Of a stretch of DNA of 52,107 nucleotides, positions 1 to 52,107 are shown piece after piece. A model generated the notes under the pieces. The model was not told where the DNA came from. It was given only the letters and a program-made list of their open reading frames with translations, and did not search any database. Source of the stretch: Defluviitaleaceae bacterium (GTDB lineage: Bacteria > Bacillota_I > Bacilli_A > MOL361 > Turicibacteraceae); NCBI GenBank assembly GCA_009778135.1, contig WRKJ01000103.1, forward strand, positions 1 to 52,107, read 5' to 3'. Position numbers and translations under genes: made by a program. Numbering within the stretch: position 1 is the stretch's first letter; each line of letters begins with the position of its first letter.

Positions 1-144
1 GCCACATCTGCCGCCATATCCACCATATCCGCCGCCATATCCATATCCACCTACACCGAACAAACATAGAATAATAAAGATAATAACAACGAAGGCAATA
101 ATGCCACCGCCTGCTCCATAACCACAAGGTCCACATCCGTACAT
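1..144 (-). CDS. Gly/Tyr-rich small membrane peptide, YjcZ-like (3' end outside window)
   Basis: The ATG at 144 follows an AAAGGAGG ribosome site seven bases upstream, and the reading frame stays open for 48 codons to the window edge. The visible peptide starts MYGCGPCGYGAGGG, continues into one hydrophobic stretch of Ile/Val/Phe (about residues 15-30) and then a Gly-Gly-Tyr repeat tail ending in Cys. Small proteins with a Cys/Gly head, one membrane segment and a Gly/Tyr tail are typical of YjcZ-type sporulation and coat-associated peptides. Two further small membrane peptides follow on the same strand. Function is inferred from composition only; the C-terminus is not visible. Confidence 0.6.
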   Translation of the reverse strand, partial: MYGCGPCGYGAGGGIIAFVVIIFIILCLFGVGGYGYGGGYGGYGGRCG

Positions 145-250
145 GTCTTCAACCTCCTTTATCATGCAATTTTGTCATAATGCTACTGTTCATCATAAAA
201 GAAAACAGGTTTCGACCTACAAAAACGAAACCATATTTTCACGTATAGAT

Positions 251-436
251 TTACCCAAAGCAGCGTGGCTCACGATCTTCACAACATCCGCCAAATCCAC
301 CAACGAATGATGTACTACAAATGATGGCCAATAAAATGAACAATACTAAAATGAAAGCAAATCCGCCTACAAATCCACCCGTATTTCCACAAGATGTTGT
401 TTGATAAGCTGGTGTCCCACAAGAATAAGTATACAT
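251..436 (-). CDS. YjcZ-type small spore membrane peptide (61 aa)
   Basis: The peptide begins MYTYSCGTPAYQ and has a Gly/Phe-rich hydrophobic segment (about residues 24-45) that ends in VGGFGGCC, close to the pattern of Bacillus YjcZ-family sporulation proteins. I place the start at 436 because GAGGAGG lies eight bases upstream; the frame is open further upstream, but the earlier ATG at 487 has no ribosome site. The N-terminal YSCG motif is shared with the peptide at 545-676, so the two are probably related. A coat or spore-membrane role is inferred from the family and from the many sporulation genes nearby. Confidence 0.65.
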   Translation of the reverse strand: MYTYSCGTPAYQTTSCGNTGGFVGGFAFILVLFILLAIICSTSFVGGFGGCCEDREPRCFG

Positions 437-544
437 TGAGTCGTCCTCCTCAAAATCATAATCACTATATCTTACGCTAAAAATCAAAAAATGTGATGCC
501 TCAGATACGGATTTATGAAGATTTTTTAATCAGTCATATAGCTA

Positions 545-676
545 TTAGAATAAGCAAAATACTTGTCCTAATAAAACGAGTACGATGAATAAGATGAGTA
601 CTAATTCCCACGATGATTTACGTGGAGATACACAGTGTAATTGTTGAGTTGCATACCCACAGCTATAAGTAAACAT
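545..676 (-). CDS. Small single-pass membrane peptide (43 aa), spore-type
   Basis: A 43-codon frame starts with MFTYSCGYATQQ, has two further Cys residues, a short basic stretch (PRKS) and a hydrophobic C-terminal helix (about residues 25-43). AAAGGGGG lies seven to nine bases before the ATG. The shared N-terminus MxTYSCG with the 61-aa peptide downstream suggests they diverged from one ancestor, but this one lacks the Gly-rich tail. No known function; a coat or spore-membrane role is inferred from its neighbours. Confidence 0.5.
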   Translation of the reverse strand: MFTYSCGYATQQLHCVSPRKSSWELVLILFIVLVLLGQVFCLF

Positions 677-744
677 TTTAATTCCCCCTTTTTACTTTAA
701 TACACTGTATTATACGTTACTGACCCCTCAAATGAATAGGCATT

Positions 745-776
745 GAAAATAGCCTTGCCAATTTGACAAGACTATT
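745..776 (-). terminator. Probable terminator of the sortase unit
   Basis: An inverted repeat of ten bases (one G-U type mismatch) with arms AATAGCCTTG and CAAGACTATT lies just past the sortase stop codon. Only a short T run follows on the minus strand, so the hairpin is supported better than the termination. Confidence 0.4.
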
Positions 777-788
777 TGAATGATTCTT

Positions 789-1679
789 TTATTTTTTATT
801 TTTTTTAGGATTTAAGCTTGAAATACCTACGATCAAAGAGGCGAATACCAAAGCCCCACCCGTTACAAGGGTTACATCCGTAACAGGAAAAGGCACTGTT
901 GTCTCGTCTAATGTTTCGACCACATCAACAAGTGTTTCTAAATCAACAGATTCTGCCAAACTTTCTAATGCTTGTAAATGAGCCAGCTCTTCTAATTCAG
1001 CAGCTTGATCAACCAGATCCCTTAGCTCAGCAACCGAAAGTTTCTCAACAAATTCACCGCGTACTTTAACCCGTTGAAGGCCATCTGGTGTACAGGTAAA
1101 CAAAGTCAACAAAACCCTTCCTTCTACATAATTGGCAATGTCCCAGCGATAAGGTTCAATGATATAGTTGTTCCCAACAATGGTTTCATAGAGATAAAGA
1201 TAATTGCCATCACGTAAAATAAGTAAGTCACCCACTTGAACGCGATCAAGTCCGCCGAATCTAATGCCTGGATTAGGATCCCAATGACTACCAAGCACGT
1301 AATTCCCTTCTCCCATGACCATTCCTGGCAACAGCGTTCCAGCCCCTATTGAAATATTAGGTTCGACCACACCATGGAAGATCGGTAGCCTCGTACCGAT
1401 GGAAGGAATAATAAGCTCACCAATCGGTGAAACTTCATCACCAATGCCCACATGTTGAAGCCAATCAAAAGCATCTAATAAGTAGACGGCCTCCCAGTCA
1501 AAAACATCATCATCATCTGCTTCCATAGCTGCTATTAAATTTGCTTCAAATTCTTCAGGCACAATGGTTGTTTGTGTAAAATAGAGAATGACATTTTCTT
1601 GAATAAAATGCCATCCCACCAATAATGTTCCTGATAAAACCAATAAGAAAATCAACGTGTTAATCAGAAAGTTCTTCAT
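789..1679 (-). CDS. Sortase (class A/C-like transpeptidase) with N- and C-terminal membrane anchors
   Basis: Sortases cut an LPxTG-like sorting signal at the outer face of the membrane and join the protein to the cell wall or to pilins. The protein has an N-terminal membrane helix (residues about 5-25), an acidic linker, then the sortase barrel: catalytic His132 in VLGSHWD, the TLxTC motif with Cys196, and Arg203 in the following LQRVKVRG strand. A second hydrophobic segment lies near residues 268-287 before a Lys-rich end, an arrangement more common in class C (pilus) sortases, although the DPF/DPW lid motif of that class is not seen. The start at 1679 has GGAGG upstream and overlaps the preceding gene by 20 bases, which implies co-translation. 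No sorting substrate is visible in the window. Confidence 0.85.
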   Translation of the reverse strand: MKNFLINTLIFLLVLSGTLLVGWHFIQENVILYFTQTTIVPEEFEANLIAAMEADDDDVFDWEAVYLLDAFDWLQHVGIGDEVSPIGELIIPSIGTRLPIFHGVVEPNISIGAGTLLPGMVMGEGNYVLGSHWDPNPGIRFGGLDRVQVGDLLILRDGNYLYLYETIVGNNYIIEPYRWDIANYVEGRVLLTLFTCTPDGLQRVKVRGEFVEKLSVAELRDLVDQAAELEELAHLQALESLAESVDLETLVDVVETLDETTVPFPVTDVTLVTGGALVFASLIVGISSLNPKKNKK

Positions 1680-2019
1680 TTATAATGCCTCCATCAGAAA
1701 AACGAGCATCAACAATCTGTTCAAATGTTAAACGTTTCAAATTATTACCATTTACAATAACCAATTGAGAATAGGTATCATCATAATGAGAAATAACCCC
1801 TGTAACTTCTTCATTATTACCTTCACTATCTACCACAGTCAATTTAACGGTGGCTTTATCTGAAAAAGCACCTTGCAAACCTTTATACCCCAAGTCGCGC
1901 TCTTTTTTAATGACTTGCTGATAATCAGCAAGATCGTCAATGGCCAACTCAACATTTGGCTTGATTGTAGATTCCTCATATTTATGTCTATTTCGTTTTC
2001 TTGCTATCTTTTTAAACAT
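1660..2019 (-). CDS. YolD-like small protein (119 aa)
   Basis: After a basic N-terminus (KKIARKRNRHKYEES) comes a region resembling YolD-family proteins: a small beta-rich domain with GVISHYDDTYSQLVI and then NLKRLTFEQIVDARF, the part that normally reads 'ipfedI'. YolD-like proteins are poorly understood and often sit near Y-family polymerases; none is here. I chose the ATG at 2019 (GGGGG seven bases before it); a GTG directly upstream is an alternative. A TATAAT-like box lies about 40 bases upstream. Its 3' end overlaps the sortase start by 20 bases, so the two form one transcription unit. The family assignment is tentative. Confidence 0.5.
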   Translation of the reverse strand: MFKKIARKRNRHKYEESTIKPNVELAIDDLADYQQVIKKERDLGYKGLQGAFSDKATVKLTVVDSEGNNEEVTGVISHYDDTYSQLVIVNGNNLKRLTFEQIVDARFSDGGIINEELSD

Positions 2020-2096
2020 CACACATCCCCCATGGATAAAAATTGATTTTTCATAATTATACGACCATCACTTTTTTAAAATTTGCCTTCATGCCT

Positions 2097-2843
2097 TTAT
2101 TTTACCTCATATTCGACTGAATGTAAATACAATCCTTCAGATTTTGCTGTTGGTCCGGCAAAATTTCTATTCTTGGCTGCAAGAATTAAAGGTATTTCTT
2201 CCGGATAAATTTTACTAAGACCAACTTGAATCAATGTTCCTACCATGATTCTAACCATGTATTTCATAAATCCAGTCCCAACAAATCTAAATGTGTAATT
2301 TCCTTCATCGTGAACAATGATCTCCGATTGATAAATCGTTCGCTGTTTGTCAATGCTTTCCATGTTAGCAGTAAAAGAGGTGAAATCGTGTCTTCCTAAA
2401 AAATAAGTCATCGCTTCTTTCATTTTTTCAACGTTTAATCTCTGTCGATGATAATAAATATAGTCACATGTAAGTGGATCATATTCATTGGTCGATAAGC
2501 GATAATGATACTCTTTAGAAATCGCATGAAATCTTGCATGCCACGTCGAATCAACTTCTTTACTCGCCATAATGTAAATATCTTGAGGAAGAATGCTATT
2601 AAATGCCATTTTATAACGACTTGCTTCCATTTCTAAAGTTGAATCAAAATGAAAAACTTGTCCAAGTGCATGTACACCTGAGTCGGTCCTTCCCGCTGCA
2701 TGGGTTGTAATCTCTGTCTTACATATCTTTTTGAGCGCTCGTTCAATTTCCTGTTGCACCGTTCGCCCTTTTGGCTGAATTTGATAGCCAAAAAACTTTG
2801 AACCATCGTATTTGACAATACACATAATGCGTTTTGTTTGCAT
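2097..2843 (-). CDS. truA: tRNA pseudouridine(38-40) synthase TruA
   Basis: TruA isomerises uridines 38-40 in the anticodon stem-loop of many tRNAs. The 248-aa length is normal, and the catalytic aspartate sits in the signature GRTDSGVHA (Asp54). The later motifs SFTA and the GTGFMKYMVRIMVGTL helix are also present. The ATG lies one base after the glnS stop codon and has no strong ribosome site of its own, so translation is probably coupled to glnS. Met7 is an alternative start and would match the usual N-terminus of the family better. Confidence 0.93.
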   Translation of the reverse strand: MQTKRIMCIVKYDGSKFFGYQIQPKGRTVQQEIERALKKICKTEITTHAAGRTDSGVHALGQVFHFDSTLEMEASRYKMAFNSILPQDIYIMASKEVDSTWHARFHAISKEYHYRLSTNEYDPLTCDYIYYHRQRLNVEKMKEAMTYFLGRHDFTSFTANMESIDKQRTIYQSEIIVHDEGNYTFRFVGTGFMKYMVRIMVGTLIQVGLSKIYPEEIPLILAAKNRNFAGPTAKSEGLYLHSVEYEVK

Positions 2844-2844
2844 C

Positions 2845-4482
2845 TTATGACAGCTTAAAGCTCGACTTTAATGAGACGATGTGGTTAAAAGAAAGCTTGT
2901 CATCAGTCGTGCGTTTTGGATCAATACTGAAATAGCCATGACGAAAAATTTGATATTTCTCTGGCTTGTTCACCATGCTTTCTTCAACAAATCCATGCAG
3001 AACCACCTCTGAGTTGGGGTTAATCCGTTCTAAAAACGACAAATGCGCCGTTGCTTCGTCTTCTATTAAGATAGGCTCATACAAATGAAAGTCAGCTGGC
3101 TTGTTATGTGTGCCATCTACCCAATGAATGGTCCCTTTCACTTTACGCCCATTGAAGCCTGATCCTGACTTGGTCTCAACATCATAAGTGACGTGAATTT
3201 CTTTAATGGTTCCATCTTCGTTTTTGATCACATCATGACATTTGATAAAATAAGCATGCTTTAAACGCACTTCATTTCCAACATATAACCGATGGTATTT
3301 CGGTATTGGACTTTCCATGAAGTCTTCTTGTTCAATATAAATTTCACGTGAGAATGGAATTTTTCTGATGCCCATCTCTGGCACTTCTGGATTAATTTCG
3401 GCGTTCAAGTATTCTACTTCATTTTCTGGATAATTGGTGATGACCACTTTTAATGGTCGCAAGACCGCCATGGTTCTTGGTGCTTTTAACCTCAAATCAT
3501 CACGGACAAAATGTTCAAGCATTTCTGGATCACTTACTGAATTGGCTTTTGATAATCCCGATTCACGGACAAAGTTCGCAATGGCTTCCTTCGTGTAACC
3601 ACGACGTCGCAAGCCTGAAAGCGTCGGCAAGCGCGGGTCATCCCATCCTTCAACAACCCCGTTGTCAACCAGTTCTTTTAAATAGCGTTTAGACATCACA
3701 GTATGCTTTAAATTTAAACGGGCAAACTCGATCTGACGCGGAACAGCCGGCAACGTGCAATGGTTAATCACCCAGTCATAAAACGGTCGCTGATCTTCAA
3801 ATTCCAAAGAACATAGCGAATGCGTTACACCTTCGTAAGCATCTTCTAATGGTTGCGCAATGGTATACATGGGATAAATACACCACCCAGGTGCATGATG
3901 GTGTTCGACATGTTGAATCCGGTAAATAACAGGATCACGAAGATTGATATTTGGACTGCCCATATCGATTTTAGCACGTAACACACACTTTCCATGCTCA
4001 TGTCTGCCGTCACGCATTTCTTGAAAAAGTTTTAAATTTTCTTCAATCGGACGATGACGATAAGGCGAATCAACACCAGGTGTCGTCAAAGTCCCACGCT
4101 GCTTGCGAATGACTTCTTGAGATTGTTCATCAACAAAAGCCAATCCTTTTTCAATCAGCTCGACTGCTTTTTCATACATGAACTCAAACATATCAGAAGC
4201 ATAAAAAACCTGATCTGGTTCAATCCCAAGCCACGCCAAATCTTTTTTAATGGCATCGACGTAAATGACATCTTCTTTTTCTGGATTGGTATCATCAAAG
4301 CGTAAATGAAATCGACCCCCAAATTCACGGGCAAAATGATAATTGGTTAAAGCTGCCTTTGCATGACCAATATGTAAGAAACCATTCGGCTCTGGCGGGA
4401 AACGGGTTACAATTGTATCGTGCTTGCCACTAGCCAGATCTTCTTTCATAATCGTCTTAATAAAATTAGAATGTTCTTCCAT
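2845..4482 (-). CDS. glnS: Glutaminyl-tRNA synthetase
   Basis: The enzyme charges tRNA-Gln directly with glutamine. The class I signature appears as [14 protein letters not shown] near the N-terminus and the KMSKS-type loop as VMSKR. The C-terminal half contains the anticodon-binding beta-barrels (VVITNYPE... to FSIDPKR). The protein is 545 aa, close to E. coli GlnRS (about 554). The frame is open to a TTG at 4524, but a TATAAT box lies right there, so transcription starts inside that extension and the ATG at 4482 (AAGG upstream) is preferred. Most Bacillota make Gln-tRNA through GatCAB amidation, so a true GlnRS is notable. Confidence 0.93.
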
Positions 4483-4526
4483 GACCACACCGACCTTACT
4501 AAAAATCTTTTTAAAACGTACCAATC

Positions 4527-4556
4527 ATTATACCATAAACAAATGATAATAAGCAA
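4527..4556 (-). promoter_or_regulatory. Sigma-A type promoter of glnS-truA
   Basis: TATAAT at 4532-4527 preceded by TTGCTT with an 18-base spacer. Its position just before the glnS start supports the shorter glnS reading frame. Confidence 0.6.
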
Positions 4557-4585
4557 ACAAAAAAACACAGAAGAATAGACTTAAC

Positions 4586-5197
4586 TTATTCATCTGGGAA
4601 TAAAAACCAATCAATCTCTCCTTCTGCAACTGTCCGACTTTCTCCTCTATTAAACAAGCCCCTGATGAAATGACGTGTCCGAGTTCCAATGCTTTCTTGA
4701 AGCGCTGCTTTAACTTCCACTTGTGCTGCATTCACACTCGCATACGCATCGCTTGGAACAAGGCAAACACCGGGATTAATGAAGCACCACCAATTTGAAC
4801 CTGTTGCATCACCCAACCTTACCACCAAACTAGGGTAATAACGACTGCTTACTGGAAAATAGTGGTATCCAAAACTGACTTCGACATCCTTGAAAATCTC
4901 AAGTTCGTTCAAAACATCTACAACAAGTTGATGCACTGTTTCTAAATGTTGTGTCAAAAATGCCACAGTGTGTCCTTCTTCATGCGCATTCATAAATCCT
5001 TCAATTGCAAAGACCGCAAGCCTTTTAACCGCTTGATCAAAAGGCTCATCAGAATGTGAAATAACACGTAATCTTAACGTTTCTTCCACTTCTAGTGCGT
5101 GCGCTTCAACTTCTGTCATCGATCCTGTTATGAACTGAATCATAAACACCACAACAATGGCACCAAAAACCAACCCTAACTTCATTTTATCCGTCAT
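4586..5197 (-). CDS. spoIIR: Stage II sporulation protein R
   Basis: SpoIIR is made in the forespore under sigma-F and crosses to the intermembrane space, where it triggers SpoIIGA to cleave pro-sigma-E in the mother cell. The sequence shows an N-terminal membrane/export segment (about residues 6-25), the family start LRLRVISHSD, and the diagnostic GDATGSNWWCFINPGVCL block (Cys-containing, NWWC). The 203-aa length is slightly shorter than B. subtilis SpoIIR. GGAGG lies eight bases before the ATG. A 40-codon overlap-frame on the same strand is only a shadow. No neighbour in the operon; it stands alone between glnS and a small membrane gene. Confidence 0.92.
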   Translation of the reverse strand: MTDKMKLGLVFGAIVVVFMIQFITGSMTEVEAHALEVEETLRLRVISHSDEPFDQAVKRLAVFAIEGFMNAHEEGHTVAFLTQHLETVHQLVVDVLNELEIFKDVEVSFGYHYFPVSSRYYPSLVVRLGDATGSNWWCFINPGVCLVPSDAYASVNAAQVEVKAALQESIGTRTRHFIRGLFNRGESRTVAEGEIDWFLFPDE

Positions 5198-5457
5198 GTT
5201 AATACCTCCAATATTTTTCGAATGAGCTTCAACCTATTCAACCTAACACACTCGCCTACACTTTTAAGCGATAAGTCAGTATGATCAAAATTTCAAAAAA
5301 TATACGTGGGTATGCCGTCTTATTTTTAGTTTCAAACTTCAAATTTCACGACAAAGGTTTAAAAGTTAGCAACTATTCGGGCATTTAAACTTTTTATGAC
5401 AGCCTTCATTAGCTCAATCCCCTCAAACATCATCTTCTCCAGTTTCAACGTCATTAT

Positions 5458-5495
5458 AAAAAGAGTGCTTCTTCTATACAAAAGACACCACTCCT
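5458..5495 (-). terminator. Terminator after the small membrane gene
   Basis: On the minus strand GAGTG-GTG-TCTT pairs with AAGA-AG-CACTC (a stem with an internal bulge), and TTTTT follows. It lies immediately after the stop codon at 5496. Confidence 0.5.
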
Positions 5496-5705
5496 TTAAT
5501 CTTTTTTAGTTGTGACCAAAATGATACCGATGATGGTAACGAGAATGACAACGACGAGTAACTGATGATGAGCAATAACTGGCATTAAGTAGTAATTAAT
5601 AAATGGAATTTCTGCCAGTTGTGGCGTTTCTCGAAGTAGTAATCCGATCACAATCCCCAATATAAAAATGACAAGTTTTAACCCAAATTTTTTCACTTTT
5701 ATCAT
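5496..5705 (-). CDS. Small two-pass membrane protein, unknown function
   Basis: The 69-aa product has two hydrophobic segments (about residues 8-24 and 47-65), a short polar turn with RETPQLAEIP between them, and a basic KKD end. I do not recognise the family. A strong sigma-A promoter lies 45 bases upstream. AAAGGA is only one base from the ATG at 5705, so translation may instead begin at the GTG three codons later, where the spacing is normal. A probable terminator follows directly, so the gene appears to be monocistronic. Confidence 0.6.
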   Translation of the reverse strand: MIKVKKFGLKLVIFILGIVIGLLLRETPQLAEIPFINYYLMPVIAHHQLLVVVILVTIIGIILVTTKKD

Positions 5706-5750
5706 TTCCTTTGTCGAACAATCGTCCTTATGAAAATTTAATGCTTTATC

Positions 5751-5779
5751 ATTATACTATTTTTGTCTAAAAATGTCAA
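5751..5779 (-). promoter_or_regulatory. Consensus sigma-A promoter for the 69-aa membrane gene
   Basis: TTGACA-17-TATAAT on the minus strand, overlapping the last codons of the exporter gene. Both hexamers match consensus exactly. Confidence 0.8.
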
Positions 5780-6753
5780 AAACATTTAGAAAACGTAGAT
5801 CCTTTGAACAGCTCTTTTTGCTTTTCATTAAATTCCCGCTTCAGCTCCACCATGTGCCTAAATTCACTCAAGTATTGAAATAAAATGGCTCGATTTTCAA
5901 ATTCTTGTCGACTTTTTGGCAAAGTCCCATCTTGGCATTCTGCCAAGACAGCTGCCAGCTCTTCAAGCAACCCTTCTCCCGAATTAGACTCTGAGAGTGA
6001 ATGTGCGAAATGTTTCGTCAAATCAGCAATCAACGCTGCTTGAACCAGCTCCATTTCAATTTGACAGGTCAAATTAAACATCCGTTTTAAAATTTCAAAT
6101 TGCATCTTACGCATGTTCATGTAGTTCGCATAGTAAGACATGTCAGCACGCAAATAATTGTCCGCATTCATCTTCGCACGAACCAACGCATCATTGATAA
6201 ACGTTTCGATTTCAACGAACATAGATTGATCAAAATACTGATTGCCTTTGATCATGGTCGCCATGATCAGCAAAATATCTCGGAATCGTTCTTCGATATA
6301 ACGTTGATCTTGAATGATTTCTCCACGCATATCTGGCATATACAAATTAACCAGCATGGCAATGCCGACTCCGATCACAAATAAAGAAAGGGTATTGAAT
6401 AGAATCCCGAAGCCAGAAGAGGCAGCAATAATCAAATGGGTCGACAAAACAGAACCGATGACCAGTCCTTCTTCTAACTTAAAAATTAAAATAAGCGGGA
6501 TATACGTAAATAAAAAGAGACTAAAGGCATAAACGGTAAAGCCAAATATGAAGAAAAGAACACTGGCCAACACCAAGGCAAGGGCAACAGCTTTGATGCG
6601 AACACGGGCAATTTCAATTGAAGAGCGTTTGGTCTTACCCAAGCTTAACAAAACGATGACACCAGCAGTTAAAGGATGACTAAGTCCTAAGAAATAAGCG
6701 ATTAAAGTACCAATCATCGCACCAAATGATAATTTGAGCGCACGAATGAGCAT
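5776..6753 (-). CDS. Aromatic acid exporter family 1 (ArAE/DUF939-type) membrane protein
   Basis: The first 140 residues hold four to six membrane segments beginning ALKLSFGAMIGTLIAYFLG, and the rest is a soluble, largely helical domain. This is the layout of Bacillota ArAE_1 proteins (N-terminal membrane half plus cytosolic ArAE_1_C half). The family is named after exporters of aromatic acids, but the substrate in Bacillota is unknown. I start at Met 6753 because GGAGGA lies seven bases before it; the ATG two codons earlier sits right against the ribosome site. A TTTACA-17-TTAAAT promoter lies upstream. The end of the gene overlaps the promoter of the next gene. Confidence 0.8.
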   Translation of the reverse strand: MLIRALKLSFGAMIGTLIAYFLGLSHPLTAGVIVLLSLGKTKRSSIEIARVRIKAVALALVLASVLFFIFGFTVYAFSLFLFTYIPLILIFKLEEGLVIGSVLSTHLIIAASSGFGILFNTLSLFVIGVGIAMLVNLYMPDMRGEIIQDQRYIEERFRDILLIMATMIKGNQYFDQSMFVEIETFINDALVRAKMNADNYLRADMSYYANYMNMRKMQFEILKRMFNLTCQIEMELVQAALIADLTKHFAHSLSESNSGEGLLEELAAVLAECQDGTLPKSRQEFENRAILFQYLSEFRHMVELKREFNEKQKELFKGSTFSKCF

Positions 6754-6783
6754 AAACATTCCTCCAATTCATGTGATGCTTCT

Positions 6784-6812
6784 ATTTAAGCATGATAGCT
6801 GCTCTTTGTAAA
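6784..6812 (-). promoter_or_regulatory. Sigma-A type promoter of the ArAE gene
   Basis: TTTACA-17-TTAAAT on the minus strand, 30 bases before the ribosome site. Confidence 0.5.
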
Positions 6813-6917
6813 GTTTATTTTTACCCTAATGAAACAATTCACCAAATGAGCAAAACGGATCGAACAACCCTTTCTAAACATGCTTAATGATAAAGAACTT
6901 TCATGACCCACAGTTTT

Positions 6918-6948
6918 TGCATAAATAGCTTACAATTCGTTCATAATG
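6918..6948 (+). promoter_or_regulatory. Sigma-F/G-like promoter of the DUF421 gene
   Basis: TGCATA, an 18-base spacer and CATAATG resemble the forespore sigma-G pattern (TGnATA, CATnnTA). Context (SASP genes follow) supports a forespore promoter; the match is not exact. Confidence 0.4.
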
Positions 6949-6978
6949 AAATATCACCGTTATTTAGGAGGCTTTTTC

Positions 6979-7635
6979 ATGCACGTTATCTACTCTGTCT
7001 TACTCGCCATTTTTTTTTATTTAGCCATTGTCATCTCTTATAAGTTGATGGGCAAGCGAGAGATCAGTGAACTTTCGATTTTTGATTTTGTCATGAACTT
7101 GATTATCGCTGACGTCGTGGCAACTGGAATTGTTGAAGAAGAATTTTGGTTAGATTCTTTTACTGGACTTATTGCGTTAGTTTTACTTCAAATCGTCATG
7201 GCAAAGCTTCAGCTAAAAAAGCCAAAATTAAGAAAGTACATCAACGGCGAATCTTCAATGATCATTAAAAACGGAAAAATTGATTTTGATGAATTAACGA
7301 AGCTGCGCATTCAACTTGATGAGTTAATGATGATGCTCCGACAAAGTAATGTGATTGAGATCGAAGGCATTCAATATGCCATTATAGAATCTAACGGGAA
7401 GCTCAGCATTTATGAAAAAAGATTACCAACCAAAACCTTTCCACTTCCTTTTGTTATTTCAGGCATGATTAAACCTTATGCCCTTGAAAATGCCGGTTTA
7501 CAAGAAGACTGGCTTCATCGCCAACTCGCTAAACACCAGATTACCCTAGATCAAGAAGTCAAATATCTTTTTTACGATGAGAAACACTTGATTTTACATA
7601 CAAAAACTGATTTTAAAAAATATAAAATCAATTAA
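6979..7635 (+). CDS. DUF421 membrane protein (YetF/YdfS type)
   Basis: DUF421 proteins have three N-terminal membrane helices and a small cytosolic domain. Here helices span roughly residues 2-22, 38-54 and 58-78, with the family motif YKLMGKREISELSIFDFV between the first two, and the C-terminal part carries LDELMMMLRQSNVIEIEGIQYAIIESNGKLS. Bacillus YetF/YdfS are forespore-made and affect the spore inner membrane. The start at 6979 has AGGAGG seven bases upstream; the 11-codon extension has no site. A sigma-G-like promoter and the neighbouring SASP genes suggest forespore expression here too. The 218-aa length is normal. Confidence 0.85.
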   Translation: MHVIYSVLLAIFFYLAIVISYKLMGKREISELSIFDFVMNLIIADVVATGIVEEEFWLDSFTGLIALVLLQIVMAKLQLKKPKLRKYINGESSMIIKNGKIDFDELTKLRIQLDELMMMLRQSNVIEIEGIQYAIIESNGKLSIYEKRLPTKTFPLPFVISGMIKPYALENAGLQEDWLHRQLAKHQITLDQEVKYLFYDEKHLILHTKTDFKKYKIN

Positions 7636-7648
7636 TTTCACAATTTTG

Positions 7649-7678
7649 TGTATGAAATTTCTTAGATGGTGCAAATTA
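7649..7678 (+). promoter_or_regulatory. Sigma-G-like promoter of the first SASP gene
   Basis: TGTATG, 17 bases, then CAAATTA (five of seven to CATACTA), 37 bases before the SASP start. Forespore control is expected for SASP genes. Confidence 0.4.
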
Positions 7679-7715
7679 ACTGCGTAACGAATTTCAATTT
7701 GGAGGTGAATAACGC

Positions 7716-7919
7716 ATGGCTAAATATGAAAAAACACAAAACATGAAAACCGAAATCGCCAATGAATTTGGTGTCAATTTAGGTCCTGATGCAACCAGTC
7801 GTCAAAACGGTAGTGTTGGTGGTGAAATCACGAAACGTTTGGTATCCCAAGCTTTAGGTAAAAGTACATCAAACAGTAGTCCTTCACAAACAACGTCAAC
7901 TAACAAATCGACAAATTAA
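7716..7919 (+). CDS. Alpha/beta-type small acid-soluble spore protein (67 aa)
   Basis: SASPs coat spore DNA and protect it from UV and heat, then are cut by the germination protease GPR. The family core is clear: [10 protein letters not shown] (with the GPR cleavage region ELGV-like), [22 protein letters not shown]. The tail is a Ser/Thr/Asn-rich stretch of about 20 residues, longer than in its paralogue downstream. GGAGGTG lies nine bases before the ATG. The first half is nearly identical in protein and DNA to the gene at 8203. Confidence 0.93.
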
Positions 7920-8202
7920 CACGCAATCAACCTTTCGGGTCAAATCGTGACCTTCGTTATCGAAAGTGACACGCTATGCTTCTTTTGGATATCCATTTAT
8001 CATTGTTGGATTTAAACAGGGACTGCTTAAACGACGGTATTGAGATGATGTTTTATTTAAATATGTGACGTATTTAATCGTATAAAATGCCATCACATAT
8101 AAGCCTGAGAATAAGCACAAAGCATGGTAGTCAACTTTTAACATCAGTATACGGTAGGGCACGTTCCTTTACCAGCTGTGAAACTTTATGAGGTGAACAA
8201 AA

Positions 8203-8379
8203 ATGGCTAGATATGAAAAAACACAAAATATGAAAACTGAAATTGCAAATGAATTCGGTGTCCAACTGGGTCCTGATGCAACCAGTCGTCAAAACGGAAG
8301 CGTTGGTGGAGAAATCACAAAGCGATTAGTTTCCCAAGCTTTGGGTCAAACTCAAACTCAAAAAAATCAAAGCGAATAA
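8203..8379 (+). CDS. Alpha/beta-type small acid-soluble spore protein (58 aa)
   Basis: Second SASP, too short for many gene finders. It differs from the first at only a few core positions (MAKY to MARY, VNLG to VQLG) and has a different, shorter Gln-rich tail ([10 protein letters not shown]). GAGGTGAAC precedes the ATG. The 283-base gap between the two genes holds no convincing gene; a hairpin GGTCA-AATCG-TGACC lies at its start. A strong terminator follows this gene. The two arose by tandem duplication, with the tails changing fastest. Confidence 0.92.
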
Positions 8380-8411
8380 GTTTCGCATTCAATGATTAAA
8401 AAATGACAGAA

Positions 8412-8450
8412 AACAAACTTGGTCTCGTTACAATCGAGTTTGTTTTTTTT
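8412..8450 (+). terminator. Rho-independent terminator after the SASP genes
   Basis: AACAAACT pairs with AGTTTGTT (inner CTCG/CGAG possible) and is followed by eight T. Confidence 0.85.
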
Positions 8451-8457
8451 CATTTTT

Positions 8458-8488
8458 CCAACATTTTATGGTCAAAGTATGGTATACT
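8458..8488 (+). promoter_or_regulatory. Extended -10 promoter of the DUF402 gene
   Basis: TGGTATACT (TGn extended -10) at 8480-8488; the -35 region is weak (CCAACA, 19-base spacer). Confidence 0.5.
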
Positions 8489-8562
8489 AGTAAAGCCATC
8501 CTTTTTAAAAGGATCGATTTTTAACTGTCTAAAATAAAACTTAACAGCAGGGAGGTGCCCTT

Positions 8563-9093
8563 ATGAAAAGTCAACCCCGTATTGATTCAGACGTCCCTGT
8601 CCACAGTTACAAGCACAATGGCAAAATTCATCGCGTTTGGGAAAAAGTGCGCATCATGGAAGTCACTGATCATGTCATTGTCACTGCGAGTAATAAAACA
8701 TTGGTCGTTGAATCAGACGGTAGAATTTGGAAAACAACTGAACCAGCTATTTCTTATTTCTTTGACAATTTATGGTTCAACGTTATCGCCATTTTGAGAG
8801 CTGATGGCGTTCATTTTTATTGTAATTTAAGCTCTCCTTGTCTATACGATGAAGGCGCATTGAAATATATTGATTATGACCTTGATTTAAAAGTTTTCCC
8901 CAACTATCGCTATAAAATCCTAGACGAATATGAATTTAACAAACACCGGCGTGAAATGAATTATCCAGAAGATGTTCAAAAAATTGTACGGACTCAGATG
9001 GGCGTCCTCATCAACATGGTCAACAAAAAAGAAGGACCTTTTAAACCAGGATTTGCTAAATATTGGTACGACTTATATCGAAAACTAAGATAG
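8563..9093 (+). CDS. DUF402 family protein, nucleoside tri-/diphosphate phosphatase type
   Basis: The 176-aa product matches the YgaC/SA1684 family: HSYKHNGKIHRVWEKV at the N-terminus, the central NLWFNVIAI and YCNLSSP motifs, and DYDLDLKVFPN with the acidic residues that bind metal, ending in FAKYWYDLYRKLR. The S. aureus member hydrolyses nucleoside tri- and diphosphates. GGGAGGTG lies five bases before the ATG. The last 11 codons and the terminator are repeated 2,600 bases downstream, because an integrative element has inserted at the 3' end; the gene remains intact. Confidence 0.88.
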   Translation: MKSQPRIDSDVPVHSYKHNGKIHRVWEKVRIMEVTDHVIVTASNKTLVVESDGRIWKTTEPAISYFFDNLWFNVIAILRADGVHFYCNLSSPCLYDEGALKYIDYDLDLKVFPNYRYKILDEYEFNKHRREMNYPEDVQKIVRTQMGVLINMVNKKEGPFKPGFAKYWYDLYRKLR

Positions 9094-9128
9094 CCCGTAA
9101 AATCAATGATTTTGCGGGTTTATTTTTC
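9061..9128 (+). repeat. Left attachment repeat (attL)
   Basis: 68 bp identical to 11661-11728 except at 9078 (T here, C at 11678). It covers the final codons and terminator of the DUF402 gene. Confidence 0.85.
9094..9127 (+). terminator. Terminator of the DUF402 gene
   Basis: CCCG-AAAATCA pairs with TGATTTT-CGGG and is followed by TTTATTTTT. The whole hairpin is part of the 68-bp repeat and so occurs again at 11694-11727. Confidence 0.85.
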
Positions 9129-9132
9129 AACA

Positions 9133-9157
9133 GGTTACGCAACAGGTTACGTTATGT
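9133..9157 (+). repeat. Subterminal 25-bp repeat, left copy (putative integrase arm site)
   Basis: Identical in sequence and orientation to 11537-11561. Inside, CAACAGGTTACG occurs twice in tandem at the left end. Position near both element ends suggests arm-type integrase binding sites. Confidence 0.6.
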
Positions 9158-9167
9158 CTTAAAAAAA

Positions 9168-10352
9168 TCACACCCTTTTAACAAACTCTACTAAATTATT
9201 AACGGCATCAACTTTCTTTTCACGTATGGCATGACTATATGTATCTTGTGTAATTTCTAATTTATCATGCCCCATGCGTTCTTGTATGGTCTTATAGTCT
9301 GTACCGCTGGCAACCAACATTGTTGCATGAGTATGGCGTAAAGCGTGCAGACCTAAATATACCACACCACAATCTTTACATATATCTTGAAAACCACGTT
9401 GCATAGAAGAATAATGGTAATGAGGATTAATTGATTTTCTCTTTTTGGGATTATAAAAAATCATGGTCGGTACAGTCAAGCCAAATTCTGAAACGAAAGC
9501 CAATTGTAACTCCCTAAACTCTTTTAAATCTTGTATGCTATCATCATCTAAATCAATAGTCCTATAACTTCCTTTATTTTTCAAAGTGGTTATTTCAGAC
9601 CTATTATTTAATCCCCGATTGATAGACAAGGTTTTATTTTCAAAATCCACGTCCAACCAATCTAACCCAAGCCCTTCACTTGCACGCAAGCCAGTAAAGA
9701 GCAATAAACGAATATACAGTGCCGAAGCCTGTTCGCTATAAGATTGCTTAGAAAAGCCAGCAACATGAGTCAGTATTTTATTTAACTCTGATTTTTCGTA
9801 AAACTTCACCTTTTCTTCTTTTTCAATTTTAACATTTTTTATGAAAATTTTATCTATGGGGTTAAAATCTAACAAATCTATTTTAACTCCATAAGTGAGA
9901 ACCCTTTTAAAACTTGATAATATTGTTTTGTAATGATTGTTTGTCTGGGAAACTTCATCACAATATTTGTCTACAATGGGCTGTAATATCATTGGTTGTA
10001 ATCTATCTAATCGTAGATCACCGAAATAAGGACGAATATGTTTATCAATTCTTTGCGTTGATGTAGTATACGCTGATTCTTTAATTCCTGTATTTTTGTA
10101 ATGAGGGTAAAACAAATCAATCAAATCATTAACCGTTTTTGCTTTTACTTTACTTTCTTGTTTTTTAACAGTAAAGCCATTCTCTTCAAATTCACGCAAC
10201 TTCAAGCCATACGCTCGCTTTACTTCTGATTTACTCACCTTATTTTTGATGTTTGCCCGAACCTGTTTACCTGTCACAACATCAACACCAATATAAGCCC
10301 CCAAAAGCCTATATCTGACCTTTCCTTTTGCCACATATTTTTCAATATTCAT
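9168..10352 (-). CDS. int: Tyrosine recombinase / phage-type integrase
   Basis: The 394-aa protein has an N-terminal arm-binding domain (residues about 1-60), a SAM-like core-binding domain (about 70-170) and a C-terminal catalytic domain. Catalytic residues are visible: Arg in FTGLRASEGL, Lys in LKNKGSYRT, His-x-x-Arg in LHALRHTH, His in ERMGHDKLE, and the nucleophile Tyr in TQDTYSHA. It is related to Tn916/phage-type integrases of Bacillota. AAAGGA is about nine bases before the ATG. Its stop lies 40 bases from the left repeat, as usual for integrases. It should catalyse insertion and, with an excision factor, removal of this element. Confidence 0.95.
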   Translation of the reverse strand: MNIEKYVAKGKVRYRLLGAYIGVDVVTGKQVRANIKNKVSKSEVKRAYGLKLREFEENGFTVKKQESKVKAKTVNDLIDLFYPHYKNTGIKESAYTTSTQRIDKHIRPYFGDLRLDRLQPMILQPIVDKYCDEVSQTNNHYKTILSSFKRVLTYGVKIDLLDFNPIDKIFIKNVKIEKEEKVKFYEKSELNKILTHVAGFSKQSYSEQASALYIRLLLFTGLRASEGLGLDWLDVDFENKTLSINRGLNNRSEITTLKNKGSYRTIDLDDDSIQDLKEFRELQLAFVSEFGLTVPTMIFYNPKKRKSINPHYHYSSMQRGFQDICKDCGVVYLGLHALRHTHATMLVASGTDYKTIQERMGHDKLEITQDTYSHAIREKKVDAVNNLVEFVKRV

Positions 10353-10372
10353 TTCCTTTCTTTCCTTTCATT

Positions 10373-10397
10373 AAGTCCGCCACGGCTTGAAAGTGAA
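10373..10397 (+). repeat. 25-bp inverted repeat, left arm
   Basis: Perfect reverse complement of 11505-11529. It lies just upstream of the integrase gene. The two arms enclose the regulator pair and the toxin-like locus. Confidence 0.7.
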
Positions 10398-10569
10398 AGG
10401 AAATAATATCAATCAAAGCGCCTATTTTAGGTGCTTTTTATTTTATCATATTTAAAACTGTGTTCACAACCAACTCCTAGGATTTTCGTTAGTTATTTAC
10501 ACAGTTTATTTTACACTATCAAGAAGGAACGCTATGCCTTTCTATGAGGTTTTTTAATTGCTTTGAATG
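10398..10569. other. Integrase upstream region
   Basis: No gene is seen. The stretch holds AT-rich sequence between the integrase start and the small ORF; no strong promoter for the integrase was recognised, so it may be transcribed from the promoter at 10818-10846. Confidence 0.4.
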
Positions 10570-10770
10570 TCATTTTAAGGTTGTCCATGTTTTTAACCCT
10601 AAACTGAAATAGGCTCTACCAGCTTCATTTAAAACACTACAAGCTACTTCATAGTGCTTTTCATCTTCGATACTATCCAGTATTTCCTTTCGAATCACTT
10701 GATCTAATCCGTTATCACAGATGCCATCAAATAAAATTTGACTAATAATACTTAAATCAATATTTGTCAT
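10570..10770 (-). CDS. Small acidic protein of the element (66 aa), possible excision/regulatory factor
   Basis: MTNIDLSIISQIL begins a short, mostly helical, acidic protein that I do not recognise. It is read divergently from the XRE regulator and in the same direction as the integrase, the usual place for an excisionase or an early regulatory protein, but no winged-helix Xis motif is evident. I take the ATG at 10770 with AGGAGTG upstream; the frame extends eight codons further to a TTG. A full-consensus promoter serves it. Function is not known. Confidence 0.55.
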   Translation of the reverse strand: MTNIDLSIISQILFDGICDNGLDQVIRKEILDSIEDEKHYEVACSVLNEAGRAYFSLGLKTWTTLK

Positions 10771-10794
10771 TTTAATCACTCCTATAGGTAACAA

Positions 10795-10832
10795 ATTGTA
10801 TACTGTTGTTTTATCCTATTATAGTATACAAT
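10795..10832. promoter_or_regulatory. Operator-like inverted repeat between the divergent genes
   Basis: ATTGTATACT (10795-10804) and AGTATACAAT (10823-10832) form a perfect ten-base inverted repeat. The right arm lies inside the spacer of the minus-strand promoter, so binding there would block it. The likely ligand is the XRE protein encoded next door. Confidence 0.6.
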
Positions 10833-10846
10833 TAGTTTACTGTCAA
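10818..10846 (-). promoter_or_regulatory. Full-consensus sigma-A promoter for the small ORF and perhaps int
   Basis: TTGACA (10846-10841), 17-base spacer, TATAAT (10823-10818), both exact. Confidence 0.85.
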
Positions 10847-10867
10847 TAGTTTAGGAGGAATTTTTAT

Positions 10868-11077
10868 ATGCTTGGAAAAAGATTAAATTATGCTAGAAAA
10901 AACAAAGGCTATACAGCACAACAAATGGCTGATATTTTAGGGTTGAGCCTTACAGCGTACAGATTCTATGAGTCAAGCAAAAGATCACCCAATTTAGAAA
11001 CATTAGTAAAAATTGCAAATATTCTTGGAGTTTCTACGGACTACTTACTTTGTCGTCATGATAACCCAGATAAATAA
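10868..11077 (+). CDS. XRE/Cro-type transcriptional regulator (69 aa)
   Basis: A single helix-turn-helix domain fills the protein: LGKRLNYARKNKGYTAQQMADILGLSLTAY is followed by ESSKRSPNLETLVKIANILGVSTDYLL, the standard five-helix Cro/CI fold. AGGAGG lies eight bases before the ATG. It is divergent from the small ORF and the integrase and probably represses the promoter between them through the TTGTATACT/AGTATACAA repeat. The length suggests a pure DNA-binding switch with no protease-sensitive or ligand domain. Confidence 0.88.
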   Translation: MLGKRLNYARKNKGYTAQQMADILGLSLTAYRFYESSKRSPNLETLVKIANILGVSTDYLLCRHDNPDK

Positions 11078-11105
11078 AATTTATCGTGCAAATTGTCAAA
11101 GCGTG

Positions 11106-11114
11106 TGGTATAAT
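11106..11114 (+). promoter_or_regulatory. Extended -10 promoter of the toxin-like gene
   Basis: TGGTATAAT (TG at 11106-11107, TATAAT 11109-11114). No good -35 at 17 bases; TTGTCA lies ten bases away. Start of RNA expected near 11121. Confidence 0.6.
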
Positions 11115-11196
11115 TGATTCAGAGCTACAAAAGACGTAAAAGGTAAGTTCACCACCCATTTGCTTTTAAATCAAAAGTGAAATGGAGGTGATACTC

Positions 11197-11343
11197 ATGG
11201 AAATTTTAATCGTACTATTGACCCTATTCTTAGGAGAACTCGTAAAGAACATTACGAAAGACTTATGGAAGTTGGTTAAAAAACGCATTAAAAAGGCCAC
11301 CTTTACGCCTAAGCAACGTAGAAAAGGTGGCAAACCGCATTAA
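11197..11343 (+). CDS. Putative type I toxin, small hydrophobic-basic peptide (48 aa)
   Basis: The peptide starts MEILIVLLTLFLGELV, a short membrane-type helix, and continues with a Lys/Arg-rich amphipathic tail ending KGGKPH. This is the layout of type I membrane toxins (Fst, TxpA, BsrG groups), though I see no clear sequence homologue. GGAGGTGA lies nine bases before the ATG. The 5' leader (11122-11153) can pair with the 3' untranslated part (11346-11375) in two blocks, and a convergent antisense RNA unit overlaps the 3' end; both are hallmarks of type I systems. The antisense terminator is embedded in the last third of the reading frame. Function is inferred from architecture. Confidence 0.65.
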   Translation: MEILIVLLTLFLGELVKNITKDLWKLVKKRIKKATFTPKQRRKGGKPH

Positions 11344-11410
11344 TCGGTGAACTACCTTAACGTTAAAAGTAGCTCGGGTGACGTGTTGTAGCACGTCACT
11401 TTTTATTTAT
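11290..11410 (-). ncRNA. Putative antisense antitoxin RNA
   Basis: A minus-strand promoter (TTTACA-17-TAGAAT, 11445-11417) faces the toxin gene. The RNA would start near 11410, read through the bidirectional toxin terminator hairpin, and stop at a hairpin formed by GCCACCTTT/AAAGGTGGC (11331-11296) followed by C and five T. It would be about 120 nt and fully complementary to the 3' third of the toxin mRNA. Confidence 0.65.
11378..11405 (+). terminator. Terminator of the toxin mRNA
   Basis: Perfect stem GTGACGTG / CACGTCAC with loop TTGTAG, followed by TTTTTTATTT. Confidence 0.88.
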
Positions 11411-11414
11411 ATGC

Positions 11415-11474
11415 TTATTCTATCATTTTTATACCTGTTTGTAAAGTTGTTTTCTTTAAAAAGGCAAAATAAAA
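11415..11474 (+). repeat. 60-bp repeat, copy 1 (antisense promoter region)
   Basis: Identical to 14151-14210 except one base (A at 11462, T at 14198). Both copies carry the same minus-strand promoter and stand next to a hairpin terminator region. Confidence 0.85.
11417..11445 (-). promoter_or_regulatory. Promoter of the antisense RNA
   Basis: TTTACA (11445-11440), 17-base spacer, TAGAAT (11422-11417). It lies in the 60-bp segment that recurs at 14151-14210. Confidence 0.65.
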
Positions 11475-11504
11475 AACTTGTAGCTGTACAAGAATTGAAT
11501 TCAC

Positions 11505-11529
11505 TTCACTTTCAAGCCGTGGCGGACTT
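11505..11529 (-). repeat. 25-bp inverted repeat, right arm
   Basis: Perfect reverse complement of 10373-10397. Confidence 0.7.
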
Positions 11530-11536
11530 GCTAACT

Positions 11537-11561
11537 GGTTACGCAACAGGTTACGTTATGT
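11537..11561 (+). repeat. Subterminal 25-bp repeat, right copy
   Basis: Same sequence and orientation as 9133-9157; about 100 bases inside the right attachment repeat. Confidence 0.6.
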
Positions 11562-11660
11562 AATAAAATATAAGCAGTTATATCTTTATCCAAAAACTCT
11601 AAAAACACTGGTGTTATCATGTTTAGCTTTATAATTGACTTTAAATAAACTACACCAAAG

Positions 11661-11728
11661 TATTGGTACGACTTATACCGAAAACTAAGATAGCCCGTAA
11701 AATCAATGATTTTGCGGGTTTATTTTTC
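11661..11728 (+). repeat. Right attachment repeat (attR)
   Basis: 68-bp copy of 9061-9128 with the single C/T difference at 11678. It carries the final 11 codons and terminator of the DUF402 gene without the rest of the gene. Confidence 0.85.
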
Positions 11729-11930
11729 TTCCTACCTACGAACGCTTATTATTTTTCTTTGAACTGATAGAAAACGATTCAAAGCTAGCAAAAAATGCTC
11801 ACTGGGAATTTCCCCTTGAACACTACTATGAAATAACCAAACAAAGAATGACATGATTGTATACCCATATGGCTGAGAGTCTTTCCCTATTGATCAAACC
11901 CTTTATTTAGCACCTGTTAATTCAATTATG
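11729..11930. other. Chromosomal DNA beyond the element, no gene seen
   Basis: AT-rich sequence between the right attachment repeat and the end of the ABC permease gene. I see no gene and no clear terminator for the ABC unit. Confidence 0.4.
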
Positions 11931-13040
11931 TTAATTGCGTACAATTTTAGAGATGTTTTCATTCGAGGTATTATCCTTTACTAGTTTTGAAATGATTATT
12001 CTGATCATGAATGTATTAAACATAACAACACCCAAATTGATTAAAAGTACTAATAATAGCCATTCAATACTTAATGCTTGCCTTAGTATAAATTGAAGCG
12101 CAATAATAAACATGATGAATGACAAAATACTAGAAGAAATAATGGATACATTAAAAAACTTAGATATATAGCTATTAAGTTGCTTAGCTACTTCATTCCT
12201 AGACATCCCATTTAAATATAAAATCATCAAATCTCGACTCATTGCTTTAACTAGGGACGAAGATAAGAAAAAGACGATAAAAATATTAAAGATGGTAATA
12301 ATTAGGAAAACAACAAAAAGAATAATTAATAGTACATAAACATCTTCTATTAAACTTTCTAGCCCACTTGCTTGAAATAAAATCATCGAATCGTAAGATA
12401 ATGTATCAAGTTGTCTAGCAACATCAAAAACATGTCTAACGTTATCAACACCGATTAGATATTCAGGCATAACAAATTCTGTATAGCCATAAGGCAACTC
12501 AAGATATAGCTTTTCATAAGTTGACTCACTTACGAAACAAGAACCTGCTACAACTAGTGGTTGCTGTCCATCATATGTCACCAGACTAATAGGTGCATTG
12601 ATGTCCATGATTTGATAATGTCCGATATCAGCATAGTCCATTGATGAGCAATAAATAGTGCCATCCTTTAGATAATCAATTCCAACAAAGTGAGCATAAT
12701 TTGGATTAACAGCACGTGTAATAAATCCTTCCATATTTCCATCATCATCAATACCTACCAACATGAGTGGAGTAGACATAGAAACAAATTGAACATGGTC
12801 AATCTCTATAATATCATCAAGGTTAAGCAAATACGGAAAATGATTTTCATCATAACTTTGCATGAGGATTAAAGATAGATTTGTATGATGTAGCATCTGA
12901 TCCTGCAAAGTACGGAAACTAATGAACATGGTCTGGAATAAAGCATTTAATATGATAATAGACACAAAAACAGATACTGCTATGAGTCGATACTGGTGTT
13001 TAGCCTTTTGATATGTAAATGATAAAAAATTAGCTTTCAT
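11931..13040 (-). CDS. ABC transporter permease, FtsX/MacB-like
   Basis: One N-terminal membrane helix (about residues 20-42), a large extracytoplasmic domain (about 45-225), and three C-terminal membrane helices (about 230-260, 295-320, 325-350) give the FtsX/MacB permease layout. It overlaps the ATPase gene by 11 bases and has GGAGG before its ATG. Such pairs often export peptides or lipids, or confer resistance to antimicrobial peptides; the substrate cannot be told. Sequence here is more AT-rich than neighbouring core genes, and it lies between a mobile element and a transposase fragment, so acquisition by transfer is plausible. Confidence 0.75.
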   Translation of the reverse strand: MKANFLSFTYQKAKHQYRLIAVSVFVSIIILNALFQTMFISFRTLQDQMLHHTNLSLILMQSYDENHFPYLLNLDDIIEIDHVQFVSMSTPLMLVGIDDDGNMEGFITRAVNPNYAHFVGIDYLKDGTIYCSSMDYADIGHYQIMDINAPISLVTYDGQQPLVVAGSCFVSESTYEKLYLELPYGYTEFVMPEYLIGVDNVRHVFDVARQLDTLSYDSMILFQASGLESLIEDVYVLLIILFVVFLIITIFNIFIVFFLSSSLVKAMSRDLMILYLNGMSRNEVAKQLNSYISKFFNVSIISSSILSFIMFIIALQFILRQALSIEWLLLVLLINLGVVMFNTFMIRIIISKLVKDNTSNENISKIVRN

Positions 13041-13683
13041 TAATATCCTCCATTCTGAAATAGCTATCAGCTACTTGTAGAATCACATCAGAATGAGAAA
13101 CAATGATAACTGTTTTCCCATTTTCTTTCATTACTTTTATTCCTTCAAGAATAGAAAAAATATTCTCTTTATCTAGATTATTTGTTGGTTCATCAATTAA
13201 AACTACATTTGCAGGTAATACCAATAACTTTAAAAATGAAGCTCTTTGACGCTCACCACCTGATAAAATTGAAATGTTTTCATCTAGTAGATTTATAATA
13301 TTGAGTTTTTTTGAATAAATATCAACCAGTTTCAAATCCAAAGTAACATTTTTTATTTTTGCAAAACAATTCAGATTTTCCCGAATAGTCATATTTTCAA
13401 TAAACGTCAATTCTTGTTGAAAATATGCAATTTCTTGATTTCTAAGCTGACTAATTACTTCTTCATCTTCAAAGTTAATTATTTTATTTTCATAATACAC
13501 ATTCCCTGATGTTGGTGTGTACAAAAAATTCATGATATTGAGGAGGGATGTTTTCCCACTTCCACTTTTTCCAATAAAAACATATACATTGTTTTCTTTA
13601 AGTGTCAAGTTAATATTTCTTAGTATTTTTTTACCTGAAATCTCCAAACTAATATTTTCTAATCTAATTTTAACGTAATCCAT
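13030..13683 (-). CDS. ABC transporter ATP-binding protein (MacB/LolD type)
   Basis: The 217-aa ATPase shows Walker A GKSGSGKTSLL, the Q-loop region, signature LSGGERQRASF, Walker B VVLIDEPTNNLD and the H-loop VIIVSHSD. It is of the LolD/MacB/BceA size class, which works with FtsX-like permeases such as the one directly downstream. I start at the ATG at 13683, six bases after GAGGTG; the longer frame begins inside that ribosome site. No response-regulator/kinase pair is adjacent, which argues against a standard Bce resistance module. Confidence 0.88.
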   Translation of the reverse strand: MDYVKIRLENISLEISGKKILRNINLTLKENNVYVFIGKSGSGKTSLLNIMNFLYTPTSGNVYYENKIINFEDEEVISQLRNQEIAYFQQELTFIENMTIRENLNCFAKIKNVTLDLKLVDIYSKKLNIINLLDENISILSGGERQRASFLKLLVLPANVVLIDEPTNNLDKENIFSILEGIKVMKENGKTVIIVSHSDVILQVADSYFRMEDINES

Positions 13684-14042
13684 TACTTTCACCTCGACTC
13701 AACATATTCAAAATATTTGTATAGTAGGTGTGATGTAAAGAACATAATAAATATATTGACAGTACTTTTGCATAATGTAGTAAAACCCTAGGGCGTTGGA
13801 CACCATCCCTAAACCTGTTGGTTCAACTACAATGTGATTATAACACATTTGTCATAAAATGTTTGTCGATTTTTGTTGCAAAAGTGAGATTTTTGTGATT
13901 TTTTATAAAAATATTAGAATTTATGTTTTTAACTGTTAGCTCAGTTTCTGCTAAACACTAGCGAAAAGTGTAGCTATAGCACCATGAGCTCATTATATAG
14001 CACATTCATATTCACAAGATGATGAATTTACGTGCGCACCAT
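13684..14042. other. Intergenic stretch upstream of the ABC pair
   Basis: No gene is supported. It holds an ACACT-AGCGAAA-AGTGT hairpin near 13953-13971 and a short frame MSSLYSTFIFTR at 13984 that stops after 12 codons, possibly the decayed toxin partner of the antisense-like RNA that follows. Confidence 0.35.
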
Positions 14043-14146
14043 AAAAAAGTAATAGCGCCCTGTCCTCACAAGATTAGCGATATTACTTAAACAAAATTTG
14101 TTTGAGAGCCGAAAGTTGTGCGTGACATCTTGTAGCTCTTTTTTTA
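14043..14146 (-). ncRNA. Antisense-antitoxin-like RNA, second copy
   Basis: The same promoter as the antitoxin at 11417-11445 (TTTACA 14181-14176, 17 bases, TAGAAT 14158-14153) drives a minus-strand RNA that would end at a hairpin AGTAATA-CGC/GCG-TATTACT (14087-14048) followed by six T. On the plus strand GAGC...GCTC plus seven T gives a facing terminator near 14107-14147. No intact toxin frame is seen opposite it, so it looks like an orphan or decayed unit. Confidence 0.5.
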
Positions 14147-14150
14147 GAGT

Positions 14151-14210
14151 TTATTCTATCATTTTTATACCTGTTTGTAAAGTTGTTTTCTTTAAAATGG
14201 CAAAATAAAA
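14151..14210 (+). repeat. 60-bp repeat, copy 2
   Basis: Copy of 11415-11474 with one mismatch. It abuts the 3' end of the transposase fragment. Confidence 0.85.
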
Positions 14211-14212
14211 GT

Positions 14213-14560
14213 TCAGTTCATTTCAGATGAAACCCCCACTTCACTTGTTGTTTTCTGTTCCACCGTTTCTGAAAGTTCTTGTTCTTGCTGCTTGCTTAAC
14301 TTCCGTGGTCTTCCTGACTTTGGTTTGATTTTAAGTCCTTCCAATCCGTTTTTACGGTAAAGTTGCCCATAATCGTAAATGGTGCTACGTTTTTTATTTA
14401 AGCGCTCTGAAACAACAGTTACTGAATCACCTTTTAAGAGCATTCGGATGACTTGGTAACGCATATATTGCTTCATATTTTTCTCGTTTTCCATCGCTTC
14501 TTCCAATGCTTTGATTCTTTCTTCTACTTCATAATATGGTACTCTTAATAACATGATCAT
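14213..14560 (-). pseudogene. IS630-family transposase, N-terminal fragment
   Basis: The 115 codons encode a helix-turn-helix of the IS630/winged-helix type: QYMRYQVIRMLLKGDSVTVV, then RSTIYDYGQLYRKNGLEGLKIKPKSGRPRKLS. In intact transposases this leads to a sPeevGf-like segment and a DDE catalytic domain of about 200 residues. Here the frame runs only to TTSEVGVSSEMN and stops where the 60-bp repeat begins, so the catalytic part is lost. AGGAG precedes the ATG. It is a remnant and cannot transpose; it marks this stretch as a site of past rearrangement. Confidence 0.75.
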
Positions 14561-14617
14561 TTCTTCAATCTCCTAATCATTCACATTCTATTGATTGGAG
14601 TATAACACATTTTTTTA

Positions 14618-14665
14618 ATATCTTTTGGCGGTTTTTGGCGAATTATATAAATTTTTTTGGCGACG
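14618..14665 (+). repeat. Short TTTTGGCG repeats upstream of the IS fragment
   Basis: TTTTGGCG occurs three times (near 14621, 14631 and 14657) just upstream of the transposase fragment; it could be the IS terminal region, but no matching second end is visible. Confidence 0.35.
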
Positions 14666-14739
14666 ATCTATTTTATTTTTTCACCGTAAGTAAATTTTAA
14701 CATATGATATGGGTATCAAACATTTACGAGGTGACTGCT

Positions 14740-15006
14740 GTGGATCATAATTTTTATCAAAATGGTGCAAACCATCATGGTTTTATGTATCAACATACCA
14801 ATTATTTAAACAACCCATCTGTTAATCATGCGCATCGTCATATGAATAGCGATTGTCCAAGATACAAGAATCTCAAGTTAGCCACAATTTATGTAAAGCC
14901 CCAAGTTTACAATGGAATCAATTCTCCTGCTGAAGCATTGAAACAAGGTACTGCATTCTCAGAGTTGTATCGACCTTTTATGAGCAAAGGGGGGCAATCA
15001 ACATGA
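14740..15006 (+). CDS. cotJA: Spore coat-associated protein CotJA
   Basis: First gene of the cotJ operon, made in the mother cell in Bacillus. After a His/Asn-rich N-terminus the family core is visible: LATIYVKPQVYNGINSPAEALKQGTAFSELYRPF, close to the CotJA pattern of a conserved Pro and ALK-GT-FPELY-PF. I use a GTG start at 14740 because GAGGTG lies six bases before it; the ATG 12 codons earlier has no ribosome site. The length (88 aa) fits the family. It overlaps cotJB by four bases (ATGA). Confidence 0.85.
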   Translation: MDHNFYQNGANHHGFMYQHTNYLNNPSVNHAHRHMNSDCPRYKNLKLATIYVKPQVYNGINSPAEALKQGTAFSELYRPFMSKGGQST

Positions 15007-15257
15007 CGAAGTCTGAATTGTTAGATCAATTAAGTGGCATTGGTATTCTCGCTCAAGATTTGCGTTTATTTTTAGATGTTAACCCGACTGACCAAGCAGC
15101 ACTGGCCGATTTTAGACAGGTTACTGCTGAATATCGTAATCTGATTGCTTTATATGAGCAGCAGCATGGTCCTTTGACTGGTGGTCAGGATGTTAACAGT
15201 ACGTGGACCAACCATCCTTGGCCATGGCAACATGAGATGATGGGAGGCAATGCTTAA
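15003..15257 (+). CDS. cotJB: Spore coat protein CotJB
   Basis: The 84-aa product shows the CotJB pattern LLDQLSGIGILAQDLRLFLDVNPTDQAAL and a later tyrosine/tryptophan-rich tail (HPWPWQHEMMGG). GGGGGG precedes the ATG, which overlaps the cotJA stop. In Bacillus it assembles into the inner coat together with CotJA and CotJC. The stop codon overlaps the cotJC start (TAATG), so all three genes are translationally coupled. Confidence 0.88.
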   Translation: MTKSELLDQLSGIGILAQDLRLFLDVNPTDQAALADFRQVTAEYRNLIALYEQQHGPLTGGQDVNSTWTNHPWPWQHEMMGGNA

Positions 15258-15808
15258 TGTGGGTTTATGAAAAAAGGTTACAATTTCCAGTTCGTGTAAC
15301 AAAGCGAGATTTAAAAATGGCAAAGCTCATCTTCGACACTTTGGGAGGTGCTTCAGGTGAGCTATCAGCATCTATGGAATATTTACAGCAACGTTATACG
15401 ATGCCAATCCCAGAAGCCATTGCTTTATTAACGGATATTGGAACTGAGGAACTGGCTCATCTTGAAATACTTTCTTCTCTCGTTTATCAACTAACCGTTG
15501 GTGCCAGTTCCGAAGAATTAAAAAAAGCTGGCTTTGATGCCAAGTACGTTGAAACAGGTGGCGGGATTGCACTTGTTAATCCAGATGGTGTGCCTTGGTC
15601 TTCTAGCTATATTTCAGTCGTAGGTGATCCCATCGCAGCCATGACAAGTAATCTTGCAGCAGAGGAACGTGCCCGAGCAGGTTATGACCAACTGCTCACG
15701 TTAGCAACAGATCCAGAAGTCATCAAAGTATTAAGCTTTTTACGCGAACGTGAAGTTGTTCATTTTCAACGTTTTGGCGAAATGTTAAATAAATTAAATG
15801 ACATGTAA
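15257..15808 (+). CDS. cotJC: Spore coat protein CotJC, manganese-catalase-like
   Basis: CotJC is a ferritin-like four-helix protein related to Mn-catalases. Metal-ligand candidates are visible in order: Glu in GASGELSASMEYL, Glu and His in GTEELAHLEIL, Glu in AAEERARAGYD, and His in REREVVHFQRFGE. The 183-aa length is near the 189 aa of B. subtilis CotJC. GGGAGG lies upstream within the end of cotJB. It is the last gene of the operon and is followed by a strong terminator. In spores it may detoxify peroxide, but that is known only for a few members. Confidence 0.9.
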   Translation: MWVYEKRLQFPVRVTKRDLKMAKLIFDTLGGASGELSASMEYLQQRYTMPIPEAIALLTDIGTEELAHLEILSSLVYQLTVGASSEELKKAGFDAKYVETGGGIALVNPDGVPWSSSYISVVGDPIAAMTSNLAAEERARAGYDQLLTLATDPEVIKVLSFLREREVVHFQRFGEMLNKLNDM

Positions 15809-15845
15809 AAAATCCAAGTCCTGATGAGGGACATTTGGATTTTTT
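15807..15845 (+). terminator. Terminator of the cotJ operon
   Basis: AATCCAA-GTCC pairs with GGGAC-TTGGATT, followed by six T. Confidence 0.85.
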
Positions 15846-16044
15846 ATGGCTGCTTCAACATGATCAAGCAAGATTAACGATGTAACATCAAGTTGTTAAA
15901 GTCTTTCTGATTATTTTCTTATTTTTATCTCTTTAGTTCTACTTGATCAAATTGGCGCATAGGTTATCATCAAGCGCAAGCATATGATCAGTATATGCTG
16001 GCTTTGGTCGCAAGGGTCGTAGCAGAAACGAGAAAAGAAATGGG

Positions 16045-16073
16045 TCTAATTGTATATCTAGCTTTCATAAGAT
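16045..16073 (+). promoter_or_regulatory. Possible sigma-E promoter of spoIVA
   Basis: TCTAATT, 14 bases, CATAAGAT (six of eight to CATACAAT). SpoIVA is sigma-E dependent in Bacillus, which supports the call; the match itself is modest. Confidence 0.35.
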
Positions 16074-16105
16074 GGAAGTAAGTTAAATTTCAGGGGGTAA
16101 AAAGT

Positions 16106-17581
16106 ATGGAGAATCAGGAGTTAATCCGCGATGTGTTTGCAAGAACAAATGGCGAGGTTTATTTAGGGATTGTCGGGGCGGTGCGCACAGGTAAGTCAAC
16201 TTTTATTAAAAAGTTCATGGAGGCACTCGTTTTACCCATGGTTGAAGATGAGGCCATTAAAGCCCGTATGATTGATGAATTGCCACAGAGTGCCAATGGT
16301 AAGACGATTATGACCACTGAGCCAAAGTTTGTCCCAGCACAAGCTGTGAATGTGACAGCTGGCGGGGATGTGACAGCAAACATTCGCTTAATTGACTGTG
16401 TCGGCTACGTCATCGACGGATCAATTGGTTATGAATCTGAAGATGGACCACGGATGGTTAACACGCCATGGTACGATGAGCCGATCCCATTTGTGGAAGC
16501 TGCTGCCATTGGGACACAGAAAGTCATTGAAGACCATTCTCATATCGGGATTGTGATGACCACAGATGGTTCTATCGGTAACTTCAATCGTGAGGATTAT
16601 TTAGAAGCGGAAGCACTCGTTGTTGAGCAATTAAAAGCCATTAATAAGCCTTTTATCGTGGTGTTAAACACAACACAGCCACATTCAGAAACAGCCACAC
16701 ATCTTGCCAATGAGCTTCAATTCGCTTATGATGTGCCAGTTATTCCCATGTCTGTTGACAGCATGGCAACTTCCGATATTAACCGCATCTTAAAAGAAGC
16801 GCTTTATGAGTTTCCAGTTTCAGAGCTTGATCTTAAAATCCCGTCTTGGGTCGACGCTTTAGATCCAAGTAACTGGCTAAAAGCACAATTTGTTGACGTG
16901 ATCCATCAAAGTGGTAACGAATTTTATAAGTTGCGAGACATTAGCTTTCTCGCTGATGAATTAAAAGAATTAGAAGTCGTTGAAGATTGCCATATTTCAG
17001 CATTGGATGCAGGAACAGGACTTGCTGAACTTGAAATTAGAGTTCCAGACGAATTGTATGACCGGATCTTAGAAGAACTCGTCGGACCTATCGCAGATAA
17101 GGCTGATCTCATGCGTATTTTAACAGAATATGCACGGATTAAAAAAGAATTCGACCCCATTGCAAGTGCATTGCAAATGGTTAAACAAGTGGGATATGGA
17201 ATTGCCACACCTGCCATTGAAGACATGACCTTACAAGAGCCAAGTGTTGTGAAACAAGGACCACGCTATGGGGTTAGACTAAATGCCATTGCACCATCGA
17301 TTCACATGATTCGCGTGGATGTAGAGTCGACTTTCGAACCCATTATCGGCAGTGAGCAACAGTCTCAAGATTTAATTGATTTCATCCTAAAAGATGCAGG
17401 TGCCGACCCACTGGCTGTTTGGAATACTGAAATTTTTGGACGTTGTTTAAGCGACATTGTGCGAGATGGCATTTCAGCTAAACTTTACTCAATGCCGGAA
17501 AGTGCAAGAATGAAACTACAAGAAACCTTGATTAAAATCGTCAACCAAGGAAATGGTGGACTCATTGCCATTATGCTATAA
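16106..17581 (+). CDS. spoIVA: Stage IV sporulation protein A, coat basement ATPase
   Basis: SpoIVA polymerises on the forespore surface with ATP hydrolysis and forms the platform for the spore coat. The 491-aa length equals the Bacillus protein (492). The N-terminus is typical (ENQELIRDVFARTNGEVYLGIVG), Walker A is VRTGKSTF, and the C-terminal region needed for localisation ends in GNGGLIAIML. GGGGG precedes the ATG. It stands alone, with its stop codon right at the start of a tandem 120-bp repeat that also supplies the terminator. Confidence 0.97.
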   Translation: MENQELIRDVFARTNGEVYLGIVGAVRTGKSTFIKKFMEALVLPMVEDEAIKARMIDELPQSANGKTIMTTEPKFVPAQAVNVTAGGDVTANIRLIDCVGYVIDGSIGYESEDGPRMVNTPWYDEPIPFVEAAAIGTQKVIEDHSHIGIVMTTDGSIGNFNREDYLEAEALVVEQLKAINKPFIVVLNTTQPHSETATHLANELQFAYDVPVIPMSVDSMATSDINRILKEALYEFPVSELDLKIPSWVDALDPSNWLKAQFVDVIHQSGNEFYKLRDISFLADELKELEVVEDCHISALDAGTGLAELEIRVPDELYDRILEELVGPIADKADLMRILTEYARIKKEFDPIASALQMVKQVGYGIATPAIEDMTLQEPSVVKQGPRYGVRLNAIAPSIHMIRVDVESTFEPIIGSEQQSQDLIDFILKDAGADPLAVWNTEIFGRCLSDIVRDGISAKLYSMPESARMKLQETLIKIVNQGNGGLIAIML

Positions 17582-17673
17582 GAAAAGTGAAGACGAACGT
17601 GTTAGCTCCGACAAGTAAATTGATGGGCGACTTATCACGCAAGTGATCAGTACAGCCCGAAATTTAACCTCGA
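17578..17673 (+). repeat. Tandem structured repeat, copy 1
   Basis: 96 bp identical to 17698-17793, spaced by exactly 120 bp. Copy 1 with its tail (to 17686) can fold into one long imperfect hairpin: GACG 17592/CGTC 17683, AGCTCC 17604/GGAGCT 17674, TAAATT 17616/AATTTA 17661, GGGC 17625/GCCC 17655, ATCAC 17634/GTGAT 17643 capped by a GCAA tetraloop. It begins at the spoIVA stop codon. It matches no RNA class I recognise. Confidence 0.8.
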
Positions 17674-17697
17674 GGAGCTGTGCGTCGTAACTAGACA

Positions 17698-17793
17698 ATA
17701 AGAAAAGTGAAGACGAACGTGTTAGCTCCGACAAGTAAATTGATGGGCGACTTATCACGCAAGTGATCAGTACAGCCCGAAATTTAACCTCGA
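17698..17793 (+). repeat. Tandem structured repeat, copy 2
   Basis: Same 96 bp, but the 3' arm present in copy 1 (GGAGCT...CGTC) is replaced by sequence that forms a terminator with the repeat's AACCTCGA. Its AGCTCC (17724) can only pair with the GGAGCT at 17674 that also closes copy 1, so the two copies compete for one strand. Confidence 0.8.
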
Positions 17794-17835
17794 ATGAATA
17801 GGAATGAAACATCCTATTGCTTTTCGAGGTTTTTT
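17786..17835 (+). terminator. Terminator after the tandem repeat (and spoIVA)
   Basis: AACCTCGA pairs with TCGAGGTT, with an inner AATAGGA/TCCTATT stem, followed by a T run. Its left arm belongs to repeat copy 2. Confidence 0.75.
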
Positions 17836-17850
17836 CATCGTTCCATCACT

Positions 17851-20274
17851 TTACAAGTTCGCAAGTCGAATCAAGTCACCAAACACGCCCATTGCGGTCA
17901 CTTCTGAACCAGCGCCGGCACCTTTAATAATCAACGGTTGTGCATGGTAGCGTTCTGTATAAATGGTAACCACGTTATCTGTCCCTTGTAATTGATAAAA
18001 AGGGTGTTCGCTATCAACTTCAATTAAATTAACACTGGCTTTTTGATTTTCGAAGGTTGCAACAAAACGCCATTTTTTACCTGCTTCATCAAGTTTTGCC
18101 CTTTTGGCTTCAAAATCACCATCGATTTTTTTCACTTCGTCAAAGAAAGCTTCAATTGAAGGTGCTTCAAAGCACACATCTGGTAAGAAGGTTTCAACGG
18201 CCACTTCATCTGATTCCAATTGATAACCAGCCACCCTTGCTAAAATTAAAATTTTTCGCATCACGTCAACACCAGACAAGTCAATGCGTGGATCCGGCTC
18301 TGCATAGCCTTCATCTCTGGCCATCTTAATGATTTCACTGAGTGGAATGTCTGCTGATAATGTGTTGAAAATGAAGTTAAGTGTTCCCGATAAAACGGCT
18401 TCGATTTTTGTCACTTTATCCCCTGATAAAATTAAATCTTCTAAGGTGTGAATAACAGGTAAGCCTGCACCAACATTGGTTTCATAGAGGAATTTAACAC
18501 CGCGGACACTGGATAATTTCTGCAATTTTTTAAAACGCTCATACGTATCAGATGTTGCAATTTTGTTTGCTGTAATCACTGACACATAATTTTTTAATAA
18601 GCCTTCATATAAAGAGGCAACGCCTTCATTGGCAGTCACATCGATAAAAACGCTGTTTCGGAAGTTGATCTCTAAAATACGACTTGCAAAGCCTTGAACA
18701 TCAAGCGGTTCTCCATCGCTTGCTAACTTCTCTTTTAAGTCTGTAAAGCCAATGCCTTCAGCATCAAACAACATCGCTTTTGAGTTCATCACCCCTACCA
18801 AACTCAGCTCAAGTCCATGATTTGCAAGCAATGTTTGATGTTGTGCTTCAAGTTGAGCCACAAGACGACTCCCCACTGTTCCAATGCCTGCCAAGTAAAT
18901 ATGAATTTTCTTATGATTGGCCAGGAAAAATATTTCATGAACCACATTAAGGGCTTTACGAAGATCCGATTTTTTCACCACTGCTGAAATATTAAGTTCA
19001 GACGACCCTTGGGCAATCGAAACCACATTAATGCCATTTTTACCAAGAGAGCCAAAGAATCTCCCTGCGACACCTGGAACTGCCCGCATGTTTTCACCGA
19101 TAACAGCAATGGCTGACATCTCAGTTTCAACCTTTAAAACGACGGTTTCTTGCATCATTTCAAATTTAAAGTTTTCAGTAATGGCACGTTCAGCTTCTTC
19201 TTGATCATCGGGTGCAATGGCAAACGTAATGCTTTGTTCAGATGAGACTTGTGAAATGAGAATGACGGAAACATCCGCATCGGCAAGGGCTGTGAAAAGG
19301 CGTTTTAAAATGCCAGCTGTACTTGCAACACCAACACCGTGAAGCGTTAAGAGCAACACATCGTCAATTGATGAAATACCTTTAATGCCAGCCGATGGAC
19401 AGTTTTCAGCTGTTATCCGCGTTCCCGCTGCCTTTTCATTTAACGTGTTTTTAATGAACATTTCAATCCCAGCATCGTAAAGTGGCTTAACAGCAGGCGG
19501 GTACAACACGTTAGCACCGAAGCAAGCAAGTTCAAACACTTCAGCAAAGCTAAGATGTTCAATGGGGTAAGCTTTTTTGACTTTACGTGGATCCGCTGTT
19601 AAAAAGCCATCAACATCCGTCCAAATTTCAACACTGTCTGCGCCAACACCAGCACCAATGATCGACGCTGTGTAATCTGAGCCCCCTCTTCCAAGGGTTG
19701 TTGTTTCGCCTTTTTCATTAGAAGCAATAAAGCCTGCTAAAACAACACGCCCAGTTGATTTTAGCAACACTTTTTGACAATTCAATTGCGTCGTTACAAA
19801 ATCAACTTGTCCTTTTTCATGGCTTTGCGTCGTTTTAATGAGCTCTCTAACATCGACAAGGGTCGCATCTTCAATAACAAGACTCACAATAAATGAACTC
19901 AGCCTTTCTCCAAAGCTGACGAGATAAGCACGTGCTTTTGGTGTAGCTTCTCCCAAAAAGCTGACTGCTTCTAAATAAGATGCTAACTTTGAAATGAGCT
20001 GTTCAATTTGCTCACATGCAGCGAGCTGGTGATGCGCAGGAACGAGGACTTTAACTGCATCAAGATGACGGACTTTGATCTCTTCAACCATCGCTAGAAA
20101 TGCTTGATCACCACGAGCTGCAAGTGTCGTCGCAGCAATCAAATCATTGGTAACACCACCTAAAGCAGACACAACAACAAACTTAGCTTCCCCGTCAGAT
20201 TCGACAATATTTTTAACTTTTAAAATATTTTCAGGTGTCGCAAGTGACGATCCACCAAACTTCAGTACTTTCAT
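17851..20274 (-). CDS. thrA: Bifunctional aspartokinase / homoserine dehydrogenase
   Basis: The 807-aa fusion performs the first and third steps of the aspartate pathway to threonine, methionine and lysine. The kinase part begins MKVLKFGGSSLATPENI, with the GRGGSDYTA motif near residue 200; tandem ACT domains follow (about 300-445, HGVGVASTAGILKRLFTAL and IGENMRAVPGVAGRFF); then the dehydrogenase with a Rossmann start IYLAGIGTVGSRLV and VLSGTLNFIFN, ending SEVTAMGVFGDLIRLA. This is the ThrA/MetL arrangement of enterobacteria and Bacteroidetes; Bacillota usually have separate genes. The symbol thrA could equally be metL. I start at Met 20274 with AAAGGA nine bases upstream. A TGGTACAAT extended -10 lies about 40 bases upstream. 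Confidence 0.93.
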   Translation of the reverse strand: MKVLKFGGSSLATPENILKVKNIVESDGEAKFVVVSALGGVTNDLIAATTLAARGDQAFLAMVEEIKVRHLDAVKVLVPAHHQLAACEQIEQLISKLASYLEAVSFLGEATPKARAYLVSFGERLSSFIVSLVIEDATLVDVRELIKTTQSHEKGQVDFVTTQLNCQKVLLKSTGRVVLAGFIASNEKGETTTLGRGGSDYTASIIGAGVGADSVEIWTDVDGFLTADPRKVKKAYPIEHLSFAEVFELACFGANVLYPPAVKPLYDAGIEMFIKNTLNEKAAGTRITAENCPSAGIKGISSIDDVLLLTLHGVGVASTAGILKRLFTALADADVSVILISQVSSEQSITFAIAPDDQEEAERAITENFKFEMMQETVVLKVETEMSAIAVIGENMRAVPGVAGRFFGSLGKNGINVVSIAQGSSELNISAVVKKSDLRKALNVVHEIFFLANHKKIHIYLAGIGTVGSRLVAQLEAQHQTLLANHGLELSLVGVMNSKAMLFDAEGIGFTDLKEKLASDGEPLDVQGFASRILEINFRNSVFIDVTANEGVASLYEGLLKNYVSVITANKIATSDTYERFKKLQKLSSVRGVKFLYETNVGAGLPVIHTLEDLILSGDKVTKIEAVLSGTLNFIFNTLSADIPLSEIIKMARDEGYAEPDPRIDLSGVDVMRKILILARVAGYQLESDEVAVETFLPDVCFEAPSIEAFFDEVKKIDGDFEAKRAKLDEAGKKWRFVATFENQKASVNLIEVDSEHPFYQLQGTDNVVTIYTERYHAQPLIIKGAGAGSEVTAMGVFGDLIRLANL

Positions 20275-20452
20275 ACGGCTCATTCCTTTCGAGATAAATT
20301 TTTAATATTGTACCATAAGTAGCCTTACAATACTAGAAGAAAATGAATTTTTTTACAAGAAAGCATCTAACAAAAGCATTTTCGATGATCCAAGTTGATG
20401 CAAAACGCACATGAACTTCTTATTTTTTAACCAATTTCAGTTATAGAACACG

Positions 20453-20464
20453 TTTTCTAGAAAA
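20453..20464. promoter_or_regulatory. TTTTCTAGAAAA palindrome before the liv promoter
   Basis: A perfect 12-base palindrome ends five bases before the -35 of the liv promoter. It resembles, but does not fit, a CodY box (which has one central base, not two). Could be an operator of the liv operon or of the divergent thrA. Confidence 0.35.
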
Positions 20465-20469
20465 AAAAG

Positions 20470-20498
20470 TTGTACTTCCTCCAGAAATGTGCTAAAAT
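20470..20498 (+). promoter_or_regulatory. Sigma-A promoter of the liv operon
   Basis: TTGTAC-17-TAAAAT, 35 bases before the livJ start. Confidence 0.7.
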
Positions 20499-20533
20499 GT
20501 TCAACAATTATACATATGAAGGAGTGGTCTAAA

Positions 20534-21706
20534 ATGAAACAGTTTCGTAAGTTTGCAATGGTCGCAAGTCTGTTGGTCTTATCAGTCTTTTTAGTTGCTT
20601 GCCAAGATGATGCAAGTACAAGTGATGAGGATGTGATTAGAATTGGTGTGCTGGCGCCATTAACGGGGTCTGCTGCTCAATTTGGAAATGCGGTTTATAA
20701 TGGTATCATGCTCTATGTCGAAGAATTTAATGCACGTGGTGGTCTCCAAATTGAAATTATTTCTTTTGATGAAGAAGGTGACCCAGCACTCGGTCTCACA
20801 GGTTATCACAGCCTTTATGATCAAGGTGTTGCAGCCATTATTGGCAGTGTGACATCAGGTGTCACCATGGCGATTGTTCCCGAAGCTTATTTGGATCACA
20901 TGCCGATGATTTCAGCTTCAGCCACCCATTTGGGTGTGACATACAACGCTGAAACAGGACAAGTCTTCACCAATATGTTCAGAACAGCTTATATTGATCC
21001 TTATCAAGGGTATAAACTTGCTAATTTTGCTTTTCAAGAAATGGGTGCAGCAACGGCTGGGGTTTTATTTAATACCGGTGATGATTATTCAACAGGTTTG
21101 ACGCAAGCATTTGTGGAACAAGCTGAAGTGCTCGGACTCGAAATTGTGGCCATAGAAGGCTTCTCTACAGGTGCTGTTGAATTCCAAAGCCAACTCACAA
21201 ACATTGCTGCTGCTAATCCGGATGTCTTGTTTTTACCTGTTTACTATGAAGACGTGGCTTTAATTGCCGGACAAGCAGCTTCAGCTGGCGTGCAATCGAC
21301 ATTGATTGGCGGCGACGGTTGGAATTCAGTGTTAACTATTATCGCTGATCCATCTTTACTTGAAGGTGCATTTTATGCAAGTGGCTATTCCAATGATTAT
21401 CCATCTGAGCGCGTGCAAGCATTTTTAGCAGCTTATCGTGCCAAATACAACGCAGACCCTAATATGTTTTCAGCTCAAGCTTATGACGCTGCCATGGTTT
21501 TATTTGCTGCGCTTGTCGAAGTAGATGACTTAGGATTTGAGCGTGCATCTGTTGAACATCGGCTTGCCATTATCGATGCCCTTGCTGCCACTGACATAGA
21601 AGCTGTCACCGGCAGCATTACATTCGATGAATTTAATAACCCGCAAAAACAATTACTGATTTTGGAAATTCAAGAGGGTGTCTCCACATTCTGGGGACCT
21701 TTCTAA
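20534..21706 (+). CDS. livJ: Branched-chain amino acid ABC transporter, substrate-binding lipoprotein
   Basis: A signal peptide with lipobox (VLSVFLVACQDD, Cys at about residue 23) anchors the protein outside the membrane. The mature part follows the LivJ/LivK fold: IRIGVLAPLTGSAAQFGNAVYNG, later SVTSGVTMAIVPEAY and SAQAYDAAMVLFAAL. Family members bind leucine, isoleucine, valine or related amides, so the exact ligand is uncertain. Start 20534 has AGGAGTG nine bases upstream; the 15-codon extension has none. It heads the operon livJ-livH-livMG-livF and is separated from livH by a hairpin that probably keeps binding-protein mRNA in excess. Confidence 0.92.
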   Translation: MKQFRKFAMVASLLVLSVFLVACQDDASTSDEDVIRIGVLAPLTGSAAQFGNAVYNGIMLYVEEFNARGGLQIEIISFDEEGDPALGLTGYHSLYDQGVAAIIGSVTSGVTMAIVPEAYLDHMPMISASATHLGVTYNAETGQVFTNMFRTAYIDPYQGYKLANFAFQEMGAATAGVLFNTGDDYSTGLTQAFVEQAEVLGLEIVAIEGFSTGAVEFQSQLTNIAAANPDVLFLPVYYEDVALIAGQAASAGVQSTLIGGDGWNSVLTIIADPSLLEGAFYASGYSNDYPSERVQAFLAAYRAKYNADPNMFSAQAYDAAMVLFAALVEVDDLGFERASVEHRLAIIDALAATDIEAVTGSITFDEFNNPQKQLLILEIQEGVSTFWGPF

Positions 21707-21720
21707 TCAATCAAGTTCGT

Positions 21721-21759
21721 AGACCTGTTTGGCACTTAATCCAATCAGGTCTCATTTTT
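21721..21759 (+). terminator. Intercistronic attenuator hairpin between livJ and livH
   Basis: AGACCTG-TTGG pairs with CCAA-CAGGTCT, followed by CATTTTT. Because livH-livF follow with no promoter seen, partial read-through is expected. Confidence 0.7.
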
Positions 21760-21785
21760 AAAAATTGATCTGATGGAGGAAACTT

Positions 21786-22664
21786 ATGTTATTTTTATCT
21801 CAGCTAATCAACGCCTTACAATTAGGTTCCATTTACGCCTTGGTTGCCCTTGGCTACAGCATGGTATACAGCATTATTAAACTCCTTAACTTTGCCCATG
21901 GCGACATTATTATGGTCGGTGGCTACATTGCACTCTTTACTTTAACAAGTGGCCTACATCCTGTTTTTGCCATTGTCTTTGCCATTATAGGCTGTATCGC
22001 TTTGTCCATGTTAATTGAACGGTTGGCTTATCGACCCCTTAGACAAGCACCTAGAATTTCCATTCTCATTACTGCCATTGGTATTTCTTTACTCTTGCAA
22101 AACCTTGCTCAATATTTCTTTTCAGCATCGGGACGCTCATTTCCAAGTCATTTAATTTTACCACCTGGTGCTGTTTCCCTTGGCGCATTATCGATTAGTT
22201 ACATCACCATCGTAACCATCACTGTTTCTGTCATCTCAATGGTCGGCTTGACTTTTCTCGTTCAAAAAACAAAGCTGGGGCGGGCCATGCGAGCTGTCAG
22301 CGAAGACATGGAAGCTGCTTCTTTAATGGGTGTCAATAACAACCACGTTATCTCGTTCACCTTCGCTGTCGGTGCTGCACTAGCAGGAATCGGCGCTATT
22401 TTATTTGCCACTCGGTATCCACTGGTGACGCCAACCATGGGTGTACTGCTCGGTTTAAAAGCTTTTATCGCCGCAGTGCTTGGTGGCATTGGATCCATTC
22501 CTGGCGCTGTACTTGGCGGTTTTGCCGTTGCATTTGCAGAAGTACTCGTCACAGCCATCGGACTTTCTTCTTGGGCAGACGGTGTGGTGTTTTTTATCTT
22601 AATCTTGGTTTTACTCTTTAAACCGACTGGTTTTATGGGTAAAAACCTGATGGAAAAAGTTTAA
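21786..22664 (+). CDS. livH: Branched-chain amino acid ABC transporter permease LivH
   Basis: The 292-aa integral membrane protein begins FLSQLINALQLGSIYALVALGYSMVYSIIKLLNFAHGDIIMVG, the LivH signature, and has about eight membrane helices. The EAA-like loop that contacts the ATPase is KLGRAMRAVSEDMEAASLMGVN. GGAGG lies six bases before the ATG. It pairs with the LivM half of the next gene to form the channel. The length is normal. Confidence 0.93.
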   Translation: MLFLSQLINALQLGSIYALVALGYSMVYSIIKLLNFAHGDIIMVGGYIALFTLTSGLHPVFAIVFAIIGCIALSMLIERLAYRPLRQAPRISILITAIGISLLLQNLAQYFFSASGRSFPSHLILPPGAVSLGALSISYITIVTITVSVISMVGLTFLVQKTKLGRAMRAVSEDMEAASLMGVNNNHVISFTFAVGAALAGIGAILFATRYPLVTPTMGVLLGLKAFIAAVLGGIGSIPGAVLGGFAVAFAEVLVTAIGLSSWADGVVFFILILVLLFKPTGFMGKNLMEKV

Positions 22665-22682
22665 TGTCAAGGAGTGTTTGAA

Positions 22683-24518
22683 ATGAAAAAGAAACTTACA
22701 ATTCCAATGCCCATACGCTACTTGATTAACTTTATTCTCGTGGTACTCTTGTTAATCGTCGGGCACTTAGCAATCTCAACGGGGGTTTTAAATCGTGCTC
22801 AAACGAGCATTGTCTTACAAGCGGGTATTTTCATGATTTTAGCTGTCTCACTAAACGTTGTAACAGGCTATTTAGGTCAGCTTCCATTGGGTCATGCTGG
22901 CTTTATGGCTGTAGGTGCTTATGCAGGTGCCATCTTTTGGAGAAGCAATCTTTTATCAGGTCATGCCTCCTTAATTGTTGGATTAATCGTTGCTGGAATC
23001 GCCGCAGGACTTGTCGGTATTTTAATCGGCGTCCCAGCTCTTAGGTTACGTGGCGATTATTTAGCCATCATCACCTTAGGGTTTGGAGAAATCATTCGTG
23101 TGTTCATCATTAACTTACCTGGCATTACAGGCGGCACACCCGGCTTGCGTGGCATCCCCAGATACTCGAACTTTTTCGTTGTTTATATAGGCGTCATCCT
23201 CACGTGTACAGTGATTCATATGGTCATGAAATCACGTCATGGACGCGCCATTCTAGCCATTAAAGGAAATGAGATTGCAGCGGAATCCTGTGGCGTTAGC
23301 ACGACTTACTATAAAGTACTTGCCTTTGCCATTTCTGCTAGTTTTGCTGGTGTTGCCGGTGCTCTTTTTGCTGGGAATCAAGGCATTTTAACCCCAGGCA
23401 GCTTTGATTTTATGGCGTCCATCAATATTTTAGTCATCGTTGTCTTAGGTGGCATGGGTTCCATGTTGGGCTCACTTATTTCAGCTGCCGTTTTAACCAG
23501 TCTTCCTTTGATCTTACAGCAATTTAACGAATATCGTATGATTATCTATTCGTTAATGTTGATCATGATCATGATTTTTAAGCCTTCTGGTTTAATGGGC
23601 ACTTACGATTTCTCCATGAGTCGCTTATTAGAAAAAGCGTATAACCGTTTGTTTCGACATACGGCAACAGAGGAATCTCCACCTAAATTAACCTTTAGCA
23701 TTGCAGAAAAAGCGGTCGTTCCTAAACAAACGTTAGGAAATAAACCTGTCTTATCTTGTCAACAATTAGGCATTGATTTTGGTGGGTTGACCGCCGTAGA
23801 TGATTTTAATTTTACCGTCTATCCCAATAAAATAGCGGGTTTAATCGGGCCTAATGGGGCAGGAAAAACAACGACTTTTAACCTGTTAACAAAAGTTTAC
23901 CAGCCATCAAGAGGGACCATCTATTTAAACGGTCAGGATACGAAACACTTAAATACTGTTAAAGCCAACAAATTAGGGATTGCGAGAACTTTTCAAAACA
24001 TTCGTTTGTTTAAAGAACTTACTGTGTTGGAAAATGTCATGATTGGCATCCATAATGAAATTGATTATAACTTAGCCGAATCCATTTTACGTTTGCCTCA
24101 TTATTGGCGCGATGAACAAACAGCCAAAGAACGCTCTCTTAACCTACTGTCGCTTTTTAAAATGGAAAGCATGGCCAATTACAAAGCAGGTTCTTTGCCC
24201 TACGGTTATCAGCGAAAATTAGAAATCATCAGAGCGTTGGCAACAAATCCGTCTGTTCTTTTGCTAGATGAACCCGCAGCTGGGATGAATCCTTCTGAAA
24301 CGGAAGAACTCATGGCCATCATCCAACAAATTAAAAAAGAGTTTCAAATCGCTATTGTTTTAATTGAACATGACATGCAACTTGTGATGAATATTTGTGA
24401 AGATATCACCGTGCTTAACTATGGACGCATTATTGCACAAGGAACACCTGAAGAAGTCAAAAATGATCCTAAGGTAATCGAGGCTTACTTAGGAAAAGGA
24501 GAAGGTGCCCATGCTTAA
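22683..24518 (+). CDS. livM-livG: Fused LivM permease - LivG ATPase
   Basis: One 611-aa chain carries two subunits that are usually separate. Residues about 1-310 are LivM: LNVVTGYLGQLPLGHAGFMAVGAYAG, the EAA loop SRHGRAILAIKGNEIAAESCGVS and nine or so membrane helices. After a linker of about 25 residues, residues about 335-611 are LivG: Walker A GPNGAGKTTTFNLL, signature LPYGYQRKLEI, Walker B VLLLDEPAAGMN and H-loop IEHDM. The linker runs in frame without stop, so this is a true fusion as sequenced. The ATG at 22683 has AGGAG nine bases upstream. It overlaps livF by eight bases. Confidence 0.92.
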   Translation: MKKKLTIPMPIRYLINFILVVLLLIVGHLAISTGVLNRAQTSIVLQAGIFMILAVSLNVVTGYLGQLPLGHAGFMAVGAYAGAIFWRSNLLSGHASLIVGLIVAGIAAGLVGILIGVPALRLRGDYLAIITLGFGEIIRVFIINLPGITGGTPGLRGIPRYSNFFVVYIGVILTCTVIHMVMKSRHGRAILAIKGNEIAAESCGVSTTYYKVLAFAISASFAGVAGALFAGNQGILTPGSFDFMASINILVIVVLGGMGSMLGSLISAAVLTSLPLILQQFNEYRMIIYSLMLIMIMIFKPSGLMGTYDFSMSRLLEKAYNRLFRHTATEESPPKLTFSIAEKAVVPKQTLGNKPVLSCQQLGIDFGGLTAVDDFNFTVYPNKIAGLIGPNGAGKTTTFNLLTKVYQPSRGTIYLNGQDTKHLNTVKANKLGIARTFQNIRLFKELTVLENVMIGIHNEIDYNLAESILRLPHYWRDEQTAKERSLNLLSLFKMESMANYKAGSLPYGYQRKLEIIRALATNPSVLLLDEPAAGMNPSETEELMAIIQQIKKEFQIAIVLIEHDMQLVMNICEDITVLNYGRIIAQGTPEEVKNDPKVIEAYLGKGEGAHA

Positions 24519-25212
24519 AGTCACAAATATGAATACTTACTACGGGAATATCTATGCCGTTAAAGATGTTTCATTTGATGTTTCTAAGGGTGACATCATC
24601 TCGTTAATTGGCGCAAATGGGGCAGGGAAGTCAACCATTTTAAAAACAATCTCTGGACTTTTACATAGCAAAACCGGTTCGATTACTTTTTTAGACCAAG
24701 ACATTTCAAAAGTAGCGCCTCATCAAGTCGTCAAGTCAGGTTTAGCACATGTTCCAGAAGGTAGGCGCGTGTTCCTCTCTATGTCTGTGCAAGAGAATTT
24801 AGAAATGGGTAGCTACACACAGCCTAAAAAATTAATGGCTGCGCGCATCGAAGACGTTTATGATAAATTTCCACGGTTAAAAGAACGTTACAAACAAGTC
24901 GCTGGAACATTATCAGGTGGTGAGCAACAAATGCTCGCCATGGGACGTGCCATGATGAGTCACCCCGCCTTATTAATGCTTGATGAACCCTCTATGGGGC
25001 TGGCACCTTTGTTAGTCGAACAAATCTTTAACATCATTAAAGAATTAAATGATGCTGGGACCACGATTTTACTCGTTGAGCAAAATGCCCGTATGGCACT
25101 TTCTATTGCCAATAAAGGTTATGTTTTGGAAACAGGTAAAATCATTACATCTGGTCCTGGGAAAGAACTATTAGAAAATGAAATTGTTAAAAAAGCTTAC
25201 CTTGGTGGTTAA
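24511..25212 (+). CDS. livF: Branched-chain amino acid ABC transporter ATPase LivF
   Basis: The second ATPase of the system: Walker A GANGAGKSTILKTISG, signature LSGGEQQMLAMGRAMM, Walker B LLMLDEPSMGLAP, H-loop LLVEQN, with the LivF marker HVPEGRRVF. The length is 233 aa, as in E. coli LivF. The ATG at 24511 (AAGGAG upstream) lies within the 3' end of the fused gene, so translation is coupled. The operon ends here with a strong terminator. Confidence 0.94.
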   Translation: MLKVTNMNTYYGNIYAVKDVSFDVSKGDIISLIGANGAGKSTILKTISGLLHSKTGSITFLDQDISKVAPHQVVKSGLAHVPEGRRVFLSMSVQENLEMGSYTQPKKLMAARIEDVYDKFPRLKERYKQVAGTLSGGEQQMLAMGRAMMSHPALLMLDEPSMGLAPLLVEQIFNIIKELNDAGTTILLVEQNARMALSIANKGYVLETGKIITSGPGKELLENEIVKKAYLGG

Positions 25213-25256
25213 AAAAATCCCAGTTCATGTGATGACGCACGAACTGGAATTTTTAT
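25213..25256 (+). terminator. Terminator of the liv operon
   Basis: CCAGTTC-GTG pairs with GCAC-GAACTGG, followed by AATTTTTAT. Confidence 0.85.
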
Positions 25257-25261
25257 ATGCA

Positions 25262-25341
25262 TAAAAAAGCTCTATCCAATAGGAGTTGGGGGGAGACTCC
25301 TATTGGATAGAGCTAAGCAAATGACAGTGTGCTTAATCAAT
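25262..25341 (-). ncRNA. Small RNA 1 with C-rich terminator loop
   Basis: A strong promoter (25377-25348) gives an RNA start near 25341. The about 80-nt RNA has a 5' hairpin (AAGCA/TGCTT) and an 18-bp terminator stem (25313-25269, from GCTCTATCC to GGATAGAGC) whose loop is CTCCCCCCA, followed by six T. No reading frame of note. It is homologous to the RNA at 25481-25561; stem bases that differ between the two are compensated on the other arm. A C-run loop is typical of sRNAs that pair with Shine-Dalgarno sequences. Confidence 0.75.
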
Positions 25342-25347
25342 GAATAC

Positions 25348-25377
25348 ATTATAACATATCTCTTAGGCATTCGTCAA
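25348..25377 (-). promoter_or_regulatory. Promoter of small RNA 1
   Basis: TTGACG-18-TATAAT on the minus strand. Confidence 0.8.
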
Positions 25378-25480
25378 TACTTTTTTAATTTTTTTATCAT
25401 TTTTTGTCAACAGTTAAAATTCATAGCGCATCGTACGCTTTCGGTTACAAGCAAGCTTAGTTGAATCCAGCCTATTCCAT

Positions 25481-25561
25481 CAAAAGCTCTGTCCTGTAGA
25501 AGCTGGGGGGAGAGACTTCTACAGGACAGAGCTAAGCAAATGATGCTGTGCTTGAATTGAT
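25481..25561 (-). ncRNA. Small RNA 2 with C-rich terminator loop
   Basis: Paralogue of small RNA 1: same spacing from a strong promoter, same AAGCA...TGCTT 5' hairpin with TCATTTGCTTAGCTCT shared, a 17-bp stem (25532-25486) and loop containing CTCCCCCCA. At least four stem positions differ from copy 1 and all keep pairing. Only four T follow the stem, so termination may be less efficient here. Length about 80 nt. Confidence 0.75.
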
Positions 25562-25567
25562 ATACAA

Positions 25568-25597
25568 ATTATAACATATTTCTTCCTCATTAGTCAA
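25568..25597 (-). promoter_or_regulatory. Promoter of small RNA 2
   Basis: TTGACT-18-TATAAT on the minus strand; same geometry as for small RNA 1. Confidence 0.8.
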
Positions 25598-25621
25598 TAC
25601 TTTTTTAAATTTTTTTAAAAT

Positions 25622-25656
25622 AAAAAATCTGCTAAAGACATCAAGCAGATTTTTAT
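25622..25656 (-). terminator. Terminator of the suf operon
   Basis: AATCTGCT pairs with AGCAGATT and is followed by a T run on the minus strand (T-rich on both strands, so it may act both ways). Confidence 0.8.
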
Positions 25657-25681
25657 TTCAAAAAAGTCGAATAATAAGCTT

Positions 25682-27109
25682 TTAACCAATTGAACCTTCC
25701 ATCTCTAATTTAAGAAGCTGATTCAATTCAACCGCATATTCCATCGGTAGTTCTTTTGCGAATGGTTCAATGAATCCCATGATGATCATTTCAGTCGCTT
25801 GTTCTTCTGATAAGCCACGGCTCATTAAATAGAACAATTGCTCTTCTGACACACGTGATACTTTCGCTTCGTGTTGAACGATAATGTCACCATTTTTCGT
25901 CACGTTGTATGGTACTGTATCAGATTTTGACAGGTCATCCAAAATAATCGTATCACACTCAATATTAGATTTAGCACCTGTTGCATTTTTACCATGCTCA
26001 ACAAGACCATGATAAGTTACGTTTCCACCTTGACGAGAAAGTGATTTCGATACAATGGTTGATGACGTATTTTTTCCTAAGTGAATCATTTTCGCACCTG
26101 CATCTTGCGTTTGTCCTGCACCTGCAAAAGCAATCGAAATGGTTGTTCCAGAAGAATAATCTCCTTTTAAAATACACGCTGGATATTTCATCGTAATCTT
26201 TGACCCAATGTTGCCATCAATCCATTCCATATGCGCATTGTTTTCACATAAAGCACGCTTTGTTACCAGGTTTAAAATGTTATTTGACCAGTTTTGAATG
26301 GTCGTATAACGGCAACGTCCACCATCTTTAATATAGATTTCAACAACCGCTGAGTGAAGGGAGTTCGCTGTGTAAATTGGCGCTGTACAACCTTCGACAT
26401 AATGGACATCTGCCCCTTCGTCGACAATGATTAACGTCCGTTCAAACTGTCCCATAGACTCAGAGTTAATACGGAAGTAAGATTGCAATGGCTTGCTTAA
26501 TTTAGCTCCTTTTGGCACATAAATAAACGATCCACCTGACCAAACCGCACTGTTTAATGCAGCAAATTTATTGTCAGTCATCGGTACTACTTTAGCAAAA
26601 TATTGTTTGAATAAATCACCATGCTCTTTTAAAGCTGTATCCGTATCTAAGAAAACAACCCCTTGCTCTTCTAACTCTTTTTGATTGTTATGGTAAACCA
26701 CTTCTGATTCGTATTGTGTCGACACACCTGATAAATATTTCGCTTCTGCTTCAGGAATACCTAATTTATCAAATGTTTCTTTAATGTTATCAGGTACATC
26801 ATCCCAATTGGCAGCTGCACGATCAGAAGGCTTAATATAGTACGTATAAGAATCAAAATCACACTCTGCTTCTAAATCTGGTCCCCAAGTCGGCATGGGT
26901 TGCTTCAAAAACTCCTGATAAGCTTTTAAACGGAATTCAAGCATCCATTCTGGCTCACCTTTCGTTTCACTCATGGTACGGATAACATCCTCATTTAAAC
27001 CTTTCCCCGTATCTAATACATTCTCATGCTCTGTAATGAAGCCGTACTTATAATCGGTCATTACATCATTCATTTGTTCATTCATGTTGCTAATTGCTTC
27101 ATTTGCCAT
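25682..27109 (-). CDS. sufB: Fe-S cluster assembly scaffold subunit SufB
   Basis: SufB is the scaffold of the SufBCD complex on which Fe-S clusters are built. The 475-aa protein has the expected [23 protein letters not shown], the beta-helix core, [19 protein letters not shown] and the C-terminal [42 protein letters not shown] lies nine bases before the ATG at 27109. It is the last gene of the operon sufC-D-S-U-B but is separated from sufU by about 560 bases that hold an unrelated MNT gene. Confidence 0.97.
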
Positions 27110-27179
27110 TTTAATCAACTCCTTAGTTATTTAATTTTATTTTCAACAATGATTTTTCATTGCATGTAAAGCTTTAATT

Positions 27180-27479
27180 TCATGTTTCTCCATAAATTAA
27201 AATTCCTTTTTCCTTAATCTCGCAATCTATCTTACTAGCAGGTTGAATTTCAAATTTTGCAATTAAATCTACAGGCATATTGAAGCTATTCTCCAATTCA
27301 GCCTTCATTCCAAAAAAGTCTAATGCGTCTATCTCCTCATCAACATCAACAACGACATCAATATCACTCACTGGTCGTGCGGTATGCGTTGCGTGAGAAC
27401 CAAACAGAATGGCTTGTTTGACGTTGTTAGCAGTAAAAATAGGCGAGAACTTCTTCTTTATTTCATCAATTGTTAGCAT
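27180..27479 (-). CDS. MNT-type nucleotidyltransferase (99 aa), orphan
   Basis: Minimal nucleotidyltransferase with the canonical motif GS followed ten residues later by DID (GSHATHTARPVSDID), then VVVDVDEE and a third acidic strand PVDLIA. MNT proteins are usually the antitoxin of HEPN-MNT pairs and AMPylate the HEPN toxin. No HEPN gene is adjacent on either side; a frame ending YLNGTIEYLVQGR stops two bases before this ATG and may be the remnant of an upstream partner. Its ribosome site is weak (GGGCG). The gene interrupts the suf operon, which suggests insertion. Confidence 0.8.
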   Translation of the reverse strand: MLTIDEIKKKFSPIFTANNVKQAILFGSHATHTARPVSDIDVVVDVDEEIDALDFFGMKAELENSFNMPVDLIAKFEIQPASKIDCEIKEKGILIYGET

Positions 27480-27672
27480 GCTTATCGCCCCTGTACGAGA
27501 TATTCAATTGTTCCATTCAAGTACCGAACTAAATGTCAAATTACTTAATATCCAATCATTTGTATCCATGAATGTGAAGACAACGCTCTTTTCATTTGCA
27601 ACACTTCCTAATCATAAATTTTAAAAAGATTTCAAGCTTCAAACAAGATATTCATTCCCTTGGAATGATCAC

Positions 27673-28119
27673 TCATTTACCTTCTTTAAGCTCTGAAATC
27701 CCTTGTTCGAAAGCTTTCCATGCAATGGTCGCACATTTAATACGTGCTGGAAATTGAGAAACACCTTGATAAACAAAAGCATCTCCCATGTCTTCCACGT
27801 CACCTAAAACTTCTTCACCTTTTACAATATCATAAAATTGATGAGCCAGACGCACAGCATCACCGACTTCCTTTTCAACCAATGTTTCTGACATAACAGA
27901 TGCTGATGAACAGCAAATGGCACATCCCGTTCCTTCGTGTCGGATATCTTTAATGACGTCATCATCCATTTTAATAGAAATGGTCACATCATCTCCACAA
28001 GTCGGATTTCTCAAATGCACGTCATGATAGCCTGCATCTGAAATCAACCCTTTATTACGGGGATTTTTATAGTGATCCATAATCACTTGTCGATATAAAT
28101 TTTGTAGGTTTGAAGACAC
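27673..28119 (-). CDS. sufU: SUF system sulfur-transfer protein SufU
   Basis: SufU takes persulfide sulfur from SufS and passes it on; it is zinc-binding and IscU-like. Ligands are visible: Asp and Cys in NPTCGDD, Cys in GTGCAICCSS and the late Cys in RIKCATIAWKAF; the 18-20 residue insertion typical of SufU is present (EVLGDVEDMGDAFVYQG). The start is a GTG at 28119 with AGGAGG seven bases upstream. 148 aa is normal. It lies 48 bases after sufS. Confidence 0.95.
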   Translation of the reverse strand: MSSNLQNLYRQVIMDHYKNPRNKGLISDAGYHDVHLRNPTCGDDVTISIKMDDDVIKDIRHEGTGCAICCSSASVMSETLVEKEVGDAVRLAHQFYDIVKGEEVLGDVEDMGDAFVYQGVSQFPARIKCATIAWKAFEQGISELKEGK

Positions 28120-28167
28120 TGATTTTCCTCCTAATCTTGCCAAGCTTGCTTCGCTTCACTTTTGAGG

Positions 28168-29391
28168 TTAGAAGACATCAAACGTCTCCTTTCCTTCTTT
28201 TGTTGCAGCTACTAACGCATCAATATCTGCTTTTGTCGTATAAATACCCATACTGGCACGTAGCGTTGCCGGCTGTTTTAAATACCGCATTAACAGCTGC
28301 GCACAATGATGACCAGCCCTTAAACAAACACCGTTGGCATCATAAACGGTTGCCATATCATGAGGATGCGCAGTGCCGACATTGAAACTCACAATACCTG
28401 TATCAGATTGGGGATTGTAAATTTCTACGCCTTCAATTTTAGACAGTTCATCAACAGCATACTGGCGGAGTTCTAATTCATGGGCACGAATGTTATCCCA
28501 ACCTAATGCTTCAACGTAATCCATCGCAACGGCAAGGCCAGCTGCACCAGCAATCGGTGGTGTTCCCGCTTCAAAGCGATAAGGTGTATCTTTAAACGTC
28601 GTGCCTGTAGGCAGATCGACAAAATCTACCATTTCACCACCAAATTGTGCTGGTTCCATGTTTGTTAGCAATTCGTATTTACCATACAAAGCACCGATTC
28701 CAGTTGGTCCATAAATTTTATGACCTGTGATCGATAGAAAATCCACGTCTAAATCTTGGACATCAATGTTAACATGTGGTCCTGCTTGTGCAGCATCAAC
28801 AGTCACAACAGCACCGACTTCATGTGCTAAAGCTGCTATTTCTTTAATCGGCGTGAGATAACCCATGACATTAGAAATATAATTAATGGCCACGACTTTC
28901 GTTTTTGCTGTTAACACACTTTTGAAGTTTTCGACAGTGACACGACCTTCTTCCGTTAAAGGAATGAATTTCAAAGTTGCACCCGTCACCTTCGCCACAT
29001 TTTGCCAAGGTAAAAAACTACTGTGATGTTCTAACTCAGTCGTGATGATTTCATCACCTGGTTTTAAGTGATGAAGCCCATAACCTGTTGCAACCAGGTT
29101 AAGGGCATCACTAGCACCACGGCCAAAAACAATCTCACGTGCATCTTTTGCACCTAAAAACTTCGCAACTCGCGTTCTTGCACCTTCATAAAGGTCAGTC
29201 GCATCATTGGAAAGCTTATACACACCACGATGGACATTTGCACTGGCTTTTTTATTGTAAACATCCATGGCATCTAAAACAGCTTTTGGCTTTAAAGCCG
29301 TTGCTGCTGAATCTAAATAAACCAAAGGTTTCCCGTTCATTGACTCTTCTAATATTTCAAAATCTTTTCTAATTTGTTCTGTGTTTAACAT
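28168..29391 (-). CDS. sufS: Cysteine desulfurase SufS
   Basis: A PLP enzyme that removes sulfur from cysteine for Fe-S assembly. PLP lysine is in SITGHKIYGPTG, the histidine stack in TELEHHSSFLPWQ, and the active Cys in LRAGHHCAQLLM; this short catalytic loop marks it as a SufS/CsdB (group II) enzyme. I start at Met 29391, giving 407 aa, almost exactly the B. subtilis size; the nine-codon extension lacks a better site. About 155 bases separate it from sufD. Confidence 0.96.
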   Translation of the reverse strand: MLNTEQIRKDFEILEESMNGKPLVYLDSAATALKPKAVLDAMDVYNKKASANVHRGVYKLSNDATDLYEGARTRVAKFLGAKDAREIVFGRGASDALNLVATGYGLHHLKPGDEIITTELEHHSSFLPWQNVAKVTGATLKFIPLTEEGRVTVENFKSVLTAKTKVVAINYISNVMGYLTPIKEIAALAHEVGAVVTVDAAQAGPHVNIDVQDLDVDFLSITGHKIYGPTGIGALYGKYELLTNMEPAQFGGEMVDFVDLPTGTTFKDTPYRFEAGTPPIAGAAGLAVAMDYVEALGWDNIRAHELELRQYAVDELSKIEGVEIYNPQSDTGIVSFNVGTAHPHDMATVYDANGVCLRAGHHCAQLLMRYLKQPATLRASMGIYTTKADIDALVAATKEGKETFDVF

Positions 29392-29546
29392 GATCTCACC
29401 AACCTTTAATCCAGCCAAGAATCAGCAAATAAATCTGGGACATTGACTGTCAAGCCTTCTCATACATCAACTTTAATCGTCTCAATTGTTTCATCACCTA
29501 AGAACAAAGAAATAAAAGCGATGCTTTGCACGCATGATGATGAGAA

Positions 29547-30629
29547 CTATCCCAACTTCGCTTCAATTCTAGCAGACAATGCTTCACGCATCGCTTCGTC
29601 TTCTAAAGCATCAACAAATGGTGTTAAGAAACCAGATACAATCATTTTACTTGCTGCTTCGCGGCTCATCCCACGACTCATCAAATAGTAAATTTGCTCT
29701 TCATCTAACTGTCCAATACTTGCCGCATGACCTGCTGTAATATCCCCTTCGTCAATTAACAAAAATGGATTCGCAACAGCTTCAGCTGTTTTTGATAAAT
29801 TTAATAAGCGCGTTTCTTGTTGGTTGTCACAATCTTTGGCATTTTTTTGAATTTTACCAACGCCATTAAATGCTAAATGGGCTGTATCTTTTGTAATACC
29901 ATAATTAATAATATTTCCAATTGAACGCGCAGCCGCATTTTCAATGCGAATGGTTAAATTTTGTTTTTGTCCTTCACTGGCAATCGAAACAGTTTTCGTT
30001 TCAGCTTCCGATCCACGTCCATTTAAGTAGGTGAAATCTTCAAAGACTAAATCCGTGTCATTAATCATAAAGTTAGTGGCATCAAGCACACCGTTTGCGT
30101 CAACATCTGCATGTTTATGGTGATAAACAACAGTTCCTGGATACAATTCATTGATGGTGTTGGTCACTAAATTCGCATTTTCACCGACATTGAATGTACT
30201 CGCAATGTTCGCATTAAAATTCCCTTGACCGATGAATGACTCTGTGTAATTAAGTGCTGCTCCTGTTTCTAAGATGACTTCACTCGCATGAACCAATGAA
30301 CGCTCTTTGGCTATCACAATAATGGATAAAGGTGTTTCGATTGTCACATTTTTAGGAACAGTTACTTTTAAAGTACTGTTTTTCTTTTCATTGTTTAAAA
30401 CAAGTAACTTATTTTCGTTGGCATGAGCACTCACTGTTGTTTCAATCGTCAGATTAGCATCAACTTGATTGTGAACCACATGACCATCAACAATCACAAC
30501 AGCATTATCAGTTACATGAAGTGCTGATAAGTCAACAGATGGTGCTGTTACATCGGTTAAAGCTAATGCTTCAAATGCCCAATTTTTAATGTTTGTCTTT
30601 TCTGCTAGAGGCAGATTTTGGATACTCAT
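29547..30629 (-). CDS. sufD: Fe-S cluster assembly protein SufD
   Basis: SufD partners SufB and SufC in the scaffold complex. The protein is 360 aa, somewhat shorter than B. subtilis SufD (437), with a reduced N-terminal region, but the C-terminal beta-helix and ending are typical: HVVHNQVDANL, LNGRGSEAETKTVSIASEGQ, and HAASIGQLDEEQIYYLMSRGMSREAASKMIVSGFLTP. AGGAGG lies eight bases before the ATG, 16 bases after sufC. The 155-base stretch to sufS holds no convincing gene. Confidence 0.93.
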   Translation of the reverse strand: MSIQNLPLAEKTNIKNWAFEALALTDVTAPSVDLSALHVTDNAVVIVDGHVVHNQVDANLTIETTVSAHANENKLLVLNNEKKNSTLKVTVPKNVTIETPLSIIVIAKERSLVHASEVILETGAALNYTESFIGQGNFNANIASTFNVGENANLVTNTINELYPGTVVYHHKHADVDANGVLDATNFMINDTDLVFEDFTYLNGRGSEAETKTVSIASEGQKQNLTIRIENAAARSIGNIINYGITKDTAHLAFNGVGKIQKNAKDCDNQQETRLLNLSKTAEAVANPFLLIDEGDITAGHAASIGQLDEEQIYYLMSRGMSREAASKMIVSGFLTPFVDALEDEAMREALSARIEAKLG

Positions 30630-30645
30630 TCTTCTAACCTCCTCA

Positions 30646-31488
30646 TTAAAGTCCTAATTTTTCTTTAGTCCCACAAGAATCTAATCTTACTGGACGCTTT
30701 TCTTCATCTTGAATAACACGCTCATCTTCAATGCCAAGCTCTTCTTTAATCCATTCATAACCTTCTTCATCAATCTTTTTCATCAGCTCAATACCACCTG
30801 ACTTCACAATACGTCCTTGCATCATGACATGAACAAAATCTGGCGTAATATAATCCAAAATTCGTTGATAATGGGTGATGATTAAAGCACCAAATTCTTC
30901 TGAACGCATTGAATTGACCGCATCTCCAACGATTTTAAGTGCATCAACATCAAGTCCTGAATCAATTTCGTCTAAAATCGCAATTTCTGGTTTTAACATT
31001 TTCATTTGTAAAATTTCATTACGTTTTTTCTCTCCACCTGAGAAACCTTCATTTAAATAACGATGTGCCATATCTGGTTGGATTTTTAATTCATCGATGG
31101 TTGCATCTAATTCATTAATAAATTTAATTAAAGACTGCTCTTTTTCCCCTTCTTCCAGGCGGGCACGTTTTGACATACGTAAGAAATCCGAGTTTGTTAC
31201 GCCTGGAATTTCTGATGGATATTGCATGGCTAAAAATAGACCTGCATGCGCACGCTCATCGACTTCCATCTCTAATACATCTTCACCATTCATGGTGATT
31301 TCGCCACCTAATACTTCATAAGAAGGATGACCCATGACCACTTGTGATAATGTTGATTTCCCTGTCCCGTTTGGACCCATGATCGCGTGAATTTCGCCAC
31401 CTTTGATTTCTAAATTAACACCTTTTAAAATTTCTTTTTCTTCAACTGACGCTCTTAAGTCACTGATTTTTAGTACTGGTTTTGACAT
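30646..31488 (-). CDS. sufC: Fe-S cluster assembly ATPase SufC
   Basis: ABC-type ATPase that energises the SufBCD scaffold. Walker A MGPNGTGKSTLSQVV, the SufC-specific insertion FLAMQYPSEIPGVTNSDFLR, signature FSGGEKKRNEILQM, Walker B IAILDEIDSGLDVDALK. At 280 aa it is about 20-30 residues longer than usual because of the C-terminal tail after EGYEWIKEELG. AGGAGG precedes the ATG. It begins the suf genes, 62 bases after the PerR-like gene on the same strand. Confidence 0.96.
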   Translation of the reverse strand: MSKPVLKISDLRASVEEKEILKGVNLEIKGGEIHAIMGPNGTGKSTLSQVVMGHPSYEVLGGEITMNGEDVLEMEVDERAHAGLFLAMQYPSEIPGVTNSDFLRMSKRARLEEGEKEQSLIKFINELDATIDELKIQPDMAHRYLNEGFSGGEKKRNEILQMKMLKPEIAILDEIDSGLDVDALKIVGDAVNSMRSEEFGALIITHYQRILDYITPDFVHVMMQGRIVKSGGIELMKKIDEEGYEWIKEELGIEDERVIQDEEKRPVRLDSCGTKEKLGL

Positions 31489-31550
31489 TGATTCCTTACC
31501 TCCTGTGATTACACACTTATCTCTTTTTTTAATTCTTACCTACTGCTTTG

Positions 31551-31949
31551 TTACTGCTTTTTCGACTTACATGTTTTACAAATTCCAATGAACGATAAAT
31601 TGACAGTCTCTGTCGCAAATTGATAATTGTCGTCTAAACACTGCGAAAAATCAAGTAGTCCTTCTATTTCAATGTCGTAAATGGTTTTACAAAGACGACA
31701 CGTAAAATGATGATGGTCATGAATATTGACATCATAACGTTCGATGCCATCCTCAAGGATAACTTGAGCAATTGCACCTGATTCGGCCAAATGTCTCACA
31801 TTACGATAAATGGTTGTCTTACTAATAGACGCATATTCTGTTCTAACCGCATTATAAATTTCATCAATGGATAAATGCCCCTTAACATGTTTTAACTTAT
31901 CCAAAGTTTCCATAATAACTTGCTTTTGAATAGTTTGACGTTGTTGCAT
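31551..31949 (-). CDS. Fur-family regulator, PerR-like
   Basis: The 132-aa protein has the Fur winged-helix (QKQVIMETLDKLKHVKGHLSIDEIY, TTIYRNVRHLAESG) and the metal domain IHDHHHFTCRLC...CKTCKSKK, which contains the two CxxC structural-zinc pairs. The regulatory-metal site resembles PerR: an Asp lies at the position of PerR Asp104 (TIYDIEI, where Fur has Glu), plus the HDHHH cluster. PerR senses peroxide through iron-catalysed histidine oxidation. I place the start at 31949; the 43-codon upstream extension is poor and lies in a long leader. It precedes the suf operon and may control it, itself, or the Fur-box promoters further right. Fur or Zur cannot be excluded. Confidence 0.82.
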   Translation of the reverse strand: MQQRQTIQKQVIMETLDKLKHVKGHLSIDEIYNAVRTEYASISKTTIYRNVRHLAESGAIAQVILEDGIERYDVNIHDHHHFTCRLCKTIYDIEIEGLLDFSQCLDDNYQFATETVNLSFIGICKTCKSKKQ

Positions 31950-32128
31950 ATATACCACCCACTTCCTTTTGTTCAAATCTGTTGCTATTAATGAAAGCAG
32001 CCTTTTAACGTCCGCAACCTTTCTGGCGCTAACACCATTTTGAGTGCAGTCACGCCAACACCAATGACGACCTCCCATTTAGCTGAACGTTTTCACCCGT
32101 TACAAGGAAGCTTACAATAAGTCAAAAG

Positions 32129-32156
32129 CAAACCTTGGATCACCTAGATTTGCCTT
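32129..32156 (-). other. Hairpin in the PerR-gene leader
   Basis: GCAAA...TTTGC inverted repeat with T-rich sequence beyond each arm lies inside the about 300-base region between the PerR promoter and the gene. It could be a weak attenuator. Nothing else is seen in 31950-32257. Confidence 0.35.
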
Positions 32157-32229
32157 TTTCTTATTTTGACCGCTTACTGGCCGAATGGATCTTTTAAACC
32201 CAGTTATTACATGTTGAAATTTAGTACTT

Positions 32230-32286
32230 AACTGTAATGAGTATCAATACGGGATTAATTATATCCCATATTTTTTCTATTGTCAA
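32230..32286 (-). promoter_or_regulatory. Strong promoter with Fur/PerR-like box upstream of the PerR-like gene and suf
   Basis: TTGACA (32286-32281), 17 bases, TATAAT (32263-32258), both perfect. Just downstream, ACTGTAATGAGTATCAATAC contains a partial 7-1-7 Fur-type box (about 10 of 14 to TGATAATnATTATCA). Gives a leader of about 300 nt. Confidence 0.7.
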
Positions 32287-32316
32287 CACTTTACATGAAA
32301 AGAAATGATTTATTCA

Positions 32317-33300
32317 TCAGATAATTGACGATGACGCTTCAAAGACAAAATCTGCGTCTTCTAACTTTTCAACATTAATGGCTTTCACATAGCCATTCCC
32401 TTTGACACTAAAGAAATCGTGGTTCTTTGTATCGGTTCTAAGTCCATTTTCAACAATCGGATTAATAGGTTCATCTGCAAAATGAATGTCTAAACCTAAA
32501 TTCATTAATGCTTTGTTCGCATTATAACGTAGAAAGCGGTTAACTTCATCAACTAATCCGACTGGTTCATAAACTTCTCTTGTATACATCACTTCATTTT
32601 CATACAATGCCATTAAAAGCACGATTCTTTCCTCAATAGCCGATTTTTGTTCATCAGGCGTTAAGTCATCAAATATTTCCTGCGCAATAAGGCCCGTGAA
32701 AACACCATGAATGCTTTCATCACGGATAATTAAATTAATAATTTCACCTGAAGCTGTTAGTTTGCCTTGACCTGCAAAGTAAAGGGGATAGAAAAATCCG
32801 CTATAAAACAAAAAACTTTCCAAGTAAACACTCGCAACCAACGCCATATAAAGATCATACTTTGGTGCGTCTGGCGTAAATAGTCGATCATAACGTTCTG
32901 TAATTAAAGCAAGCTTTTTTTCAAGCAATGGGTTTTGATCGACCCATTCAAACACCTCATCAATTTCCTCTTCAGTTGCCAAGGTTGTGAAAATGGTGCT
33001 ATAACTCTTGGCATGAATCTCTTCCATGGCACCCATAAATGTAAAAACGGCTTGCGCTTGTAAGTTTTTAATGTGAAGTGGAATTAAATGCATCCCGACA
33101 CCACCTTGTTTTGTATCAAGCAATGTCAAACCGCCGAGCACTTTTTTATACGCTTCTTTTTCGACCGTTGATAAAGTCGACCATGTGTTTTTATCAGAAG
33201 AAGTGGCAATCTCATCATCTAACCAAAACTGAGAGACATTTTGTTTCCAAAACGTTAAACTATACATATCTTCTAATTTATTCCAATTTACCGCTTTCAT
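32317..33300 (-). CDS. nrdF: Class Ib ribonucleotide reductase beta subunit NrdF
   Basis: Houses the dimetal (Mn or Fe) tyrosyl-radical cofactor. Metal ligands are seen in order: Asp in LTLLDTKQGG, Glu and His in FMGAMEEIHAKSYS, Glu in YLESFLFYSGF, and Glu/His in IRDESIHGVF; the radical Tyr is in KSYSTIF. The 327-aa size is standard. Its ATG is 74 bases downstream of nrdE, with a perfect hairpin in the gap. GAGGTG precedes the start. Confidence 0.96.
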   Translation of the reverse strand: MKAVNWNKLEDMYSLTFWKQNVSQFWLDDEIATSSDKNTWSTLSTVEKEAYKKVLGGLTLLDTKQGGVGMHLIPLHIKNLQAQAVFTFMGAMEEIHAKSYSTIFTTLATEEEIDEVFEWVDQNPLLEKKLALITERYDRLFTPDAPKYDLYMALVASVYLESFLFYSGFFYPLYFAGQGKLTASGEIINLIIRDESIHGVFTGLIAQEIFDDLTPDEQKSAIEERIVLLMALYENEVMYTREVYEPVGLVDEVNRFLRYNANKALMNLGLDIHFADEPINPIVENGLRTDTKNHDFFSVKGNGYVKAINVEKLEDADFVFEASSSII

Positions 33301-33320
33301 TTTTCACCTCACGTAAGAAA

Positions 33321-33340
33321 GAGTAGCAAAACAGCTACTC
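33321..33340 (-). other. Hairpin between nrdE and nrdF
   Basis: Perfect seven-base stem GAGTAGC/GCTACTC with a six-base loop, followed by TTTCTT on the minus strand. It may protect the upstream mRNA or attenuate nrdF relative to nrdE. Confidence 0.5.
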
Positions 33341-33374
33341 AATTAAAATGCTCATTTATTCAAACCGATGCGAC

Positions 33375-35459
33375 TTAAACACTACACGTCAAGCAATCTT
33401 CAACTGTTGTGTGGCGTGTTCTCGTATAATATAAACTTTTCAATCCTTTCTTACTCGCATAAATATAATAACGGGCAAGTTCGCGGGTTGAAACATCACT
33501 ATTAACATATAAAATGGTACTAATCCCTTGATCCACATGCTGTTGCATTTCAGAGATTAAGTCAATAATCTTGAACTGATCTGTGTTATAAGCCGACTTA
33601 TAATACCAAAATGTCTCCATTGATAAATAAGGCATTGGGTAATAAGTGGTCGAATTGGCATAAGTTCTTGATTCGATCACATCCACAATTGGCATAACAG
33701 AAGGTGTCGCATTTTGAACGTAAGAAATCGATTGTGTCGGCGCAATGGCCAATCGATACGCATGGTAAAGGCCATGTTTAGCCACTTCTTCTTTGAGTAC
33801 AGACCAGTCTGCTTCAGTTGGAATTTCAATGCCTTCAAACAATGCCGTGATTTTATGAGAAGTCGGTACAAAAGATTTTTCTTCATACTTTTTGAAAAAG
33901 CTTCCATTGGCATATTCTGACTGATCAAAATCTTTGAATGTTTTGCCGGTTGTTTTAGCAATTTCCATACTGGCTTCAATGGAGTAATAATTCATCATCA
34001 TGAAAAAAGTGTTAACAAATTCAAGTGCTTCGGTACTTTCGTAATCAATTTGATTTTTTGCTAAATAGCCATGCAGATTCATGGCACCAAGCCCAATCGA
34101 ATGAAGCTCATCATTCGCTTTTCTAACTGAAGGTGCATTTTCAACGGTTGTCATATCACTCACTGCTGTTAAAGCTTCTATGCCTGTATAAACCGATTCT
34201 TTAATGGCTTTGTTTTCCATGACATTGGCAATATTTAATGAACCTAAGTTACAACTAATGTCTCGTCTGATCACATCTTCATGCCCATAATCTGTAATTT
34301 CTGAAGTCTCTTGAAGTTGAAAAATTTCTGTACAGAGGTTGGACATTTTTATTTGGCCGATGCCTTTTAAAGCATGTTGTGCATTCGCATTGCTTTTATA
34401 CATGATGTAAGGATAGCCAGATTCTAACTGAACGGTTGAAATTTTGATCAGTAAATCACGGGCACTCAAATCTAGTTTTGTTTTTTTAACAGTTGGATTT
34501 GCCACTAACTCGTCGTACATCACATCAATGTCCATGTCATCTAAATGAATCCCATACGTTTGATAAACGGTAAATGGTGCAAAAACATACATGGGCAAAT
34601 TCTTTTCCGCCAATTCAAACATTTTTTTCGGTACAACCAGTCCAATTGAAAGGGTTTGAATGCGACTTTTCTCATCGGCATTGATTTTTTTCGTATCTAA
34701 AAATTCGATGATATCTTGATGAAAAATATTTAAATAAGCAGCACCCGCGCCTTTTCTTTGACCGAGCTGATTGGCATAAGAGAAAGAATTTTCAAGTAAC
34801 TTCATAACAGGGACAACACCACTCGCCGCATTTTCAAAGCCTTTAATCGTCTCACCACGCGCACGTAATTTGGATAAATTAAGCGCAACGCCACCACCTA
34901 TTTTACTTAAATTAAGCGAAGTTGAAATATTAAAACCAATGGAGTTCAGACTGTCATCCATCTCAAGTAAAAAACAAGAAACCATTTCTCCACGACGTCC
35001 ACGTCCAGCATTAAGAAAAGTTGGTGTCGCAGGTTGATAATTTTGTTTCATCATGGCAATGACAAAATGACGTGCCTTGGACAAATCTCCACGAGCTAAG
35101 CAAAGGGCAACAGAGATGACACGATCTTCATAATCTTCTAAGTAATACTTCCCGTCATTGGTTTTCAACGCATAATCCGTATAAAATTTCGATGCTGCCA
35201 TATAAGATTGAAACACAAAGCCTTGACTTTTAGCAACTTCATATAAAGACTCAATATCAGCCAGTGTGTAGTTAACAAAAACATCCTCATAATACGTATG
35301 TTCGATCATAAAACCAAGCCGTTCTTTTAGGGAAGCAAATGTTTTCTTTTTTTCTTGAACGACTTCTAAAAAGACATACAGGGCATCCTTGTCTTTTTGT
35401 AAGTTATAAAAGCCATCAACTTTTGTCATGACCTCATTGTTCAATTCAATATGTTTCAA
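33375..35459 (-). CDS. nrdE: Class Ib ribonucleotide reductase alpha subunit NrdE
   Basis: Catalytic subunit that reduces ribonucleoside diphosphates. Visible features: PATPTFLNAGRGRRGEMVSCFLLEMDDS with the first active Cys, the NLCTEIFQL / DISCNLGSLNIAN block with the thiyl-radical Cys, ATPSVMPIVDVIESRTYANSTTYYP with the radical-path tyrosines, and the C-terminal CLTCSV pair that accepts electrons from NrdH/thioredoxin. 694 aa is normal; the ATP cone is absent, as expected for NrdE. Its start overlaps nrdI by 14 bases. No nrdH is seen in the window; the thioredoxin at 41455 may serve. Confidence 0.97.
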   Translation of the reverse strand: MKHIELNNEVMTKVDGFYNLQKDKDALYVFLEVVQEKKKTFASLKERLGFMIEHTYYEDVFVNYTLADIESLYEVAKSQGFVFQSYMAASKFYTDYALKTNDGKYYLEDYEDRVISVALCLARGDLSKARHFVIAMMKQNYQPATPTFLNAGRGRRGEMVSCFLLEMDDSLNSIGFNISTSLNLSKIGGGVALNLSKLRARGETIKGFENAASGVVPVMKLLENSFSYANQLGQRKGAGAAYLNIFHQDIIEFLDTKKINADEKSRIQTLSIGLVVPKKMFELAEKNLPMYVFAPFTVYQTYGIHLDDMDIDVMYDELVANPTVKKTKLDLSARDLLIKISTVQLESGYPYIMYKSNANAQHALKGIGQIKMSNLCTEIFQLQETSEITDYGHEDVIRRDISCNLGSLNIANVMENKAIKESVYTGIEALTAVSDMTTVENAPSVRKANDELHSIGLGAMNLHGYLAKNQIDYESTEALEFVNTFFMMMNYYSIEASMEIAKTTGKTFKDFDQSEYANGSFFKKYEEKSFVPTSHKITALFEGIEIPTEADWSVLKEEVAKHGLYHAYRLAIAPTQSISYVQNATPSVMPIVDVIESRTYANSTTYYPMPYLSMETFWYYKSAYNTDQFKIIDLISEMQQHVDQGISTILYVNSDVSTRELARYYIYASKKGLKSLYYTRTRHTTVEDCLTCSV

Positions 35460-35829
35460 TGTTATTCAGCCCTTCCATAATGTTACTCAACCCTTCCATG
35501 AACAATGTCACATCCGTTGCCGTTCCAGATAGTTCAAATTTAGAAACGATTTGAACGCGATATTTTTGGGCAATTTTATCAGCAGCTAGACCATAGTATG
35601 CACCGAAATTCTTATTTCCACTCGAAGCAACGCCTTTTAAATGGTCATGATTCTTTTGAAGGAATGTGTTTGTTTTATCCGGAACCTCACCTAAGCTTGT
35701 GGTAAAAGTAATTAAAATAAAATCTTGATCAACAACCATATCAGCTGTTATTTGAGTTGCTTCAACGGATAATTTTTTAATGAATCGACCAACGTTCCCA
35801 GTTAATGAATCGTACAAAATAAGCATCAT
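35446..35829 (-). CDS. nrdI: Flavodoxin-like NrdI
   Basis: NrdI is an FMN protein that supplies oxidant (superoxide/peroxide) to load the Mn-tyrosyl cofactor of NrdF. The FMN loop is YDSLTGNVGRFI; further family motifs LITFTTSLGEVPDKTNTFLQ and GVASSGNKNFGAYYGLAADKIA are clear. 127 aa is standard. ATGATG start with GAGAGTG upstream. It lies 15-20 bases after the ferredoxin terminator with no promoter of its own visible. Confidence 0.95.
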   Translation of the reverse strand: MMLILYDSLTGNVGRFIKKLSVEATQITADMVVDQDFILITFTTSLGEVPDKTNTFLQKNHDHLKGVASSGNKNFGAYYGLAADKIAQKYRVQIVSKFELSGTATDVTLFMEGLSNIMEGLNNIETY

Positions 35830-35859
35830 TTATCACTCTCATTCTCATGATCAATTAAT

Positions 35860-35885
35860 AAAAAAGCCAGGCATAAATGCCTGGC
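35860..35885 (-). terminator. Terminator/attenuator between ferredoxin and nrdI
   Basis: Perfect eight-base stem GCCAGGCA/TGCCTGGC with loop TTTA, followed by six T. Since nrdI starts right after it and no promoter intervenes, part of the transcription probably reads through. Confidence 0.85.
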
Positions 35886-35895
35886 AATTCGACAT

Positions 35896-36129
35896 TTAGC
35901 TAAATGGTGTATCAGAAACTTTAATGGCTTCTGTCGGACAACCTTCAGCTGCATCGATCAAGTCGTCGTGTAAATCTTCTTCGATTGCCACTGTACCTGT
36001 ATTTCCATCAGCGTTATAAATGTTTTCTGCATATCCTTCATCATCATAGTCAAAGATATCTGGTGCAACACTCCCACATGCACCACATGCAATACATTCA
36101 TCTTTTGCCACTCTTGTATATTTTACCAT
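35896..36129 (-). CDS. 4Fe-4S ferredoxin (copy 1)
   Basis: The 77-aa Bacillus-type single-cluster ferredoxin has ligands Cys in [13 protein letters not shown] and a fourth Cys in GCPTEAIKV. It carries electrons from PFOR and to FNR or flavodoxins. It is almost identical to the ferredoxin at 49657, differing mainly in the centre ([13 protein letters not shown] versus [13 protein letters not shown]). Promoter TTGATA-17-TATAAT lies about 105 bases upstream. Placement directly before nrdI suggests it may reduce NrdI. Confidence 0.93.
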
Positions 36130-36197
36130 CTAAGTCACTTTCCTTTACTACTTTTCAACAATTTCAACTCATGCGTCGTGAGGAGAAATAAGCAACT

Positions 36198-36218
36198 ATT
36201 ATTCTTTAATAGAATAAT
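36198..36218. promoter_or_regulatory. Operator-like inverted repeat in ferredoxin leader
   Basis: ATTATTCT and AGAATAAT, perfect eight-base arms five bases apart, just downstream of the ferredoxin promoter start site. Candidate repressor site. Confidence 0.45.
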
Positions 36219-36231
36219 TCTGTCGATTAAG

Positions 36232-36260
36232 ATTATATCATTTAAGGCCAAACTTATCAA
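36232..36260 (-). promoter_or_regulatory. Sigma-A promoter of ferredoxin copy 1
   Basis: TTGATA (36260-36255), 17 bases, TATAAT (36237-36232). Confidence 0.75.
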
Positions 36261-36350
36261 TAAGAATTGCTTATTTTTCACGAAACTTGCTGTATAAAAA
36301 TCGATGAAAATTTTTCAATTTTTTGGTTGACCTATTGCGATCACAACACC

Positions 36351-36402
36351 AAAAAAATGGTAGTTTGATGAGCGTTTGCTTTCACAATCACATCAAACCA
36401 CC
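36351..36402 (-). terminator. Terminator of the redox cluster (after the RnfD-like gene)
   Basis: GGTGGTTTGATG pairs with CATCAAACTACC (one mismatch), followed by ATTTTTTT on the minus strand. The rest of the 36130-36459 gap holds the ferredoxin promoter and no gene. Confidence 0.85.
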
Positions 36403-36459
36403 TCTTCAAATTTAGTGAAACGAGGGTGTCTTACCTTAAATCAACAAGGGTTGATACAA

Positions 36460-37602
36460 TTAAACACCTGTATTAAGCGCTGAAACCAATACGACGAATA
36501 AAAGTCCTGCGATGAAAATAGTGCCATATGTCATCAAGCGTACTTTTGGCGTTTTTTTAGCAAGTGGTGCTGCTTTTTGGTTGAGCCATGGAGAAAGTAA
36601 GTTCATAACAACTAATGCCAACATCATGCCTTCTGGAAAACGTAACGAGCCAAATCTAATCGCCAAAGTTAAGACACCAAGCAAAATAGCAAAAATCATT
36701 TTCCCTGGCTTATTCTTAGGAATTGTAACAGGATCTGTTGCCATAAAAACCGCACCGAACAAAAGCCCACCTGTTAAAAGATGATAAAGCGGATATACCA
36801 GACTAAATCCGTGATAAAAACCAATAACAGTTGTTATCACAAACACTGTTCCAAGATACAAAACGGGAATCACCCAATCTAAAGCTTTTTTATAAGCCAT
36901 AAAAGCAAAAGCAATGAGAATGGCAAGCCTTGCCATTTCTGCACTTGGTGCAGGCGCATGTCCAATAAGCAATGTCCACCAATTACCAAAAGCTGCTTGA
37001 AAATGCGCATATTGATAACTGCCAAAATACCAACCATTTGAAGCAATACCCGTAAGTGGTGTCGCAGATGTTACACCATCAATTAATGTCGCCATGCCAT
37101 CTACTGCTTGAGGCATTCGATTGTATTGTTCGAACATTAAATCTGTTAATAAGAAGCCAACTGCGACAGGGTTAACGATGTTTTTACCAAAGCCACCCCA
37201 CATCAACTTTCCAATTAATTCAGCCAAAACGACTGACAGTATAATGATCAACAAGGGTGTATCAGAACGAAATCGTATTGACAAAATAACAGCCGTAATC
37301 AATGGGACATTTCGAACAATCTTCTTGTGATTAGCCGTGATTCTTTTCCAAAAAGAAGTAAATGTTTTTCCTTCGCGCCAGTCAATCATTCCATAAAAGG
37401 CAACATGTGTTAACCAACCTGTTACACAAGCCACTACTAATTTAAGAACAGCATGAATGACAACGTCTAATCCAAAGACAACAAATTGACTATATGTGGT
37501 CCATGCAAAAACAAAAAGTAATGCGTAAAGCACGATATCCATCATTTTCATCGGTTTTTTCTTCTTTTTAATCGGTGCAGTCTTTTCCTGCTTGTTTTCC
37601 AT
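36460..37602 (-). CDS. RnfD/NqrB-family membrane protein
   Basis: RnfD and NqrB are flavin-carrying membrane subunits of Rnf and Na+-NQR redox pumps. This 380-aa protein has a Lys-rich N-terminus, about ten membrane helices, the family stretch IRFRSDTPLLIIILSVVLAELIGKLMWGGFGKNIVNPVAVG, and a likely flavinylation site in DGVTSATPLTG (Thr of the S/T-x-A-T motif). No RnfABCEG, NqrA or ApbE gene is in the window, so it is a solitary RnfD-like protein. It is placed after nifJ in the same direction. The start is the ATG at 37602; a TTG two codons earlier has better spacing from AGGAG. Confidence 0.85.
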   Translation of the reverse strand: MENKQEKTAPIKKKKKPMKMMDIVLYALLFVFAWTTYSQFVVFGLDVVIHAVLKLVVACVTGWLTHVAFYGMIDWREGKTFTSFWKRITANHKKIVRNVPLITAVILSIRFRSDTPLLIIILSVVLAELIGKLMWGGFGKNIVNPVAVGFLLTDLMFEQYNRMPQAVDGMATLIDGVTSATPLTGIASNGWYFGSYQYAHFQAAFGNWWTLLIGHAPAPSAEMARLAILIAFAFMAYKKALDWVIPVLYLGTVFVITTVIGFYHGFSLVYPLYHLLTGGLLFGAVFMATDPVTIPKNKPGKMIFAILLGVLTLAIRFGSLRFPEGMMLALVVMNLLSPWLNQKAAPLAKKTPKVRLMTYGTIFIAGLLFVVLVSALNTGV

Positions 37603-37845
37603 AATCAAACTTAACTCCTATCTTAATCCAAAGAAAATGTCAGTGGTGGCTTTAAGCCGACCACCAACATACTTATCTATTATCTAGCTAAACAAAGCAT
37701 CGCATCCGATCATTTTCTAGTCGCTTCTCCCTCAAAATTTTGAAAGAAATTTTCATCGTACGAACAACGCAGGCGTCATCTCAGATTTAACAAATAAGGT
37801 GCTAAAAATTCGGTTGCACTCAAACACTTTGTTTCACGTTTAATT

Positions 37846-40800
37846 TTAGGCACTTTCTTCTTCTTCTTTTACTTCAATTTCATTACTATAATCAAGTGAT
37901 GCTAAGCGTTCTAATTGACGATATCGGCGTTGCGATTCTATTTTATTTGCTTCAAGCAGATCAGTTGCTTGCTCAGGATTAATTTTCATCAATTGGGCAT
38001 AACGGTCTTCATTCATTAAGAATTCATGATACTGATCCCAATTTGGTGCACGACCATCAATCTTAATTGGGTTTTTACCTTTCTCAGCATTTGCTGGATT
38101 AAAGCGGTAAATTGGCCAGTAACCAGACTTCGTTGCAAGTTCTGCTTGACTCATTGTGTTGGCAAGTCCACCTTTAATCCCGTGTGCAATACATGGTGAA
38201 TACGCAATGATTAATGATGGCCCTTTATGTGCTTCAGCTTCCATCATCGCTTTAATAACTTGTGCTTGGTTAGCACCGTGCGACACTTGTGCCACATAGA
38301 CATGGCCATAAGTCATCGCAAGACCTGCTAAATCTTTCTTCGTTCCTGGTTTACCACTAGCTGCAAATTTAGCAAGTGATCCTGTTGCAGACGATTTAGA
38401 AGACTGTCCACCTGTATTTGAATAAACTTCAGTGTCCAATACTAAAATGTTAACATCGTCATTGTTCGCAATAACATGATCAAGACCACCGTAACCAATG
38501 TCATATGCCCAACCGTCTCCACCAAGAATCCAGTTTGAACGCTTCACAATGTAATCTTTTAAGCTTAGCGTATCTTTTGCTTCAGATGTATCTACAGTCG
38601 CAAGGACACGCTCAAGCTCTGGACGGATACGTCTTGTCTCTTCGATGCTATCACGATTTTCAAGCCAATCTTTCAACACAGCTTGATCAACTTCATTGAC
38701 GTTAGGTAAAATCGCTTCGAGATTAAGTTGAATACGGTCACGCAATGTTTCACCTGCATGATACATCCCAAATCCAAATTCTGCATTGTCTTCGAACAGT
38801 GAGTTCGCCCAAGCTGGTCCTTCACCTTCAGCATTTTGTGTGTAAGGTGTCGCTGGATATGAAGCACCATAAATCGATGTACATCCTGTTGCGTTAGCAA
38901 TTTGCATGTTCACACCAAATAATCTTGTTAACAATGAGATGTATGGCGTTTCTCCACAACCTGCACATGCACCAGAAAATTCAAATAGTGGCTGTGCAAA
39001 TGATGAACCTTTAACTGTATTTTTTGGAAGTAGGTTATCTTTGTAAGTCACTTCGTTAAAGAAATAGTCAGACGCTTGGATTTCTCCCGCAGCGATCTCT
39101 TCATGAATTGGCACCATTTCAAGGGCTTTAACATTTTTCTTACCTGGACAAACGTTCACACATACTTCACAACCTGTACAATCAAGGGTTGAAACTTGAA
39201 TGCGATACTCAAGACCATCAAGACCTTTACCAATCGCTTTTAATGTACGAACACCTTCAGGTGCTTTCGCTTGCTCTTCTTCCGTCATTAAGAAAGGACG
39301 AATAACAGCATGTGGACATACGTACGCACATTGGTTACATTGAATACAGTTTTCTTCAATCCATTTCGGAACGAAACGAGCAATTCCACGTTTTTCATAA
39401 GCAGCCGTTCCATGTGGCATCGTTCCATCAACGAATTGATTGTCAAATGCCGATACTGGTAGTGAATACCCTTGATCAACTGCAATCGCATCAGCAATGT
39501 TACGAACAAATTCTGGACGTGTTTGATCAATGTCGATCCCCTCTGCTTCTAAATCAGACCATGCTGGATCAACTTTCACTTCCATTAACCCTTCTGCACC
39601 TTTATCAATGGCTTCATGATTTAAAGCGACAACTTTCTCACCTTTACGAGAATAAAGCTTCACGACGTATTCTTTCATTAACCTAACAGCTTCTTCATAA
39701 GGTAACATCTGTGGGTTTAGTTTGAAGAATGCCGATTGCATAATCGTATTCGTACGACGACCTAAACCAATTTCACGCGCTAAGTTAATGGCATCAACAA
39801 TAAAGAATTTTGCATGTTTATCTGCCAATGTTTTCTTGAAACTGTTCGGCAGTCGATCTACAATGTCTTCTGGCGAAAAGACAGTGTTTAAAAGGAATGT
39901 TCCACCCTCTCTTAACCCTGAAATCATGTCATATTTTCCGATATAAGCATCTGTTGAACATGAAACAAAGCTCGGTGTTGAAACAAGGTATGGTGCTGGA
40001 ATTGGATTTTTAGAGAAACGGAGATTAGATTTCGTTAAGCCACCTGACTTCTTAGAGTCATAAGCAAAATAAGCTTGACCATAACTTTCCGTATTCTCAC
40101 CCATGATTTTAATGGTGTTCTTATTCGCACCAATGGTTCCATCCTCACCCACACCGAAGAACATCGCTTCTGTCACTTCTTCATCTAATGTGACAATGTT
40201 TGGAACTGTTTTGAGAGATTTGAATGTGACATCATCCACAATACCAATGGTAAAATCATCTTTTTGTTCACCAGCTAAATTGTCATAAACAGCCACAATT
40301 TGTCCAGGTGTTGTATCTTTTGAAGAAAGTCCATAACGACCACCGATAATAAGTGGTGTTTTTGCTTGACCATTAAAGATTCCTTTAATATCCAAGCAAA
40401 GTGGTTCACAAACTGCACCTGATTCTTTCGTTTTATCAAGGACTGCAATTCTTTCCACGGTCGCCGGTAAAACATCAAAGAAATACTTGCTACTAAATGG
40501 TCGATACAAATGAACGGTAATCACACCTACTTTTCGACCTTGCTTATTCAAAAGATCTACAACGCCTTTGGTCGTTTCTGTAACGGATCCCATTGCGACA
40601 ATAATATCCGTTGCTTCCGGATGTCCATAATAGACAAATGGCTTATACTCACGACCGGTTACTTCAGAAATTTCTTTCATGTAATCCGCAACAATATCAG
40701 GAATCGCTTCGAAATATTTATTTTGTGCTTCACGGTTTTGGAAATAAACATCATCATTTTGTGCAGGACCTTTTGTCACTGGATTGTGCGGACTTAATGA

Positions 40801-41427
40801 ACGGGCACGGAATTTTTCTACCATGTCCATATCAATTAATCTTTCAAAGTGCTTATAGTCAATGACTTCAACCTTTTGAATTTCATGTGACGTTCTAAAT
40901 CCGTCAAAGAAGTGCATCACTGGCATACTTGCTTTAATGGCCGCTAAATGCGCAACGCCAGCCAAATCCATCACTTCTTGAACCGAAGAAGTCGCCATCA
41001 TCGCCCATCCTGTTTGACGCGCTGCATAGACATCTTGATGATCACCAAAGATTGACAAAGCATGTGTCGCAATAGAACGTGCCGTTACGTGCATAACACC
41101 AGGTAATAATTCTCCTACAATTTTATACATATTAGGAATTTTCAATAATAGCCCTTGTGATGCCGTATAAGTCGTTGTTAACGCACCCGTTTGAAGGGAT
41201 CCGTGAACAACACCAGCAGCGCCTGCTTCAGATTGCATTTCAATTACCTTTACAGGTGCGCCAAATAAGTTTTTCTTTCCTTGTGATGCCCATAAGTCAG
41301 TATGCTCAGCAAGCGGTGTCGAAGGCGTAATTGGATAAATACCCGCAACCTCTGTAAACGCATATGCAGCATGGGCAGCAGCTTCAGCCCCATCCATTGA
41401 TTTAAATACTTTTTTGTTGTCTGACAT
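37846..41427 (-). CDS. nifJ: Pyruvate:ferredoxin (flavodoxin) oxidoreductase
   Basis: A single-chain PFOR that converts pyruvate and CoA to acetyl-CoA, CO2 and reduced ferredoxin. Domains in order: pyrimidine-binding domain (AYAFTEVAGIYPITPSTPLAEH), the CoA/domain II-III segment, the ferredoxin domain with two 4Fe-4S motifs (CIQCNQCAYVCP and CTGCEVCVNVCP, near residues 690-760), a further Cys pair (SGACAGCGETPY) and the TPP site (GGDGWAYDIGYGGLDH...VYSNTGGQSSKS). 1193 aa is normal for homodimeric PFOR. The start at 41427 is seven bases after GAGAGG. It lies 27 bases after trxA. Confidence 0.97.
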   Translation of the reverse strand: MSDNKKVFKSMDGAEAAAHAAYAFTEVAGIYPITPSTPLAEHTDLWASQGKKNLFGAPVKVIEMQSEAGAAGVVHGSLQTGALTTTYTASQGLLLKIPNMYKIVGELLPGVMHVTARSIATHALSIFGDHQDVYAARQTGWAMMATSSVQEVMDLAGVAHLAAIKASMPVMHFFDGFRTSHEIQKVEVIDYKHFERLIDMDMVEKFRARSLSPHNPVTKGPAQNDDVYFQNREAQNKYFEAIPDIVADYMKEISEVTGREYKPFVYYGHPEATDIIVAMGSVTETTKGVVDLLNKQGRKVGVITVHLYRPFSSKYFFDVLPATVERIAVLDKTKESGAVCEPLCLDIKGIFNGQAKTPLIIGGRYGLSSKDTTPGQIVAVYDNLAGEQKDDFTIGIVDDVTFKSLKTVPNIVTLDEEVTEAMFFGVGEDGTIGANKNTIKIMGENTESYGQAYFAYDSKKSGGLTKSNLRFSKNPIPAPYLVSTPSFVSCSTDAYIGKYDMISGLREGGTFLLNTVFSPEDIVDRLPNSFKKTLADKHAKFFIVDAINLAREIGLGRRTNTIMQSAFFKLNPQMLPYEEAVRLMKEYVVKLYSRKGEKVVALNHEAIDKGAEGLMEVKVDPAWSDLEAEGIDIDQTRPEFVRNIADAIAVDQGYSLPVSAFDNQFVDGTMPHGTAAYEKRGIARFVPKWIEENCIQCNQCAYVCPHAVIRPFLMTEEEQAKAPEGVRTLKAIGKGLDGLEYRIQVSTLDCTGCEVCVNVCPGKKNVKALEMVPIHEEIAAGEIQASDYFFNEVTYKDNLLPKNTVKGSSFAQPLFEFSGACAGCGETPYISLLTRLFGVNMQIANATGCTSIYGASYPATPYTQNAEGEGPAWANSLFEDNAEFGFGMYHAGETLRDRIQLNLEAILPNVNEVDQAVLKDWLENRDSIEETRRIRPELERVLATVDTSEAKDTLSLKDYIVKRSNWILGGDGWAYDIGYGGLDHVIANNDDVNILVLDTEVYSNTGGQSSKSSATGSLAKFAASGKPGTKKDLAGLAMTYGHVYVAQVSHGANQAQVIKAMMEAEAHKGPSLIIAYSPCIAHGIKGGLANTMSQAELATKSGYWPIYRFNPANAEKGKNPIKIDGRAPNWDQYHEFLMNEDRYAQLMKINPEQATDLLEANKIESQRRYRQLERLASLDYSNEIEVKEEEESA

Positions 41428-41454
41428 AGTCATCGCCTCTCTTTTAAAACTTTG

Positions 41455-41766
41455 TTATCTGTATGAATCAATTAAAGATAGTAAAACTTCTTTTGGCTTG
41501 TACCCAATATCTTGATGGACAATCTTGCCATCCTTTAAAAATGTAATATTGGGAATGGTGCTCACACCAAATTCAACCGCCAATTCCTTCGCACTATCGA
41601 CGTTCACTTTAGAAATTTTAACGTCTGTTACTTCATTTGCTAATTCATCAAGCACAGGTGCTAACATTTTGCAAGGTCCACACCAGTCAGCATAAAAATC
41701 AACCAAAACTAATCCTTGGCTAGTCTCAGCTTTAAAATTTTCTCCTGTTAAATTTACAACTGCCAT
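41455..41766 (-). CDS. trxA: Thioredoxin
   Basis: The 103-aa protein has the classic active site DWCGPCKML, the cis-Pro in VSTIPNITFLKDG and the final GYKPKEVLLSLI. It keeps protein thiols reduced and can serve ribonucleotide reductase. The ATG at 41766 is nine bases from GGAG; the upstream TTG start is unlikely. It lies between an FMN-barrel protein gene and nifJ, with gaps of 23 and 27 bases, so it belongs to a redox operon. Confidence 0.95.
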   Translation of the reverse strand: MAVVNLTGENFKAETSQGLVLVDFYADWCGPCKMLAPVLDELANEVTDVKISKVNVDSAKELAVEFGVSTIPNITFLKDGKIVHQDIGYKPKEVLLSLIDSYR

Positions 41767-41789
41767 TTCAAACAACTCCTTCTCTTACT

Positions 41790-42182
41790 TTAATACAGTG
41801 TGACGACTTCCTTTGTTTTTCCAGCAGCGACAAACGCTTGTGCATCTTCAAAAATCATGACTGCCATCTCATCTAGACCACCACCATAATAATTAGCAAC
41901 AGCCGGTTGAATTTCTAAAAAAGCCGCTTTCGCTTCATCTGTATCTGTTAAGAAACAGCTGCCAGATAAACGAACAGTTTTTCCTCCTGTATACATGCAA
42001 AACTCAATTTTAGGATTTTTAGCAACTTCTTTAAAAACGTCACCCTTTTTATTGGTGCACCATGCAAGCTTGCCATTCATTTCAACCAAGCCGCTCATCG
42101 GACGTACGCGGGCTTGATCACCTTCAATGGTGGCTAAATAGGTTACTTTTTGTTCTTTAATAAATGCTAACACATCTTCCAT
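41790..42182 (-). CDS. Pyridoxamine 5'-phosphate oxidase-like FMN-binding split-barrel protein
   Basis: The 130-aa sequence shows the small split-barrel pattern: VTYLATIEGDQARVRPMSGLVEMNGKLAWCTNKKGDVFKEVAKNPKIEFCMY. Proteins like this bind FMN or F420 and reduce small molecules; the true substrate is unknown. It is too short to be PdxH. GGAGGTG lies six bases before the ATG at 42182, which follows the preceding gene by one base, so the two are co-translated. Confidence 0.82.
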   Translation of the reverse strand: MEDVLAFIKEQKVTYLATIEGDQARVRPMSGLVEMNGKLAWCTNKKGDVFKEVAKNPKIEFCMYTGGKTVRLSGSCFLTDTDEAKAAFLEIQPAVANYYGGGLDEMAVMIFEDAQAFVAAGKTKEVVTLY

Positions 42183-42183
42183 A

Positions 42184-43242
42184 TTAGACACCTCCTTGAC
42201 TTTCCCATCTTTTAACTGCTTCCTTTACCCTCGGTGCCACTTCTTCACCAAGCAATCGGATAGCACACATGACATCTTCATGTGGCATGGTTCCAAGTGG
42301 TAAATGCATGTAAAAACGTGTAATGCCAACAACTTGACGTAAGTGTATGATTTTCTTCGCTACCGTTTCAGGGTCTCCCACATAAAGCGCACCTTCAAAA
42401 GAACGAGCTGCGTCATAGCTAGCACGGGTGTACGGTGGCCATCCTCGTTCTTTCCCGAGGACATTCATCACGTACTTCGTTGGAATGAAAAATTTCTCAA
42501 CGGCTTCCTCTGTTGTTTTTGCGACGAATCCGTGAGAATGAGACGCAACTGGAAATTGACTGACATCATGACCTGCACGAGATGCTGTTCGTTTATATAA
42601 GTCAACAAGCGGTGCAAAGTGCTCTGGCTGCCCACCAATAATGGCATAAACAACGGGCAAGCCAAGCTTAGCTGCCCGAATCGTAGATTCAGGATTGCCA
42701 CCTGTTCCTACTGTAATGGGAAGTTTTCTTTGAACTGGATTGGGGTACACGCCTAAGCCATCAATGGCTGGACGATGCCCACCTCGCCAATAAACTGCTT
42801 TGTTATTTTTTTGGATTTCCATTAACAATTCCAAGTTCTCTTCGAATAGCTCATGATAATACTTTAAATCCAAACCGAACAAAGGGAATGATTCAGTAAA
42901 AGAGCCACGGCCTACCATCATTTCAGCACGGCCATTAGAAAGTCCATCAAGTGTAGCAAAATTTTGAAAAATACGAACAGGGTCAGCTGAAGAAAGCACC
43001 GTTACAGCACTAGTCAAACGAATTTGTTTCGTCAAAGGAGCAGCAGCAGCTAAAATCATTTCCGGACTTGATGCGGCAAAGTCGGGACGATGATGTTCAC
43101 CAACACCGTAAACATCAAGTCCAACTTCATCTGCTAATTTGATTTCTTCAACAATCTCTCTGATCCGCTCAGCATGACTGATCGTTTTTCCTGTTTGATA
43201 ATCAGGGGTAGCTTCAACAAATGTACTAATTCCAATTTCCAT
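42184..43242 (-). CDS. Luciferase-like (LLM class) flavin-dependent oxidoreductase
   Basis: A TIM-barrel flavin oxidoreductase of the bacterial luciferase-like family: VGLDVYGVGEHHRPDFAASSPEMILAAAAP at the N-terminus, AEMMVGRGSFTESFPLFG, and VGTGGNPESTIRAAKLGLPV near the flavin site. The 352-aa length is typical. The substrate cannot be told; its neighbours (AzoR flavin reductase upstream, FMN barrel downstream) suggest a supply of reduced FMN. GGGAGG lies seven bases before the ATG. Confidence 0.88.
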   Translation of the reverse strand: MEIGISTFVEATPDYQTGKTISHAERIREIVEEIKLADEVGLDVYGVGEHHRPDFAASSPEMILAAAAPLTKQIRLTSAVTVLSSADPVRIFQNFATLDGLSNGRAEMMVGRGSFTESFPLFGLDLKYYHELFEENLELLMEIQKNNKAVYWRGGHRPAIDGLGVYPNPVQRKLPITVGTGGNPESTIRAAKLGLPVVYAIIGGQPEHFAPLVDLYKRTASRAGHDVSQFPVASHSHGFVAKTTEEAVEKFFIPTKYVMNVLGKERGWPPYTRASYDAARSFEGALYVGDPETVAKKIIHLRQVVGITRFYMHLPLGTMPHEDVMCAIRLLGEEVAPRVKEAVKRWESQGGV

Positions 43243-43282
43243 GAGACAACCTCCCGTTTCGCTTCAGACTGAAGTGTACGTC

Positions 43283-43882
43283 TTAGAGCGTCGCTGCCAA
43301 ATCTTTCGCTTCAGCAATGCGTTGTGCTGTTTCTTCCATTCCCGGAACAGCCGTTCCTTGAACCGGAATGTATGAAATATCGTCAACACCTAAGAAATTA
43401 AACAGTAACTCTACTTGCGCAAATGCCACATCTTTTACCCCTGCATTAAAACCACCCATCGCTTCAATAAGCACCAATTTCTTTCCTTCTGATAAGCCGA
43501 CTGAAACATTGCCATCAGCATCTGGTGCATCCAAATATTTGAACGTTTCACCTGCAACTGCAAATGTATCAAGCACTTCTTTAACTTGACCTGGTAGACC
43601 AAAGTTAAACATCGGTGTTGCAATGACGACCAAGTCTGCAGCTTTGAATTTTTCTAATAGCGCCATACGTTGTGAAAGAACATCTTGCTCATACTCACCA
43701 ATATTCCCTGAAATGATATTTTTTGTTAACGCAACATCATGAACTTCAGTCGCATCAATGGTTTCCACTGTTGCCTCAGGATTTTTGGCTGTGTAAGCCT
43801 CTAAAAATGCCGTCGCCACTTGTGTACTGGCACTCAACTCAGCTTGATTTAAACTTCCTAAAATAACTAAAACATTTGACAT
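43283..43882 (-). CDS. azoR: FMN-dependent NADH azoreductase
   Basis: Flavodoxin-fold quinone/azo reductase: ILGSLNQAELSASTQVATAFLEAY, PMFNFGLPGQVKEVLDTFAVAGETFKY (the FMN contact PMxNF), and LIEAMGGFNAG. 199 aa agrees with the family. It reduces quinones and azo dyes with two-electron transfer and avoids semiquinone radicals. It appears to head the operon azoR-LLM-FMN barrel-trxA-nifJ-rnfD; the 40-base gap to the next gene contains no terminator. AAAGGGAG lies upstream. Confidence 0.9.
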   Translation of the reverse strand: MSNVLVILGSLNQAELSASTQVATAFLEAYTAKNPEATVETIDATEVHDVALTKNIISGNIGEYEQDVLSQRMALLEKFKAADLVVIATPMFNFGLPGQVKEVLDTFAVAGETFKYLDAPDADGNVSVGLSEGKKLVLIEAMGGFNAGVKDVAFAQVELLFNFLGVDDISYIPVQGTAVPGMEETAQRIAEAKDLAATL

Positions 43883-43993
43883 TATGATCTTTACTCCCTT
43901 TCTACTTGCCCCATTAAAATAGCCTTTTGGCGACTTCTAAAGTGGCATTCACTGTTTTATTTTTCAAATCACATCATAAAAGACACTGCTTTC

Positions 43994-45010
43994 TCAAACG
44001 CCTAAAGGATCAAATTTATTTTCGGAATAAGATTTCATAATTTTATTCGCAAGTCCTAAATAAGAAATACCATTTTCTTCATGAATGGCAAAAATACCGT
44101 GGGTAAAACCTTCTTTAACTTGAGCAATCGGAATCTGAGCAATCACGTCGGTCTCTAATGCTTTTGCGACAATTGCCCCACCACCGTGCCCAAAGATTCT
44201 TTCTTCTGCACCATTGACTGGGTTTGTAAAATAAGACATGTTCTCGACGACCCCTATTAGTTCATGTCCTAAATGTTGTGCCATTTGTCCTGATTTAATG
44301 GCAATTTCTGATGCCATTTTATGAGGCGTTGTCACCACAATGGTCTTGGACTTTGGTACAAAGTTGTTTAAGTCTAGTGGAATGTCTCCCGTTCCAGGTG
44401 GCAAATCAATAATGATGTAATCTAAATCTTCTTCCCAAATGACATCATCAAAAAAGTGTTCCAGCATACGGCTAAGGAGCGGTCCACGCCACATTAATGG
44501 TTTATCATCTGGTGTTAAAAATTCTGTTGAAATGATGGTTACACCGTCTTCTGTTTTCATCGGGATGATTTTTTGATCTTCTGTCATTGACATTTTCGGA
44601 TCAGTAATCCCAAATATTTTTGGTAAACTTGGCCCATAGACATCTGCATCAATAATGCCCACTTTTTTACCTGTTCTCGCCAAAGCCACTGCTAAGTTTG
44701 CTGAAACTGTTGATTTCCCAACGCCACCTTTTCCTGATGTAACTGTAATAAAACGTGTTTTCGTTTCTGCGCGCTCAACTTTTACTTTCGGTGCTTCAAT
44801 TGAAAGTTTGACACCTTTGTATTTATAATCCAGTTTCACAATTTTTGCAACTTGTCGAGATAAGTCTTTTTGCACTTTATCATCCAAGCCTGGTGCTTGA
44901 ATAATCGCTGTAACCATGGACGCTTCCTCATCCACAGCAAAATGCACAAGTTCCATCCCTTCTGCTAAAATTGCTTCTAATGATACTTTCATTTCTTCTT
45001 GGGCTGTCAT
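43994..45010 (-). CDS. Mrp/ApbC (NBP35) family P-loop ATPase
   Basis: Residues about 8-85 form a MIP18/DUF59-type domain, followed by the deviant Walker A FITVTSGKGGVGKSTVSANLAVALA and the switch DADVYGPSLPKIFG and DLPPGTGDIPLDL. Members deliver Fe-S clusters to target proteins. The CxxC pair that holds a cluster in many Mrp proteins is absent here (SYFTNPVNGAEERIFG), as in Bacillus SalA, so it may have a regulatory or different carrier role. GGAAGGG precedes the ATG. A promoter with a Fur box lies about 410 bases upstream. Confidence 0.9.
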   Translation of the reverse strand: MTAQEEMKVSLEAILAEGMELVHFAVDEEASMVTAIIQAPGLDDKVQKDLSRQVAKIVKLDYKYKGVKLSIEAPKVKVERAETKTRFITVTSGKGGVGKSTVSANLAVALARTGKKVGIIDADVYGPSLPKIFGITDPKMSMTEDQKIIPMKTEDGVTIISTEFLTPDDKPLMWRGPLLSRMLEHFFDDVIWEEDLDYIIIDLPPGTGDIPLDLNNFVPKSKTIVVTTPHKMASEIAIKSGQMAQHLGHELIGVVENMSYFTNPVNGAEERIFGHGGGAIVAKALETDVIAQIPIAQVKEGFTHGIFAIHEENGISYLGLANKIMKSYSENKFDPLGV

Positions 45011-45418
45011 TTTTCACCCTTCCTTTTACTTGTGTCTAACTTGACCATTTTTCCCACTTCGCATCAGTAAACCCCTTGACATGATGTCCGAAGAGGCTTA
45101 TACTCATTTTCTAGTTATTAAAATCTAAAAAATTTAATTTGAGTCAAACGAGGCACAATTTTTATATGTGAACTAAGAAAATTCTTTTAAATTAATTTGC
45201 TTTCTAACGTAGCAACAGCGCCATCTCACTGCTTTACGCTTAACATATTGGTAACTGTTTAGTTACCCTGTGGAAAACTTAGAAAAAATGAATAAAATAA
45301 AGATTTATTTCTACTGGTATTCTGATTTTCTACAAATTAAAGATGAATGAGCTAATCCCAGTCATTTAAAAACGATTTCTCTTTATAGGTTGGACAGTTA
45401 CCAATATTGAAATCTTAA
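45011..45418. other. Long leader upstream of the Mrp gene
   Basis: No gene is seen. It contains a hairpin GGTAACT/AGTTACC (45251-45268), an inverted repeat of the block ATATTGGTAACTGT (45247) with ACAGTTACCAATAT (45391), and a 25-base block at 45152-45176 that recurs (21 of 25) in the tpx leader at 51482-51506. Confidence 0.5.
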
Positions 45419-45469
45419 TGATAATCATTTTCAACAATTTATTATAAAGCATTAAATAAATGAAGTCAA
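45419..45469 (-). promoter_or_regulatory. Promoter with Fur box
   Basis: TTGACT (45469-45464), 17 bases, TATAAT (45446-45441). TGATAATCATTTTCA (45419-45433) matches the 7-1-7 Fur/PerR-type box at all but one base and sits over the expected start of transcription. Shares a 14-base block around the -35 with the promoter at 51651. Confidence 0.75.
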
Positions 45470-45627
45470 TAGCTAAGCTCATTTTTCCAAGATAAACCGC
45501 ACGAGTTTTTTATTAATGTGGGGTCAGATGATGCTTCATATAAAAAATTCACTGCAACAAATAATACCACAAAATAATACAAAAATACCCATTTCAAGAC
45601 AAATAGCTACCTTTTTTTCTTTTTGAC

Positions 45628-45657
45628 TTGACTTATACACCTATGTCGTGATATAAT
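45628..45657 (+). promoter_or_regulatory. Sigma-A promoter of the 79-aa membrane peptide
   Basis: TTGACT-18-TATAAT. Between 45470 and 45627 nothing else is recognised. Confidence 0.75.
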
Positions 45658-45695
45658 GTCGAAAATTAAAAATGATACAAAAAAAGAGGTGCAAC

Positions 45696-45935
45696 ATGAA
45701 AAAGTTGAAAATTAAAACCATTGTAAGTCGTTTTTTAAATGCTATTATTCAACGTATAATAGAAATTTCCACTAAATATAACGCTTGGCAATGGATTATC
45801 CTTGCAGTTGTAGCAGCAGTTTTTCTCGCTGTAGCAAATCATTTATGTACAAACCAAGGATTTCCTGGAGGCTGGGGGCTTCAATGGAATATAACAGCAC
45901 AAAATGGGCATTTCGGTATTGGTTGTATGAATTAA
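45696..45935 (+). CDS. Small membrane protein of unknown function (79 aa)
   Basis: A basic N-terminal region (KKLKIKTIVSRFLNAIIQRI) is followed by one membrane helix (about residues 32-52, WQWIILAVVAAVFLAVA) and a Gly/Trp-rich tail with two Cys (LCTNQGFPGGWGLQWN, IGCMN). I do not recognise the family. The start at 45696 has GAGGTG upstream, and a clear promoter lies 40 bases before it, so expression is likely. A membrane-anchored peptide with an external Cys/Gly tail would fit secretion or surface signalling, but this is guesswork. Confidence 0.6.
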   Translation: MKKLKIKTIVSRFLNAIIQRIIEISTKYNAWQWIILAVVAAVFLAVANHLCTNQGFPGGWGLQWNITAQNGHFGIGCMN

Positions 45936-46302
45936 CGCCCAACTCATAAAAGGTATAGACGCTCGCTATAAAGATAAAACCATAGACGATGAACATTTCA
46001 ATTAATAACGTTCATTTTGAGTTATTACCGTAACTTGAAAGGGATTTTTTATGTGCATCATCGTTTTTAATTATCTCATCAAATCGTCAACTGAATGTAA
46101 ACACACCTTTATGAATTCAAACGACCCTACTTGATATTTATAAAACGCTTAAAAAGGTCGTACCAAAAAAGATTTAAACCGATGTCGCTCCAGCTGGTGT
46201 TAGCTTCCCACTGCTCCATGACTACTTCCACCTTTCTATCATTCTTGAGGATTATTATCTATTCTTCCTTTCAAAAATCATCATGTTGGTGTCGTTGATG
46301 TT
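45936..46302. other. Gap with a decayed copy of the DUF1016 5' end
   Basis: No intact gene. The stretch 46081-46161 repeats the 5' end of the DUF1016 gene and its upstream sequence (see repeat entries). TAACGTTCATTTTGAGTTATT near 46004-46024 is an imperfect inverted repeat. Confidence 0.5.
46081..46161 (-). repeat. 81-bp direct repeat, copy 1
   Basis: Matches 47177-47257 at 75 of 81 positions without gaps. It contains a broken copy of the first codons of the DUF1016 gene. Confidence 0.8.
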
Positions 46303-47220
46303 TCAAGATTTGTCTATATACTTACCATTTCCATGAATTTCCTCAAATTCTTCAACCCATTCTTCAAGTTTTCTTTGTAAAACTTCTTTATCAGGCAAGT
46401 ATAAATTGTATTCTGAAGCATAAATATTACTGTTTTCTGGTAAGGTGAGTTCCACTATGTTATCATCTTTTTTCTTGCACAATAAAATACCAACTGTTGG
46501 CGCTTCTTTTTCAGTTTTAACATATCGGTCAAAATAGTTGACATACATCATAATTTGTCCTAAATCTTGATGCTTTAACTCGCCAACTTTTAAATCAATG
46601 ATGACATAACATTGAAGTAATCTATTGTAAAATACAAGGTCTACAAAAAAAGATTTTTCGTCAAAAGAAAATCGCTTTTGACGTGCTTCGAATAAGAATC
46701 CTTTTCCTAGTTCAAGCAAAAATTTTTGTAAATTATCAATCAAAGCTTGTTCTAATTCAGTTTCACTATAAGAAGGACGCTCCTCAAGTCCAGTAAATTC
46801 TAGTACATAGGGTGTTTTAAACATATTTTTAGGACTATCAACCACTTGTCCTAAATGTGCAAGCTCCATTACTTTATCCTTATCACGAGAAAGTGCTAAA
46901 CGCTCATAAAGAGAACTATTAACTTGGCGACGCAATTCGCGAACTCCCCATTGCAAATTTGTTGCTTCAATTTCATAAAACCTCCGTTCATTAATGTTAT
47001 CAATTCTCATCAAAACTTGATAATGTGACCAACTTAATTTGAATTCGCTAGACAGTGTCTGTTGTTTTTGAATAACAGCTTCAAAAGTGTCTGTTAAAAT
47101 ATTATTTTCAAATTCGTTAGACGATGTCTGCCCGATTTGATACATGTAAGTCTGATAAAATTGTCTCATATTCCTTAAATCATCAACTGAATGTAAACAC
47201 ATCTTTATGAATTTAAACAA
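46303..47220 (-). CDS. DUF1016/YhcG-type PD-(D/E)xK nuclease-domain protein, N-terminally shortened
   Basis: The C-terminal half carries the PD-(D/E)xK fold: FLLELGKGFLFEARQKRF, FVDLVFYNRLLQCYVIIDLKVGEL (the D...DLK catalytic strand), and QIMMYVNYFDRYV. The middle part LSWSHYQVLMRIDNINERRFYEIEATNLQWGVRELRRQVNSSLYERLALSRDK is the DUF1016 region. Full family members (about 340-375 aa) begin with some 50 more residues including a GRGFS..NL segment; here the frame starts at SVDDLRNMRQFY, so the 5' end is probably lost. The start at 47220 has no clear ribosome site. These proteins often occur in defence or mobile contexts. Flanking 81-bp repeats suggest a rearranged copy; it may be inactive. Confidence 0.7.
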   Translation of the reverse strand: MFKFIKMCLHSVDDLRNMRQFYQTYMYQIGQTSSNEFENNILTDTFEAVIQKQQTLSSEFKLSWSHYQVLMRIDNINERRFYEIEATNLQWGVRELRRQVNSSLYERLALSRDKDKVMELAHLGQVVDSPKNMFKTPYVLEFTGLEERPSYSETELEQALIDNLQKFLLELGKGFLFEARQKRFSFDEKSFFVDLVFYNRLLQCYVIIDLKVGELKHQDLGQIMMYVNYFDRYVKTEKEAPTVGILLCKKKDDNIVELTLPENSNIYASEYNLYLPDKEVLQRKLEEWVEEFEEIHGNGKYIDKS

Positions 47221-47257
47221 CCCTACTTGATAATTATAAAGCGCTTAAAAAGGTCGT
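47177..47257 (-). repeat. 81-bp direct repeat, copy 2
   Basis: Covers the first 14 codons of the DUF1016 frame and 37 bases upstream; 1,096 bp from copy 1. Confidence 0.8.
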
Positions 47258-47270
47258 TTTATCGATATTA

Positions 47271-47312
47271 AAAACAACAGTAGAAAAGATATTTGACTTT
47301 CTACCGTTGTTT
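47271..47312 (-). terminator. Terminator of sodA
   Basis: AACAACGGTAGAAA pairs with TTTCTACTGTTGTT (one mismatch), followed by a T run on the minus strand. Confidence 0.8.
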
Positions 47313-47355
47313 CATTTTTATGATTCCTCGTTCAAGCTTACTGCTAGATGGTACT

Positions 47356-47970
47356 TTAGCGATTTAAATAGTTCGCTTCTGCTTTATTCCAATCCACCAC
47401 ATTGAAGAAATTATCAATGTATTCTGGTCGACGATTTTGACATTTCAAATAGTAAGCATGCTCCCAAACATCAACGCCGATGACTGGTGTAACACCTTCT
47501 GGAATTGGCGTATCCTGATTAGGCGTTTTTAATAAGCTTAGACTTCCAGTCGCATCTGTTACCAACCATGCCCATCCTGAACCAAATTGCGTTAATCCTG
47601 CTTGTTTGAAATCAGCTTTGAACTGGTCAAATGAGCCAAATGCAGCAATGATTGCATCATAGAGGGGCCCAGATGTTGGTTCAGCAACATCTTTTTTCAA
47701 TAAATCAAAGAAGAAGTTATGATTATAAGTTCCACCACCATGGTTACGTACAGCTGGACGAATCGCTTCTGGTAGTTCATTTAATTTTGCTAATAATTCT
47801 TCTACTTCTAAACCGTGTAACTCTGGATGGTTTTCTAATGCACCATTTAACGTGGTTACATAAGTGTTCAAATGCTTACTGTGATGTAACTCCATTGTTG
47901 CTGCATCAATAAATGGCTCCAGTGCCTCGTAAGAATAGTTTAATGGTTTTAATTCAAATGGATATGCCAT
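47356..47970 (-). CDS. sodA: Superoxide dismutase, Fe/Mn family
   Basis: The 204-aa enzyme has metal ligands His in [13 protein letters not shown], His in [12 protein letters not shown], Asp and His in [28 protein letters not shown]. The N-terminus [21 protein letters not shown] is typical. Metal preference (Mn, Fe or cambialistic) cannot be read safely; the GSGWAWLV segment fits either. I start at 47970, nine bases from GGAGG; two earlier ATG codons overlap the site. Its neighbours dps, ferredoxin reductase and tpx form an oxidative-stress block. Confidence 0.95.
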
Positions 47971-48040
47971 AATCATTTTCCTCCTCAATTTTTCTTAACC
48001 TAATCGGTTTAATTCACATCTTTTTTAATCTTTAACACGA

Positions 48041-48475
48041 CTAACCAAGAAAAGCGGTAAACAACCAAATGTGTTTTTCTAATGCCACATGAATCTGTGT
48101 AAACAAATCAACAGTTGTCTCATCACCGATTTCACTTGCAGCTTCAATCCCACTTTTGGCACTTGCAACAACTGTTTTAAAATCAACAATAATTTGCTCA
48201 ACCATTTCTCGAGAGCTTTCATTGCCAGTCGCCTCCGCCACTGTTGATAATGCTAAATATGCTTTAAACGAACCAGCTGGTTTTGCACCTAATGCCAAGA
48301 TTCGTTCTGCCAACTCATCAATGTGACCAGCTGCTTCATTATAAAGCATTTCAAATTTTTCATGCAATGTAAAGAAGTCACTTCCTTTAACATTCCAATG
48401 ATAATTGTGCAGTTTCACAAAAAGTACATGCCAGTTGGACAACTGCTCATTTAAAATGTTGACAACTTGATCCAT
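48041..48475 (-). CDS. dps: Dps-family ferritin-like protein
   Basis: Dps forms 12-mers that oxidise and store iron with peroxide, protecting DNA. The ferroxidase residues are in NYHWNVKGSDFFTLHEKFEMLYNEAAGHIDELAERI (His, His, Asp, Glu across the subunit interface). 144 aa is typical. GGGGATG lies before the ATG. It sits between sodA and the ferredoxin-NADP reductase on the same strand; expression under PerR or Fur is common for the family, but no box is evident directly upstream. Confidence 0.94.
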   Translation of the reverse strand: MDQVVNILNEQLSNWHVLFVKLHNYHWNVKGSDFFTLHEKFEMLYNEAAGHIDELAERILALGAKPAGSFKAYLALSTVAEATGNESSREMVEQIIVDFKTVVASAKSGIEAASEIGDETTVDLFTQIHVALEKHIWLFTAFLG

Positions 48476-48586
48476 CTTATCATCCCCTCATGTTTGTCAA
48501 GTTTGATCACTCATTTGTAATTGCCATCAATCAGTCATGATCTGTCATTCGTTTCAAAAAGGCAACACGCTTTAACGCACACCTGA

Positions 48587-49576
48587 TTAGCTTCCACCGA
48601 TCGTAGACGAATGCTGATGACGATGCACCTTGTCGGGATAAGCATATGCTTTCGCTGCATTGATCGCGACAACCGCTTCTCCAAATCCGGTTGTAATCAT
48701 TTTGATCTTGCCATCAAAAGTCGCCGCATCTCCTGCAGCAAAGATACCTTCAATATTGGTTTGATCCAACGTGTCGACAGTCAATGCTGTTTTTCTAAAT
48801 TTAAGTCCCCAGTCTTTAATCGGTCCAAGGGATGAGACAAAGCCAAATAGGACGATGATATCATCCACTTCAAGCGTGAGACGCTCACTCGTTTCCAGAT
48901 GCTCCAGGACAACTTGGTGAACCCGACCCTCTGAACCAATCAACTCTGACGCTTTATAAGGTGTATACACCTTTGCACTTGATGACGTTAACTTTTCAAT
49001 AGAACTAGCGTGAGCACGGAACTCATGACGGCGGTGCACAACTGAAACACTTCGAGCAATACCGTTTAACATTAATGCCCAATCCACAGCAGAATCTCCA
49101 CCACCGAAAATGACAACATCTTTATCTTTAAATTGCATCATATTCGTCACAAAGTAGTGGAGATTCGAAACATCATCACTCTCTACATCCAAACCACGTG
49201 GGTTAAATGCACCATTACCAGCTGTTATTAATACAGATCTTGAAACAAAACCATTACGCGTGGTTGTAATTTGGAAGGTTGTATCTGCTTGCTTAACAAC
49301 ATCTGTCACGGTAGTCGCTGTCTGAATGTCGATTCTTTCTGCGTACTGATTCATTTGCACGTTCAGTTGCTCAATCATTTCAGAAGCACGAATTTTCGGA
49401 TGACCTGGCAAATCATAGATGTATTTCTCAGGATAAATCGCCGTTAACTGTCCACCTAAGTGCTCTAAAGAGTCGACTAGCTTGACTTCTAGTCCTTGCA
49501 TAGCCGCATAAAAAGAAGCATACATCCCCACAGGTCCCCCACCAATGATTGTAATATCATATATTTTTTCTGACAC
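48587..49576 (-). CDS. Ferredoxin--NADP+ reductase, thioredoxin-reductase-like (YumC type)
   Basis: FAD motif ITIIGGGPVGMYASFYAAMQG, NAD(P) motif VVIFGGGDSAVDWALML and the closing FAD strand GIFAAGDAATFDGKIKMITTGFGEAVVAI give a thioredoxin-reductase fold, but the CxxC redox pair of TrxR is absent. That is the hallmark of the Bacillus YumC and green-sulfur-bacterial ferredoxin-NADP reductases. 329 aa matches. It lies 80 bases after the second ferredoxin, its likely partner, with a hairpin between. Catalyses electron exchange between ferredoxin and NADPH. Confidence 0.93.
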   Translation of the reverse strand: MSEKIYDITIIGGGPVGMYASFYAAMQGLEVKLVDSLEHLGGQLTAIYPEKYIYDLPGHPKIRASEMIEQLNVQMNQYAERIDIQTATTVTDVVKQADTTFQITTTRNGFVSRSVLITAGNGAFNPRGLDVESDDVSNLHYFVTNMMQFKDKDVVIFGGGDSAVDWALMLNGIARSVSVVHRRHEFRAHASSIEKLTSSSAKVYTPYKASELIGSEGRVHQVVLEHLETSERLTLEVDDIIVLFGFVSSLGPIKDWGLKFRKTALTVDTLDQTNIEGIFAAGDAATFDGKIKMITTGFGEAVVAINAAKAYAYPDKVHRHQHSSTIGGS

Positions 49577-49597
49577 GTGAACTCACTCTTTTCTCTA

Positions 49598-49651
49598 AAA
49601 ATGTAAACACCGAAGCTGATAAATATTCACCAAACAAGCTGTAGGTGTTTA
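49598..49651 (-). terminator. Intercistronic hairpin between ferredoxin 2 and FNR
   Basis: TAAACACC pairs with GGTGTTTA, with an inner AGCT/AGCT stem, followed by CATTTTTAG. Likely a partial terminator that keeps ferredoxin in excess of its reductase. Confidence 0.55.
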
Positions 49652-49656
49652 TATTC

Positions 49657-49890
49657 TTAAGCAAATGGTGTCTCAGATACTTTAATCGCTTCAGTTGGGC
49701 ATCCTTCAGCTGCATCTATAAGATCATCATGTAAATCTTCGTCAATTTCAACAATACCTTCATTACCATCTCCAGGATAAATGTTTTCTGCATATCCTTC
49801 ATCATCATAATCGAAAATATCTGGGGCAACTGAACCACATGCGCCACATGCGATGCACTCATCTTTTGCAACTTTTGTATATTTAGCCAT
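49657..49890 (-). CDS. 4Fe-4S ferredoxin (copy 2)
   Basis: Paralogue of the ferredoxin at 35896; 77 aa, ligands in [13 protein letters not shown] and GCPTEAIKV. The N- and C-terminal thirds are almost the same in both copies, and the central acidic stretch differs. AAAGGAG precedes the ATG. Upstream are TATACT (extended -10, 49951-49946) and an inverted repeat. As first gene of the ferredoxin-FNR unit it is the likely redox partner of the reductase and of PFOR. Confidence 0.94.
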
Positions 49891-49919
49891 TTTAAAAAAC
49901 TCCTTTTGATCATTTAGTC

Positions 49920-49937
49920 AGATTAGATCACTAATCT
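49920..49937. promoter_or_regulatory. Operator-like inverted repeat in ferredoxin 2 leader
   Basis: AGATTA-GATCAC-TAATCT, perfect six-base arms just downstream of the -10 box TATACT (49951-49946). Differs in sequence from the repeat at ferredoxin 1. Confidence 0.4.
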
Positions 49938-50049
49938 TAGTTAATAGTATACACAATCTGATTATTTTTATCTAGTCTATTTTGATGATTTCTTTCATTT
50001 GATTTCATTGAAATCAAGCTTTGTTACTTTTTGTTTCCTTATTTCACCG

Positions 50050-50787
50050 TTATTTGACCAAAGCTGGCGACATGGCCACAGCTTCATCCAAACTCATCCC
50101 TCTAAAACGTTGAACAGGAATCCAAGCACCATTAATGTCTTCTTCTTCAGCAAAAGCACCAATGACAATCCCAGGAATAACCGTTGAAACATCATGAGAA
50201 GCGTAAGGTCCACCTAACTCTGTTTTAATCCAACCTGGGTCTGCAATATTAATGAGCACACCTGTTCCAACAAGTTTAGCGGATAAATCCTTCGTTATTT
50301 TATCGATCGCTCCTTTTGAAGCAGCATATGCTGCTTGCTCTGGTTGATCTTTAATACCACTGGTTGAATTAATAATGCGTCCAAACTTTTGGTTCAACAT
50401 ATGAGGCAAAAACTTTTCAATTAAAATCATGGGTGCTAACGTATTCACTTTATATGTCCATACAAACGCTTCACAGTCAATGCCATAAAATGACTCTTGA
50501 GAAGGCGCTTGTACGCCTGCATTGTTAAATAAAATGTCAATTTCGACACGCTTTAAAATGTCATCAGCCATCTGACGCGTCGCTTTTTCATCCGAAAGTT
50601 CACACGCTACAGCAAAGCAATCAACATTGTAGCCTTTAATCTCATCAACGAGATTTTTCGTATGTGCCAGATCACGACTATGCACGACGAGATTCGCCCC
50701 TTGCTTCGCCATATAAAGGGCGATCTCACGACCAATCCCACGACTAGCTCCTGTGACCAATGTCCATCTTCCTTCTACATTTACCAT
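50050..50787 (-). CDS. Short-chain dehydrogenase/reductase
   Basis: The 245-aa protein has the Rossmann signature TGASRGIGREIALYMAK, the NNAG motif in ILFNNAGVQAP and the catalytic Ser and YAASK pair (INSTSGIKDQPEQAAYAASKGAIDKITK). It uses NAD(P)H; the substrate is unknown. Its length and motifs fit the classical SDR family. The start at 50787 follows weak Shine-Dalgarno sequence (GATCGAGTG). It shares strand with tpx upstream, 45 bases away, and may be in the same transcript. Confidence 0.9.
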   Translation of the reverse strand: MVNVEGRWTLVTGASRGIGREIALYMAKQGANLVVHSRDLAHTKNLVDEIKGYNVDCFAVACELSDEKATRQMADDILKRVEIDILFNNAGVQAPSQESFYGIDCEAFVWTYKVNTLAPMILIEKFLPHMLNQKFGRIINSTSGIKDQPEQAAYAASKGAIDKITKDLSAKLVGTGVLINIADPGWIKTELGGPYASHDVSTVIPGIVIGAFAEEEDINGAWIPVQRFRGMSLDEAVAMSPALVK

Positions 50788-50832
50788 ATTATCACACTCG
50801 ATCTTTTAAATTATTTTTTAAAGGATCACAGC

Positions 50833-51330
50833 TTATAGCGCTTTAGCAGCTTCAAGAATAGCGTCAAAATGAGGTTGCTCTGTAATCTCTTCTAAATACT
50901 CAACATGTGTAACTTTTCCTGCTGCATCGACAACAAATGCTGCACGTGTTAATAAGCCTAATTCTTCAATGAACGTTCCCGTTGCTTGCGCAAATGAACG
51001 GTCTTTATAATCAGATGCAGTCGTCACTGCTTCGACTGTATTCGCACCACACCATCTCGCTTGCGCAAATGGCAAATCCATCGATAATGTATAAACTGAT
51101 ACACCTGGGATTTCAGATACACGGTTATTGAACGTCATCACTTCTAAATCGCAAACTGGCGTATCTAAAGATGGCACTGATAAGAAAATACGAACGCCAC
51201 TTGTATCAGCCAATGTTAATTCGCTTAAATCGTTTTTTGATACTTTAAAATCAGGAAATACATCTCCAACTTTAACTTGTGTTCCTGCTACTGTTAATGG
51301 ATTTCCTTGGAATGTTACTTTCATTTTCAA
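50833..51330 (-). CDS. tpx: Thiol peroxidase (atypical 2-Cys peroxiredoxin)
   Basis: Reduces hydrogen and alkyl peroxides with thioredoxin. The peroxidatic Cys is in SVPSLDTPVCDLEVMTFNN and the resolving Cys in FAQARWCGANTV, the spacing typical of Tpx. 165 aa is normal. GAGGTG lies seven bases before the ATG. A promoter with a near-perfect Fur/PerR-type box lies about 290 bases upstream, so iron or peroxide control is likely. Confidence 0.95.
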   Translation of the reverse strand: MKMKVTFQGNPLTVAGTQVKVGDVFPDFKVSKNDLSELTLADTSGVRIFLSVPSLDTPVCDLEVMTFNNRVSEIPGVSVYTLSMDLPFAQARWCGANTVEAVTTASDYKDRSFAQATGTFIEELGLLTRAAFVVDAAGKVTHVEYLEEITEQPHFDAILEAAKAL

Positions 51331-51606
51331 ACACCTCTATTATTAATTTACAATTTGATCATTGTACAATTTTTCACTTTTATGATTGAACAGGCCAACG
51401 ACCACCTTCTAATGGTTGACCACATATTTACTTTTTCTATCCCTTTTCAACTGTCAACCTCCTAACGATTTTCTAATATTAGGCACAGTATTTATCCGTG
51501 AACTAAATGATGCGACGCTTCGATAAATGACATTCAAACTCGGGCAAAATCCAGACCCGATCAGCCTTTCTTTCAAACTTGTCATCAAATGTCAAAAATG
51601 ACTTAA
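51331..51606. other. Long leader upstream of tpx
   Basis: No gene is seen. The block 51482-51506 matches the Mrp-gene leader at 45152-45176 in 21 of 25 bases. Confidence 0.45.
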
Positions 51607-51656
51607 TGGTAATCATTATCAATTAAAATTTTAAACGATTAAGGGTTGAAAGTCAA
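51607..51656 (-). promoter_or_regulatory. Promoter with Fur box upstream of tpx
   Basis: TTGACT (51656-51651), 17 bases, TAAAAT (51633-51628); TGGTAATCATTATCA (51607-51621) matches the 7-1-7 box at all but one base and covers the expected start site. Confidence 0.78.
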
Positions 51657-51752
51657 TAGCTAAATGAACGTTTTTTAAATATTTACAAAGGGGTTCGATA
51701 AATCAACATTTCTTCTACTATTAAGGATAATATGGTTTAGTTATCCTTGTTT

Positions 51753-51764
51753 TTATGGTATAAT
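51753..51764 (+). promoter_or_regulatory. Extended -10 promoter of the gene at the window end
   Basis: TATGGTATAAT (TGn plus TATAAT at 51759-51764), 26 bases before the start codon. The -35 is weak. Confidence 0.6.
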
Positions 51765-51789
51765 AAGCAACGGAGAAGGAGTTGATAAG

Positions 51790-52107
51790 ATGGAACTAGA
51801 AAATTTAGTACTAGCCGACCTCAAAAACATGGATTTAAAAGGCGCTAACATACTAAATCTTTCATGTGGAACTGAAGAAACCAACATCAGCTTTGAGATT
51901 ACAGAAGCCAACATTGCGTTCACAGCCAGAAGCAAAACCGATGTTAAAGCCACTGCTTTAATACACCATGGACAAATCTATACCGATGACGCTACTTTAA
52001 GTAAATGCGACGGTTGGATCAACTATATCTGGTCCGTTACGCATGATACCATTCAAAAGCATCGAGATAAATTAGCAACTTCACTTGATCATCCAAGTCA
52101 AGAGACA
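51790..52107 (+). CDS. Unknown protein, 3' end outside window
   Basis: 106 codons are open from an ATG with AGAAGGAG nine bases upstream to the window edge. The product starts MELENLVLADLKNMDLKGAN and contains alternating strand-like segments (ETNISFEITEANIAFTARSK) and an aromatic stretch CDGWINYIWSVTHD. I do not recognise the family. The promoter and ribosome site support it as a real gene. A 66-codon frame on the opposite strand is a shadow. Confidence 0.65.
   Translation, partial: MELENLVLADLKNMDLKGANILNLSCGTEETNISFEITEANIAFTARSKTDVKATALIHHGQIYTDDATLSKCDGWINYIWSVTHDTIQKHRDKLATSLDHPSQET

Follow-up and report, generated by a model that had tools for sequence, protein, structure and literature searches.

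Two short units between the liv and suf operons

The window, meaning the whole stretch of 52,107 nucleotides that was analysed, contains an intergenic gap where the liv and suf operons converge, bordered by the end of livF (position 25212, plus strand) and the end of sufB (position 25682, minus strand). Two short units lie in this gap, both on the minus strand: unit 1 comes after sufB, and unit 2 heads toward livF (Table 1). Each operon has its own terminator, which rules out that the units serve as 3' UTRs or as terminators shared with the operons. The suf terminator precedes the unit 1 promoter, so that the sRNA units are not the suf 3' UTR, and the liv terminator stops short of the end of unit 2, so that the liv and unit 2 transcripts would abut without overlap.

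A side observation concerns the suf operon itself, which has a solitary MNT-like nucleotidyltransferase (Pfam Polbeta/NTP_transf_2; 27180-27479, minus strand) between sufU and sufB. At that suf position, a genome of the same genus has instead an ORF that is presumably HAD-like (L024:846-1490).

Table 1. Positions of the units, their flanking terminators and related RNAs. Positions without a prefix refer to the window; z, folding z-score against dinucleotide shuffles; CM, covariance model.
Feature	Position	Strand	Basis and remarks
liv operon terminator (convergent)	25220..25254	+	sequence
suf operon terminator, upstream of unit 1 promoter	25621..25655	-	sequence
Unit 1, A-tract (UP-element-like) and -35 TTGACT (25597-25592)	25592..25620	-	sequence; common to unit 2 and third copy; best promoter-like site of the region
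Unit 1, -10 TATAAT, TG-extended, 18 nt from -35	25568..25573	-	sequence, promoter scan
Unit 1, predicted sRNA, ~80 nt, no ORF	25482..25561	-	sequence; z = -8.96; CM match 25478-25554
Unit 1, conserved 5' element AAGCACANNNTCATTTGCTT, weak AAGCA/TGCTT hairpin	25534..25553	-	17/20 positions identical across three copies
Unit 1, terminator stem, 5' arm, 18 bp	25516..25533	-	folding, stem comparison
Unit 1, loop TCTCTCCCCCCAG	25503..25515	-	sequence; C-run 86% unpaired (predicted)
Unit 1, terminator stem, 3' arm	25485..25502	-	followed by short T run, 25484-25482
Unit 2, A-tract (UP-element-like) and -35 TTGACG (25377-25372)	25372..25400	-	sequence; common to all copies
Unit 2, -10 TATAAT, TG-extended, 18 nt from -35	25348..25353	-	sequence, promoter scan
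Unit 2, predicted sRNA, ~79 nt, no ORF	25263..25341	-	z = -8.90; CM match 25260-25335
Unit 2, conserved 5' element AAGCACANNNTCATTTGCTT	25315..25334	-	alignment of copies
Unit 2, terminator stem, 5' arm, 18 bp	25297..25314	-	four pairs unlike unit 1, all compensated
Unit 2, loop TCTCCCCCCAA	25286..25296	-	sequence; C-run 89% unpaired (predicted)
Unit 2, terminator stem, 3' arm	25268..25285	-	followed by T5, 25267-25263
Third copy	G000:C106:48347-48466		elsewhere in the window's genome
Long RNA, genome G004	L123:1550-1873; L129:1512-1834
Long RNA, single loci	L124 (G006); L125 (G005); L126 (G003); L127 (G007)
Long RNA, genome G002	L128:1513-1823; L130:329-511; L130:617-883

A scan of 3 kb gave 11 promoter-like sites; the two unit promoters ranked highest, each matching at 11 of 12 positions. 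This agrees with the first-pass annotation, made from the sequence alone, which had described strong promoters for both units; a TG extension can now be added. With the 5' ends placed about 7 nt downstream of the -10 box, the predicted RNAs have the size of about 80 nt that had been proposed, and reading by eye found no ORF in either. Both fold with strongly negative z-scores (Table 1). The terminator stem, previously given as 17-18 bp, is a perfect 18 bp in both units, and UCUCCCCCCA is present in both terminator loops, as claimed. The U tract of unit 1 is short (UUUUG).

A third copy and compensatory changes in the stem

In a search of the whole genome with unit 1 as query, unit 2 was found with E = 1e-20 and a third copy, at G000:C106:48347-48461, with E = 1e-12. 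The earlier description as twin genes fits the two units but undercounts the family, which has at least three copies in the genome: three were found in 2.3 Mb, two of them in tandem. The third copy has the same build: an A-tract, TTGACG and TATAAT as promoter, the 5' element, and an 18-bp stem whose loop carries C7. Its neighbours are read in one direction and, judging from their sequences, are presumably ylxM and an ecfT-like gene.

Between units 1 and 2, exactly four pairs of the stem have changed, every one of them with compensation, which bears out the first-pass count of at least four. With the third copy included, the stem has 12 invariant pairs out of 18, five in which both bases have changed and still pair, one that alternates between A-U and G-U, and none that is broken. 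The compensation score was equalled in only 3 of 500 shuffles, and the paired fraction drops to 30-46% when the pairing of the stem is slid. As judged from these comparisons, which are between paralogs of one genome, the stem is under selection. Retention of stem and C-run in homologues had been one of the points on which the first-pass reading was to stand or fall; within this genome, the third paralog keeps both.

Predicted folding leaves the C-run 86-100% unpaired in all three copies, and the stems of 18-19 bp in the three units compare with enclosing stems of at most 8 bp at the other TCCCCCC sites (40 tested in the genome).

The evidence is different for the 5' part, which had been described as conserved together with the loop. 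Conservation extends to the third paralog, but the AAGCA/TGCTT hairpin is weaker than stated, at about -3 kcal/mol, and in the minimum-energy fold of unit 1 the 5' region pairs otherwise. All five pairs of this hairpin are sequence-invariant across copies, and it therefore has no covariation support. A CAU accompanies the C-run motif in all three copies and sits in the loop of the weak hairpin; this CAU, within AAGCACANNNTCATTTGCTT, is a possible candidate for an anti-start-codon.

These features bear on two explanations that would need no trans-acting RNA. The units might be mere strong terminators or transcription blockers between convergent operons, with incidental promoters, and the convergent intergenic setting and the terminator-like stems would suit such a role. 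We consider this very unlikely, because liv and suf have terminators of their own, the T tract of the units fits termination on the minus strand only, conservation of the hairpin is accompanied by that of the promoter, the A-tract and the 5' element, and the third copy lies between genes of the same direction. Alternatively, read-through transcripts could exert antisense control in cis on livF or suf mRNA, as might be suspected from unit 2 being aimed into livF and from the position of unit 1 after sufB. However, both units end before they reach a neighbouring gene, unit 2 and the liv terminator face each other end to end, and the third copy has different neighbours, which leaves control in cis barely credible.

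Distribution of the units

In order to search more widely, we used a covariance model, R1, built from the three copies. In 8 genomes from the family and 395 from the class, confident matches were confined to the three copies in the window's genome. The covariance-model search that had been put forward in the first-pass annotation thus recovers the copies, but zero homologues in other species among the 395 class genomes. The exact pattern AAGCACANNNTCATTTGCTTRGCTCT had zero matches in GTDB genome contigs, and blastn against phage and plasmid records gave none either. A short exact pattern did give 10 matches in viral contigs; these covered the 5' element only, without the C-loop, in a number near chance, and were dropped.

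In the single other genome of the same genus (75% complete), no unit was found at the sufB or ylxM sites: a thrC-like gene follows sufB there, and ylxM has no preceding unit. No Rfam family reached threshold over the window. Rfam matches below threshold, to leaders, to miRNAs and, on the opposite strand, to Srn266, were taken as chance. As matches are confined to the window's genome, the sRNA family is young or fast-evolving. Its sequence family is new, and its kind is already known.

The lack of matches in related genomes, together with three dispersed copies, two of them in tandem, and a perfect inverted repeat, could also point to a dispersed repeat (REP-like, or a non-autonomous mobile hairpin) with a promoter by chance. 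There are, however, just three copies in the genome and no match in the phage and plasmid records. The copies have diverged by 22-25%, yet the stem is compensated throughout and the promoter and 5' element are conserved, which argues for function. A repeat of this kind is accordingly a highly improbable source of the units.

Proposed masking of G-rich ribosome sites

The reading that we regard as fairly likely, by analogy with known sRNAs, is that the two units and the third copy are a small family of trans-acting sRNA genes, of about 80 nt each, that would mask G-rich ribosome sites. The three units would be transcribed into ~80-nt RNAs, in which the loop (UCUCCCCCCA or ACCCCCCCA) would pair with the G-runs of ribosome binding sites and so block translation, possibly with help from the 5' element, which might pair at the start codon through its CAU. 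The terminator stem would also present the C-run, so that folding, termination and seed display would be served by one element. Since the copies differ in their stems and share the same seed, they probably act redundantly or additively.

The genome offers many sites for such pairing: GGGGGN{4,10}ATG occurs 155 times, compared with 60 for the reversed pattern, and G-run ribosome sites are therefore numerous. Among 40 window genes, predicted binding of the loop averaged -6.9 kcal/mol at start regions versus -2.9 kcal/mol at internal regions. Composition-matched shuffled loops, however, bound the start regions equally well, so that the pairing potential of the loop is an effect of composition and describes a capacity rather than a target. 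Of the proposed pairing with G-rich ribosome sites, the parts that are supported are the C-run, predicted to be unpaired, and the enrichment of G-runs at ribosome-site distance before ATG; the check by target prediction that went with it did not favour the real loop over shuffled ones at the translation starts of the 40 window genes.

A predicted lipoprotein gene elsewhere in the window's genome (L166; G000:C84, GATGGGGGGAGATAATTTTATG) has a ribosome site that is perfectly complementary, over 10 nt, to the loops of units 1 and 2 (TCTCCCCCCA). This loop complement, TGGGGGGAGA, is the longest perfect one found at a ribosome site, and one such site is about the number expected by chance. On this sequence match, L166 is a candidate target of the two loops.

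A long C-rich RNA in two sister genera

A weak R1 match in genome G004 (E 0.06 per genome) led to a separate RNA between prfA and prmC. Two genera of the same family (g2 and g3), which are without units of the twin type, carry this C-rich RNA on the strand opposite to the two genes. Its size is 180-325 nt (about 320 in all five g3 genomes; 183, 267 and 311 in the G002 copies), and C makes up 25-30% and G 10-14% of its sequence; most of its 4-9 C-runs are unpaired by prediction. There are two tandem copies in G004 and three in G002, two of the latter in tandem on one contig (Table 1).

One hairpin with a CCCCCC loop (alignment columns 220-253) has 14 pairs; in nine of them both bases have changed and still pair, and the C-run loop is retained in most sequences. 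The long RNA had no Rfam match at threshold; the alpha-r14 model, the only one to come near, scored 39.7 and 33.9 bits, below its 58.8. Among the 395 genomes of the class, a model of the 5' domain found the RNA in g2 and g3 only. Two extra matches to this domain (E 0.003) were weak and at chance level for 395 genomes, and were rejected. In the genus of the window, the long RNA was not found. The neighbours of prmC are different in that genus, and a contig end truncates prfA in the window's genome, so that absence is likely but not proven.

Upstream of the long RNA (before position 1550 of L123, and at the same position in L124-L130), a GTTTAA is conserved 13-14 nt before an equally conserved CAT/TAT-ATTG block, an arrangement that recalls a site for an alternative sigma factor more than a -35/-10 pair.

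The long RNA resembles the units in its C-run loops, its covarying stems and its multiple copies in two genomes, and its hairpin CTGTAGAGG-TCTCCCCCC-CCTCTACAG, to which the weak R1 match belongs, is similar to the unit stems, which may reflect homology or convergence. It differs in being larger, in having more C-runs, in its locus and promoter region, and in a conserved 5' domain without counterpart in the units. One might imagine a lineage-specific C-run RNA system that would tune translation globally by masking G-rich ribosome sites, with a long multivalent RNA in two genera, and with a reduced form in the genus of the window, where scattered genes for single hairpins would descend from one hairpin of the system; we hold this to be a doubtful, tentative idea.

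As a separate observation, each of the five g3 genomes has GGGGG in the ribosome site of ylxM (L035, L036, L037, L039, L040), and in the window's genome the third sRNA copy lies directly upstream of ylxM, possibly by coincidence.

Comparison with known C-rich-loop sRNAs

No comparable RNA was found for this lineage in Rfam or in the literature searched. The analysis adds an unlisted sRNA family to the lineage, and an unlisted long multi-C-loop RNA, the unexpected part, in its sister genera. Like anti-SD sRNAs in general, the units have their own promoter, an intrinsic terminator, no ORF and a conserved C-rich seed that is predicted to be unpaired.

LhrC1-5 of Listeria have UCCC/CUCCC loop motifs, also in the terminator loop, which pair with ribosome sites, as has been tested; these RNAs are 111-114 nt long and LisRK-dependent, with three motifs each and nearly identical copies (PMC4132741). 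The units share the multicopy arrangement, both dispersed and clustered, and the C-rich motif in the terminator loop. Unlike LhrC with its three CU-rich motifs, they have a single C6-C7 run in about 80 nt, divergent stems and a near-consensus promoter, and the window has no Rfam family at gathering threshold (LhrC included, if it has a family there).

The csRNAs of Streptococcus expose unpaired anti-SD and CAU segments, the CAU being proposed to meet the start codon, and are transcribed from CiaR-controlled promoters with TTTAAG repeats (PMC3091779). They resemble the units in being small, in having several copies per genome and in combining a hairpin with a terminator hairpin; a C-run and a CAU are present in all three units, the CAU in the loop of the weak hairpin. 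The pneumococcal type, however, has its anti-SD between the hairpins, whereas the C-run of the units is in the terminator loop, and no CiaR repeat (TTTAAG-N5-TTTAAG, up to 2 mismatches allowed) was found at the units.

More distant parallels exist. In 6C RNA/B11 of actinobacteria, C-runs in hairpin loops pair with G-runs of ribosome sites, as has been tested (PMC10470900); the likeness is the C-run in a hairpin loop, but these RNAs have two C-loops and belong to another phylum, while the units have one C-loop and no Rfam match. In alpha-r14/NfeR1 of alphaproteobacteria, whose mechanism has been tested, three hairpins carry CCUCCUCCC (PMC10746234). As in the units, the same anti-SD motif is found on hairpins of differing stem sequence; the units have nothing like the three CCUCCUCCC hairpins, and the model (gathering threshold 58.8 bits) had no match in the window.

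Several copies, a loop motif that recurs and stems that vary are also what one would expect of protein-sequestering RNAs, a parallel drawn for LhrC (PMC4132741). The C-loops might then bind a protein, with the copies titrating an RNA-binding protein like CsrB/RsmZ and the stem presenting the protein site. This seems unlikely to us, as the C-rich-loop sRNAs with a tested mechanism pair with mRNA, and one motif on a short RNA makes a poor sponge.

What limits an sRNA with a seed that simply complements the ribosome site, and why such sRNAs are so often multicopy, are questions that can be asked from the occurrence of C-run loops on freely changing stems in actinobacteria, alphaproteobacteria, Listeria and streptococci, and also here.
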